From positions 7,194,501 to 7,258,500 of the forward strand of contig OX344755.2 of assembly GCA_947034885.2 (NCBI GenBank): DNA of 64,000 nt. Reading direction: 5' to 3'. Below are positions 1-64,000 of the stretch, piece by piece (within the stretch, counting starts at the first letter, position 1; every line of letters starts with the position of its first letter). The position numbers were made by a program, and so were the translations under genes. The stretch comes from Thuidium tamariscinum (lineage: Eukaryota; Streptophyta; Bryopsida; Hypnales; Thuidiaceae). The notes under the pieces were generated by a model. The model ran no database searches. It was not told where the DNA came from and was given only the letters and a program-made list of their open reading frames with translations.

Positions 1-199
1 CATGATGATGGCAGAGCTGGAGAGTACTCCAATTGTGGATCATTTGATGTTTGCAAAGCTGGTGCTATGGCTTCTCATGATTGCTTGATTTGATATTTGA
101 CTTCGTGTGACGTCGTATTCCAAGTTTCAAGTTTAAAGCGTGTTCTGTCTCCAGGGTCGCGTGTGTCCGTCTGGAGGGCAAGGGTTGACACAACTCACC

Positions 200-2704
200 A
201 TGGACCAGAAGAAGAGGAAGTTGGATGAGGGTGTCGTTCCGAGTGCTGTAGTAGCAGCTGTACCGGTCCCTGCATTCGAGGTGACGAAGGAGGATGTAAA
301 GAAGCTCGTGGAGCCTTTTACCAAGGAGCAGTTGATGGACTTGTTGGAGGACGCCGCTCTTCTCCATGCAGGTTCGTTTTCTCTTCAGTTTTCTTCCGTC
401 CACGAGGCTATTCCAGGCATGGTACTGTGTTGGCAGGGAATTAAGTGCGCTATGTCTAGTTGTGGAAAGTCTACTGTGGAAAGTCGACTCAATGCAATGT
501 TCTGAGGCGTTAGCTCTTGGAGATTTATAGTTTTCAGGCTGGACGTGGTTATGCTTTAAGGGGAGGAAATGCAGTTGAGTAAGCAACGCTGTTATCCCAC
601 AACGTATTCTCGTTTTCTTACTTAGTGGGTTGGTGATGCAGATGTTCTGGAGGAGGTTCGCAAGTTGGCCGACAAGGACCCCGGTCACCGCAAGATTTTC
701 GTGCGTGGCCTGGGCTGGGACACGACAACAGACACATTGAAGACGGTGTTTTCCCAGTTCGGAGAGGTGGAAGAGGGTGCCGTGATCATGGACAAGGGCA
801 CGGGGAAGAGTCGAGGCTTTGGCTTCGTGACGTTCAAGCACATGGATGGGGCCCAGCGGTCGCTCAAAGAGCCCAGCAAGCGGATCGACGGTCGGATGAC
901 GGTGTGTCAGTTGGCATCCACCGGGGCGTTGCAGACGAATCCCAATCAAGAGGTGTCGCAGCGGAAGATCTACGTGGGAAACGTGCCGCTGGACCTTTCT
1001 GCAGACAGGCTGTTGGCTTTGTTTGCAGGGTATGGGGAGATTGAAGAGGGCCCGTTAGGTTTTGATAAGTACACTGGGCGGTCGAGGGGGTTTGCTCTGA
1101 TTATTTACAAGACGGTGGACGCTGCGAAGAGGGCGCTTCTGGAGCCGATCAAGGCGATTGATGGCATCCAGATGTACTGCAAATTGGCTGCGGAGAGTCA
1201 GAAGCAGCAGGGGAGACCAGGGCCTGCTGGGAAGAGCGACAGTGACTTGATTCTGGGCAGGCAGCCGGTGAGCTACTGGGCCCTTTCATTACATTACCTT
1301 TTGGAGTGTTTACAGAAATAAATGTCTATTTGGCTGGGACTAAGTTATTCTATTGTGCCTCACGTTCCATTTCAATCTGAGGTGCTGAAATAGACTAAAA
1401 TTGCCACAGGCTTAAACTTATTTATTCTTTAGCTTATATTGGAATCATGATATTATGCTGCGAATGGACAACGTAGGAATCATATGGCACATCGTTTATA
1501 GTATGAACGTCATCTTGTTTTCCCTTTATTCAATTATTCACATTACGGCTCTCACTTTCTTGAACTCGGATGAGCCTCACTCTTACACCCCTCATCTTGC
1601 CGTTCCAGCTTCCACAGGCCTGAAATGCTAGGAATCTTAACCATCGTTGTTCACTACTAGTAAACTTTATCGTGACTAATTTTATTGCTATTGGTTACTA
1701 ACAGGATCACCATTCCTGAGTTGAGCCACCTGGACAGACTGGAATTAAATTCCTTGACTACCTGAAACCAATTTTGACGATCTCTTTGATGATGTAAATA
1801 TTGGGCATGACAATGCTGCCTACTTTGTTGCAAAGTGAGGGACTGGTAGTGGTGTCAAGTGTCTGTCGCATGGGGTCTGTGATTGGAGGACTAAATTTTG
1901 TCGGTGGTGTAATGTTAATGCAGGTGCCGACCCCTCAGTCACTGTCAAACGGACAGAACATGCCGTACGGTTCCATGAACACGGGTCTGATAACAACGGG
2001 AATCCCTCTGAACCAGGGCATGAATCAAGGAATAAACCAAGGACTTCACTCGGGTCTGAGCGGCCACAACCAAGGGCTGAGCGGGCTAAACAGCTCGTTG
2101 AACCCATCGATGAACTATCCCATGAATTCATCATTGTCTTCGTTAGGGCAGTTGTCGAATCCATCGATGAATGGGTCTCTGAACTCCAACCTGAACCCGC
2201 AAACTTCTCTGGGGATGGGATCATACGGGTCGCAGTTGGGCATGTCGCAGTACGGAGGTCAGCCAACTGGGCTTGGCGGCCAGCCTGCTTACTCGTCGAT
2301 GAATGGAGCTCTTTACGGATCGGCAGCCAACCCCGTGGCTCCGCAGCAGGTACATATCAACAGTTGCTTGATCGTGGGTTTGGTGCTTTGGTTGGTCCCT
2401 CGTTGTAGTGTTGGTAGCAACGTTTTGTATGTCATTCTTATATGACGTGGTAGGCAAGGTAGTTTTCATAGTGGCTTGGAATCCTACAGCGTGTGCCCAT
2501 CCTGGCGTTAGCTTAGCTCAGCTGGCAATCGATTGTTGTGAACTGATTGTATGGATTTATTTTGTTTTCCTGCAGGCAGCGATGCAGGTAGCTGGTGGTC
2601 ACTACGGGTATGGATCGTACCAGAACGCTCAATTACCCTCTTCATCTGCTCCGCGTGTAACTTCGGTGGGGAATATGTATTTGCCTTCCAACTACAACCC
2701 ATGA
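200..2704 (+). CDS. UBA2: UBA2-like RNA-binding protein with two RRMs
   Basis: Four exons join in frame: 200-371, 642-1267, 1924-2349 and 2576-2704, all with GT-AG borders, giving 450 aa. The ATG at 200 has good context (CACCATGG). RRM1 lies at about residues 75-150 (RNP2 KIFVRGL, RNP1 KSRGFGFVTF). RRM2 lies at about 168-245 (RNP2 KIYVGNV, RNP1 RSRGFALIIY). The C-terminus is rich in Met, Asn, Gly, Ser and Gln, with repeats such as NQGMNQGINQG, typical of a low-complexity tail. The order, two RRMs then an M/N/G-rich tail, and the sequence of RRM1 match plant UBP1-associated protein 2 (UBA2A/B/C). That family consists of nuclear proteins that bind U-rich 3' UTRs and take part in ABA and wound responses. 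The family assignment is from memory of the domain sequences; the exact paralogue is not resolved. Confidence 0.88.
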
Positions 2705-5700
2705 GGTGAGTGTGGGTCTATGGCATTTCTATCAGCGGGCTGCTTTGTGTCGTGGTGCTTGTCTAGCTGTCTGTACCTGGCGACTGGTCCTGGGAGTATA
2801 GTGTTAGTGGCACTTCTCTGGGGGCTTCTGTGGCCGTATCGTGAGGTTGTGTCGTTTCCCGTGTGCTGCGGCGATTCTTTAATTCCAATTGGACAGGAGG
2901 GTTTAGGGTTTAGTGTCTGGGTCCCCGCCAGGTTGTTGGTGTTGTATGGGTGTGGGTTATGAATGAGTTTTGTGGAGTGCACGAGACTCAGATCTGTCCT
3001 CTGGGTATCGCTTTTGGATTGGGCTTCGATGGAAGCTGCGAGACCATTTATGGGTATGATTCTAGTGCGTTGATTTTCGGTCATGGTAGCCGGGTAGGAT
3101 CAGTGTGTCACGTCGTCGTTATGGAGACATGTTGGACGTTTTTTTGGGTTTTGGGAATAGTTGGAGAGCTTTGCTGTTTGGTTCAGAGCCTAGCGGGGTG
3201 AAGGGACGCGATGGTGAATAGTGACTGGCTTGGTGTGTACAGTTTTTGAGGTTCTGAGTTTGTGGCTTTTGACAGTTTCTGAGGTTTTGACTTTCTGACT
3301 TTCTGATGGATGTGTTTGATTTTGATCACTCAGACCATCCGCGACCTATCTTTATGATTATTCATGTTTTGGTGACTTCAGAATTTTGATGCTGCTGCCG
3401 GTTCAATTCGCCTGTGATGTGAGCAACTTGTAGCATATGTTGGAGATGTTTTGGCATGGCTGAATCCTCACTCTTGTGAAGTGGGACGTCTACTTGTTGA
3501 ATGGACATGTTTGAGCGGCATCTAGACTAGGAGAGAGAGAGCGCCATGCTGTGCCAGTAGGTAGAGTGATACACACCGACACATGGAGTGGGAAGTGAAG
3601 ATAGAGCTGGTGGCATTGGAGTCTTGCTGTGGTATGCTGTTTATAATTTTTGGATTCTTGTAGTTCTCTTTTGACGAGACCAGTATTGTTGAAGCGGCAT
3701 GCTATGGTAGGGCACACTGTAGGATTGAGCACGCTTAAGATTTTTTGAGGAAGTTGGGCTGCTTGTACTGAGACACATTTTGAAGGTTCTGCACGTGTGT
3801 GCGCTGCTGTTCTCTGTTGCAAATATGTGCGACCATGTAATGCTAAATGTGTTGAATCTTTTCATTGACGGTTGTGCTTGAATTTGTGTTTCGCAACATT
3901 TGCACCTGGCGTGGGAGTTTTGTGTGACTTAGGAATTTGGATCTTTCAGTTGAGACTTGAATATGATTTAGGCAATGTGGCATTTGTGAGATGTGTGGTG
4001 TGATGTACATGCTTGGATTGTTTACAATCCATACATTGACTTCTTTTTTTCTGTTGTGAGTGACGACGACGATGGTGATTGTGCCTGTATCGTTGGTTGA
4101 GTTGGAGGTCAGAGAGACAGATCTGCTCAGTGTTGATCATAGCTTTGTGCTTCATTGGTCTGGAATATTGCTTTTGTTGTCAGACCACTCGGATTGATCC
4201 ATCAGTTTGTGGTGGACACTTTTGTACGCATTTTGTAATGGTGGTAATTTCTGCATGCCACGGGGTTTGTTGATGCTGCTGTGTTGCAATTTGGGTTTGG
4301 TTAGGGCTTTCCTGTTGCCATGCCCACTCAAGTGCATTTTTTTTAATAATTTTTTTAAATTTTATTTTATTTGGCTTCATGTGGGGATGCCATGGCAAGA
4401 TGCTGTTGCCCTGACAGAGATTGTTGGAACGTGTGGCATGCGTTCATGTCATCAAGGTTATTGCAGGTAGGAATGCAGGCAAGACCACGGCTGCAAAATG
4501 GGCAGCCCATCATGTTGGTGTGGGTTCGACCCCCAGTGGTTTTATATTAGTGGGTGGGAGCAGGATGAGTGCATCGAGCAGAGGCTGAAACAAATTTGAG
4601 GCTTGAGATTTTGAGGTTTCTGGTGCTGGATGTTGGAAGGTGTAGCGGGACGCTTTCAAGTCTATTTTCTCTGGTTGATCTTTCTCTGGATTTTTCACGA
4701 ACTTTCTTATGACTTTTCATGCTTAGGGTACCCCGTGCCGATTGTCGGAATGAGGATTCAAGTGGTGGTTGTAGCTTTTAGTGATGAGGTGTGGTCGAGT
4801 TATATTGGAGTTGTCTGCAGTGACTACAAGCTGTTGATGTGAGTCATAATTATTGGCATAATGGAATTATCTTTGATGTCGAGAATGCCGACACTAAGTA
4901 AATTGCAGTGTAAAGGAGGAAATCTCTGGATTCATACTACTGGAATATGAATAAGATACCTCTAGTAGGTGTGAATGATGCAAATATTTCTTTGATCCCC
5001 TAATGATCCAACGCAGGTGTACTTTTAAAATGGACCAAAATTGTCAAAAACTTGAGCAACTTGTTTGCTCATTTTTTTCTTTAGATCAGGTAGAATGCAA
5101 CCTTAGGATCACTTTTTTCTTGAGATTATATAGAATGTAACTTTAAGGTCTTGAAGTTCACATAAAGAGGGAGCACCTCAAAAAAATTCAGATTCTTTGA
5201 CTGCATAGTTTATTAGATATTGAAGTTTGAAGTTGTATTTGGGGTCAATGGATAAACAAGGCAATGCATTGTGAAGGAGCATATCTTAAAGAGAATATTT
5301 TGAAATGATGACCTTGTGTTCAGTAAAAGATGAGTGTTGAGAATTAGCTCATCCAAGATTTGACAACATTCCAAGCATTTTTCAATTTATTGTGGGCCTT
5401 TCAATGCATGGGGGTCAATGAAATGGGAGTAGTGTTTGTAAGACAAATAGGAATGGGACACTTGTCTTTCCTAGAGGTCTTTGGATTTGCCCTTTTTGAG
5501 GTGGGCAACAATTACATTGGTTGGTTGACTTTTTAGTCCATGCCCAAACCAAACCCCCAAAATGGTTGTAAACTATGCTACACCAATGAACTTTTACAAA
5601 TTTCACAAGGTAGAGTTTAATGTTGACTTTGATGAAACTACTTCCATTAGATTCAAAAGATAGCCAATTTTCTAGTAATGATTCTCATTTTCTTCAAAAA

Positions 5701-6672
5701 TCAAAATTAGAAGACAGAGAGCTCAAAAAAAAGGGACAACTACCATAAATTGGTAGCTTGGGTCATTAAGCTAGGGGTTAACAAATGTTGTTTAGACACT
5801 CTCATATTGTCCACAATGCATAGTTAATGTGCAAACATGCAAGCTTGTGGTTGCTTTGATAAAGTCCTATAATTAATTGGATACTTCTACCCTCAACAAA
5901 GGTGAACTCAACCCCTCTCTAATTGCATCTAATTGCAATACTTTGAAGGATAAGCACGGCAAATGAATAAAGACTTCACAACTTGACATATGCACACGAC
6001 AAATTCCATCAATTTAGATATTAGGAATTAGGATTTAGAATTTCATGATGTTTTGTTAGTTTCACCTCCAAGTGTTGTTTTAGGAGAATCATCTTTAACC
6101 CCATAGTGGCCAAGGAATGGCCAGAGGATGACATAGAATCCTTCTATTTAGGACAAACATGTAAATGTTCATCCTTAGAATTTAGAGTGCAAAGAATTTA
6201 GAGTGCAAAGGGAGGTCTTGCACATTAGTTTGACCTCCCGGAGTTTTTTTAAGCAAATAATTCACACGGTACCCAGAAGAATGATTCCCATGGTGACCAA
6301 CCCAGCGTTCCTGGGTTACTTGCCCACCAACAAACCAACCCACTGCTGTGGACCTGTGCATATATGTAAATTCTTATCATTACATTCTTTAGGTATTGCA
6401 AAGGAATCCAAACTCTATTTGTGCACAAAAAGCAAAGAGAATAGGAAGACTCGATTCATGTCTTGCAAGTCTGCTTGCAGCAATTCAAATTCCAGAGCAC
6501 CTAAAGCTCTATAGGTGCCATGACGATCATTCACTGACATTGTTTAGAGATCGCAACAGGCGTGATTTCAAGTTTACTCATTTTGCAAGAACTGGCACCT
6601 GATCTGTGTCAAATACTCGGCATGCTATGAACCCCTGCTCAAGACGGTGACTGAGATTTTATTTTTTTATCA
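2705..6672. other. UBA2 3' region and intergenic DNA
   Basis: No convincing coding exon. A strong splice donor (GAG then GTGAGT) lies immediately after the UBA2 stop codon, so the first part may be a 3' UTR with an intron. From about 4850 to 6200 the sequence is AT-rich and featureless. At about 6150-6240 there is a decayed relative of the fold-back repeats of 50.9-52.4 kb (shared words such as GTTCATCCTT and AAAGGGGAGGTC-like). The stop-free stretches here are short and show no family resemblance. Confidence 0.5.
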
Positions 6673-9180
6673 TTAAATGTCAAGATCGTCGTCTGGGTCT
6701 TCATCAGAATCTGGCCTTTCGTCGTCCGAGTCCCTCAAATAGTGTATTTCTCCTACAGCACCCAGACTTGACCCTGAATGTGGGATGTCACTCTCCTTTA
6801 CGGAATCTCTATTTCTTCCTAGCTTTTCAAAATCAGAAAGAACGGTATCTGGTCTTCCATCGTAGATATGCGCCTCCCTTCCATCCCCTGCAAGATGTTA
6901 ACAATGTTCATAACCTCAATGACGCGCATTTCTGCTGAGAAGGTAACCACACATTCAATAACCTTTTTAGACCCTTAATTGAGCAAGATCCAGTGATTGA
7001 GGTTACGATTGGTTATGTGGAAGCACAGCCTCGTTATGGAAATAACATCCCTCACCACATCTGTGGCTCAAGCAAGATATTTCCCGAGACTCAACTCTCA
7101 AAACTGGACAATACTCATACTGTATACAAGTCCATGCGATTAATGCGTACTGTACTAACAAATACCCATCCCCGCACATGAGTCTGTTCCAAATCTCTAA
7201 CATGAAATGCAACATTCAGTATGTGAAGTTGTTCCTGAGTGTGAGTTAAGAACACGAACCTTGATGCTCAAATGGCAATATGACCTTGGAACGATCTTCT
7301 CGCTCTCTGTCTGAAAGATCTAAATTAAACTGTACCTGCAAAATGGAATACAACACACCAGAGTTTGCCAATCTCAAATGGTCTGTAAAAGGCGAACCCC
7401 TACAGTGTGTTTGCTCAAATACCTGTATTGAAGTGGAATAGAGAAGTCAGTAGAAATGCCTGTACCTTGGGTGTAGTACTCTTCGCCACACTAGGAGTAA
7501 TCGTGTCCTTCGCAAGCATAACAGGAGTGAATTTAACTCCTCCTAGTTCAATCAGAAACTCCTCAACCTGAAGGTCATGCACACAATTCAACTTGCTTTT
7601 CAATCCTGAGAAACATAGGGACGGTGCTCTTTAAGTTAAATAGAAGATTCCCTGAGCCATCTGTGGAAGATTCAGAATACAAATAGACATGTTTCTGGTC
7701 TCTACCTGTTCCCGTACGCGACCGTTTCGTTTCTTTGTACGGACTCGAATCCTGCCTCGTCGTAGATTCAAGATCTTAGATTCTGAGGGTAATTGAAGTT
7801 GTGGCTCTACATAAAGCACCGTTGTTGAAAGATACTCAATGCTAGCTATCACCCTTGACTCATGCAAATCCGCATGCACAAGCCACATCACCGCTGATAC
7901 TTGCTCTGTTCAAATTCAACAATCATCAGAATCGATACTAAACAGAATTTCAAAGAAAAATTCCATCCAAAAAGAAATAAAAACGGACCATATACGAGGA
8001 TCTCAAACAATTCTAGGGATGAAGTATTACCACAGGAGCGTAGAGCGCTAAGGAAGTTGGTAAGAGCAGGTAGTGGATGGTATCGAAGAAGGACACTCAC
8101 CTACAAAAATACAAAACAAATCACGGAATTACACTTCTATAAACTTTGCAAAGGTCTGCTAAGAAAGGCGTAGACTTCAAAATCTCTGTAGAGAACACCA
8201 TGCCATTCAACACATTTCTAAGTCTTCACAAGTGGACAACTTCCTCAGACATGGAGAATCAGAAGTCTTACTGAGTCAAGAAGAACGGCAAATTGCACTG
8301 TCGCCTTGTTGTTGACTGAAGCTGGATGACATCCACCCACGCAGTTGATAAGCAACAGATAATATAGCATAACATAACAAAAGCATTAGAGTACACGAAC
8401 ATGCAAATTTGATAAGAAAGTTCAATGTACAAAGCAGGTCTTGTCCAAAGACAACAAGTGAAATACCTTGAGCCGATTCAAGGACGCTTGCGAGAAGGCT
8501 CTTCAAGTCTGTTATATCGTGGCAAACACAAGATTGAGCAGACGAATCTACACGATCGGACTTGTTCTCGTTCCGAACATCGGCTACATTATTCCAGCCG
8601 AGTGGATCCGTGTAACAATCTACGACCTGAAGCCTTTCCAACCAAAAGCACGTCAAGAAGAGGACTGTCCGTTATGCTAAGGCAATGTTTGCACTTCCAA
8701 AGCTTCTCGTAGTTATTTAATTGCAGTACGTGGCTGCAATTTCCCAAACTTATAAGACAGCAGTGAGTGATCGCTGCACGTCTGCATAGTAGCAATCTGA
8801 GCATAGAAGTTACGAACCAGCGATCAAGCTTGGAATTGCCCTTCCCGTACAGCGATGCGGCCGTATAGCTCTCCGGAGTGCGACGCAGAGCAACTGCCAC
8901 CAATCCTCTGTAGAAACAACAGCACTAAACCCTAAATTGTGGTGTCGTACTGCATGATAAAAGAAACGTGTTTATCTGACATCAAAGCAATAAAGCCACG
9001 AGAAACAGCATACTTGGCCTGAGCCCGCCCAGCCTCAATGTTGGAGCAGAGCGAAGAAAGCAAATGGTCGTAGATTGATGGCCCCGCTCTAGTATCCAAA
9101 GTGTCTCGCACCATCACGGCTGGGGCTTGTTCTCCAATAGCCACTCCATCCCGTAGTTGCCTGGCCACAGCCTCTGCCAT
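6673..9180 (-). CDS. ELP5: Elongator complex protein 5
   Basis: Nine exons on the minus strand, high to low: 9180-9014, 8907-8818, 8633-8467, 8297-8272 (26 nt), 8100-8031, 7905-7706, 7567-7466, 7335-7260 and 6887-6673. Phases match at every junction, giving 370 aa. Family features are the DCYTDPLGW motif, a DSVSVLLRYHP segment, VMWLVHADLHE, the KEREARD-like SDREREDRSKVILPFEHQ segment, and the C-terminal end DEDPDDDLDI, which is nearly the same in animal ELP5. ELP5 is a RecA-like subunit of the Elp4-5-6 ring of Elongator, needed for wobble-uridine modification of tRNAs. I chose the ATG at 9180. The frame stays open for 13 codons upstream, but only from a TTG, and that leader is the part copied in the downstream tandem array. 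The acidic tail and the exon phases make this call firm. Confidence 0.9.
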
Positions 9181-9187
9181 CCCTCTT

Positions 9188-9260
9188 CCAATTTGCTGCC
9201 AAGACGGACCTATCGACAACAGACCAAAAGCATCCCGACCACGAGCTTCAGACCCGCGCC
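9188..9260 (-). promoter_or_regulatory. ELP5 5' leader, founder of the R tandem array
   Basis: This stretch lies just upstream of the ELP5 ATG on the minus strand. It carries the block containing GACGGACCTATCGACAACAG and ends in GACCCGCGCC. The same block recurs at about 9808-9870, 22122-22192 and 40724-40793. It is therefore the piece of ELP5 that was duplicated together with about 550 bp of upstream DNA. It is presumably 5' UTR or proximal promoter. Confidence 0.6.
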
Positions 9261-9870
9261 TCTAATACTTTCAGTTCAGTAAGTATCGTAGCTCATGACC
9301 ACTCCTAAACCCTAGAAATTCAATCATCGAATACCCTAAACTCAGCGTAGCGTCACGATCCCCTCAAAATGAAGAATTTAAAAAGAAAATGACCACCCCC
9401 AAGCCCTAGACGTTCAATCATCATGTACTGGGATTTCTTCACTCGTGACCTAAATTCAGCATAGCACTCCGGTCCACTCAAAACACCGAAATTTAAAAGA
9501 AAACAACGCAACAAGTATCGAAATTACAATCCTAACTAGGAGATGAAAATTCAAAGTAGAATTCGAGGGCACAACTCCAATGCAAGCACTCCGATACAAA
9601 GCGCAGGAGTGCAAAATAAAAATTTCAAAATTCATGGAAAAAAGGTAGAGCAAAAAGACGCTGCATTCACGGAAGAGCGTCTCGAGGGCTGCAATTTACA
9701 GTTTATGTGCCTGCAGGAACTGCGCAGTCGAGGGCAGCCAGCTGAAGAGTTGGAGATGACGACGGTTTCCGACCTCCACTGGCGGGTTCGCACTGTACAG
9801 AATTCCTGCCAAGACGGACCTATCGACAACAGACCAAAAGCATCCCGACCACGAGCTTTAGACCCGCGCC
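9261..9870. repeat. R repeat, copy 1 (ELP5 upstream duplication)
   Basis: A unit of about 610 bp starting TCTAATACTTTCAG and ending GACCCGCGCC, near-identical to copies at 21560-22192 and 40366-40793. It includes telo-box-like words (CTAAACCCTAG), as are common in plant promoters. Close to its 3' end a small deletion replaces the TATAAGCGCC-TTCCAATTTGC segment seen in the other copies. Reading frames inside recur in every copy but show no coding character. Confidence 0.85.
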
Positions 9871-10202
9871 TTTGGGTGGAAGCATGTTAATAGGAGCCAC
9901 TAGTGGACCTTACTGGACTTCCTTGAATACTGATTTTACACTTAGAAGGTGCCACCTGTTATAGTTAATGGTAATTAAAACTGCCAGAACTCGTTACCTG
10001 ACACTTAGTACAAGACTTTAACGCAGGTGCGTCAAAATTTGAAATCTTTCGCGCTTCATTGAGAACTTGTCGTCTCTCTTCGCGAACTAGTCCTGTTCCG
10101 CTTCTGTCTGTGTTTTGGAACTTGGTTTGAATTTTTTGTTGTGGCATTGGGTGATTAGGGCTTCAGGCAGTTACCTTGAATTGGGCTAGTGCTGCAGATA
10201 TA

Positions 10203-12753
10203 ATGGAAGAGACGTGGGTGCGTAGGAAGAGTTTGGGCAAAGAAGAAAAACGAGGGCGTCGAGACAGTTTAGGGAAGGATTCTGAGAGGAAACTGAATTT
10301 CAAGCCAGAGATGAGTGTAGAGAAATGCAAAGAAGAGATCGCTTTCTACACAGCACAGACAGAGAGTTTTTTTGAGGATGAGCGGGGTTTAATTAGAGGA
10401 GGACTGAACCCTAAATTAGCTGCCGATGTTGCTTTCGTCACTGACGCGGATGTGGAAGGTTTATTTGGAAAGTGCACGAAATTGCACACCACGAATACAT
10501 TCTTGGATCCCGATGTGAGGAAAGACTTAATGGAGCTGTATTGGAAGATTTACGGATCGCATTCAGTTACCAACAACGAATTTGCTGGATGGCTCGTGAA
10601 GGGGTACATTGCGAACTTGAGAAAAAAAAAGGTTAATTGGGCATTGGCAGCTTCAACAACTGCTTTGGAGAAAGCAGATCGAGCACAGAGGCTCTTGTTG
10701 AGGCTCATGAATCCAGAATCGAGTGACGAAGCTACTGCCTCAGGATTGAAGGAGGGATATTGCACATCCCATCGAGACGGGATTAGCAGTTGTTTAGGAG
10801 GAACGACAGTCAAATCCAAAGGAATCGAGGTGAAGCTCGGGAGCACCTCCGGGGGTTTAGGGTTTAGCACCTCTTGTCCTTATGGGGTGTCACCAATTGA
10901 TTTGGAAGTGGTTAAGGATGTTTGTAAGCTTCAGGGTGAGATTCTTGTCACAGCCACAAGCAAAGTGAAATACGTTGAGGCAGAGTACAAGAGAATATCG
11001 GATAGGCTGGTCGGATTCAAATTCACTATGGATGATCGCTACATTACTGCAAAAGAAGATGAAGAGAAGGTTTTGCAATTCCAAATTCAGTTTGAGAGAG
11101 CGACCAAGGCAGTTGAAGAATTGGATCTACATGTAAACTTACTGTTCTTTTTTGAATGTTTTGGACACCTTACCTGCTGTGGATTTTGAAGGGTGCGTTT
11201 AGGGTTTAGGGTGGATGTTCCACTTAGCTTGACGTTCACTGTTGCCTTGCTTGGTTGGTGTGCAGGCTTTGGGAATTTCCACAAACTTTGTTCAACTCAA
11301 AGATGTGGAGCAGAAGTTGAAGATCCTACGAAGTCAGGCAGATCTGGTTGAAAGAAAGCTTGAAGTTTCCAAATCCGTGGCAGATTCTAGTCGGGAGAGG
11401 GCTATGAAAGGTCAAGATTTCTATGAAGACATTGAATCCGAGCAGATGAGGGTAGAATCTGATCTCCGGATTTTGAGAAGGGAGATTGTGGACCTTCAGC
11501 AACATTCTGCTGTTGTTGTAGATCAGTGTGCCAAGATGCAAAAAGGAGGTGGCTTGTCATTGTGGCCCAAGCCAGCCCTCCATCCGACTATGCCCAACGA
11601 TGGACATGTGAACACTCCGATCTTGCAGCTGCATCCATGTGTATTTTGTAGTAGAGGTTATCCGTTTTTTGATATCGTCATTGCGCCTTGCCGTCACATC
11701 TACCACATTTTTTGTGCAACAGCACTTGCCAAAGCTGACCACAAGTGCATCCGATGTCATGAAGTTTTCCATCCTCATTGGTGGCAAAGTTTTGGCTTCC
11801 AAGCTGCATACTTAGGGTTTGAAGAGGAGAGTCTAAGGTTGAAATTACCTGCAGAAGTGGAAGCCGTAAGGCAATCTTTGAAGGACAGTGGCAGCCGTCA
11901 AATACTGAATTGTAAGTGTTTTCTTCCTTTGATTTGCTTTCTATGCTTTCTACTGCACCACTCCTTAATTTCTGTGATTGCTATGGAGAATGGCTGATAG
12001 CGATACATGTGGTTGTTTGAAGTGGTGAAGCTCTTTTTCCGATTGAATGAAGCTGCTCCTACTTGAAATTCTTATGAAAATGGTTGGCCAAAAGTGCTCA
12101 AGTACCATTGTAGCTACAGATGTCCAATGCTGCTTATGAACAGGGCCATGGCTGCTTAGACTTCAATTCTGAGTTCCTTACATAAGGATTGTCATTGCCG
12201 AAAGAAGAAGGTGTTGTATATCGTTGCTTATTTGTACTTGGTGGTACTCGTTGTTCCTTTGTGGTGGTTATGTGAACTAGGAAGTGCTCGGTGGTGCTCA
12301 TGGTTCTTTTGTAGTGGTTATGTGATCCCTTTGTGGTTATGTGATACCTGCAAGTGCTTAGTGGTTTAGGGTGGTGGTTAATTGTGCTTTGTACTGCTTT
12401 AGTGTTCCTTCCTGCTTATTTTGTAAGCACCTCCTTGCTATGACTACTTCGGTCATAATGCATCGGTGCTACCTGCTTGTTCCTTATGTGTGAGTGCTAC
12501 ACTCTTTTGGAAGTGCTTTATGACTCATTGTTGCTTATATCCAGGGACGCAGTCTAGTTTGAAGCACTCAGATTTGGGGTCATGTAGATCCGAAGTGGAT
12601 GTGATTTGGGGTCAGCAGGATCCGATTAACGGGGAATGTAGCATACGTACAGCAGGCGGGCACAGGCTGCCTTCCTGTGCTAGTTACACTCCATTTGAAG
12701 AACCGTTATGCACTGAGGTAGAGCTGGGTGTTTCAAATTCCGGAGGAGATTAA
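10203..12753 (+). CDS. Coiled-coil protein with RING-like zinc finger
   Basis: Exons 10203-11132, 11266-11911 and 12545-12753 join in phase and give 594 aa. I chose the ATG at 10203; the frame is open upstream only from TTG. The N-terminus is basic. Residues of about 40-310 are mostly helical and charged, and about 320-400 are a clear coiled coil (heptad-like LRSQADLVERKLEVSKSVAD). A RING-like finger follows at about 435-475: CVFC, then CRHIYHIFC, then CIRC, that is C-x2-C...C-x-H-x2-H-x2-C...C-x2-C. I do not recognise the family. It may act as an E3 ligase or protein adaptor, but the finger is the only basis for that. Further possible exons lie downstream (12780-12831, 12942-12984, 13137-13459), the last encoding a Lys/Arg-rich tail. 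I could not splice them in phase, so the 3' end is provisional. Confidence 0.6.
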
Positions 12754-14101
12754 GAAGCCGAGTCGCCAGTGAAGACTCGTGGTGTGGAATGTCATGCAAT
12801 TGGTGCTACAGATGTCATTGCTAATCCAGGTTTGGGTTTGAAGGCGTGTTGGTTGTGTAATTACTCTCCCCTTGGTTTAGGCTACTAGAAATTGCACCCT
12901 GAAATGTCAGTGATATTGATGTTATGATTCTTTGGATATAGATTTGCAAGAACCTTTGGGGATGGCACAAGATGAGGGACATGGTAAGCTTGCTTAAAAC
13001 CTATTTCACTGGCTTGTTGTTAATTTTGAGGGTCCTTCAAATTTTTGCATTCCAAGTTTTGTGCAAATGCCTACTGTGCAATGCCATTGCTTGAGGCTTT
13101 TCGGATGACTTTCCCTTGGTGCAAAGAAGTCAAGACTTAGCAGTGAGTGTGAGCTTCTTGGCATTCCAAAGTTCAGATGCTCTCTCTTGAAAAGACCTGC
13201 TGATCTCTTAGACGGCAATGAAGACGGGAGGAAGAAAGTAGCTTTGAGTAGCTTAGTACAAAGTGGACCACTTGTGGCAGTTGAATCGGATCCTATCGTA
13301 CAATCAAGTGGCGAAGACACAATTAAGCGTAGGTCTTTGAATTATGTCAGTCCCAAGGGAAAGGCCAAGACAAAGAATTCCAAGAGAAAATCTCGTGAGG
13401 CCCTTCCATGTACACTTACAAGCAGAGTTTCTACTCGAGCTGACACTAAGAAACGATGACAACAGATCACAGTTGGAGCCCCCCGAATTTGGAGCGGAAT
13501 ATGGTATTTTTAACACCATCAGGTATTATGTAATCAGTACATTGAGAGTTTACCATTCTTGATGTTTGTCATCGTCTTAGTAAGGCTAAAAAATTGGAAC
13601 ACACGTTAATGAGTCTCATTCCTTGTATTCAGTTGGTATATGGATATGTAGATGTGCTAGTCTGTATTTTTTTTACAGATACCATACGACAACGAACATG
13701 TATATGTAACTCAAACTTACACATGTGTAGTATCACACGTCGGAGAATTACGATTTAACAACTTCTGAATGCAATCTGTGCTCAATCTTCTCGCAGAATC
13801 AGAATAAACCATTCTGACGCCTGAATGACTCCTGGGTATGGGTTGGGGTTCAGCGATGGGACGCAGACTATCTTTTGAAGCTTAGAAGAATCGCTTGTGA
13901 TGGTGAATTTGAATTTGGAATCTACTGACTTCACTTGCAAGTGTTCTGTGAATGTGAGAGAGAGCTGCATGTACTTCCTTCTTTCTTAACTACAAGCCTA
14001 CTAATTGAGCGTTGAGGCTGAAGAAGTTGCCACTTTCAGGGAGTTTGAGTGCTATACTGTTACTCAAGGTGCTTGTCTTTGAGTTTGTTTTCTCCATTAC
14101 C
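12754..14101 (+). other. Possible 3' exons and gene-free DNA
   Basis: At 13137-13459 a plus-strand frame encodes a basic, NLS-like sequence (KGKAKTKNSKRKSRE) ending in RADTKKR and a stop. It is preceded by a plausible acceptor (TTGGTGCAAAG). It could be a 3' exon of the RING-like gene or an alternative isoform. The segment 13470-14100 holds no supported gene. The minus frame at 13782-13970 is open for 62 codons but unrecognised. Confidence 0.35.
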
Positions 14102-14819
14102 ATGTCGTCCTCTGGCGAAGATAGAAACACGTTGTGGAACCCGGATGGGAGTCGTGTAGACTTGGGCCAGTTTCCTAGCTTTGAAAGGGAGGTCAAGAGG
14201 TCAACATTTAGCACTATGGTGAGTTTTTATAATCTTGCGCTTCAAATGTTGGAAGTAATGGTTGAATTGTTGTGTTCTTTTTTTATTGAAGTTTGTCCTT
14301 ATTGTAGCACTATAGTATGAAGAAGGGATTGCGTTATTTTGAGGAAGCAGTTGTCCCATGCAGGTTTTAGGAGCGGTTTGTCTTGAGGCTCACGTGGTGT
14401 ACATGAAGGGCTGTTGTTGACTGTTGTAGGTCTCTTGGACATTAGTGTTTACTAAACTTGTTCAGAAAATTACGATTTAAGTGTGTAGAAGCAGCACTTG
14501 ACATTCAGTTGACTTTGTGTTGTTGTGGCTTTGCATTTGTGGCTTTGCCTTGTAGACGCTGCTAGCACCTTTTATGCGTGACTATGGAAGGCAAATTGGG
14601 AACTCGGTACACATCCAGTCTGACGAACAAAATTCACAGTGGGAAGTGAATGTGAATGTGCAAAACAAGGAAGGAGAGCCCCAAGTGAAAATGGGACACA
14701 GGTGGAAACAGTTTGTGGCTTCTCATTACCTGCAAGAAGGCGACCAGTTGACATTTTCTCTCACTGCTGAATCCAACTTCTTTGTGTCCATAACACGAAA
14801 GAAAGAGTTCTTAGAGTAG
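14102..14819 (+). CDS. Small single B3-domain protein
   Basis: Two exons, 14102-14218 and 14556-14819, join in phase 0 for 126 aa. The ATG at 14102 is in a fair context. The second exon contains the B3 hallmark order: a basic/hydrophobic strand (SVHIQSDEQNSQWEVNV), then GHRWKQFVASHYLQEGD, then a closing strand FVSITRKK. Plant B3 domains have W-x-V, GW-x2-F-x5-L-x2-GD and F-x-V-x-I-x-R at these places. B3 domains bind DNA in the major groove. At 126 aa the protein is hardly more than the domain, as in short REM-type B3 proteins, and its N-terminal strand is weakly conserved. It lies inside the 11.7-kb inverted-repeat segment, so it may be captured or transposon-borne. Confidence 0.65.
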
Positions 14820-16361
14820 AATGTAGGGTGCCATAGTGATTAAGGTTTCATGTAGGATAAGTTGCAGTTCTTGCTATGGAGCCAAGTTTTGAGTACATTG
14901 TGAAATGTACTGGTTGCTCCCTAAACCACAGCAGTTCACTGTTTTTTTTGGCAACGCCCCTTTCAATAAAAATGTGGTTCCATAACATCACTTAGTGTAT
15001 TCATATTCTAGAAATTGGAGCTCTACGCATCTCCTTTGCCCTTCAAGTGTTGTTTAAAAAACAAGTTAATTCAATACATTTTAATCCAATGCAGTTTCTA
15101 TGATTATAGATGCTTTTTTGGTATGTAGTTGGAATGATCCATGTCTTTTTAAGGTAAATAAGGGAAAACATTGCACATGGAGTCATGGACAGGGTTCCAA
15201 GCACTGACTCCAACATCCAATACAAGGTGAAGTTCTGTCTATGAAAGTTAGTTAAGTATTTGGCCTTAACTTTGTGCACTAAGGGAGAATTGAAAACAGT
15301 CATATGTATTGTGAATTTGTGAATGATAAATCAAACTGAATAAAATGTAGTCACATAAATTGTATTAAATAGAATTGAAACCCAATACAACCACAAAACT
15401 TGGGATAAATCACATTGAATCCATTCATATTCATAGTATGCCAAAAACCTGCTTACAAAATGGTATTGTAACTCAACAACCATTCTTTAAAGAGCTAAGT
15501 ACAAAAGCTAACTCTAAACCACCCAAACACGCTCCAAAGTCATTACCATGCACCTGTTACAAGTCAAGAGTTCATGTAAGCCTGGATTTCAGTAAATAAT
15601 AGAGCATGAATCCAAGTATTTCTTTAAAGCAAAGTGGCCAAATTTCCATCCCAAAAGATGAGGAATTCACAACCGAAAGAAAGCTTACCATGTCAATCCA
15701 AGTTTGGTCCAATTGGAGTTTAGCCTTCGTGAAGGGAAACTGGGCCATCCTGATTCAGAAAAGGCTTTCTAACGTCAAGGCAGCTGAGGTAAGCAGAGCT
15801 TTGCAAGACCCTAATCCTTAAATCCAGACACCCTAAAGTCAAAGGAACCAATACAGATAAAACAAAATGTGAAGTTCTGTGAATGTGAAGATTTACAGAT
15901 ATTTGCTAGAACTGCGGTCCTAAGTCCGAAATGAACACAAACACCCTCTTATAGTTGCTTTAGAATTGAATGAAAGCAACAAATCATTAACCACATGACA
16001 ATGTAATTGAAACTTCCAAATTGAAACACATACCTCACATACGGAGGCAGCAACTGCTGAAACTTGGAGTAGTTACACATAACCACAACTCAAATTTGTT
16101 CAAGCACGATGATTGCATCTGATTCTCTTTCAAATGTGGAAGACTGAACTCGGTTCACCATCAGATCAACAGCGAAGTACTCCTCAGTCCTGCAAATCAC
16201 ACCTCAACTTTAGCAAACCGCATGTCAAATGCAAGCCAAAGAGAAATCCACATAAATGAACTATGTAGTGCTCAAGGAAGGAAATGCACGGCTGGAAAAA
16301 TGGGTGCTTACATTTCTAAACGGTATCACCATGAGGAAATCCACTTCAAGCAGAAAGCCCC
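14820..16361. other. Gene-free interval
   Basis: No supported gene. A 71-codon plus-strand frame at 15606-15821 has no recognisable motif. The sequence is moderately AT-rich. The 3' side (16000-16360) probably belongs to the 3' flank of the minus-strand transposase remnant. Confidence 0.4.
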
Positions 16362-19300
16362 CTAACTTGTAGCCTCCGCATCTAGAAGAGACCCAATTAT
16401 GGAGTCCAAAACGGGCACTTGTAACTCATAACTCGCAAAATTTCCCTTTACAGAATGTGCTGTAGGAGGCATCCCAAAATCGGAAAGTAAAACAACATGG
16501 CTATGCACATATGCAAATGCCTTATCATCTCGGAGTAAATAAGTTCTGGAGGCAGGTGCATATTGTTCGTACCAATAGCCTTGAATTAGGCTTTCACCCG
16601 GCACAAATTCATTCTCGTATTCATCCTTGAATGCCAAAGCATTCACATGCTCTCCTTTTGTCACCAACATTATCCAGAATGCTTCACCATTGTCTAAGTC
16701 AGCCTTCACAACAATGTTGAAGCCAACTCGCACTTTCTCCCCTACAATGTGGCCCCCAATATCAGCTTCAGTGTCGTCCCAATCGTGCTCAGGTAGATTA
16801 CGTAAGCTTCCTCTAGACTTCGGACAGATCCTTCGTAGTGTCCAATTGGGCACGTGGGCCTTCTGGTAGCAAGGTAAATCACAGTTGGGATTAGAACAAG
16901 ACACACAAAAAAAGTGAGTTGCCGAAATTGGATCAAGGTTGGGTCCTTGCACGACAAAGAACGGCATTGGTGCATCCCTCGACTCCCTGGAATCGTTTCC
17001 GCCTCAAGTTTGTCCACCCTGCAAATGTCCCCTTCTTTGATTTCCCAGAAATTTTTTGTGGTTCTCTGGCGTTCACCTAATCGCCCTGCATGAAACTTAT
17101 TACTTTCTTCCTGTAGAAAACGAACAACATGAGCAGCACTTTGGAGTTGTCTCCCGTTAGGTTTGAGTTGCTCCTTATACAACTCCCGTTTCAGAAGTGC
17201 CCCTGCCCCATCAACTTCACCTTTACCATGTCCAGATGCAAAGTAATTCCATAACATTTGACAACCTTCAGGCAACTCGTCACTCATTGTCAAGCTAGGG
17301 AATCGACTTATGAAGTACCAAGCTCGGGCAGACTTGAACTGCTCATTGCAACCATCGTTCCACACAACATGGTTAGTGGGTTGAAATCCCTCTCCTTTCA
17401 GGTAATCCCAGTGCAATGAGAAGGCATGCTGAACATATAAGGAATCATGACATTTGTCATCTGAAACATAATAGTGAACTTCCTTCAATAAGTAAGGCTC
17501 ATCACCCGACAAGGTCCAATCAGGATTCAATCGATAAGTAATGTGGACCAAAATCGATACTTGCTGACTTCGCCAATGCATAGATTGGATTTCGTTTTGA
17601 ATTTTCATAGAATAGTTTTCAGAGAAATCCATACAAGATATGAGAGTACCATGAGGGACTGAAGAGAACAATTCTTTGAATTGCAAGTCCTGCCACGAGG
17701 CAAAAAAGTTGTGCACAATGAACTGTTCCAATTTCGGTTTCAAGTAATTTAGGAGTTCAAAAGGGGGGGTCTTACAGTAGATGACTTTGATGGCCTTCTT
17801 TTGCTTTCCATCTTCCCCCACACCGATTTCCTCATACCCTGTGCGTTTCCACTTCACTAGCTTCTCAGAAGAAACTTCGCCAGGGCAAATCCGCAAATTT
17901 TGGACACCACAATTCTCACAGTCACCGAGAATGCACTCCCGCTTGTACCAAATCTCGAATTCACCCTTTTGGCACAAAACTGAACTCCACAGATGCGTTA
18001 GTCGTTCATAAACTTCATTATGGGCATCGCATCCAGTTCCGACTATTTCACAATCACGAATAGTAGCACAAACAATGCAATCACAGGTGCAATCCTTATG
18101 TACACCCAACAAATCACACCTCATAGCATTCAAGCCATGTCGGAGATCTGAAAAATCTTGGTGGTACCTACAACAACATATATTCCATGTTTTCAATCTC
18201 CTTACCCACCAACATTTTAATGCCTCAAACGTCCTTAATCCACATCTCAGATCTGGATACTTCTTTTTGAATTCGGTGAAGAATTCCAACTGCCACCAAA
18301 GTACATCTCAGACCTCAGTTAGTTAGTCAGAACCACAAAGGACCACCAAGGACTTTCCAAACAGTGCTACGCTCCTTATGAAAAGGACCAAAAAGGACCA
18401 ATCATCCCAAAAGCAATATACTCTCATTATCTGCTTCAAAAATAGTACAACAAAGGACCTCTAAGGACCAAAGCAATACAAAGTGCTTAATTGCTATGTG
18501 ATCTAATACAAAGTGCTAAACCAAGGACCACAAAAGACCAAAGCAATACTAAGTGCTTAGTTGCTATGCGATCCAATACAAAGTGCTGAACCAGGGACCA
18601 CAAAGGACCAAAGCAATGCTAAGTGCTTAGTTGCTATGTAATCCAATACAAAGTGTTGAATTCAGGACCACAAAGGACCAAAGAAGCAACCCCTCTTGAT
18701 GCTCCTATGAAAAGGACTATGAAAATGTAATGGAGCCATTATCCAGAATGCTTCCTAAACCACTTACTTATCTTCTTACAGCAAAGGATGGTAAAGTAGG
18801 GAAAAAGTTGCCCTAAACACCTAAGCACATGTTGTTGACTATGTACTCTCTTGTGTCATTAGAAGCATGAGACTTCAGCACAATTCCAGGGCCTAGAGCC
18901 CCAACAGCACTTGGCAATCTCTTTGAATGACTAAGGAACGAATTGAACACCCTAAGCCAACCTTGAATGAACGAAAGTGACCGAAATTGACACCATAGCA
19001 GCTGCCACTTCTGCCAGTACCCTATCACCCTAAAGCATAGCTCCAAACTGAAAATTGCAGATGTACCTAGGAGATTTGAAGATAGTGAGTAGCGTGCTCA
19101 ATGTAAAGATTCCGCCCAATCCACTTTCTAACGATGTCCTTCCAATTCGGAGAAACTGTAGTCTCTTCTTCCCACCACTCGCTAATAATCTTCTTTGTTG
19201 CATCTGAGAGAGCATCTGAGCGAACTCTTCTTTGATCTTGTAGCCAAAACACATCTTGTTTTGTGTCCAGCAAAACTCTCCTCACAAACGCCTTCTTGAT

Positions 19301-19873
19301 ACTCCTCCGATCCACTCCAAGTAAACCTGCCACACCCCTCCCACTCCCAATTCCTGGTGCAACAACAAAAGTAGTGACAATGTTCTTTGCTTGAAGAGTT
19401 TTAGCTTTCCGGAGCCCCACGAGGTGACTCCCTAAACCATCTCTCAAGCTACCAACAACATCATGTCACAATTTCACTGCAACAGGATCCCTTAAAAAAT
19501 CAGGGACCATGCTCGACAGTATCGGTTGCCCTAAGATCTTCATAACGGTCAGGTGCTGAACCTCCGTCTCATGGTTCTTCATCTTCTTTGCTGCATACAA
19601 ACTGATGTCTCGAGCAAGAGTAGCACTAGTCCTATGAGCTTGTTTGTGATTTGTAACCAAGAACTTAGGGTCTCCGTTTAAGCTTCTAGCAGAGACCAAC
19701 TCCTATTCACTGCAAGACTGAGCTTTCCGAGCACGACACCTACGAGTCCTCTCTCGACCATTTGCTTTACGCTTTTCGGACAACCAAGCACCTAAACCGC
19801 AACCTAGTACAGGGAACTCTGGCAGTTCTTCAACAGAATCAAAACCAAACAAATTCGCATTCGCCCCTATCAT
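16362..19873 (-). pseudogene. Decayed DDE-like transposase (cc8L18.2-like family)
   Basis: Exon 1 runs 19873-19067 and exon 2 from 18289 down to 16362. They are joined by an intron of about 780 bp (donor GTACAT at 19066, acceptor GGTGGCAG before 18289) in matching phase. Motifs resemble a transposase-like family seen in animals and algae under names such as cc8L18.2: TVSPNWKDIVRKW, LRTFEALKCWWVR, MDFSENYSM (putative first Asp), WNDGCNEQFKS (second Asp) and SGHGKGEVDGAGALLKRE. The family link is from memory and not certain. The frame is broken by TAG at 19703-19705, TGA at 19466-19468, TAG at 19067-19069 (last codon of exon 1) and a frameshift at about 16975-17010, after which the C-terminal 200 codons continue in another frame. 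It is therefore inactive as it stands. It probably mobilised the 11.7-kb segment in which it lies. Confidence 0.65.
18469..18690. repeat. 70-bp minisatellite in transposase intron
   Basis: Three consecutive 70-bp units at 18469-18538, 18539-18608 and 18609-18678, plus a partial fourth. Each carries CAAAGCAATACTAAGTGCTT and GGACCACAAAGGACCAAAG-like words. The array lies within the intron of the decayed minus-strand transposase. Confidence 0.8.
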
Positions 19874-20878
19874 TTTGATCAACCAACGTTACGACTACTG
19901 TTCACACACAAATTAGAGTTAAACCCTATTACCTAAACTGCATCACCCTCAAACCAAGAACTCCGAACTCCATCCCCCATGCGCTTAAACCCCAAACCCC
20001 TAACCCATCAGAAACCGCAAATGAAATTCAAAATGAATGCGTACTCGCTCATCAAAATTCTTCTGCTACAACTCGAAATCATTGTTTTCGGAAGTTAATT
20101 TAGGACCCGGAGAGAAACATACGCGTACAGAGATACCTTCAACCCTAACAAAGCACATATGATTCCAATACTCATTCAAAAATCAGGACAGGTAAGTTTT
20201 CTAACCGTCACCCTTAAACCCTAGGAACTCCTAATGCCATCCTAACCGCACCTAAATCCAAAATGAATACCTGATTGCTCTCCATAATTCTTTGGATTGA
20301 ACTCCAAATTGTTGTTTTGGACGATTCATTTAGGACCTGGAGAGAAACAGACCGTAGTTTGGCGCCAACGACACCTCCGCACCTTCAATTCAGATTTACA
20401 TGGAAGCACAGACGGTTCCCACAAAACTTGATCCAATACCCTATCATGCATTTCAAGCAAGCGGTCTGCTTTCCTAATTGAATTCAAATTATTGCTACAA
20501 TTGCTCTGTGAATCTTCTAGACCTAAATGCTGTGGGCTCTGAGGTGGTGTCCAAAAAGATTCCTCGCATAAGCTTTCTTCTTCGTCATTTTCGATCCGCT
20601 TCAAAGTTTTCCACACTGCAGTGCTAACTCATTGCCACACCACACCTGGACGCCTTGAACCGGGGCCACCATACACAATTGTGGAGGTAGTAGTGCTCAT
20701 GATCAAACCCAAAACCGTGTTTTTTACTTAGAACCCTAAATCAAAACTACATTATCGTATGTGCTTGAACCCTTCAACACAGTACACATTGCTGTAAAAT
20801 TGCAAGGTGCACTTGGACAACATCAAACCCTAAACCCTCCATCGTAGGAGTCTTGCCAACGTTCACAAAGCTACACGA
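19874..20878. other. Transposase 5' flank with a diverged duplication
   Basis: About 19960-20130 and 20215-20350 are diverged direct copies: both contain CAAAATGAAT..., AATTCTT..., ATTGTTTT and TTTAGGACC[CT]GGAGAGAAACA. A minus-strand frame at 20326-20616 (about 96 codons, ending in GPK) has no identified family; it may be an extra 5' exon or a shadow. CCCTAAA-type tracts recur. Confidence 0.45.
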
Positions 20879-21106
20879 CACTAGTAGAATCCCTTGTTTA
20901 TCTAGACATGGGTTGTTTAACTTGACGTTGTTTACCTAGATGTTCAATGTAGTAACTTCATGTTTTTTTGTCAACATTGACATCCATTGATGTCCACTGT
21001 AACATCTTCAATGACAAAAAAACATGAGGTTTCTACATTGAACGTCTAGGTAAACAGCGTCAAGTTAGACAACCCATGTCTAGATAAACAAGGGATTCTT
21101 CTAGTG
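20879..21106. mobile_element. CACTA-type fold-back MITE
   Basis: A 228-bp near-palindrome. Its arms start CACTAG[TA]AGAATCCCTTG and are inverted over about 100 bp, with few mismatches. The ends CACTA...TAGTG and the 3-bp target duplication CGA (20876-20878 and 21107-21109) fit the CACTA (EnSpm) superfamily. No coding capacity. Confidence 0.85.
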
Positions 21107-21559
21107 CGAACATTTTGCGCTCAATCCTAATTGCCGCCAACATTCAAAATTCAACAAACACCGGGAAAAATCGGACCCAAAGCTCAACAGCTAATTCAAG
21201 GATTTGGTAGTAAAGAGAAGATCAATCCATCTCTGACCCACTGATACGCGATTTGGGGTTCCAGCGATGATGTTGACGAATTCTTCCTTCCATCCATAGT
21301 TTTCCAACGACATCCATCTAAGTTTTATAGCAAGTAAGGACAAAAAGGACCCGTTACATGTGGTATTGTGTGGTTATTTCAATTATAAACATTCTACAAC
21401 ACCAAAAAAAAATTTAGCCAAGGTACATGTGCTATATTTGTACAAGATTGTCAAAAAAATTTAAGAGAATTCAAAATTGTGTGACTACAAATAGCATTTT
21501 CACCCCCAAAAAAGGAGGCGTTACATCCAAGTTGGCTCCTATTAACATGCTTCCACCCC

Positions 21560-22192
21560 TCTAATACTTTCAGTTCAGTAAGTATCGTAGCTCATGACCA
21601 CTCCTAAACCCTAAAAATTCAATCATCGAATACCCTAAACTCAACGTAGCGTCACGATCCCCTCAAAATGAAGAATTTAAAAAGAAAATGACCACCCCCA
21701 AGCCCTAGACGTTCAATCATCATGTACTGGGATTTCTTCACTCGTGACCTAAATTCAGCATAGCACTCCGATCCACTCAAAACACCGAAATTTTAAAAAA
21801 AACAATGCAACAAGTATCGAAATTACAATCCTAACTAGGAGATGAAAATTCAAAGTAGAATTCGAGGGCACAACTCCAATGCAAGCACTCCGATACAAAG
21901 CGCAGGAGTGCAAAATAAAAATTTCAAAATTCATGGAAAAAAGGTAGAGCAAAAAGACGCTGCATTCACGGAAGAGCGTCTCGAGGGTTGCAATTTATAG
22001 TTTATGTGCCTGTAGTGACTGCGCAGTCGAGGGCAGCCAACTGAAGAGTTGGAGATGACGACGGTTTCCGACCTCCACTGGCGGGTTCGCACTGTACAGA
22101 ATTGTATAAGCGCCTTGTTCCAATTTGCTGCCAAGACGGACCTATCGACAACAGACCAAAAGCATCCCGACCACGAGCTTCAGACCCGCGCC
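21560..22192. repeat. R repeat, copy 2
   Basis: A full copy of the ELP5-upstream unit (TCTAATAC...GACCCGCGCC), joined head-to-tail to copy 3. It keeps the segment TTGTATAAGCGCCTTG-TTCCAATTTGCTGCC that is deleted in copy 1. Confidence 0.88.
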
Positions 22193-22401
22193 TCTAATAC
22201 TTTCAGTTCAGTAAGTATCGTAGCTCATGACCACTCCTAAACCCTAGAAATTCAATCATCGAATACCCTAAACTCAGCGTAGCGTCACGATCCCCTCAAA
22301 ATGAAGAATTTAAAAAGAAAATGACCACCCCCAAGTCCTAGGCATTCAATCATCATGTATTGGGATTTCTTCACTCGTCACCTAAATTCAGCATAGCACT
22401 C
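22193..22401. repeat. R repeat, copy 3, left part (split by LTR element)
   Basis: The first about 209 bp of an R unit, broken off at ...GCATAGCACTC. The remainder of the same unit resumes at 40365 with CACTCCGATCC. The break carries the 5-bp duplication CACTC (22397-22401 and 40365-40369). Confidence 0.88.
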
Positions 22402-23084
22402 TGTGAGCGCTCCTAAGTCCACCCTCGAGCTAAGAGTTTTTCACACGGGTTCTGTGTGTAATTGAGTTTTCTTTCTAATTGGGTATTAAAAGAAAGCCTT
22501 CCAAGCAATGAACTCTTTTAGTCATGTTTTAAAGTGTCCTTTAATCTAAGTTAGGGTTTTAATTTTATCTATTCTATTCTAAAAGTCAACCAAGCAATCC
22601 TACTCTACTCTATTCTAGCAATTGATATTTTCTAAATCTAATTCCAAACATTTGGCAAAAAGAAGCTTAACAGTAAAATAATGAGAATGAAAATCAAATG
22701 TGAGCGGTTTATCTCTTCTGCGTAAATCTCCATGGTCCCGTCGTCAAACATCATCATGTGTAAATATTCCCCTACGACCTCGCGATCGAAATCATCCCGG
22801 CTCTCCATCTAATCCATAATAATTCTCACGTTGTTGGTCAATTAATTCTTTTCTGCTTAAAAAAGGAATTTAAAGGTTATGTAGTGTTAATTTTAATTGC
22901 GTAATTCTTTTAATTCCTAATTCCCCGGTAATTAAGAAATACTGCAATTTAATTAGTCTACCTAGTTTGGTTAGCAAATATTTTATTCGAAAGAAATGAA
23001 TGAAAGTTAAAGTTTGGTTGGTTTAGTTGTTTTCCCTTTGGTTCTAGATTAATATCCAAAATTCCAATTGATTTAATTATTTAA

Positions 23085-23310
23085 ATCGGAAATTGTCATC
23101 AAATCTTTTCCAAATCTAATTAATTTTTGAATTTATGTTAATTGTAAAGAAATTGGTTGGCAATTTGTTTGTTTCCCTTTTGGCTTATTAGAATATTTTA
23201 ATCAAAAAATCATCTTCAAATCTTTTCAAATCTAATTAATTTTTGAATTTGTGTTAATTCTAAAGAAATTGGTTGTCAATTTGTTTCTTCCTTTTTGGCT
23301 TATTAGACCC
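23085..23310. repeat. Tandem duplication of about 110 bp in LTR left part
   Basis: Two adjacent similar blocks, 23085-23195 and 23201-23310. Both contain TCTAATTAATTTTTGAATTT, GTTAATT, AAAGAAATTGGTTG and CTTTTTGGCTTATTAGA. They lie just left of the 14-kb transposon insertion point. Confidence 0.75.
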
Positions 23311-23390
23311 AATAAAACAAAACCAACAAAATCCAAACCTTCTAAGAATCTAATTAAGAACTACCGACCAAAGAATGTAGAACATACTCC

Positions 23391-23400
23391 CTAGAATAAG
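23391..23400. repeat. Target-site duplication, left (14-kb element)
   Basis: The 10-bp sequence CTAGAATAAG directly abuts the left terminus CAG at 23401. It is repeated in direct orientation at 37392-37401 beside the right terminus. Ten bases is the observed identity; the enzymatic duplication could be 8-10 bp. Confidence 0.85.
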
Positions 23401-23444
23401 CAGCGGTGCTATTCTGTGAGCGTGCGAGCGTGAGCCTATGAGCA
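23401..23444 (+). repeat. Left terminal inverted repeat of the 14-kb element
   Basis: Forty-four bp matching the reverse complement of 37348-37391 with about six mismatches. Just inside (23445-23475) are further ATTCTGTGAGC and TGAGCGGGG copies, which look like repeated transposase-binding words. Confidence 0.85.
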
Positions 23445-23835
23445 CTGAGCGGGGATTCTGTGAGCGGGGAGCATAGAATTAAGGAATATCATTAGAAAAC
23501 TCAATAATATTACAGAAAATGTATTAGAAAAGAAAAAAATGGTCAAATTTTAATATTCTTAGTAATTTTTTGCCCTTATTAGCATGGACCTATTACCGTG
23601 AAAATGTACAAATTAAATAAGAGTTTTAGATTTTTAATAGGGTTTAATATTAGAACAAAACATTGTGAAGACAAAGAACTCAATTGATGGCACTAGTTTT
23701 AGAAGGATGGAAATAAGCGTGGATAAAAAATAGCATCGAAATACAGTATTTGTCCAAAGACAAAATGATACTTCTATAGCTATAGATGTTGCCTTATAGC
23801 CTAAGATATGAAGGCACTGAAACATTTTTGGAGCT

Positions 23836-26800
23836 CTAGGTATGTTGAAGACCCTTGCTTGGAACCGCCATGATACCAGCTTTAATGAGGAGATGCTTCA
23901 CTTCATTGAAACTAAAGCTTGGAGAATGTATGAACTTGTCTTCTAGTAGGTTCATTTTGCAGAAGTAACGAAATAAGTAATATAGATGTTTACAATTGAC
24001 ATATTGATGTCGTCCACCAATCGCTGAGACAGCCATGTAAACAAAATCAGGACAAGTGCAATCTGGATACATTCCAAGTGTGATTTGATAAACTTTGTGC
24101 GCAAGCTCTGTTCCAGATTGAAGGGAGATTATAGCTCCCAGTCCGGGATACGGGAGCATCGTAACTCCCAAAATCGTTCCTTTCACATTCGCAGCACTCT
24201 CCCACTTATTGCAATGCTCTGTACTAGGAGCATTGGCAAGTCGCCTAATGGGCTTGCTCCTTCGAGTTGTTGGGTAGGTGTCTGCATGCAGAGGGCTCCG
24301 TTCATCATGAAGGACCGCCTCAAAAACATTGGACATGGTAAATAATCTTCGAGGTGACATTGGTGGGCGCTCCTGGAGAAGGAAACCACCCTCTTGTAAC
24401 ATAAGTGTTTCCTGGCGAGTCAAACTAGTGCCCGTCATTACAGGCCACACGTCTGGTACTTGAGGCCAGTCAATTACCCAAGTACGTTTAGAGCCTCGAA
24501 CACATCGGTCAATATCATCTGGGCAGAACCAAAAATCGGTCACGACCTCCTTGTTTCCACCCCATTGTTTCTTTCTACCACGATACGTTGGAGCCGGAGT
24601 GCCCTTACATCCCCTTGCAATTTTTGCGACACAGCGGATGTTGGATCCACGCTGCTGGGCGTGACATTTGCAGCTAGACTTGTGTGATAATCTCGCAATA
24701 TGCCATTGCGAAGTGTCACAATCACTCTCCAATGCTATTGTGACATGCGGTACATGCTCAGAGTCGCGGGGAGTGTCGGCATTATTTGAAGGTTCCATTG
24801 GTTCGCGGGTAGATCGGGTAAGGACCCGTGGCTGAGAGAAATTGACCTTGTCAGGTCGATGGGAGTCACCATCCGACCCAATTGGAAGGTCAAGCTTGCG
24901 CTTCCCACTACCGAACACCTCTTCGCCCTCCAAGTGTGGAACACGTGTTGTAACATCAGCTGCTCCGGGAAGCACATTCAATGCCTCTGCGATCTTCTTT
25001 GGGTCGCCGCTACGCCTAGCACCTCTTAACTTCAACTCCTCTTTAGATGGCCCTGACCTAGATGTCTTACCCTTCAAGAATGCTCGGTAATTTGTCATTT
25101 GCATGAAAGCACGAATGCAGTCATCACAAGTTGCGGCAAATAAATCATTTCCTCGATTACCAGACTGCTGCAACTATTTGTTATGGATTGTCTCGGACAA
25201 GTTGCATGATGGCATGTCTGCCATCTCTTCAATACTAAGTCCCTGCAATTGAAAAAATATGATGAGTCCTACAAAGCCATTTCTGATAATCCTTAAAATA
25301 ATAGTGACTCATGAGTTGTATTTCTAATCTGTTCAGTAGGGCCTCAAGTTACCTCTCTTCTCCGAGAGGTGTTTCACATATATCCAAGTTTGATTAAAAA
25401 ACGTCTTTAAACAAGGCAGAGTGCTACAATTTCTAATCGGCATAGTAGGTTGTGAAGTTAACTCTCGGCTCTGAGAGGTAAGCTTCCACTTAACCAGTTT
25501 GATTTGTACAAATGCCTAACCATAGCAAAGCGTTGATGTTCTTCATCATCTCAGTGGCCAGTGAAGTGACCTCTCGGCTCCGAGAGGGAACTCACTCGTT
25601 CACTACGTTGATCAAATTGGACCTTCAAGTGGTTATTCTAATATTTACTTAATACAAAAATATTATTCATAATTGAATTCGGAATAAGATTAAATCATGG
25701 AAATAGAAAGATGATAGGTGAAGTTACCATTTCCATGAAGCCTCCCCATTGACGATATCGGAAGTGCCAAAAGCAAAGCCACAACTCTAGTTCCCGCATA
25801 GCATCTTCTGAGGCTGCCCCTGATGATAACCACCATGATCGAATGGCCAAGTATCTTGTCTCCGCTTCCTCCATGGTCTTTGAGTCTTTATATTGCTTGC
25901 ATAGTCGAATATGCTGGTGTTGCAGATCTGGTTTAATGAGCTTATGTGTATGTCGATGCAGCGAAGTAATCCAATGCAGAAGACATGTTCGTTCGCGGTT
26001 CTCCATCATTTCCTTCGGATTCCCCGTACCATATACAATGCGAACGGCATTCCAATTAGCTTGTGCGCTGTCTGCCATGAAGCCTTTGAAATTTGGATTC
26101 TCCACACCATTGCGTCTCATAACATCATTAAGTAATCTCCACATGATACATTGGATTTCGGTATCTTCTGATTGCATGTCACAGACAGCAATTGTCATGA
26201 CTTTCCTGCATCCTGTGTCGTACACATGGCAGGCCATGGTCGTCCAATCTCTTACACGTTTTACATGGTCAAACATTATCCACGCATTCTCCAAATCTCC
26301 ACCAACTTGCATGCGTTTGACTAAGTCCACTCCACTACCAGGTCCATCTACCAACATCTTAAACAAGTATACTTTTTCCTTTCCTTGTCCAGGGAAAACA
26401 TTGTCATGGATGTATTCGAACTTCAAATTCCGTTTCATATTCATGATGCTATCTATGACCCTACCTTTGCCAGTACTACGAAATGAAGATATGGTATTAC
26501 GGATATTAGGGGAACTCAATATTTGGAACCTATCCATCACATCCTCAAGTGATTTTCCCTCCAACATCTCTTTAGGTCCATCCCCGACGTGTATGAGGTG
26601 ATTGTCTAAAAACTGCTTACTAGCTGCAAGGGCTATGGCAGAATTAGTTGCACTAGGGGTTTTGGAAACCTCATCTACTATAAGTTCACTGATAGTGTCC
26701 AAAGACTCCCTACATGTTCCGGAAGCAACAGGATGCATATGGCAACCTAAATGAATGCATGCTCTGGTCATAACTACAACATTGCTAAAAACATAATACA

Positions 26801-27890
26801 CTCTAGCATCACAGGCACTAACGCAATGAGGAGGAATTTTGCAAATCTTGCAAAGAAGAGTGGAATCTTTTGGAGGGGCTAGGCCAACAGAAAATGGTAT
26901 AGTAGTATAACCGCACCACTCAGTTTCGTTGCGCTTTGATGATCGTTTCAAGTACTCACAGTCGGGGTTGTTACATACTAGATGGCCTGCACAAGAAGAT
27001 TTTCTAAACTTGAGACCATTTTCGTTATTGATATTGGATGTCATGGTTCGACACCATGCATGACCATCATAACGTTTATCCATACCATGCAAGTTCCTAC
27101 CAACAGTTGCTGAAGATGAAGCATGAAGATGTGGCAACTCGAATATCACATTTCCATCAAAGTCCGGGGGCAGGTACTGCACTTTGTGATGTACAATTGA
27201 ATCATAGTCTAAAGCAGCAACTTCGTTCCTGGATCCACGAATAGCTCCTAGTGTGCGAAAACAATCGACAATACTAATGGTACTAGTTGTACCATTTGGA
27301 TAAGTTGGAGGACGAGAATGAGTGGAAAAAGTAGGACTACTAGAAGGTGTGCTAAACGGAGTGGAAGCTGGCTTCATGACTTTCTTGGGAAGTATATGAT
27401 GAAGTGTTGCTTGTAAGCTGGGTTGGCTGGGAGACTCTCCCTCAGACTCACTCGATATATTGATGATTGGGTCTAGAACTTCTTGCTTCACTCGAACAAG
27501 TTGAACAGGAGTACCATTAAGCCTAATGTGATCAGTTTCCACAGAACTACTAATATCCTGACGCAAAGACGGCATATTCACTGTAGAATAATCTGACGTG
27601 CGAGGTAAGACATCATTGGAGCCACCCATGACGATAGAGCACAAACCATAAGCTCTATAGCGCCCATGACAAAGTTTCCAGACATGACCATCGTCAATTG
27701 CTACCTTCAACATATGGACAGATTCCTTCAAGTGGCCAGAGTCGGACATGACCTCCTCCTCAACGTAAATACTAGACTAGACAAATCCAAATTGAACATG
27801 AAGAAGGTGTGAAGACACGACAGCAAACCCTTCTTCATCAAGAGGAAGTACTAGCGGAATTTCATGTCCATCTGCTCGAATGGAGGCCAT
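23836..27890 (-). pseudogene. MULE-like SWIM transposase with premature stops
   Basis: Exon 1 runs 27890-25728 and exon 2 25242-23836, joined in phase 0 by a 485-bp GT-AG intron (1189 codons in all). At about residues 245-330 there is a GCM/FLYWCH-like Cys/His zinc finger (CAGHLVCNNPDCEYLKR). The RNase-H-like core has MFDHVKR (about 541), FMADSAQANW (about 607) and CLLHWITS...H (about 636). A C-terminal SWIM finger reads CTCPDF...CKHLYYLF. The conserved SETIHNK-x-LQQSGNRGN segment holds an in-frame TAG (25174-25176) where the family has Trp. A second TAG at 27777-27779 (codon 38) probably replaced CAG. If the ATG at 27749 is the true start, only the first TAG matters. The protein would cut and rejoin the element's terminal repeats. 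As sequenced it looks inactive, barring readthrough. Confidence 0.75.
25353..25586. repeat. Three 16-bp palindromes, period 109 bp
   Basis: Sites are at 25353-25368 (CTCTCTTCTCCGAGAG), 25462-25477 (CTCTCGGCTCTGAGAG) and 25571-25586 (CTCTCGGCTCCGAGAG). Spacing is exactly 109 bp twice, inside a diverged tandem repeat that fills the transposase intron (25243-25727). They are the same family as the array at 30.8-32.1 kb, with less perfect centres. Confidence 0.85.
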
Positions 27891-30185
27891 TGCCAAAGAA
27901 TTTTGCTTTCACTGCAGAACTAAAGAAATATGAAACAGCAGACATCAAACAATAGGAAGCAAATGACTTCAAGGGTTCAAAAGTACAGTATATAAGGGCA
28001 TGAGATAGTGTTATAAATGGAAGCAGGGGACACTAGACTATGGGATGGTCAGTAGCCGATAGAATGCAATATTTCTAGTACTGGAAAAAGTTGATTTTTG
28101 AAATGACCGCCAAAATGTAGGTTTCGGTACATTGCTCTTGAAGTGTCTGATGAAGAACCTAACTAATGAGGCCAAGTACTTTAGAATTCAAAAAACATAA
28201 TAAATGTGGGTAATTTAATACCCAAAATGAAGTACGTGCCTCACTAGCTTTTTATTCAAAATTGTAATAGGACACCTATGCAAATACAAACCAACCCATT
28301 TAATCATCTATATTTCAACTTAAATAAATCTGACACATACATTAAGGTGCCCCCAATTTCGCCACAGCCTGTTACAACACTGTCACAAATATGTTTTGGG
28401 ATTGATATCATGTTCCATTTGGCAATAAATAACGCAGTCCATTTGAATTGAACTCTCAATACCTAGAACTACTGATTCAATTTGATTCTGTCAAGATATC
28501 CGTTATTTGCTTCTCGAAGATATAAACAGTAATTGCACTTCCTAAACCGTAAAGTTAGGCCATTTCAATAATTGTTTTTAGAAATGAACCTTCTAGGAAC
28601 ATTTGCTGAAGACCATCTAGAAAATTCTTCGAACTTGTGATTGAAATTTAAAGTAAATCGTGATATCTTCACTTACTCATATAAAATTAAATTCTGAATT
28701 GTGTATAAAAGAATTGCCTCTTCACCCAAAAGGAAGGCTCTTGCCACTATGTGATTTGTTAGTATAGTATAAAGTCATCAAGTAAAACATCATTTTAAGA
28801 GCGCGAGTAGTGAGTGGTAAGGCTTCATTGTGGTAGTGCTAGTGAATATAGTGGGTCTTAGATTGAGCTAGTAAAAGAAACTTTAGCATGATCTGAGTAG
28901 CAGTGGAAGCGATACTAAGTTTTGCTATTTTCTGAGCCATATTGCAATATGTAGCGGAAGACTAATGCTGACGGAAAATGAGACTTGTGAAGGTAGTTTT
29001 GAATTTACGGAGAGGAAGAAGAGAAAGAAGAAGAGGGGAAAACTTCTTTTTTCTTCGCGTAAGCAGTTACTGCACTCTCGAAGAAGAGCATTGATAATAT
29101 CATCGAACAATGGTGGCTTTTCAGTAGGACTTGCTTCCGGTCTGCAGGAAATTGAAGATAAAGAAGGGAAGGAGGTCAACGAACGGAGTCCTCAGAAGTC
29201 GCAATGTTTTCTGCAGGAAACACATAGAGTTTGCAGCCTAGGAGGAACGTTCTACTCTTCTGTAAGTAGATCTTTTTCTGAATAACCATTTTGTTGTGAG
29301 TATTAAATCCTCGACTTGAATTCAATAAATAAGAAGCGAAGCCCTAGGAAAATATAGAACAGTATAGCAATCCATGAACAAAAGCCCTATTGCTGTTTTC
29401 ACCTTTGGTTAGGGACTATGACATATTAGCTTCATTTATTGCTGGGTGGTGTTAGGCCAAGGAGAATTGACAGACACATGATACGTTTTTTTCATCTTCT
29501 TATCGGACCCGCGGTCTCCATATTCTATTCATGTATTGGTTGGTGGGGTTAACACCAACGAGATCTAAGAAACACATGATACATTTTTTTAACCTTCAAG
29601 TAGGGCACGCGGCCTCCATGATGTATTAATTTATTGATTACGGGGGATTAGTCTAAGGAGAATCAAGACACCTATAAAACATTTTTTCAACCATCTGGTA
29701 GATATCTTCCATGTAACAGCAATGTATGCTTAAGGAGGGGTACTAAACTTTCCTCATTTTAAAAAGCTTTGTTCTAGCGATTGTTATATTGCCTGGGCTT
29801 TAAGATAACGTGTATGGACTCTGGATGACCATCCACATACTATTATGCCTTGTTTATATGTATGAATGAAATACATAAATTCACTTTTCTTCCCCCCGAA
29901 GCAACGTTCTAATAGTCGGACCTGGTATTCGTGACCTGTTCACACACCGTCCTCCCGTGATGATTCGCTTCTGTACCTTCTGCTGTCAACCAGCCTCCCG
30001 CTGTTCCGCAACCCTCACCCTAAATCGCACCGCTTTCTCTTCTGTGTAACGCGGTTGCTTCCGCCCATGTTTTTAGGCCCTTCCGTCTTTCGACATTCAT
30101 CAACTCCATACCCTAAAGCGACATTGCACTACATTTTGGGAGGGGCTAAGGTTCTCTCCGCGCGTGGATGTAGAGTGCGGCAGAG
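27891..30185. promoter_or_regulatory. Divergent intergenic region of the 14-kb element
   Basis: This 2.3-kb region between the two divergent genes must hold both promoters. It includes a diverged tandem repeat at about 29455-29720 (two full copies and one partial, period about 105 bp; shared words ACACATGATAC, ATTTTTTTAACC-like and CACGCGGCCTCCAT). A plus-strand frame at 28965-29285 (106 codons from ATG, with a Lys/Arg-rich block KKRKKKRGK) is unrecognised. I cannot tell whether it is an extra exon or chance. From about 29940 the sequence becomes CpG-richer towards the methyltransferase start. Confidence 0.5.
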
Positions 30186-33100
30186 ATGGCGAGGAGACCA
30201 GCGACCCGACAAGCTACCGCCACCGGAGCGGGAGTAGAGGATGACCCGAGTGCGAGCGAGGAGAGCTGTGATGAAGGGGACCAGCGCAGCGCCATTTCGT
30301 CAACTCCAGCAGACTTGGGCTCCGGGGTACGTATTTCACCTCGGGTTACACATGTTCTTCTGAAATGTGTAGGAGGCCAGTAGGAATAGATAGAGGCCGA
30401 CTTTCTTAATTTTGTAGGCCGCCGAAGTGAATTGGCCGGCTCCCGAACGAAATGCTTACCATCTCTGAGGTAATCCTCCCAACACCGAGAGCGGCATTGC
30501 TTTTCAGAGAGTGAGAGTCCAAAGAGGTTAGGGTATTCGGTGAGATTAGCTGAGAATGTGGGTTCAAGGACGGCGGTATCGGCTCTCACAATTATCCACG
30601 GAGCACGGCTGTCTACATTGATCGGTATGCTAGACTGGTCAGATTGATTGAGTTTCAAACCGATTATAATTAGGGCTCAGGAGGGGCCGTGTCTATGCAG
30701 AGAGATTGGTCTGATTCTGAGAATCAGCATCATCAAAAACCGGCAGTGCACTCAGAGCTGTTTGATCTGAATTTTTTTGGGATTTAGGCTTGAATCAAAT
30801 CCAGCACTCGCTAGCATTCTTCTCGGCGTCGAGGGTGTAGATTTCCATTCCGATAAGAAGCCGAATTCAGAGCCATATCGCAATATCCTGCCACGAAATT
30901 CCTAGTTTGAATCAGCTTCAACGTACCGCAACAATCTGCCTTCGTAACCCCAGTCCTTTTTCGAATCAGCTTTATCGTCCCAGCTGGTTCTGCCGGCGCC
31001 AAGGGTCCAATCTACTCTCTTTGATGAGTGGCCGCATTCCTATGCTCTCTTGGTTCTTCATGAGTTCTGGATCATCAACACCCTAATCCCCCAGTCCTCT
31101 CGGCGCCGAGGGCGAGAATGATTTTCGAGTTGGGAACCTCTGTCTTTCAATCGGACAGAATTTTCAGACCTTTGAGATCAGACCCAACAATCTGGGGCAG
31201 TCCTCTCAGCGCCGAGAGATAGGATCAGAAAATTGGAGCGGCCCGAGAAGACCGTAGTCTCGGATGGGAATGAGAGGACTAGTGCTGGGACAGGGAAGAA
31301 TTTCTTGATGTTAAATTGCAGAAGTGTCACTCCCCGATGATCCTCTCGGCGCCGAGGTGGAGGCCAGTTTCCTACCCTGGCCAGGTGCTCCCTGATCCAT
31401 CGAGGAATCACTGAGACTTACCATCACCTGACTGAGTACCCGGTAGTCCTCTCGGCGTCGAGGGGAAGCCCACCCATTTAAATCCGATCAATTCCATGCG
31501 CATTCCTTCAGGAATCTTGTACAAGACGCCTTTAGTTCTTGAAGAATATAAAATTCTAGAGTTAACATCAACACTTGTCTGGATGCACTCCGCTCTCGGC
31601 GCCGAGGGTGACCGCAATATTGTAATAATGCTAAGAAATTTCAGAAGTAATTGATGTGTCTGGTTTAGGGTCATGTTCGATATTCTACCTGTCGGCGCCG
31701 AGAGGTGTCGTTCAATACGGATTTTTGATAGTCATCGGATTCATTGTGTTGCAATACGGCTACCTCTCGGGGCCGAGAGATAAGACTGGTCATGGACATT
31801 TGATAACGAAATTAAGATTATCATTAATATTTTATTCGATAGCAGCAAAGTAGTCTTGCTCTCGGCGCCGAGGTGAGTTATAATTGGTTGCATGTATGAC
31901 CAACAAGAATTGACCCAGAGAGAAGTTTCCCATTTGGTTGCGGGTAGATTGACTACGAATAGAGTAAGGTGACCTTGAATTTTCATTGCGTGTAGGGTTG
32001 TTGTTGTTGTATAATCACTTCTAAGTCTCGCTGTCTGTCTTCTCGGCACCGAGAGCGAAACAAAGATTTATCGCTTTGATTTTAGGTTTTAGGGGGAGGG
32101 CACAGTTTTGATTCAAATGCCCAAATTATAGGTCGTCACTTTCCTCCCTTGCATTGTTCGTTCATCTATGTGAGAACATAGTTCATTAAATCAGTACGAT
32201 GTGATCTCCTGTATTTGATGCTGATGTAGTGTTTCATGTTCTCGATTTTGCAGGTTCAGCCTCATGAAGTAGGTCCAATTGCAGAGGCTGGCGTCCAATC
32301 GTCTGTGGTTGAATCCCATACGACTGAACAACCTGCAATCGGGACAAGGGATGACATCGAAGATGATGCGTGTGATGTTGAGGAGCCTAGAGAGAATTTC
32401 ACCTCCGAGGATGCCCTTCGCAGGTCCCAGAAAGTTAACTCCGTGGCTACCATCTCCGAACTGAGAATGAAACCCCATGCAGATTCTCGTCTCCGAATAC
32501 CTCTATGTCGTCTTGTGCAGATGCCAATGATCAGACCAGCATTACAATGTGACTTGATCAGGCTGCAGCAAGATTACGTACACGGTTATATTGAAGGGCG
32601 GGTTGCGTTATATGTCTCCGTTACTAATGAGCAGGGCCTTGAAGAGTCTGTGACTACAGGTGATAAAGTTTCCTGGGGACCACATTGGAATGAGGAGAAC
32701 GACATCTTCAATTCGTATTTGGCTGCTACCCCTGCGTTGCAGCATCTGCAGAATTCGAAATTCTTCGTCTGTGATGGCAACCACCGACTGCTGGCATGGA
32801 CATCCTACATTTCGAAACACCATTCCAATGATCGACAATGGCATGTTTCGGTGGATTCCATTATACTGGAGACCAAGGGTCGTATTGGAGCTGTCATGCA
32901 TGTTATGCATGACATTAATAAGTAAGTTTGTCTAAATCCTCAACAATACCTGTCTTTTTTTGTTTTCTCTACAGATTTCGTATTGTCTGTTGAATCTGTA
33001 TTTCGATTATTGCAGACATACAGAGAGTTCATTCATAAAGACCAGCTTGGTCCACACGTTATATCGGGTGCGCAAATATGGAGTCATGTCTTTGGACAAG

Positions 33101-36100
33101 TTTTCTGAGCATCTCAGTCCCTCAGAGATGACTCAATGCACTCAGAATTTAAGAAAGTCTTGGTACAGCATGTCGACAGAGGTTTTCACAGCATTCATAT
33201 ATCGTGTAAGTTCTCCCAATTATCATTTACGTTCTGTTGGGCCTTCACGATTCTTGTAAGCTTTTTTTATGTATCTCACACCTTTGTATCTATTTATTAC
33301 TATAGTATGAGATTGCGGCTGCTGCGGATACTGCTGTGCGGTTCTACAAGGAAGACACTGTGGAAGAAGAGCAGACGGAAGAGGGCATCTTGGCTGCCAT
33401 GCGACATGGCACTAAGGAGAAGACTGCTGTCCTTATGAAGAAGTTAGGGAAGCTTACTGCCGTGGCTAATCCAAACCTTGGAACGGAGTGGCTTGATGAG
33501 GTATGCATTTCTGGATTAATTGATTCAACGTCCAATGGCTAACTATTTTGTTTTTCATTTTAATCATTAATTTACGTATTCACAGATTGAGCATCATTGG
33601 AGTTTGAATTCTATTCCCGAGATGACTTTGGACAAGTTACAAATGATTGCCACATGCAACGTGAAGCCTCAGCATAAAGTAAAGTGGTTGCGGTGGTGGA
33701 ACTCGTCCATTCAAACTAGGGAGGCACGTCGATTTCCAGTGAAGCCCGTTGGAGAATCAGATTTGAAGTCCTTCTTGGTTAAGGCTTGTTGGTATGCAGG
33801 GGTGAGTTAATCCTTTCCTATTTTCAAAATTTAGCTTCATGTGGAAACATTTCACTTGACTGTGTACACACTTTCTTCATGGACAGTGTTTCTTTTCAAT
33901 GAATTCAACTAACTGCTTGTATTTCATGAACGTGTAGATTGAAGATGTAGCTACAGAGATGTTCGAGACTATTGTGAAGAAAGATAACCTTGTCATGAAT
34001 ATGGAGTCGCCCCAGGAGCCAGATGACTTAGCGGATTACATAGAAGACTGGAGATGCAGAGTCTGGGATCATGCATTCCTTCCGAACTTTAGGGGGCATG
34101 ACAACTTCAAAAAGTCAGATTCCTTTGTGAAGCATAAAGACTCGGACCTCGTTGTAAAGCGTGTCATTTTCAGGTATTATTGTATTTGGTGCGTTCATAG
34201 TCATTTACTATGTTACATTTGTTTCCTTACCTTTTTCATCGTGGATGGAGGCTTGAGACATTTGTACCATTTTCCAGGTATTTCAAATATGAGCTGCTTC
34301 CGAAGGCAGCGATTGCAAAGAAAAATCTACCACCCTTTCTTGCAACATGGTTGGACGTGTCTACCGAGAGTTCCATGTTTTCTCCTTCCCAGTTGAAGTG
34401 GTGGACTACTGCACACTTGAAGACTGGAGCTTGGTACCTTGACTGCTCTCCAGAATTTACCCCTCTTCCTGAAGACCGGTTGAAGCGCTTGATCAATTCC
34501 CAACCTCTTGTCCAGGACCAGGAGTTGGCTAGCTTGGATGAGGAGACTCGGGCCATGGTTGTGAAGAAGAAGGAGGAAGCAGAAAGGAAGATTGCAAGTC
34601 GAAATTCGGAGGCTGTGGAGAAGGCGCTTCAGAGAGTTAAGAAGAGGAACTTGAAAACAGTTGAGAAGGAAAAGGAAGTGCCTAAGGAGAAGAATTCAGG
34701 GAGCTCATCGAGGAAACCGGTTTCGGTGTCATCTGCAGAGCAGCATTTACCATTGACGGAAGACGGTTTAGTACATGGACCCCCAGTCATTGACGTGATA
34801 AATGACAACGAGATATCTATAGATGAGTTCATTTGCAACTCATCTTTGGAGGCGGTCCTTGCTGACCCTCTCCCTCAGTTGTACCATGACATTGTCAAAT
34901 TCATGGGCAAGGTGAGGCCTTTCACTTCATTTTGAATTGTTTGCACTTTCACCTATTTTTCAATTGCGGACTTGAATCTGACTTTTGTATATTTGGCAGC
35001 ACACGGCGGATAAAGAACGATTCTTTAAGGGTGTTCGTACTGACAAACCACGCGTTGATCTAATCATCGCCGACATGCCCGAAGGCTTACCTGTACCTGA
35101 TGTGTCAAAGCCTTCTCATGTGGTCCCAAAGTGGAATGAGCGACCCGACACTTGGCTGCAATTTCTTTTTGAATTTTCAGATGGCCATTTGCAGGATGAT
35201 GGGGCTCTTATTATTATTCATCCTTATAGGGCTCAGGCCAAAGCCGATATCGTTGGGTATGCAAACCCATATTCCTTCAAATTACGCAAAGAATGGTGGG
35301 GGATGAACCGCTTGCACCTTACTTCACCTTTGGATCGTTCCTCTACGGTATGTTTTGTCTTCACATCCACTTTCAAAGATATTTTTGAATGCTCTTGTAA
35401 TCCCTACAATATTTTTTGGAGATTGACCTGCCTTATTGTGCAGACTTTGCGTTTTGGAATCTCATTGTGGGTGAGGAATTTGCCGGAGGTTGGACCTTCG
35501 AAGTTCACATTCCAGGAATGCTCAAAGTTGAAGGCACTTGGAGTAGACGTTGCCCGCGATGACATTCTACAGAATTACACAAAGGCGGAGACGAGGGCCA
35601 TGGACAACGGTACTCCTTGGAGAGGGGCACGTGAGAAAGATCCTCGATTTATGCAGATGTTCATTGAAGCATCATCTCTCCCGGGTGACGTGGTTGTGGA
35701 TTGTACAGCTTCAACTGGTAACTTCCACAACCTTTCTTTGATATTGTAATGCCATTGAAGCTTTTAATTACTTCTACCCGTTCTATTAGTATTCAAATGT
35801 AAAGTCTCTTTGCATGATGCAGGTGCCGCCATCCATACGTGTAGGCTTCTAGACAGGCACATCATTGCCTTGGAAGAAGACAAGGCAATCTTCGATGCAC
35901 TCCTTGCCCCTCTTATTTGTAAGATTGACATTGTTCCGGTCACACCGGCTACTGTGCCATTGGTATCAGATGACCCAGACGTTGTGGATGTTCTTATTCC
36001 ACAGGTTGTGAAGAAATCTCGATTCAGTAAGTAAGTTTTCACTTAATTTATTTTCCTTCTTCATTGTGAAGTGTTGCCACAGAGCATTATCATTTCTAAC

Positions 36101-36391
36101 TCTCCATGTTTTTTCTACAGCATGATGTCTACCGAGGCTACACACCGACCGTTCTATTCACTTCCTGGCTTTTTTCCAAGCCCAGATAAACCTTATATAC
36201 TACCCCCATATACTGAGGCTTTAGCAATGGATTATGCATCCCAGAGTTTTATCCCTACACAGGATAAGACTGCCACTTTAAATCCTAGAGTTTTGCAGTT
36301 TTTGGATGTGACAACCGTGGAAGTAGATGAGGTGCCTTCCTGCACTGATAGTAGTGACGACTGTCAGTCAATGTCTTCTTCATCTATGTGA
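30186..36391 (+). CDS. ParB-like / DNA methyltransferase fusion protein
   Basis: Eleven exons join in phase without a stop: 30186-30326, 32254-32921, 33016-33205, 33306-33500, 33586-33801, 33938-34173, 34278-34911, 35000-35347, 35444-35717, 35823-36030 and 36121-36391. All introns are GT-AG and the product is 1126 aa. A ParB/sulfiredoxin-like domain spans about 129-240: RIPLCRLVQMPMIR, then VCDGNHRLLAW, where the DGNHR (221-225) corresponds to the family's G-x-HR motif. The middle is helical, with a charged linker at about 620-690. The C-terminal part looks like a permuted amino-methyltransferase. A motif IV-like ADMPEG is at 784-789 (DPPY in active enzymes). Motif I is VVVDCTASTG at 959-968, followed by RLLDRHIIALEEDKAIF, as in bacterial beta-class N6/N4 enzymes. 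The role is probably DNA binding or modification. The missing PPY aromatic makes catalysis doubtful. No plastid or mitochondrial presequence is evident; nuclear action is inferred. Confidence 0.8.
30820..32055. repeat. Array of ten 16-bp CG-rich palindromes in methyltransferase intron 1
   Basis: Consensus CTCTCGGCGCCGAGAG. Sites are at 30820-30835, 31097-31112, 31203-31218, 31343-31358, 31449-31464, 31593-31608, 31689-31704, 31764-31779, 31859-31874 and 32040-32055. Decayed copies lie near 30477 and 30990. Gaps run from 75 to 181 bp, apart from 277 bp across the decayed 30990 copy; the DNA between is not obviously repeated. The cores CTCGGCGCCGAG contain three CpG steps each. All lie in the 1.9-kb first intron of the ParB-methyltransferase gene (30327-32253). 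Confidence 0.93.
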
Positions 36392-37347
36392 TCCTACTTC
36401 TAGGTGTATTACTCTTTTTGTATCACATTCTTCATTTTCTATTCATTTGTTTTTTGCCCCTCTTGTAGTAAGCAATACAGTTGTTACATTATTTTTTTGA
36501 GCTTCTCATTTGTATTGTTATTTTGTTATCAGGTAAAAGATGATATGTATGCTGTATACTATCAAATCTCTAGTATTTTGTGTTGGTGAAGGTCTCTTAG
36601 TTCTGAAAGACTACTTTAAAATCAAGATAGTTTTCCACAGTGGTTCATTTTGGTGTTGATCAATGTTCTCTTGACATGTAATACCTCTCGTGGCCGAGAG
36701 GAGGAATGCCCCACTAGCATTATGATCTCCAGTTCCACTGATCAGGATCCTAAACCCTGAATCCATTAAATGACATTAAACATTAAAAATTTCAGTTCCT
36801 TCAAATTGTGTTCGGAACTATTTTAATTATTATTTTTTATACATTGAAGATTCTGTCCCCATACCAAAATACAATGCACATTCCATCTCTTTCTATTGAA
36901 TTTCTGAGGATTTCAAATTGAATGATTACGTTATATCAAATTCATTGGTATATCTTCCATTACTTATTTTATTCATCATATTTTCCTACTTTCAAAATTT
37001 TCTCAATTATTATAATTTAGTGAAACCAATTTATGTATGATATAATAACGAATTCAAATGAATGTTTCTAAATCTTGAAGATAGTGAGCCTGAATTGTAC
37101 ACGTATATTACTATATATAAATAAAAAAATTCTAAGAACATGTTTCGATTGGTTTAAATATAATGGAATCCAAAAATGATTACACATAAAATATCATTTA
37201 AGGATAAGTCACACTTTGGATGTACAAAATGGGAAAAAAAATTTCAATATTTAAACCCGCTTTAGTATTATCCCCAACCCACGGTCATAGGTCTAACTCT
37301 AGATTTCATCCCAGAAAAATGTATGCTCACAGGCTCACAAGCTCACA
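36392..37347. other. AT-rich right interior of the 14-kb element
   Basis: 3' flank of the methyltransferase gene. It has one palindrome (36685-36700), then very AT-rich DNA to the right terminal repeat. No gene seen. Confidence 0.6.
36685..36700. repeat. Isolated 16-bp palindrome near the right end
   Basis: CTCTCGTGGCCGAGAG, one mismatched pair in the centre, same family as the two arrays. It is the only copy between the methyltransferase stop codon and the right end. Confidence 0.85.
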
Positions 37348-37391
37348 AGCTCACAAGCTCACGCTCGCAGGCTCACAGAATAGCAACCCTG
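37327..37391 (-). repeat. Right terminal inverted repeat with 9-bp subrepeats
   Basis: The terminal 44 bp (37348-37391) are the inverted copy of the left end. Here the subterminal word GCTCACAA[GC] is repeated in tandem about five times (37333-37370), giving a short 9-bp periodic array that the left end lacks. The end is followed by CTAGAATAAG at 37392. Confidence 0.85.
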
Positions 37392-37401
37392 CTAGAATAA
37401 G
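37392..37401. repeat. Target-site duplication, right (14-kb element)
   Basis: CTAGAATAAG, identical to 23391-23400. Confidence 0.85.
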
Positions 37402-40364
37402 TGCCAATTCAATAGTAAGATTCTAAAACAATTAGTTTTAAAAGGGTGTAGGGTCAACATTTGAGAATAAAGAATTAGATTTCAATAGTAAGATTCTTAG
37501 GAAATTGATTTTTTAATCTTAATTCCTTCCTTAATCCTTCTAATTCCCCTCCTTCCTCCTCACTTTGCTTCCGGAATGTTTTGCAATTGTTGTAAGAGGA
37601 CTAGTGGCTATGGAGTTTTGAGTTGGAAGGAATTAGGCTAATTCGCTTGACGTTACAATTGTTCAATTTTTGGTGGAAAATTGAATGTGGAGGTTGTTAG
37701 TATCTTTTACAACTCTCCTTTAATTTTACCAAAATTCAAATGATTGTGATGACAAGTTTTTGGAGTGAGAGTGCACTTACGTAAGGATTTTCTTGTGTTT
37801 TGAGAATGTGAGTTTTGGACTCCAATTTTCCAACAGGCCCTGGCTCCCGAACAGGCCCTAGCTCCGAACAGGCCCTGGCTCCGAACGGCCTTGGCTCCCG
37901 AACAGGCCTTAGCTCCAAACGCACTGGCTCCCCCGCGGACTTCGCCACGTGGCTACCCCTGATTGGGTGGACCCCCCGTTCGGGCCCATCACGCCCTGCT
38001 GCGTGGTGGGGCGTGATTGGCTGGCGGGGGGGGGAGTGGGTAGCCGCTGTACTGGGTGGCCGCAGTCTGGCTGGTTGTGGTCTTGGACTGAATTGAAATG
38101 CTAGTCTAGTTGCGGTCTTAGACTGAATTTAAACACTAAGCTGGTTATAGAAAATTGACTTTAAAGGTCAATTCCACCCTGACTACTTTAACCACAAGTA
38201 TAACACTAGAAATTTGATTTGTGGCAAAGTGAAGGAAAGGCATCAATGGGTCAACCCCTTGACTACCAATCTCTTGAGAATTACGGGTTTGGGAGTTGGC
38301 TAAGTGAGCCTTATCATGTGGCCATTTTTCTCAAGTCGGGCTTAACGTAGTTGGTGTTATGAATAACGTAAATTCTTCTATAGGGAATGATCCGTCGTGG
38401 TACTTTAAGAGCTATTAATCGCAAAAGGAGGTACACATGACAGTGTTTAACCGAACTTTCACTTTAAGTTCTTAAAGTTTCTTAGTATTTTGGGATTTTG
38501 CAACCAAAGGAGGTACACATGACAGTGTTTAAACCGGACTTTGGCGCTCAATGCTCAAAATTTCCGTGAATGAATGGCAAAGGAAGTGTGGAGGCTTTAC
38601 CTCCAGAGAATATGTGGGAAAGGAATAACAAATGAAGGGGCCCTAAGCCTTCAGATCTTGAAAAACTAAACACAAAACAAGACTTGGCCAAAATATTTGG
38701 TCCAAGTGGTGCTCCGACCACACCGGTAGCACTGAAGAATAGCAAAGTGTCGGTGTGAGAAATAAGGGTACTGGCAACCTCGAGGGGGGGGCCTTATATA
38801 CCCGTGGCCGGGCCCCTCTTGGTAATTGCTGGTGAAAACACTTTGTTACTTCTTATCCTAAACTACCCTAATGTAATTCCAAAATATTAGTTGTTTAATG
38901 GTGGAAATTTCTAAAAACATCCCCATTTGGTCAAAGAAATCTTGGCCAAATCAAATCCAAGATCTTAACCCAAAATATTTTGGAATTAACCCTAATTTAC
39001 GTAGATATTTTGCAATTTAACCAAAAGTCATTTCGAAAATTGTCTTTCTTTATCCCAAAGATGGCTTTTTACGCAAGAAAGAGATCTTGACCAAATCCAA
39101 TCTTTGATTTTCCAAGAGATATTTCCAAAATCACTTCTAATTAACCGCAATTAACGATTAAAAAGTCAAACTAAGAGCTGACCCTCTCTATCTTTTAGGG
39201 AACAACTTGAAACGGAAAACCGTCTGAGCCATTGTCTTTAGAAGACCCCAATTAGCCTAAGGGACCCCTTACCCCTCACTCCTAGGCCATTTGCGCCTCC
39301 AAATTGGAATTACGGTAACTCCAATTAAAAGTCAAAAATCTAACTTTTAGGATTTGTGCATTTCGATGAATCTGTCATGCCAGGGTTGTTAGGAATGTCC
39401 GTGAGAGTAAGGAATGACTCCTTATTTGCGACAATCGGACATCATTCGCTCCTGATACGCCAGTCAACCCGCCGCCAACTTGTAACTTCCAGTGAATTTC
39501 GATGTTGATGCCGGTTTTGGTAGTTGGGAATGTCGGAATGTCTTTAAACTTGACCGGGCGCTTATTTAACACACAAAAACCTATCCTAATTTTTAGTGAG
39601 ATTTTACCGCATCATACGTAATTTCCATGATTTTACGAACATTTCTATGTGCGGTTGACTTCCCATGGAGTCAACGTGAAATTTCGGAAAAATCCGAAAT
39701 AAATTGGGTAACATCTAGGGCACTCCTAGATTCTTGGGGTAAGTCCCACGCAACCTTACTCCCTTCTAATTTTAGTAATTTGGAATTACTTTGCCCAATT
39801 GGACAATTTAATTCCCGATGTCCGGGAATCTTGGACAATTGTTTGATTCTTGTTCGCTCCTGGCATGCTCCTACCCTTGGAACACCTCTCTGTAGTCTTC
39901 AATCTCCAATCCTCCATCTTTTAACTCGTGAAATTCGAATTCTCCAAATCCATTGTAGTGGTTTTATCTTTTAAATTCAATTTGTTTCAAAACTGAACTT
40001 AATCCCTGGTAACTCTTCTAGGCTCGTAGTAGACTCTTTCAGCTTAGTCAGTATGTCGTGTACATTCTTAAAAGGTTGATTTTGCACAGACATTCGCTAG
40101 GACTGACTAACTCTCTATTCCTTATTTCTCTCGGAATTGCTAAATCTTCTCATAAACTTGCTTTGGAGACTTAGAATGATTCAAATTTCTAGTATTAGGA
40201 ATTTCCCACCTTCGAAGTTGGTTTTCCACCATTTTGGCATAGACTGACACCAAAACTCCTTCAACACTCTTTTTATGTCTTTTTCTTGCATATTTTCACT
40301 AATTTTCGCTATTTAATCGTGAAAAATGGACCCAGAGTCCTGAGTGCCATCTCGAGGGCTCACA
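37402..40364. other. Right part of the LTR-type insertion
   Basis: No protein gene. Contents: five tandem 17-18-bp units GAACAGGCCCTGGCTCC (37831-37917); a GC-rich patch to about 38090; two direct copies of AAAGGAGGTACACATGACAG (about 38424 and 38506); a TATA-like CCTTATATACCC near 38792. Open frames here lack coding features. Confidence 0.6.
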
Positions 40365-40793
40365 CACTCCGATCCACTCAAAACACCGAAATTTAAAAGA
40401 AAACAACACAACAAGTATCGAAATTACAATCCTAACTAGGAGATGAAAATTCAAAGTAGAATTCGAGGGCACAACTCCAATGCAAGCTCTCCGATACAAA
40501 GCGCAGGAGTGCAAAATAAAAATTTCAAAATTCATGGAAAAAAGGTAGAGCAAAAAGACGCTGCATTCACGGAAGAGCGTCTCAAGGGCTACAATTTACA
40601 GTTTATATGCCTGCAATGACTACGCAGTCGAGGGCAGCCAGCTGAAGAATTGGAGATGACGACAGTTTCCGACCTCCACTGGTGGGTTCGCACTGTACAG
40701 AATTGTATAAGCGCCTTGTTCCAATTTGCTGCCAAGACGGACCTATCGACAACAGACCAAAAGCATCCCGACCACGAGCTTCAGACCCGCGCC
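40365..40793. repeat. R repeat, copy 3, right part
   Basis: Resumes the R unit at CACTCCGATCC exactly where 22401 broke off and runs to GACCCGCGCC. It includes the ELP5 leader block (40724-40793). Confidence 0.88.
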
Positions 40794-41122
40794 TCTAATA
40801 CTTTCAGTTCAGTAAGTATTGTAGCTCATGACCACTCCTAAACCCTAGAAATTCAATCATCGAATACCCTAAACTCAGCGTAGCGTCACGATCCCCTCAA
40901 AATGAAGAATTTAAAAAGAAAATGACCACCCCCAAGTCCTAAACATTCAATCATCATGTACTGGGATTTCTTCACTCGTGACCTAAATTCAGCATAGCAC
41001 TTCGATCCACTCAGAACACCGAAATTTAAAAGAAAACAACGCAACAAGTATTGAAATTACAATCCTAACTAGGAGATGAAAATTCAAAGTAGAATTCGAG
41101 GGCACAACTCCAATGCAAGCAC
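40794..41122. repeat. R repeat, copy 4 (3' truncated)
   Basis: A head-to-tail R unit from TCTAATAC to AATGCAAGCAC. It is then interrupted; a fragment AAGCGCCTTGTTCC of the same unit reappears at about 41135-41148 before another small element. Confidence 0.82.
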
Positions 41123-41146
41123 CCCTAAACTTAAAAGCGCCTTGTT

Positions 41147-41378
41147 CCTAAAAGCGCCATCTGGAGTGCAAATACATTTCCGAAATCAGTCATGTTCACA
41201 CTGTAGATGGCGCTTTCAAAAACAGACTTTGACTGTTAATAACTTTTGCATACGGTATCCAAATCCTACGTTCTTTGGTGCGTTGGAACATGCTTTCACT
41301 TGCCAACAAGACTACATAATAATTTGAACTAATTAATAACAGGAACTAGGCTCAATATGAATAAGTGGCGCTTTTAGG
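41147..41378. mobile_element. Small inverted-repeat element
   Basis: Starts CCTAAAAGCGCCA and ends TGGCGCTTTTAGG, a 13-bp perfect inverted pair. An additional internal AGATGGCGCTTT copy lies at about 41205. It is 232 bp and non-coding. No clear target duplication, so MITE status is tentative. Confidence 0.5.
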
Positions 41379-44300
41379 TGTACGTACCTTACCCTAAAAA
41401 CCGGCATCCTAGAAAACCTGATTTGAAGAATATTTTGAATATAAAATATAAAACTTAACCCCTAAATGCCGGACCTATAACCACTGTTTTCAGGCCCTGT
41501 GCAAACACTCAGTTTGCTGCCATTTAAGGACTGAATCTGTACGAAAATTTTTCGTTTTTATTTTCCAGAGATGATGTTACATCTCTTCTGTACTTTCCAG
41601 AAATTTCAGATTTTTTTGAGGAAAATTGATTTTTCTGAGAATTTTTGAAGAAAAAGTGAAGAAAAATCATATCAAATAGGAAATTATGTCAAAAAAATCT
41701 GAGAATTCCACCATGTGTGTACATTTTAGTGGCAAACATCATGGTGTAAACTGAATTTCTGTGTCATCCTATAATTACAATCTAGAAGACATTGAAAATA
41801 CATCCAAAGTTCAAATTGCAATAAAATATTCAAAATTATGATTTTTTCCAAAATTCCAATTGGAGAAGAAACTAGAATAGATGACTTTCATTTTGTTAGT
41901 TGGATTCAAACTCAAAAAATATTATTTTTGTGGAGAAATTTTAGATTTAGAGTAAGGAGCAACAACATCCCCAAATACACTAAAAATAGCATATTATTGT
42001 GATCCGTTTTTTTACTAACTTTTCATTCATGAGAAGACAAATACTAGCGAGATTACAAACTCAATTGAATATTCTTTATAACCCTCCAAGAAAGATCAAT
42101 AAGGTGAAAATTGATGAAAAATAACTTTTAATCGCTCTCCATATGATCTTTTGTTCATGTAAAAGCCACGAAATGGCATTGCTGGCAGTTAGGGGTTAAC
42201 CCTAAAGCACTCCAATGTCCACATGAAAAGCAAATTTCTTTCTCATTATAGCTTGGATGAAAATCATCCTATTTTTAAAGATACTTTATGAAGTTGTGGT
42301 CCTATCCAAGGGTTGGATTTGGTGTTATCAAAGCACATATTTTTCTAAAATTATGAATGTGAAAGTATGTCAAGTGGTTGATTTGCATTGACTCTAGTTT
42401 AACTTGGAATTGCAAATTTGAGGTCATAGAATTGAAGAACATAAAAATTTCAGAAAATCACTATATAAAGAGAACTTCATTTCAAGTGTTGTCCAACAAA
42501 ATTTACTCAAAAAATGACCATATTTTGCTTGTAATTGAATTTAGAAGGAATTTTGATTTTTTTCTTTCAAAAATTATAGAAAAATATTGGTGATAGCATT
42601 TGTAAATCTAACCTTACGGATAGAATGTAAAATTCAAACTCTACAACTTTTATTTGCATCTCAATTCCAAATTATTCTTCCAAATAGTACTTTATAATGA
42701 TTTTTCTAAAACCATCAATTCTGTACATGAATCTAGTTGCTTAGAGGTTGAACTTGATGTACTAGTATTTATATAAAGACCACGTTTTTTTTCCTTGTAA
42801 ATTAAAAATAAATAAATGACATACATATTTAAAGTACTCCCTTCATCCCTAGTTGATCTCAGTTGATCTTGTTGGACAAAATATTCTAGATTAAGTTCAA
42901 AATAATAATTTTCAAATTCATTTTGAGTTGTAAGTAGAGTTCAATTGCATTCCTATCATCCTATATTGAACTTCTCAATACACTTCAAGTAATGAGTATA
43001 TATTGTGGAAATCAAAGATATACATGATTGATCTAAGTCTTAGATTGTTGTCATTGCCATTGTTGAAAATAGGCTAGGAAAAAGTCTCCTTCATATTTTT
43101 ACATAGGTAGTTACATTAGATGATTTTTGAGGCCTACGGAAGACTGTTTGAGGTCTGTTTCTCAAAACTATTCCCTATATAGTGAACCAACCCCTATTGG
43201 TTTGATTTATAAATGCTAACCTTTCTTGTGCTTTAATTTTTTTTGCATTTTAACCATTTCATCTACTTTTAAATAATTGTCCAAGTATGTGAGTATGAAA
43301 GTGTGAGCATGTGAGCCTTGAACATATATACAAGTATAAATCATTGAAAGTATTTACAACATAAACACCTATCATATATGTGCATTATAATCATAGAAAG
43401 CTTACTATAATATACATACTTATATCATAGGTGTATATATAGCTCAATGTATAGTCTTCTAGGTTCATGAGGGTATACTTCTAAACTCACATAATAGCAA
43501 CCCTTCCATTTGTCAAAAGCCACACTCCACATTTGAATTCTCAATAATGAATTTGGAAAGAGGGATGATGAAGAAGTTGTCTATTTTTGAATTTGAAGGA
43601 CACCAAAGACATTTCTTCATACTTTGTATATTCAAATAAACTTAAAAGAATAAATGATTCCAAATAATTTTTTTGTGCAACTTTTTTGATGCTACATCCA
43701 CATCACTAATTTAAATTAAAACACTTTACTTGTTAATTGATTTTTTATGGGGTAGTTTTTAAGAAATTAGTTGGTACTACATAGTGTATTCCAAAACTTT
43801 AAGTTTTTTTTCCTTAAGACTTGATTTTGACATTCAAAATGATTTCTTTTGCTTTTGAGAATAACTAACACAATGAAGCTTCTAAATTTCAAGTGGAGGA
43901 AGATACAAAGTGTGTGACTTTTGAGTTTGACTACATGGTCACGGGCTCTATCCTTTAGAGTGAATGTTTATCATGCCTATGTGAATAAAAAAGGTTGAGG
44001 AGAATTGGCCCCCATACTCGGCTACTCCAAGCAATTTCTAAGGTGTAATTTAAACCAAAAGGCCCCCTATTGTGCGCTTAACTAATTTACCTTATATACT
44101 ACTCCCTATCAATTTGGAGCCTTTGGTTGCAAATATGAATTCAAAATTTGCAAAAAAATTATTCACAAAAAATAAAAAATTCCAATGTTTTTCCAAACAG
44201 TCAAGTGAAGGGGTCAGTTCAAACCGGTCATGAAAATGGGCACTTCAAATTGTGTTTGCTATATATATATATATATATATAGGTCAATTTTGTAAATAAT

Positions 44301-44680
44301 TTGAAAAAATTTGAAAGATGTTGAAATTTAGAAAATTATTTACAACTATCTCTAAAAATGTGAAAAATTTAGTCTTGGAAAGAATTAGAAAAAAAAAAAA
44401 CATGATTGAAAGAATCAATCCAAAAATTAGGAGTATCCTCGTAAAGTGCCGAAAATAACAAAATTCTTATGTGATCTGCCGAAATGGGAAAAGTAAAATA
44501 TTTCGGCAAGAACCTGCCGAAACTGACCTCCACGTACGGTATATCGCCATCGTCATTCCATTCGGCCGGGATTTGGGACGCATCATCAATTTTCGTGTTT
44601 TCTTAAGATCGGGATTCATTGCAGGATGATTTCGTCTCGTGTCGTCTGAGGAGAATTTGAGATCGGCAATCGCCATAGCC
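41379..44680. other. AT-rich gene-free DNA
   Basis: About 3.3 kb of AT-rich DNA without supported genes. It contains an (AT)n microsatellite at 44260-44281 and, at 43283-43508, a short region resembling the 14-kb element's ends. The segment from about 44500 is the promoter of the PfkB kinase gene and is less AT-rich. Confidence 0.6.
43283..43508. repeat. Decayed relative of the 14-kb element termini
   Basis: The left side has TGTGAGTATGAAAGTGTGAG and GCATGTGAGCC. The right side ends CTCACATAATAGCAACCCT, against CTCACAGAATAGCAACCCT at 37372-37390. At about 225 bp it could be a miniature derivative of the same family or a chance survivor of one end. Confidence 0.45.
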
Positions 44681-47600
44681 ATGGTCTCACGAGTGGACTC
44701 CGTCCTCGTACCCTCCGCCTTCATGGACATTGCATTGATGCTCCCACTTTCCAGAGCTGTCGGAAAGTGTAGGAGCGGCACTGGTGACGTTTGTTTCAGA
44801 ACTGTTACTGCTTCTGCTCCTCGTTTTGGAAGCAAGTTGAGTCTGCCATTGGAGAATTCGTTTTTTCTACGACGAGGAAATAATTTCGTCAGGTATGCAA
44901 TTTTGGTCAATGCGAGAGATAGGTGCGAGATGACGGAATCAAAGCGTTAGAAACTTGGATTTTTGAGGTAGAGCAATTTAATTCGTGGAGCTTTTGGTTT
45001 TTCAAGAACTTCTTGTCGAATCTTTATGGCGTGCTCTCAAGGGCAGTCACGTGACTCACGTTACTGGAAAACAGAGTATTTCCGTTTTTGCAATTTTTCG
45101 ATTGCGTTTTGGATTGTCTTACACTGCATTTATTAATTCTGGTTGTAAAGATTCGTTTCTAAAGCTGCAAGTGCACATACGGAGATTGAAAAATGTTGAA
45201 AGCATTCAAATTGTTGCCAAATTAGTAAACGGAGAACGACAGTATCCCGTTTTCCCGTAACGAAAGTCTCAAGTGACGTTCTAACTTTCAAATACTACTG
45301 CTTAAATGAAGGAGGCGAGCCGCGTCCATGGCTACGAGAACACCAGTGGGATCAGTGGCCGTGAGCTGCAGCGACAATGGAGGGGCAAGTTCTTCTCTGC
45401 CAGAGAAGCGTGTGCTGGTAAGGTCGTACACTTTGTTCCCTGCGTTGATGTGGCAATTGCAGTCGACCGGCGCTCTCCTTTGTTGTGTTTTATTGAATTC
45501 TCGTGCAACTCACATCATCGCCTCGTCTTACCTTGAAGTCGAGCCTAGATTGGTGCTGTCTTTTCTATTGATTGCTCTCTTCTGGCTCAAGCCGTTGCTT
45601 GTGCGGCGAATGAGTTGCTCACCATGTCCATTATCCTGGAGGAAACGGAGGCCTCAAGGAGGTCTTTAACTCAAGGATGATGCCACCTAGTTATGGTATC
45701 TTATCAGAATTCTGACCTCCTCTTGTGTGAATGATAACTGGAAATGACCAATGGACCAGGAGCATGTTCAGTTGATCGAAGTCTAGCTTCAAGTCGGTGT
45801 CTGGTGTCTATGTTTAATCTTACGATTCTAGATTTGAACGACCGTAGTGTCTTGATCTAGTGGACATCTCAGAGCTATCTGATATTAAAATGGACGCTAA
45901 TATTTAGGATACCTTTGTACAGGTAGGATGCGGAGGTGCTGCACTTGATTTTCTGGCCAGTGTGGAAGCCTTCCCACAACCAGATGAAAAGATCCGAACC
46001 ACCGAATTACAAGTAAGCCTTATGCTGCACTAGAATGCACGAAGATCGGGCTGTTCACAATAGACCTTAGTACATGAAGACTTCCACCTTACTCAGTGGA
46101 TTCTTGAATAGTTTCACAGAATGGAATCAAATTCCTAGGTAGCGACGGGGCTATTATGTGAAAGATGTATTCGTGGGCAGGTGCATGGAGGAGGAAACGT
46201 TGGAAATGCACTTACAGCTGCGGCTCGTCTTGGACTAGACTGCAAATTATTTACTAAGGCAAGTAAAGTGTTTTTTATTGTAACTCTATTTTGAGTGAGC
46301 AGTGCTTTAGTGATATATTTATTGATTACATGCTCTAGAACTTGTAAATGCTAGGGATTGTCCATTTTATTGCTCATCAGTATATCTTAATTGGTAGGTC
46401 ATTCATATGCACATTGGCTGGTAGGATGAGGCCAGCTTCGATTTTGATGCAAAAATTTCGCTTAGATTTGTATTTGTTCACTTGTTAGATGCACTACTCT
46501 GGAGAGAAGTTGACCAGCACAGAAGTGATCCGGAAACTCATCAGAAAGATTTCAATCATGCATATCTGTTGAACTTTTGGATTTGGGTGCAGGTGGCGAA
46601 TGATGGACCAGGCAAGCAAATTTTGGCAGAGCTGCGAAGCGATGGTGTCGATGTTTCAAATGTTGTGGTACGACATGGGCCTTGAGTAACTTTTTGTACC
46701 GTTTTATCTGCAATATTAGAAAGTAACGAAATCTTGATGAAGTCAAGGCAGGCTTGTTACTCTACTGAGACAGTTATGCTTCTATGCAAAAGAGCTCATA
46801 AATATCCTGTATCGTGTGCCGTAAGACCAGCTACTTCTCTTTTATCTGTAAAGTAGTGGCGGTGCAGGTAGCTGAAGGTGTGTCCCCGTTCACGTACGTA
46901 ATCGTGGATAAGGAAACGTACGCTTCTATGTCCTCCATAAGTTTTGCATTTCGAAATCATCACATGTAACGCTCCTTTTTTTTGTGTTCCTGTTCTATTA
47001 ACGGAATTGGTTGCAAGATTTGGAAGGCTTATAGACTGTATGCGCCACTTCTGAAGTATACCATCGTCTTGGAGGATCGGAATTTCCAGTCTGATGCTTT
47101 TTTAGGAACTGATGATCATCTGCAGTACCTTCCTTTCGTTGAAATATTGATTTACGAGGCTTGACTTTGCAGGAGTACTCGCACATGCATTCACACCCCA
47201 GGTTCTCCTCCTTTGCAACCTCAAGAGCTTACTCCGATCATCATTGACAAGTTACTCAACAGAGCTGATCTCATTTATTTCGATGGGCGTCTCGCAGAAA
47301 CAGCTCTTCTTCTGGCCGAAGAGGTAAGATAACGAATTTGATGTCTTGATTCAGTACTTTGATAATGCTCTTCATTAGAACCCCTTCGTTTTTCTCCGAA
47401 CAGTATATGAAGCTTTCTCTGCTACTTTTGGAAGGCTTGACCACGTGCCGTACAAATCCCTAGCTCTCTCATCGGTTGTCTTCCTTCAGCTTTATAGAGT
47501 ACCGATATTCATTCTTGAGCACTGTCACTAGTCATCATGTGTTGCTTGGTTACAGGCCTCCAAGCGCCAGCTGCCGATGCTTGTAGATGCCGAGCGTTTA

Positions 47601-49003
47601 AGGGAAGGTCTTGACGATATGTTGGCTTATGCAACCTATGTTGTAGCGTCTTCCAAATTTCCACAGGTAATTCTTTTTGCACAGGTTTATTGCTCATATC
47701 TTCTTTGTACCAATTGTAATCATATTGTCTGTAGTTATGATCTACCTTCTGAATGCATACACTGCTTCTGCAAAAAATCTTCTAATTTCTTAAAGTTTAT
47801 GTCTTATGTTCTAGTCTTGGACATCAGCTCCAACGGTAGCAGAGGCGCTTCTCAAGATGATGTTGCGACTTCCGCGACTCAAATTTGTGATTGTGACCCT
47901 TGGATCATCTGGTTGCATTATGCTGGAAAGACTCACTCCAGGTTATCTCATGTTTCACGCCTCGTGTGTTGTCTCTGACGAAATGTTGACTGTTGAATTG
48001 GCATCTCTATAGTAATAGGTTTTGTGCCTTGTTTCCTCAAGTCATATTGCTCTTCTTTCGCAGAATCTTCTGATGCTGGAATTGAAGACGGCGTAGTTGA
48101 CGTGAACTCGCTTGTAGAGTCTCTATCAAGGGAGGCAGACGAGCTCCGTGGCTTGCTCCCTACTGCTGCTTCGTCAAAGGTCAGAATTTATATTACTTAT
48201 GCCTAGAGAATCTGAAACACTGAAAACAATAGATTGTGGAAAATATTCATGTTGCCACTGAAAGCTTGTTGCAGGTCTGTAGATTAGGCACTGCGGGCGT
48301 TAACAATACCGATCAACAAATTTGGGCAAGACTTATTGTCGGGACAGCCGAGGCGATTCCACCGTCGGAGCTCGTGGATACAACAGGGGCTGGTGATGGC
48401 TTTATTGGTGGTGTGATGTATGGTAAAGACCATCAGTGTTCCTCTTTTCTTGTGTATTCCTCTGACTTTGAAACTCTTAATACTTTGTATACTGTGTTTT
48501 GTTACGCTCTTCGATCATCTGAGTGGTTCTCTTTATACTAGTTATAGTACTTTAGACAATATGGGGTGGATGATGGTGGAATCCCTGGGCTGAGCATTAT
48601 ATCCATTTGTGGTTTTATTGCTTGTGCGTTGCAGGTATTCTGGCTGGATTGTCTCCGGAAAGACTGCTTGCACTTGGAGCAACAGTGGCAAGCGTCTTTG
48701 AACTTAACCCATGATTGGAAGCTGTAAAGAACATGCTGACATATATGTTTGAAATTTCAAATCAATGGACTTGATTTCTTTGATTTGCATTTGGATTCTC
48801 TTTCTTTGATGTGGCCATCTGATTGCATACCTATAGTCCTGCTGCGCAGAGAAAGATCCTGCATTCTGCAAGTATTTTTACAAAATGTTCAGCAACTGAA
48901 GTCGGTATTCTTTGTCTGACAGGCTGCTGCGAGTTGTCGTGCTCTTGGAGCCCGCCCTGGCCTTCCTTATCGAATGGACAATAAAGTTGTCTCTCTTGTG
49001 TAG
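44681..49003 (+). CDS. PfkB-family carbohydrate kinase, probably plastid-targeted
   Basis: Thirteen exons in phase, 464 aa: 44681-44892, 45315-45417 (or from 45312), 45923-46012, 46181-46258, 46593-46667, 46868-46917, 47173-47323, 47556-47666, 47815-47941, 48064-48179, 48275-48422, 48635-48687 and 48923-49003. The first about 90 residues are Ser/Arg/Ala-rich, like a plastid transit peptide. The kinase core starts at RVLVGCGGAALDF. Substrate-side glycines are HGGGNVGNA (137-145). PfkB signature 2 is DTTGAGDGF (406-414), with catalytic base D412. Sequence such as KIRTTELQVHGGG and RTCIHTPGSPP resembles the plant ribokinase/ketohexokinase-like group (Arabidopsis At1g17160-like, from memory). It should phosphorylate a sugar or sugar-like alcohol with ATP; the substrate is unknown. 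Two introns use GC donors. Confidence 0.88.
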
Positions 49004-50863
49004 AATAGGATTGTTCTTCTTGTTTCTGTCAGTTCTAATGTGAAGATGAAGAAGAACTACACTCTGGTCCTAGACCAGCATGAATGACGAATCTGTTTAG
49101 GGTAGTTTTCCTAAGTACGCCACATTCTTGCATCACAATAACCAATCTTGCAAATGGACAGATTCAAGTTCTTGATGTTGCAAGTTTACATGAGCTCATC
49201 CGATGTTGACCTGTATGCTTCATTTATTTGATGTGGATCACCCTACTCAAGAGTCAGATATCTCGTTCTACTTGTAACTATGAACCACTTGAAGATAATG
49301 TACAGTCGTTTTAGGACTAATCTGTTTCGTCCCTTCCTACAGGTAGGGTCTAATAATGGGTCGGTGACTTTGTCTTGGACTTCTGGCAGAAAATGAGATG
49401 AAATGAGCCTTGAATTGTTCAGATGAGGAACATCTGTGCAGTATGCTGTGGTTTGCTCAAAGCTTAGAATGGAGTTTTTCCCCAGGATCCCAAGCTGAAA
49501 GATTAGGGGATCCGGTTTTACAGCAATACTGCTTGGAATTTAGACTGGTAAGGAGCCGATCTGACGCCTGCCTCACAAGATCCTTTGTGAGCCAACTGTT
49601 CTGCGATGGATCCGACGATTATGATTATTCGGTTTTCGTGTGAGGTGAGTTTTAGGGGTGTCTAGGCACAATTTCAAATTGCAAGTGCGGCTGGAATGGT
49701 TGGAGCGCGTTACAATCAAAGCAGATAGGGGGAATGCAACTTACTGAAGTTCGTCTGTGATGTTCTCTTTCAGCTCGAGTGTCGTCACAGTTGGGAATGA
49801 GTCCACCACTTCCGTCTTGATCCCAGTTTACTCCTCCAGAGAGATCACTGTAATCGTGGCTCTGTTACCACTGAGATCTCTTTTTTCCGTTTCTTGTCTC
49901 ATAATTTTCCACAGTAAATGGACCAGAGGTAAATCAGAAGTCCTTAAATCAGATGTTCCAGAGTTAGAATGTGTGCAATGTTTGAAATGTGTGAAAGTTG
50001 TAGAGGCAGAAGCAAATTTGAAGCATTGATAATGTTTTTCTTATCTTCAAATTATGCAGGGACAAACCGGACAGGAAAGAACTACCTCGCAGAGCACCTG
50101 ATCATCCTAGGAAGGCCTCTTGTGAAGGAGCTGTGGCTGCAGCTTGACCTTCTAGAAGTTTATTGTGCCAGTTCCAATCTCCCTTTCACCATTCAGTGAC
50201 TAACGTTTGCGAATGAGCCGTCCCTTGACACCCAGTGCTTCCTTTATGGCAACCTGAGCCCTCGTCGACTCTGCTGGCAGCAAGCCTGATCGTCATACTC
50301 GACTCCAGCTCACGACTCGGATCTTTTACACAACAATCCGTCACAACCAAGACACCATGCTATCAAGCTCATTGACCCTGGAATGCTGGATTTTTCCCAC
50401 GAAGGCGCAGATGTGCTGGACACGGCGTAGGACGGTAAACTCAGCAAAATGCAAACTCTACAATGGCTAGAAATTGATCGACTGACCTGGTTGTGAGTGG
50501 AGATCGCGCAGGTAATTGTTTCAGCTACTCGTCTGCACTTCCTTAGATTTGTTCCTCAGCCCTTCCGCGGAGTCTCAGCCCATGTGTGGATCTATGCGAA
50601 ATCCGCAGACAGGGGAGTTGTCAAGTTGACATTGGAGTGTCACTTCGTCGTCCTCGAGGACTCAATCGTTGTTTTTGTTTCGTCAGCTTCACTCATGGTC
50701 CATAATTGATGCGCTAGACCTATCTCGACATTAATATAGTAATGTTAGCACTCCAGGGGGTCCTGTTTCATGCAAAAAAAAGTACTCTGTAAATTATTTT
50801 ACCAACATACAGAAAACAACTACGCAAATTAACCTTGTAATGCTGCTACGGACTCTGAGTGTC
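49004..50863. other. Gene-free interval after PfkB gene
   Basis: The first part is the kinase 3' UTR. No frame of 60-90 codons here has a recognisable motif, and none splices convincingly. Confidence 0.45.
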
Positions 50864-51525
50864 CAATGGATGATAGAGAATTTTTGCATGCAAGATAGAA
50901 GTGCAATTGTTCATCCTTGAGATTTTGTGCATAAAGGGGAGGTCATGAATAATAGTTTGGCCTCCGATGGTTACTTTTGATTCTTTTTAAAGTAGATGAC
51001 TTGCATTGTTTCAAAAAGGATGATTTCACAAAGATGAGCTGGTCCTTACAAGGTTAATTACTCCCTATATATGTTAATAACACCAACTTGTACTAATTTT
51101 GGAATTTTATAAACAGTTTTAAAGTGCACTAAAATAGTAGTTCACAATATTTTAGATAAAATTTGATGTAGTGTGACCCACACTATTTTCATATTATTTC
51201 AAATACTTTTATTTTCATTCAATTGTCATCCACCTTCATCCAAGTAATCCAACTCTTGTACTAATTCAAATTAACTACAATAGTGTATTATAGACCATTT
51301 GTACTTTAATATGTTTTTATCCCCTCATATTAACCCTTGAAGGACAAACCCTTGTTGACTATAAAATCATCCATTTTGATGCTATCAAAATCTCTTGCCA
51401 AAAATAGTCCAAAAGCACTCACTGCAAGTCAAAGTATTGTAGAAGATGTCCCTTTCCTATACAAAATTCTAAGGATGAATGGTTGTACTTTTGTCCCACA
51501 AAGAAAGATTCTCTACCCTACATTG
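50864..51525. mobile_element. Fold-back element A
   Basis: The left arm (about 50864-51055) is the diverged inverted copy of the right arm (about 51330-51525). Shared words, arm to inverted arm, include AGAGAAT, GTTCATCCTT and AAGTAGATGA. AT-rich centre, no coding capacity. Confidence 0.6.
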
Positions 51526-51688
51526 AATGTTTGGCATTTGCATCAACATTGGAAGAATAATGTTGACTTGTCACAATGATCATACTTACTAGTCATGTAT
51601 TTTATTTGACTTCAACACATATGACTTGAACTTTTCTTTTTTTAGTTCTATTTTAACCCTTAAACATCAACAAGAACATTTTGCCATA

Positions 51689-52357
51689 GATGAATGACAA
51701 AGAATCTTTCTTTGTAAGATAGCAATGCAACTATTCATCCTCGATATTAGGAGTGGAAAGGGCAGATCTTCTACAATCTTTTGACTTACAATATTTGGCT
51801 TATTCAAAGTAGATGATGTCACATGCTATCAAAATGCACGATTTCTACAACCACCAGTCCGTCCTTCAAAGATTAATTTTATTTCACACTGTTAACCAAT
51901 GAAGGCAAAATCAATCATACGTCAGTTCAAATTCAGTTCACTTTCTAATTCCAAACACTATTATCATACATTGTGAGCTCAAAGGCAGTCACGTAACCAA
52001 GGACTGTTGAATCTCAGACTCATGCTTCCAATGCAAGAGGTGCAGTGGACGTCACACTATTCTGGTGTCTGCTCATTGACTGTTTCAAAGCTCCACACAA
52101 CCATTGACGCTAAGCCATTGAGAGTTGCTTGATCCTTGCAGTAAGGTAGGAGGTCCATAAAACGCCCATTTAACCTTTGAAGGATGGATTGGTGGCTGTG
52201 GAAACCATACATTTTGATACCATGTGACATTATCTACTTAGAATAAGCCAAATATATTCATTGAAAGTCAAAGTACTATAGAACATCTTCCATGTCCACT
52301 CTTATGAATAGTTGTTCTTCTATTCTACATTCAAGAGAAGATTCTTTGTCATTCATC
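51689..52357. mobile_element. Fold-back element B, close relative of A
   Basis: The ends GATGAATGACAAAGAATCTT and AAGATTCTTTGTCATTCATC are inverted copies over about 180 bp. The arms resemble those of element A, so two related elements of 660-670 bp lie in tandem. Each carries the word CAAAGTAGATGATGTCACATG or its complement. No clear target duplication. Confidence 0.65.
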
Positions 52358-53730
52358 GGACACAAAACATCTGTCTTGTCATTTAACGGTTAGGGGTTTG
52401 ATAATTAGGTTTTTTCCTTGAAAGACAAATGAAATTCACATCTGGATAATCCAAGTAGTTTATTTTTTTTGAACTTTGTGAAATTAATTGTGAATTTTTG
52501 AAGCATTAGATGAAATTTGAAAGCATTGGAAGAGTGCAGGTTTCCTGACTGCAGGAATGTAGTTTCTGCCACAGGAACAAGAGTCCTATGTGGTTGAGAG
52601 GCTACCAAGTCATTAAAAAAATTTGATTTTTTTCTTCATATTTCACGATCCAAATTTTTATTTCAAAATTTTTTTGGGTTAATGCTAGTTAACAGCAACC
52701 AGTGATATCAGGAACCATTTTGGGAACAGACCCAAAATGGCCCTCCAATCACACTAATCACTAAGTGGTCCTCACCTCCTGGAATGTACATGGTTTGTAC
52801 ATTGCTGAAACAATGAGAGAACAGAATGTACAACTAGTCTACATTTCAAAAGGTGGATGCTATTAGCGATTTATGGACCTCCTACTGTGCCTTACCAGGA
52901 TTCATTCTCCTGCTCAAACAAAGCTCCACGTACTAGCTAAGTTAGTTGCCAACGCCAAAGCTCCGTTAAGAAATCCTGAGCTCCCGCATGAAAGCAGCAG
53001 CCTTGCACTAAAGCTAAGCTAGTTGCAAAACGGAGAAATGCCCAAGTGCTGGGGTCAGGGTAGGAAGATCATGCCACTTTCAATGATCCCAGTCCCAAGA
53101 GCCAGCCGTTCCAACTTCCAAGCTCAGCAATTCGATCCGATGCAGAGAATAACGAAGGTGAAAACTCCCCCAAATCAAACAATTCAGCATAGTTGGAGGC
53201 ACCTTTTAGAAGATATCGACGTTTCTTAGTTTAGAATTAGCAATGAAAAATTATGAATTTAAGAAAAAAAATAGAATTGTTGGATTAGACGTGCAAATAC
53301 GAAGAATTTTCAAACTGGATTTCCTCCAGACCACTAAAACCATCACCTAGACTTGTCATGAAACTGATTTTTTTTTTAAAACAACAGTCAACTAATAACA
53401 ATTAAGTACAAGAATGATTTCATTGCACTATTGGCTAGAAACACTTTCAATTTCATAAGTCTACTTGTCAGAAATGAGTCCACGGACAGTTATGGGTGTT
53501 TCACCTTACACAAGTTCGTATTTTGTGACAATTGTAAGCGATGGTGAGCTAGCTAGTTTTCTTTTAAAGCATGTACAGTAATGAATTATACATTTGTATT
53601 GCAGCCCAAACTAATGTGCCAGTAGTGCAAGTCAATTCAGGCAAGCTCGCTAGCTAGCTAGCTGGATGGTCTCAATTCGGAGTCTGACGATTCCTCTGAA
53701 AAAGAGCTAGCTAGTGAGATTTCAGCGGGG
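52358..53730. other. Intergenic and upstream of aspartic protease
   Basis: No supported gene. A GCTAGCTAGCTAGCTAG run at 53648-53664, with AGCTAGCTAG again at about 53705, lies within 90 bp of the protease ATG and could form part of its 5' UTR or promoter. Confidence 0.45.
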
Positions 53731-56700
53731 ATGGCACAGATGCTTCAGAAGGTAAACAGATGCTGCCTGAGGCGGAGGATGTCGGTGGTCCTCTTCTGCC
53801 TGTTCTGCTTCATGACGGAGTGGAAATCAATCATGCCACAAGTTGCGTCTCCGTCTGTCACGTACAATGTGCTGCACTTATCGAAAGACAGACTGAAATC
53901 CAGTGACCAGTCTTCGGTTTTTCAGCAGAGATTCGGTTCAAGTGAAGTAGAAGCTGCGCGGAACACGTCTCTCAAGGCCACGGCGCAAGCGAAGATCTTT
54001 CACAGGTATGCCGTTGATTGGACTAGTGCACCACGTGGAATCGGAAGTGCTATCATTCCATACCTCGCCGAATTTGTGAAACTCGTATGGTGGGTTTGAT
54101 GTGTTTGGGGTATATTCGAGAGATACTGAAGAGACTTCGAATAGGATGAGAATAGGCTTCACTTTCAAGGGCGTGTTTTAGATGAATTTTTCATATGTTG
54201 TCACGATCTTGAAAAGGTTGAACGGAACATTATTGAAAGAAGCTCCTAATCGTGCTGAAGCCCATGTCCTTAATATTCAAGGAAGAATCAATCGAGATAT
54301 CCAAGATGCTTCGATCCTGTGAAGTCTATTTGAACCCACATCCTCTTCAGAAAGGATGATTCCCAGTTTAAGAGTTCTGCGTTTCGAATCTTGAGTACGT
54401 CCAAGACTTTGGGAGAAGAAGTCCTTGACACAAATCGCCTTCATGAACTCCCTGATAGTGGCTCCTGGATTGACAGAACGTCTACTTCGTAATATTGACA
54501 CCAAGTAGATAGAGCTCCGATATTGTGACATTCAACTGCACAAAGCTCTTAAAAAGTAGACTTGCATTCATTTGGAAGCAGTCTAGTCTTCAGAACTCGT
54601 GATTTCATTACGTTTCAGATCGAGCGCCTGCCTTGAAAAGAGTCAATGTCGTGAACATCCGCTGAAGATAACGAAATTGAAGTTGCAAGCAGTAGCAAGC
54701 AATTGCACTCCATTCTCAGCCACATTGACTGTGTCCCAATCATGTCCTGTTGATTCCATATTATCAGATTCACTCACATACATTTATGAACATCTTTGAG
54801 AGTGCCTGTTATGAAGGTTTTGAAAAAGCAATACACCCAGAAATTTCGACCACTGCAGGAACCTCGTATCCCATCTCAGCAATGCGACTCGTCAAGAGCT
54901 CATGCTCGAGACGATCAGGAGAGACGAAGCCCGAGTGAGTTCCATCCAAAACCAGATCCACCCCAAGGTGAGAAACCCGCCTAAACCCCAGAACACCGCG
55001 TTGCAGCTTGAGGACTTCCAGTCGTCCACGTCCTCGGGCTTGAATTTCGGCGCGGGAGAGTATTTCGTAGTGCTGGGAGTGGGCACTCCACATCGCGATA
55101 TGGCCATGATAATGGACACGGGAAGCGACATCACATGGCTGCAATGCGCGCCCTGCACCCATTGCTACAAACAAAACGACGCCATCTTTGATCCCGAGAG
55201 CTCCTCCTCCTACAAAGCGTTGGGATGCGACGCCGCCTTCTGCTTGAACTTGGATGTCATGGGATGCGACTTCAACAAGTGCCTCTACCAGGTCTGCACT
55301 TTCAAAATTAGTACTTACTTTGAACCCTAAAACCCTAAAGGACGAGGGATTCCTGGGTTAAAAGGGCCGAGTCAATTGGTCATATTCGCAACATTCGTGA
55401 ACTTCAAGCCTGCAGGGGATCCTTGGCTTTCCATGAATCAAGGCTCCCTTCACGATATACCATCTTGAATGCAAGCGGAGCTTGCCCGTGGACTGTGGGG
55501 CACTGTAATCAATACGAATATTTTGTTCTTACACAGATGCCGTAGAAAATTGCGGAAAACAGAATTTGATGACGGAGCCCATATTTTATTTTATATCACT
55601 AGAGCATTATCCGTGTTGGTCAAAAAAGAAACCGAATTGAATGAAAGAAAAGTCCACAACGATCCACTCACACGGGCTCAACGAACATGATTAAAGTGGA
55701 ACACCTTAAATTTTGATGGGTTGACTTTGTTGGCCATTTTGTAATAGATATGGGAAGAGCATCTGCATAGACGGAAGATTATGGAAAGTAGAGCGAGCTT
55801 AAGATGGACGCACTTTCCATAATCTTCCATTCCTGCGCGTTATGGTCAATTTCCATGTCGCAATAATGTTAAGTAAACCGACCTTTGATGTTAAGTTTCC
55901 TATTGATGTTCACCGTCTTTTGCTTGCTATTTTGAGTAGCCTGGGATATTCAGTGTTTTGATCTACCTTAGGTACCAACATTCTTGACATCAATTGATTA
56001 TACCAATGGAACAATTGAACAATTCGATTCTTGAATGAAGTACATCTGCATAAAACTTACTTTGTTACATCCGCCATTTGTGAGATTTTACGTACCAGGC
56101 AGAGTATGGCGACGGCTCCTTCTCCACAGGCGACTTTGCGACGGAGACTGTGGTCTTGGACGCTACAACAGGATCCTCAGACGAAGTAGTGATCGGCAAC
56201 ATTCCTTTGGGATGCGGGCACGACAATGTAGGCATGTTCGGAATGGCTGCAGGGATTTTAGGGTTAGGAAAAGGTTCTCTGTCTTTCTCCAACCATGTCG
56301 AGGGCGGGATGTTCTCGTATTGCCTCCCAGACAGAGAAAGCGATCGACGCTCGACTTTGATCTTTGGAGAGGATGCAATTCCGGACCACGCTGTTAGATT
56401 AGTGAAGTTCACTCCGCAGCTGCGAAGCCCGCGAGCGGCGACCTATTACTACGTGCAGGTCAGACTTGTCAGTACCAAATTGCTACAAGAATCGAATAAT
56501 CTCGGTACATTTTAGTTAAGAAGTAGCAATCACTGCCGAAATTAAATCTTAGAAAGCAGCCAAACTGATATTCAATATGAAAACGTGGCAGTAGCTGTAG
56601 CAATCTGATGAACACTCAGCAAGATCGGTAGACTAAAAAACTGTTGGAAAGTGAGTAATGCTGAAAAAACACGTTTGATTCAGATCACGGGGATTAGTAC

Positions 56701-57733
56701 GGTGGATCAGTCGAACAGATACTCTATATGAAAAAAACTGAAAGTAGGCTTAAGTAGCCATTTGATGAACAACAAGATCGGTACGCGGAAGGAGGTGACA
56801 AAAGCTGTTGCAACTTGGGTAATTCTGAAAAAGAAGGAAATGTCTGATTTTCAAATCTAGCTCGGGGACTAGTGTGGTGAAATAAGCCAAACCGGTCGAC
56901 ACAAAATGTAGAAAGTAGGCATATGGAGCACGCTGTTGCAAGTTGGGTAGTTCGATCTAAAGATCGCAATTTCTAATTCAGGTCACGTGGATTTTCGTCG
57001 TATAATCATCCCAACCGATACTAATAATGAAAACTTCCGGAAGTCGACAGAAGTAGCAACATGGAGAAGTCTTACAACAATGGAAGGCTGTTTTGCAACA
57101 TTCTTACAACAGCAACTTGCTACTCATGTCGACTTCCACGTTTTATATTTAGTATCTGTTTGGATGATCACGACACAAATCCTTGTAAAAACGTCAGAAT
57201 TAGCCATTGTGGTAAGTTGAATAATTCTGATGTTACAAGTTGAATAATTCTGAAGATACACAACTTTTCTGATTCAGATCACGGGGATCAGTGTCGGCGG
57301 CACCGAGCTCTCCACCATCCCCTCCACGGCCTTCCTTATCAACAACGTTGGCGAAGGCGGCACCATTCTGGACTCCGGCACCACCGTCTCCCGCTTGCCC
57401 ACCTCGGCGTACACAGCCGTCCGCGACTCCTTCCGTTCTGCCACCCAGCACTTGAAAGCCGCGCAAGAGTTCGACCTCTTCGACACCTGCTTCGACTTCA
57501 CCGGACTGGACTCCGTCAGCGTGCCCACCGTCACGTTCCACTTCCAAGGAGGGTTCGATATGCGACTGCCGCCTTCGAACTACCTCGTTGTCGTAAGCAG
57601 CGACGACACGTTTTGCTTGGCGTTTGCGGCCACTGATGGGCCTGCCATTGTTGGGAATCTGCAGCAGCAAGGGTTTAGGGTGGTGTATGACAACGTGCTC
57701 ATGCGAATTGGATTCTTACCGGGGCAATGTTGA
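53731..57733 (+). CDS. Nepenthesin-like (A1B) aspartic protease
   Basis: Exons 53731-54005, 54880-55291, 56099-56458 and 57278-57733 join in phase and give 500 aa. The N-terminus has a hydrophobic stretch (VVLFCLFCFM) fitting a signal peptide or anchor. A propeptide ends with the family-typical RRDEARVSSI (105-114). The two catalytic sites are DTGSD (D171) and DSGTT (D381), with the flap Tyr232 in QAEYGDGS. The Cys-rich nepenthesin insertion (CAPCTHCYKQ...C...C...CLYQ) follows the first site, as in plant A1B proteases such as the ASPG1/CDR1 group. It probably acts in the secretory pathway or apoplast. The substrate is unknown. Intron 2 contains a perfect 17-bp hairpin. Degraded copies of the gene's last exon follow downstream. 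Confidence 0.9.
55773..55828. repeat. Perfect 17-bp hairpin in protease intron 2
   Basis: GGAAGATTATGGAAAGT (55773-55789) and its exact reverse complement (55812-55828), separated by 22 nt. It is on the transcribed strand within an intron. It could be a tiny fold-back remnant or an RNA stem. Confidence 0.8.
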
Positions 57734-57812
57734 TCCTGCATTGTTGGAATTTTGAATAGAAAGAAAAGGTCCTAAAACTTTGTTCAAGTTCGGATCATCC
57801 CTGCAAACATGT

Positions 57813-58250
57813 AATCGGATTCTTCCCGGGTCAGTGTCGATCCTGCATTGTTGGAATTTTATATAGAAAGAAAAGATTCTAATATTGTGGTCGAATCTGG
57901 ATAAATTTTCGTCAAAAGGCTGCCTCTGTTGCGCAGCAGAAATACCCCAAGTGTAGAAACGTTACTGTCGTGTAATCATGAACCGGAAATTTCGTACATG
58001 CCTAAAAACCTCAGATCTCGAAGCGGTCCTTCCATTGCGAGGATTGTGCAGCAGCAAGGCTCCCGGGTGACCTATGATGACGTTATCACAGGTCCATGTT
58101 GATCCTGCATTGCTGAGCTAGTGAAAGCGAAGATTCTAAGATTCTGGTCAAGTCCGGATCGCCCCTGCAAGCATTTTTGTCAGAAAGCTGCCTGAATTGC
58201 TAAGTAGAAACGTCTCTAGTGTACTGTAACCACAAGCCAATACACCATCC
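57813..58250 (+). pseudogene. Two decayed copies of the aspartic protease 3' end
   Basis: At 57813 the last codons and 3' UTR of the protease (ATCGGATTCTTCCCGGGTCA, then TGATCCTGCATTG-like) are repeated. From about 58025 a second fragment reads GPSIARIVQQQGSRVTYDD, against GPAIVGNLQQQGFRVVYDN at the end of the intact gene, and then shares its 3' UTR words. Both are short fragments without upstream exons. Confidence 0.7.
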
Positions 58251-58344
58251 ACGCAAAAGACGCAACCAGATCAGCAGAAGGATCAAATTTGGGGCTCACT
58301 CACAGAATTCGCAGAATTGATGGGTCCACGTCGCTAAGTCCACC

Positions 58345-58710
58345 ATGGCATTCCATCAAGGATGGGTGGGGGTAGTCGTAGCGTTCGTTGAGTCGCTTAG
58401 GGTTTACAAGAGACCATTCTCCCTCTTGCTTCTGCTCACGTCCGTCTTCCTCTTGCTCCCGCTCGGTACTCCCGTGGTGTCAAGATGTTGTTTCTGCTCG
58501 CATCGTTATACTAATTGCACATGCAAGTCGACAGGCTTCTGCTTCACACTCGTCGGCATTGGCGGTGGTCGGTGTTTTCTTTGTGTGACGTATGTATATT
58601 TTTTTTTCGCGAGATTGGTTGGGGTTTTTCCCCCTCTCTTCTCGTTTCGTAGAAGATTTTTGGTTCACATTGCTGGGTTTGATGTTAAGCTGGTGCAGAG
58701 AAGTGGGTGA
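58345..58710 (+). CDS. Hypothetical short membrane-type protein
   Basis: A 121-codon frame from an ATG in good context (CCACCATGGC). It has one strong hydrophobic segment (SLLLLLTSVFLLLPL, residues about 26-40) after a short basic stretch. I recognise no family. The GT at about 58464 (CTCGGTACTC) could be a splice donor, in which case only the first 40 residues are a first exon. Weak call. Confidence 0.25.
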   Translation: MAFHQGWVGVVVAFVESLRVYKRPFSLLLLLTSVFLLLPLGTPVVSRCCFCSHRYTNCTCKSTGFCFTLVGIGGGRCFLCVTYVYFFFARLVGVFPPLFSFRRRFLVHIAGFDVKLVQRSG

Positions 58711-59667
58711 AGCATGTTGTACAGCTTAAATGTTTTGTTTCACTTGTGGAAAGCTGGTATTATTGGAGTAGGGTTTGAATACGGTTCAGTCTTTCTTGAT
58801 TCGTGATTCCATATGCAAGGACGAGTTGTACCATGGAGAGAAAGGAGAAGGGGCGGGGGCTCCTATTTAGGGTTCAGCACTTGTAATTTTGTGTTTCATG
58901 TGCTGTGGGTGTTTACAAGTAAACTGCTCAACAAGCTATATAGTTCAAAGAATGATGTATTTTTTCAAATCACCTGGACAACACATTGACACGTGAATCC
59001 TAATCAATTTTGTCACGAAGACCTCAAGAAAAGCACATCTCTCACTATCCACTATCTTATCCACTCAAATTAAAGCGACATACAAATTCTCCAACAACTG
59101 ATCTCGAGCCACAAGTTTCGTACATAAATGAGAGTTTAGTTCTCTAATCGGTCCTTGCATTGTTGGGAACGTGCAGCAGAAAGGGTCCGGGTGACCTATG
59201 ATAACGTTCAAATGCGAATAGGATTCTTCCCGGGCAAATGTATATACTGCATTGTTGAAATATTGGATGGAATCTCTGATGGAATTTGGGTTTTGAATGC
59301 ACTCCAAGCCTCTTTCATATCACTGCCTAGCTCAGTTAAGAGTTGTGGGTGTTTCGCCAGGAAGCTTGATGTGGCGTTCAAGTACAACTTTTACCCACCA
59401 AGGCGTATGTTGCAAGCAGAAGCTGATTTGACACACCCCAAGTGAAGCAACAGACATGTCCTAAGCAGAGGACAGTACTAACAATCACCCAACCCGGCTC
59501 GGGTTTGGTGTTTTGACTGAAGTTTCACACAAGCAAGTAGACTGAGAGTCTTACCCAAATCATCACACAATTTCTCCATTTCGTTTGGAATCTCTGCTCT
59601 TTGTACCATTTAGCGAACAAAAATCTATGTACATATTTGCAATAATGCAAGGAAGACATCTCATATC
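58711..59667. other. Intergenic with a third protease fragment
   Basis: Between the short frame and the 3' end of the minus-strand membrane protein gene. It holds the decayed protease fragment at 59149-59243 and otherwise nothing I can support. Confidence 0.5.
59149..59243 (+). pseudogene. Third decayed copy of protease C-terminus
   Basis: A remnant similar to the final codons of the aspartic protease: GPCIVGNVQQKGS, then after a one-base frame change VTYDNVQMRIGFFPGKC. A recognisable IGF[FL]PG-x-C end is kept. Confidence 0.7.
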
Positions 59668-61840
59668 CTATTTTCCCCAACGGGACAAAATGAGAATCCC
59701 AACAACTGAAAAACAAAGGGAGGCGAATGAAGCTACCACTATCATGAATGCAAATGCCTGATTTGGCAGCTTCAAAACTTCCTGAGTCTTCTTCAGAAAC
59801 CTATCAATTAATGGCGCAAGGGCTGCTGCGCCAGCCACCCGCAACGGCCTGGTCACGTTGTTCCCTGTCCACATCAATACCACAACCTGGAAAAAAAACA
59901 TTGGACATCAGAATGATGCATGGTCAAGGTACTCAAGTATATTCCTTTCAAATAGAATATGCAGAAGAAATGGCACAAAAGAAACACACAGAAATGTGCA
60001 ACGTCCCAGGGTGGGTCTAAACTCTAGATAATATCTGCAGAGGGGTGTAACAAAAACCAGACCACTGGTCAACCAGTGATAAATTCTCTCAGAGACGAGA
60101 CATCCATATTATACACCCATGCAATACGGCAGTTCATCAAGAGTACATAGAATGCCGAAAGTTTGTCAGTTTACATTACTGCTTCCTGTCGTTTGGCATA
60201 TTGAAAATAAAGCACCTATTCCATTCATTTATTTTGCTTTAAATAATATGACCGCCACTATCCACACAACTAAACAATGAATCCACTCTCACAAATTCCT
60301 CAACAACTTCTTCATTTAGGTAAGGATCGCTTGAGCTTTTAGTGTTCACAAATGAAGCCATCAAACATGGTACTCATACTGTCTACTTTGGCATGGGGAC
60401 TCCACTTCAGTCTGCCAGATATGATTTAGATGAATTTCAGATACGACCACTCGCTATTACTTTGTTCAATCCTTTGGATTAACAACAATGTCATGATTCC
60501 AAGATATTATCCGCAATAAATTACACTCAAATACTAGAATCATAAGAGGCACGAAATACTCACGCCCAGTAACGCCTTCAGATTGGCTGCAGGGTTTTGT
60601 CCAGTACTTTTTTCGTAGCCTAGAAACGCTAGCACGAAAAAGGAAGTATACGTCACTCCATCAAATAATCCATAGGCCAGGACAGCTGCTAACCCCAATT
60701 TTGCCACTTGCGCTCGCATTTCTGAAGAACTGGTCTGCAACCCACACGAAATTAGCTACTCAGCAAAAAACTTACTTCCTTGCACCGATAATAAGAAGCG
60801 AACTTTCATTTTTGTACCATCTTCCGGATGGTAAGAAATTAATAAAATATCAGTCTTACCTGCCAATTCTTCCACCATGACTTTAGGTCCTTCCTCCGTT
60901 CCTGATCCATCAAAGTAACGATCCAATTTCAGAGTAATATACACAACAACGCATGCGATTCAGCTCCTCTCGGTACAATATTTCTACAAAATGAGAGATG
61001 GACCAGTACGAAAAACTCAACAAGAATTCGCAAATCAAATAACATTCTCGCATAACCTAGAAACCAAGCTCTAGAGGTATCAACTTTTGGCCACAAAGTA
61101 AGGTATCAGACTTGCAATAATAAAAACCTTCCCCAAACGAGACTTGAAAACTCTACATCGGGGGATAAATTAGACATCACGATTCCTACTCCAAAATTTG
61201 CACAGTCGTTACCAAATTAGGGCACAACGCAATTCTACTTCCTCCAAAGTACTTCTGTATCCCCCAGGTAGATTTTCGCAATGTGACTCTGAAATCACCT
61301 TTCTCTGCAGGCTAATATCTTCTTAGAAGAGTTTGGGATTCTGAATCAATCAGGGCTGAAAATGAAAAGAAAGAAAGAAAATATACCTACGGCACAGGAA
61401 ATTCGTGTGTATTCTCCATTCTAGCTCAAGAATCGAAAACATTCCATGTCACTCAAAACAAATGCCCTAGTATCTGAAAACTGTGCCCCCCCACAAAGCA
61501 TGTCCAGTGGACTACAGCAGACCTCTTGCTCCTGCGGTGACGGTGTTTCAGCCGGCTCAGTATTCCCGTCCGCCGAGCCTTCCAAAGGAAACTCCGTAGC
61601 TCCTCCAGACGCTGCAACTACGCGGGCACCGATCTGCTCGGGTCGTCGTCTGAGACCGTCGTTACGCAATTTCAGCTGCGAAACTGGAACAGAGCTTCTG
61701 TGCGGAATTTGAGGTTTCCGAGAAGGAAGTGTAGAGCTCCGTGTGATTCTCGTTGATGGAGTTGGCTGCGTCAGCAGCATCGTTGCGGATGCGAACACCA
61801 TCGCCATCGCCATGGCAGCTCCGCTGTACAAGTTCGCCAT
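59668..61840 (-). CDS. Plastid-type multi-pass membrane protein, unknown function
   Basis: Exons on the minus strand: first from ATG 61840 down to about 61523, then 60901-60860, 60734-60564 and 59886-59668. The last three junctions are in phase 0 with GT-AG borders. The first donor is not certain; GTCTGC after PQEQE at about 61523 fits phase 0 and gives about 249 aa. The N-terminal about 70 residues are rich in Ser, Arg, Thr and Pro and poor in acidic residues, as in chloroplast transit peptides. ERRKDLKSWWKNWQ precedes two or three hydrophobic segments (AAVLAYGLFDGVTYTSFFVL; VAGAAALAPLIDRF; FAFMIVVASFASLCFSVVGI). I recall this as a conserved plant chloroplast membrane family, but cannot name a function. 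Confidence 0.7.
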
Positions 61841-64000
61841 GGTGCGCTCAAAACCAAATGCTCGGAGATGGATTTGGATGGATGAATACTGGAGTGCAAG
61901 TTATTCATTCATTCAAGTCCATGCGAACCAACTAAAGGCGATGTAATTTTGTTCAGATTTTGTAAGTCATTGGTGAAATTTTTAAATTTTTTCCCATGTA
62001 AAGACAAATGTGAGAAAGAGCAATTGAAATTACATTTTTTTTTAAAGTATTTTAACAAAATATGAATTTGTTATAAATTCTTGAAGTATGTTATATTATC
62101 CATCAATTTTTTTTGGTAGAATGATGACCTTTTGGGTGGAGGGACTAGAAAACATGACACTTTTAGGTGCTTTTACCTAAATTACTTGTATATTCACGTG
62201 TCAATAATTAGGATTTTATATCAATATTCTTTCTAGCATAAATTGGAATGCCATAAAATAAAATTTGTACATCCATCCTTATAGAGTGTTTTATAATAAT
62301 ACCAAGAACACAACTATAGGATGCATGGTCCTGAAGATCTCATTATAAAAAACAAATAAACATAAATAAAAATTAAAAAAATAAAACTTATTTAATATAA
62401 GATTGGAGGAAACTTTGTAAATAAATTTTTTAAATTATGCTTAGGTTTTTCAATACTTTATCCATAATCCAAATTTTTTTCAATAATTATGCAATCCAAG
62501 ATTTTCTACATTTCATGTTATTTAATTTGGTCTTCATTAAAAAAAATTTATCCTTTCAATACTTAAATTTTATTTCCATTTTCAAAATGTTTTGAATTTT
62601 TACAAAGAATTGAAGTTCAAAGTAAGATGAGTCATTTTTAGGCAAAATTAATTGTAGCATCTTAGAGAAAGCCAAGTCCTTGTCATCTCTAACTAAAACT
62701 TTCATTTCAATCCAAGTCATAGATTGGAAGATTATAATGTAAAAGTTTAAGATAATTAAGAGAAATCAATGTTTTGTCATAGCTAAAATTGTGCTTTAAG
62801 TAGCTCTTTTCGACACATGACATTTTAGAAAGTTAGTATCCTTTGCTCATTCTTTAAAATAACCAAGTTCCACATGCATGGAAACAAGTCTTGTACTTTT
62901 ACAACCAAAAATGAGTGAGGAAATGGTTTTGCAATAGTAACGATTTTATTGTTAAGTCTCAAAAGTTATTAAAAAACAATAGAAAAATTGTACAAATCTA
63001 GAGCCAAAATTCAAGATCACAAAAATACAAATAAAGAGATATATTAGAAAAAAAATTGGAAATTGAAATTGAAAATGTGTCCCTTCAAGTTCTATGAGAT
63101 TTTCATTATCCACATTTTCTCATGTGACCCACTCCTTTAAGTCTCTCCATTCATTGAAAGATTCTTTTGCCTCTAACATTGCAAATTCAAAATACAAAAT
63201 ACAAATTGAACATGCAAATTTATCCAAATCTTGATTCCACATCTTGCTACAAGCCTTTCGCTTGAGGTGCTCCAATTGTCATTCTACCACTAACACAAAT
63301 AACTTTGTTACGGATATACCATTCACCCACCATTGCAACTATTGGCTCATTTTACACTTAAATCTATATAGGCAAAGAATTTCTCAAATGACTTAATACA
63401 TTGTTGAAGTAAAAAAGTAGCGACAAGAAAAAATGGTATTTTTGAAATCAATCATTTCTTTTCAAAAATAGAAAAAATAGTACTTGCATGATATCCTTTA
63501 AATCCATCTCTAAAGATTGAAATTCAAAACTCTAATCAAATGAACCAATTTATTTATTTTACCATTTTATTTCCATTCATTTTTTTGGCATATATGCAAG
63601 GTGTTGGGAAAGATTTCTATAAGTTTGAAAGATTTTGAAATTAAATGTACATTTAGCTTTGTAATGTTGCTACTCTATTGACACTTCCTTTGATTAATTT
63701 GTAAGTTTAAAAGTTAGATTCATTACCATCTTTCAATTTCATCTCTCATTCAATATCTTCAATGTTTGAATAGAGTAAGAATTGTCAAAACTATGAAATT
63801 TTTATTTAGTTAAGAATAATAAAGATAATTATATCTCAAGACAAGCATCTTTATCTATTTCCAAGTGGTGAAGAATACTTTTAAAGCGAGTTGTCACAAA
63901 CAACAAAATAGCACTTAAATAGCACTTAAAAAATTCATTTGATTGTTTGAACTTGGATTTAAGAAGAGTAGTCTACCTATGTGCAATCACTAAAATTTTG
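61841..64000. other. AT-rich gene-free end of window
   Basis: The first about 100 bp is the promoter and 5' UTR of the minus-strand membrane protein. The remainder is very AT-rich with long A and T runs and no open frame of interest. Confidence 0.6.

Follow-up and report, generated by a model that had tools for sequence, protein, structure and literature searches.

The window, a 64-kb stretch of the Thuidium tamariscinum genome, contains a 14-kb DNA transposon with terminal inverted repeats (TIRs) that carries two genes, one for a transposase and another, of 11 exons, whose protein product combines a DGNHR motif with a C-terminal domain that, judging from its profile matches and motif order, is a relative of beta-class amino-methyltransferases (MTases). 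To the joint reading that this is a two-gene transposon of the cut-and-paste type, that its second gene is functional cargo and that this cargo may act as a VANC-like, sequence-specific system of anti-silencing or self-marking, we assign a probability of roughly 40%. The observation made in the original prediction is confirmed, and its interpretation, a transposon that brings its own DNA-modifying enzyme, is partly supported.

Ends, duplications and copies of the element

The predicted 44-bp inverted ends match without gaps at 38 of 44 positions, and shuffling the right end 500 times never reached their local alignment score. The 10-bp direct duplication that had been noted on both sides is present as well: in the plus-strand sequence of the window, CTAGAATAAG occurs only at the two positions that flank the element (Table 1). 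A genome search started with the left end of the element, with the best 40 of 382 candidates scored, so that the copy counts are lower bounds, located at least 11 near-identical copies. Both ends were found in 11 of these 11, and perfect 10-bp duplications, with targets differing between the copies, flank 10 (the duplication is absent in copy c7), which bears out the mobility that the original prediction proposed to check by the element ends. The region of the 11-exon gene is carried by all 11 copies together with these ends; thus, the gene is cargo of the transposon. Both genes are open in three of the nine uninterrupted copies.

Table 1. Features of the element, with positions in the window
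Feature	Position	Strand	Remark
Left target-site duplication	23391..23400	.	CTAGAATAAG
Element body	23401..37391		two genes
Left TIR	23401..23444	+	38/44 identical to right TIR
Looser GTGAGC-type repeat	23411-23472		left end
Transposase exon 2	23836..25242	-	SWIM-like CxC...CxH near C-terminus (recognized by eye); window copy has one premature stop
Three 16-bp palindromes, transposase intron	25353, 25462, 25571 (25353..25586)	.	CTCTCGGCKCCGAGAG type, 109 bp apart
Transposase exon 1	25728..27890	-	DDE-like acids conserved with 13 aligned homologues; one premature stop in window copy
Cargo gene exon 1	30186..30326	+	
Ten 16-bp palindromes, cargo-gene intron 1	30820, 31097, 31203, 31343, 31449, 31593, 31689, 31764, 31859, 32040 (30820..32055)	.	
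Cargo gene exon 2	32254..32921	+	contains ParB/sulfiredoxin-like DGNHR motif
Cargo gene exon 3	33016..33205	+	
Cargo gene exon 4	33306..33500	+	
Cargo gene exon 5	33586..33801	+	
Cargo gene exon 6	33938..34173	+	
Cargo gene exon 7	34278..34911	+	
Cargo gene exon 8	35000..35347	+	MTase motif IV position (DLIIADMPEG)
Cargo gene exon 9	35444..35717	+	MTase motif I position (DCTASTG)
Cargo gene exon 10	35823..36030	+	
Cargo gene exon 11 and stop	36121..36391	+	
One 16-bp palindrome	36685..36700	.	3' of cargo gene
8-bp tandem repeat	37325..37377	+	GCTCACAA, 6.9 units, partly inside right TIR
Right TIR	37348..37391	-	partner of left TIR
Right target-site duplication	37392..37401	.	CTAGAATAAG

The transposase

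In intact copies, the transposase gene consists of two exons and encodes 1189 aa. The copy in the window has two premature stops, which were absent from the original prediction, and the gene is broken in five of the nine uninterrupted copies, in one of these by an indel. The assignment of a minus-strand DDE/SWIM transposase holds in part: the two-exon gene has conserved DDE-like acidic residues, with invariant aspartates in the FDHV and MADS blocks of an alignment with 13 homologues, and the SWIM-like finger is a CxC...CxH pattern recognized by eye that stays below the Pfam cut-off (9.5 bits for the window protein versus 19.6; the intact protein has no SWIM match). Neither a Pfam transposase domain nor the KDZ and CxC domains were detected in the intact transposase or in the 14 members scanned.

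Fungal KDZ transposons carry TET/JBP genes and, like the window element, are DNA transposons with a gene related to DNA modification, but theirs encode oxygenases rather than an amino-MTase. The parallel with KDZ elements that had been drawn earlier does not extend to the transposon itself, given that three such elements of C. neoformans have 4-8 bp duplications and TIRs of 139-241 bp (PMC12810828), compared with 10 bp and ~44 bp here, and that the Pfam transposase search gave no match. Mutator-like elements (MULEs) are typified by duplications of 8-11 bp, TIRs, often a SWIM finger and sometimes additional ORFs (PMC6446971); in the present case, 10-bp duplications accompany 10 of the 11 copies and seven of the eight complete non-autonomous relatives. 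The TIRs of MULEs commonly reach hundreds of bp (some are short or missing), unlike the ~44 bp of this element, whose transposase also lacks a Pfam match, but one group in a table of the same source combines SWIM with 10-bp duplications and TIRs of 40 bp (PMC6446971).

The cargo gene

The predicted plus-strand gene was reproduced with all 11 exons, in-frame joins and GT...AG introns, and encodes a protein of 1126 aa that contains both the DGNHR and the DCTASTG motifs and, between its terminal parts, a long middle region with no Pfam match. The only protein homologue found for it comes from the moss Ceratodon purpureus (P0001; locus M758_1G295400).

The homologue matches Pfam profile PF01555 over positions 2-217 of 221 with a score of 30.4 bits, above the cut-off of 26.7, and the window protein scores 21.8 bits, under this cut-off; matches to NCBIfam profiles were far under cut-off. 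The hhalign comparison for the MTase domain gives 98.2% over 198 columns, and motif IV precedes motif I, the permuted order of the beta class, in agreement with the permuted MTase-like domain of the original prediction. The motifs themselves deviate. In place of the catalytic (D/N/S)PP(Y/F/W), motif IV reads DMPE in eight of the nine uninterrupted copies and DMPK in the remaining one, DCPE in the nested family described below and DTPF in the Ceratodon homologue, and the SAM motif FxGxG is replaced by DCTASTG or DLSASTG. Because of the altered motifs IV (DMPE) and I (DCTASTG), methyltransferase activity is only putative. The homologue matches 264 phage records, and all eight that were opened encode MTases of 239-275 aa; with these sizes in the opened records, no phage record matching the ParB-motif exon and no relative in the viral-contig scan described below, a phage source for the whole fusion was rejected.

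Of the ParB/sulfiredoxin-like domain that had been proposed for the N-terminal part, the DGNHR motif stands, as it is shared by the window protein and the Ceratodon homologue (copy c9 has lost the arginine). The best hhalign placement on ParB falls on this motif and is weak (probability of 2%, P 0.026), with at most 0.5% for control windows lacking DGNHR and 0.1% for the reversed control. Searches of Pfam, PHROGs, PDB and phage sequences yielded no ParB relative, and a scan of viral contigs with two peptide patterns from the ParB-motif part yielded no relative either. A ParB assignment is suggested by the DGNHR motif alone.

Purifying selection on the cargo gene is seen in one comparison, between copies c6 and c11: 63 of 144 changes are synonymous against 43.8 expected, a value reached by none of 2000 context-matched simulations, with an omega of ~0.56 for this single pair. 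For the transposase of the same pair, 32 of 105 changes are synonymous against 29.8 expected, and 688 of 2000 simulations reach this value. Among the nine young copies, nonsynonymous changes in the cargo gene are not depleted and the pattern looks neutral; five of the nine uninterrupted copies contain premature stops in this gene, and the column majority of nine copies contains none.

The palindrome array and related elements

The element contains 14 sites of a 16-bp palindrome and the rest of the window contains none (0.06 expected); all 14 lie in noncoding DNA, namely the introns of both genes and the region 3' of the cargo gene. Between c6 and c11, the palindrome cores have changed at 12 of 221 positions and the flanks at 146 of 1117 (p=0.0008). 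In the 20 columns on each side, the sites mostly agree in no more than half of the cases, with higher agreement in one column directly before the core (11 of 14 sites) and in three columns behind it (8, 9 and 8 of 14), so that simple tandem duplication is disfavoured as the source of the array. Copies c10 and c11 each lack some of the palindromes.

One of the copies hosts a nested element of a second, divergent family, in which the genes for a related transposase and a related cargo protein are placed head to head as in the window family. The nested copy has neither the ParB-motif exon nor the palindromes and, accordingly, neither feature is universal. Eight complete non-autonomous relatives of 1.4-1.7 kb were found, seven of them with a perfect 10-bp duplication and six with at least one palindrome; the two that are palindrome-free nevertheless have perfect duplications. 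In one set of six non-autonomous relatives, five carry a single palindrome, at a distance of 476-518 bp from the right end. The ~70% relatives were considered as further autonomous families; this was rejected for the ones that were read, since each relative followed to both ends proved to be a short non-autonomous element.

Probable host methylation and the proposed role of the cargo protein

The decay of the copies by C>T/G>A changes proceeds at 2.0% in CHG, 1.4% in CG and 0.37% in CHH contexts; the decay at CHG and CG points to host cytosine methylation. Under the preferred anti-silencing or self-marking reading, the cargo protein would recognize, through putative binding, the palindromes arrayed in its own family (CTCTCGGCGCCGAGAG DNA) and would counter or replace silencing by host cytosine methylation there, either by binding as such or through base modification by the atypical amino-MTase domain. 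Given the methylation-type decay of the copies, any such protection would be incomplete or temporary.

The model follows the VANC proteins of Arabidopsis VANDAL MULEs, which recognize arrays of a motif within the introns and noncoding DNA of elements of their own family and rid that family of methylation; the arrays of VANC21 motifs are located in introns of VANC and VANB and in the region upstream of VANA (PMC5735166). The two cases share an extra non-transposase gene, an array of short motifs in introns and other noncoding parts, and an element methylated by the host (PMC5735166). The VANC motif, however, is YAGTATTAY, in one orientation and in tandem repeats (PMC5735166), whereas the array described here consists of 16-bp palindromes with mostly unconserved flanks. 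In the text of this source that was used, VANC is characterized neither as an MTase nor as ParB-like, and for the window element anti-silencing is only proposed. A bolder version, in which a eukaryotic transposon has adopted the ParB-parS logic, with the ParB-MTase protein loading on parS-like intron palindromes, spreading, and laying or guarding a non-host mark that keeps the element from CG/CHG silencing, appears quite doubtful.

Alternative explanations

The binding partner of the palindromes might instead be the transposase or a factor of the host. That the array consists of regulatory or transposase-binding sites unrelated to the cargo protein would agree with the presence of palindromes within the intron of the transposase gene and also among non-autonomous relatives, but 10 of the 14 sites lie in intron 1 of the cargo gene itself, and the nested copy that lacks the ParB-motif exon lacks the palindromes too; we regard this possibility as somewhat improbable. 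Some other plant transposons encode a second protein, such as TnpA, with a presumed helper role for the transposase. The cargo protein might similarly be an accessory factor that assists the transposase by binding DNA at the palindromes and bending or bridging the element, its MTase-like domain being non-catalytic. The constant company of the two genes (11 of 11 copies and the nested family), the selection on the cargo gene and the similar distance of the palindrome from the right end in five of six non-autonomous relatives are compatible with such a role, which is nonetheless unlikely, considering that the palindromes of the 14-kb element are concentrated in introns, away from the ends, and that palindrome-free relatives retain perfect duplications. 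Transposons do capture genes, and a passive passenger of host or viral origin with no role for the element would accord with the altered catalytic motifs and with the neutral-looking changes among the young copies. The synonymous excess between c6 and c11, the stop-free column majority and the related gene in two divergent families all speak against a passenger; selection and the second family make it very improbable.

A working DNA amino-methyltransferase, in line with the original prediction of a DNA-modifying enzyme, would place N6-methyladenine or N4-methylcytosine on the DNA of the transposon, either as a mark for the element's transposase or as a shield against the host. The transposon-borne MTase-like gene is borne out; a working enzyme is not, with the motifs degenerate, and we consider it rather unlikely. 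The beta-class homology, with motif IV before motif I, the MTases encoded by the opened phage records, the aromatic residue kept in the DTPF of the Ceratodon homologue and the adenine MTases of DIRS retrotransposons (PMC5890265) are in its favour. Active enzymes, however, have DPPY, SPPY, NPPY or DPPW (PMC8885841) where the window and nested families have DMPE and DCPE, motif I is altered in addition, and replacement of both Ser and Tyr in the SPPY of bdelloid N4CMT by Ala abolished activity (PMC8885841).

Comparison with other methyltransferase genes

The bdelloid N4CMT and the Marchantia 4mC methyltransferase are likewise bacterial-type amino-MTases in eukaryotes, but N4CMT has the catalytic SPPY, and the portions of the source used describe neither enzyme as transposon-borne (PMC8885841). 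A ParB domain is joined to an adenine methylase in Bce_0392 of Bacillus cereus (PMC5512222); compared with such bacterial fusions, the present protein is long (1126 aa), with a Pfam-free middle, degenerate MTase motifs and a putative ParB fold, and its gene has introns. Eukaryotic transposable elements with DNA methyltransferase genes include the DNMT retrotransposons of Symbiodinium and Klebsormidium and the DIRS elements with Dam-like MTases (PMC5890265). These are retrotransposons with C5- or Dam-like MTases, in contrast to the beta-class amino-MTase relative and ParB-like motif in a TIR transposon; no reverse transcriptase match was found in nine ORFs of the window or in either of the element's genes.

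Significance

In the cited literature, as far as the text used extends, eukaryotic transposons with DNA methyltransferases are retrotransposons, and DNA transposons with DNMT are mentioned in marine viruses (PMC5890265). The case described here concerns a TIR transposon that is present in near-identical copies and has an amino-MTase-like gene under selection and a palindrome array that, within the window, is specific to the element. A keyword search of titles and abstract openings in the open-access literature returned, among the matches listed, no published element with such a combination. The conserved bacterial-type MTase-like gene and the palindrome array suggest that the element may bring its own machinery for managing DNA marking or silencing. 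Mosses are a group with established genetics, and with a moss as host it becomes directly testable by what means a transposon evades or manages the methylation imposed on it.

Structure, copies and mobility of the element

The window covers positions 7194501-7258500 of contig C7, in a genome of 363 Mb and 19 contigs. The boundaries originally predicted for the element are exact: two copies of CTAGAATAAG enclose 13,991 bp, and the inverted ends agree at 38 of 44 positions, with an alignment score reached by none of 500 shuffles. The right end contains GCTCACAA-type repeats. A genome search with the left 300 bp, in which the best 40 of 382 candidates were scored so that both counts are lower bounds, identifies at least 11 places at 97-100% identity and at least 29 more at 68-72%. 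Of the 11 copies fetched (c1-c11), nine are uninterrupted, with lengths of 13,983-14,006 bp; the window copy is one of them, and the remaining eight match it at 98.9-99.2% identity over the whole length. All nine except c7, which shows no duplication at its ends, are flanked by perfect 10-bp duplications, all different. The duplications are also perfect in c10, where a nested element interrupts the sequence, and in c11, an older (about 90-95%), interrupted copy; both c10 and c11 have additional insertions in the first intron of the cargo gene. In total, perfect duplications are present in 10 of the 11 copies found via the left end, and the cargo gene region in all 11, which shows that the element moves. 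The nine uninterrupted copies differ pairwise by 0.66-0.99%, as after a single burst. Seven of the 11 copies reside in one contig, C11 (17.5 of 363 Mb), far above its share; this contig may represent a special chromosome, such as a sex or accessory one.

Features of the element and its surroundings in the window
Feature	Position	Strand	Description
Element	23401-37391
Palindromes, transposase intron			Three, 109 bp apart
Palindromes, cargo-gene intron 1			Ten
Palindrome, 3' of cargo gene			One
Repeats between the two divergent genes	29422-29701		Two, overlapping, ~98 bp, 71% identical; contain, by eye, GGACCCGCGG-like stretches
Large open frames	16362-19465	minus	521, 213 and 132 codons; no Pfam match; by eye, look like another transposable element

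The transposase

The transposase (two exons, 1189 aa) is open in four of the nine uninterrupted copies (c3, c4, c6 and c9), and both genes are open in three (c4, c6 and c9). The window-copy transposase contains two premature stops, so that this copy itself is probably non-autonomous. The 23 homologues detected are 45-61% identical and cover 53-62% of the query, which corresponds to exon 1; none contains a Pfam domain, and Pfam names no transposase family for the protein of the element. Alignment of 13 of the 23 with the window exon reveals invariant Asp residues in DDE-like blocks. Judging from the duplication length, the terminal inverted repeats and a SWIM-like finger, MULE is the preferred, not proven, superfamily label.

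The cargo gene

The cargo gene comprises eleven exons encoding 1126 aa, as predicted; it is open in four of the nine uninterrupted copies (c1, c4, c6 and c9), and seven retain all its splice signals. The only protein homologue found, among the best 7998-7999 candidates by common words, a scoring that may miss distant relatives, is P0001 (M758_1G295400) from the moss Ceratodon purpureus, with 30% identity over 81%; the host is therefore probably a moss or related to mosses. For the C-terminal domain, the Pfam profile N6_N4_Mtase matches P0001 with 30.4 bits (cut-off 26.7) along almost all of the profile, and the window protein with 21.8 bits, below the cut-off. PHROG DNA-methyltransferase families match both proteins, and a PDB profile search points to DpnA and CcrM (E about 0.003). 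An hhalign comparison with eight phage methyltransferases gives 98.2% probability (E 4.8e-14, 198 columns across motifs IV and I); these eight were drawn from weak matches to P0001 (E 7e-5 to 0.8), so that the test is not independent, but the Pfam match is. Motif IV precedes motif I, the order of the beta class of amino-methyltransferases. Motif IV is DMPE in the cargo protein, with DMPK in a single copy of the nine; the nested family has DCPE and P0001 has DTPF. Motif I is DCTASTG or DLSASTG. Because the aromatic residue of motif IV is lost, catalysis appears doubtful; METTL14, a non-catalytic methyltransferase with EPPL, is a precedent for such an altered motif. Of the DNA-modifying cargo enzyme originally proposed, the methyltransferase-like domain and its transposon-borne state hold up, but with altered catalytic motifs.

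The ParB/sulfiredoxin-like motif DGNHR sits in an N-terminal block that is well conserved between the cargo protein and P0001. No ParB relative of the cargo protein is detected in Pfam, PHROGs, PDB or phages. In an hhalign comparison with nine ParB-like proteins, namely YbdM and eight phage proteins, DGNHR falls in register and the protein segments that contain it outscore all others, but the probability is only 2%. Therefore, the ParB/sulfiredoxin-like domain claimed for this region is reduced to a motif-level proposal.

A palindrome array

The original prediction did not include an array of palindromes. At up to 3 mismatches, CTCTCGGCGCCGAGAG occurs 14 times in the window, against 0.06 expected, always inside the element, and is absent from the 50 kb of the window outside it. 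Agreement in the core columns ranges from 8 to 14 of the 14 sites, and 14 of the 16 columns agree in at least 12; the flanking columns mostly agree in half of the sites or fewer. The same 14 sites are found in each of the nine uninterrupted copies. Copy c10 keeps 13, plus one in a ~330-bp intron 1 segment partly absent from the window copy, and c11 keeps 11 (a twelfth with a 3-base alignment shift), plus two more. These extra palindromes (loci L026 and L029 for c10, L027 and L028 for c11) lie in parts of intron 1 that have no alignable counterpart in the window copy; they may have been lost from the young family or gained by these copies.

When c6 is compared with c11, differences are seen at 12 of 221 core positions and, in the 40-bp flanks, at 146 of 1117 (p = 0.0008), or at 5 and 102 positions, respectively, without C>T/G>A changes (p = 0.0002), a comparison biased by the choice of sites by their match in c6. 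Such core-over-flank conservation is how protein-binding sites behave. Given that bacterial parS is a 16-bp palindrome too, their occurrence alongside a ParB-like motif is suggestive.

Selection and host methylation

In both genes, the changes among the nine young copies appear neutral, as expected after insertion, and the column majority contains no stop in either. Comparison of c6 with the older c11, a single pair with the signal diluted by post-insertion decay, gives 63 synonymous changes of 144 in the cargo gene against 43.8 expected (omega about 0.56), a number reached in none of 2000 simulations that preserve trinucleotide context, and 32 of 105 in the transposase against 29.8 expected (omega about 0.90; reached by 688 of 2000). 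C>T or G>A changes account for 428 of the 545 differences between the nine copies and their column majority, with per-site rates of 2.0% at CHG, 1.4% at CG and 0.37% at CHH, i.e., decay is faster at CHG than at CG. A CHG/CG bias is what cytosine methylation in plant heterochromatin is expected to leave behind, so the host probably methylated these copies.

Non-autonomous relatives and a second family

Relatives at about 70% were fetched from 10 of the 29 places, and eight are readable end to end. These complete, non-autonomous elements are 1.42-1.74 kb long, and seven have perfect 10-bp duplications (in L041, 6 of 10 positions agree). The six that were compared with the 14-kb element share with it the left ~288 bp at 68-71% and, at the right end, stretches of 32-61 bp at 86-92%; for L037 and L058, no right end was found within the stretch fetched. 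At least one palindrome is present in six of the eight complete relatives and one in L037; none is found in the complete L042 and L057 or in the stretch of L058 that was read.

The insert in c10 (L025/L026/L029) is ~10.9 kb long, with related ends and a flanking 9-bp duplication, TATTTGAAG. Its transposase is 59-68% identical to that of the first family, and its cargo exons, with at least one premature stop, match residues 280-1100 at 30-57%; the two genes have the same head-to-head arrangement as those of the window element. Thus, the transposase-cargo partnership probably predates either family. An exon with the GxHR motif (DGNHR type) was not found in this insert, nor were palindromes at up to 3 mismatches, so neither the ParB-motif exon nor the array is a universal feature, at least judging from this nested copy.

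A possible anti-silencing function

No element combining these features was found in the open-access literature, among the matches listed by keyword. In the literature drawn on for comparison (PMC5512222, PMC5890265, PMC12810828, PMC8885841, PMC5735166, PMC6446971), the closest published working model found is VANC, the anti-silencing protein of Arabidopsis VANDAL transposons. According to PMC5735166, VANC removes methylation from its own family, in whose introns and noncoding regions the short motif that it binds is arrayed; an array in introns and noncoding DNA is common to both systems. The combination of a cargo gene apparently under selection, palindromes arrayed within the introns of both genes, and probable host methylation leads to a proposed VANC-like model, in which the ParB-like/methyltransferase-like cargo protein would take the role of VANC, binding the palindromes and counteracting silencing of the element.
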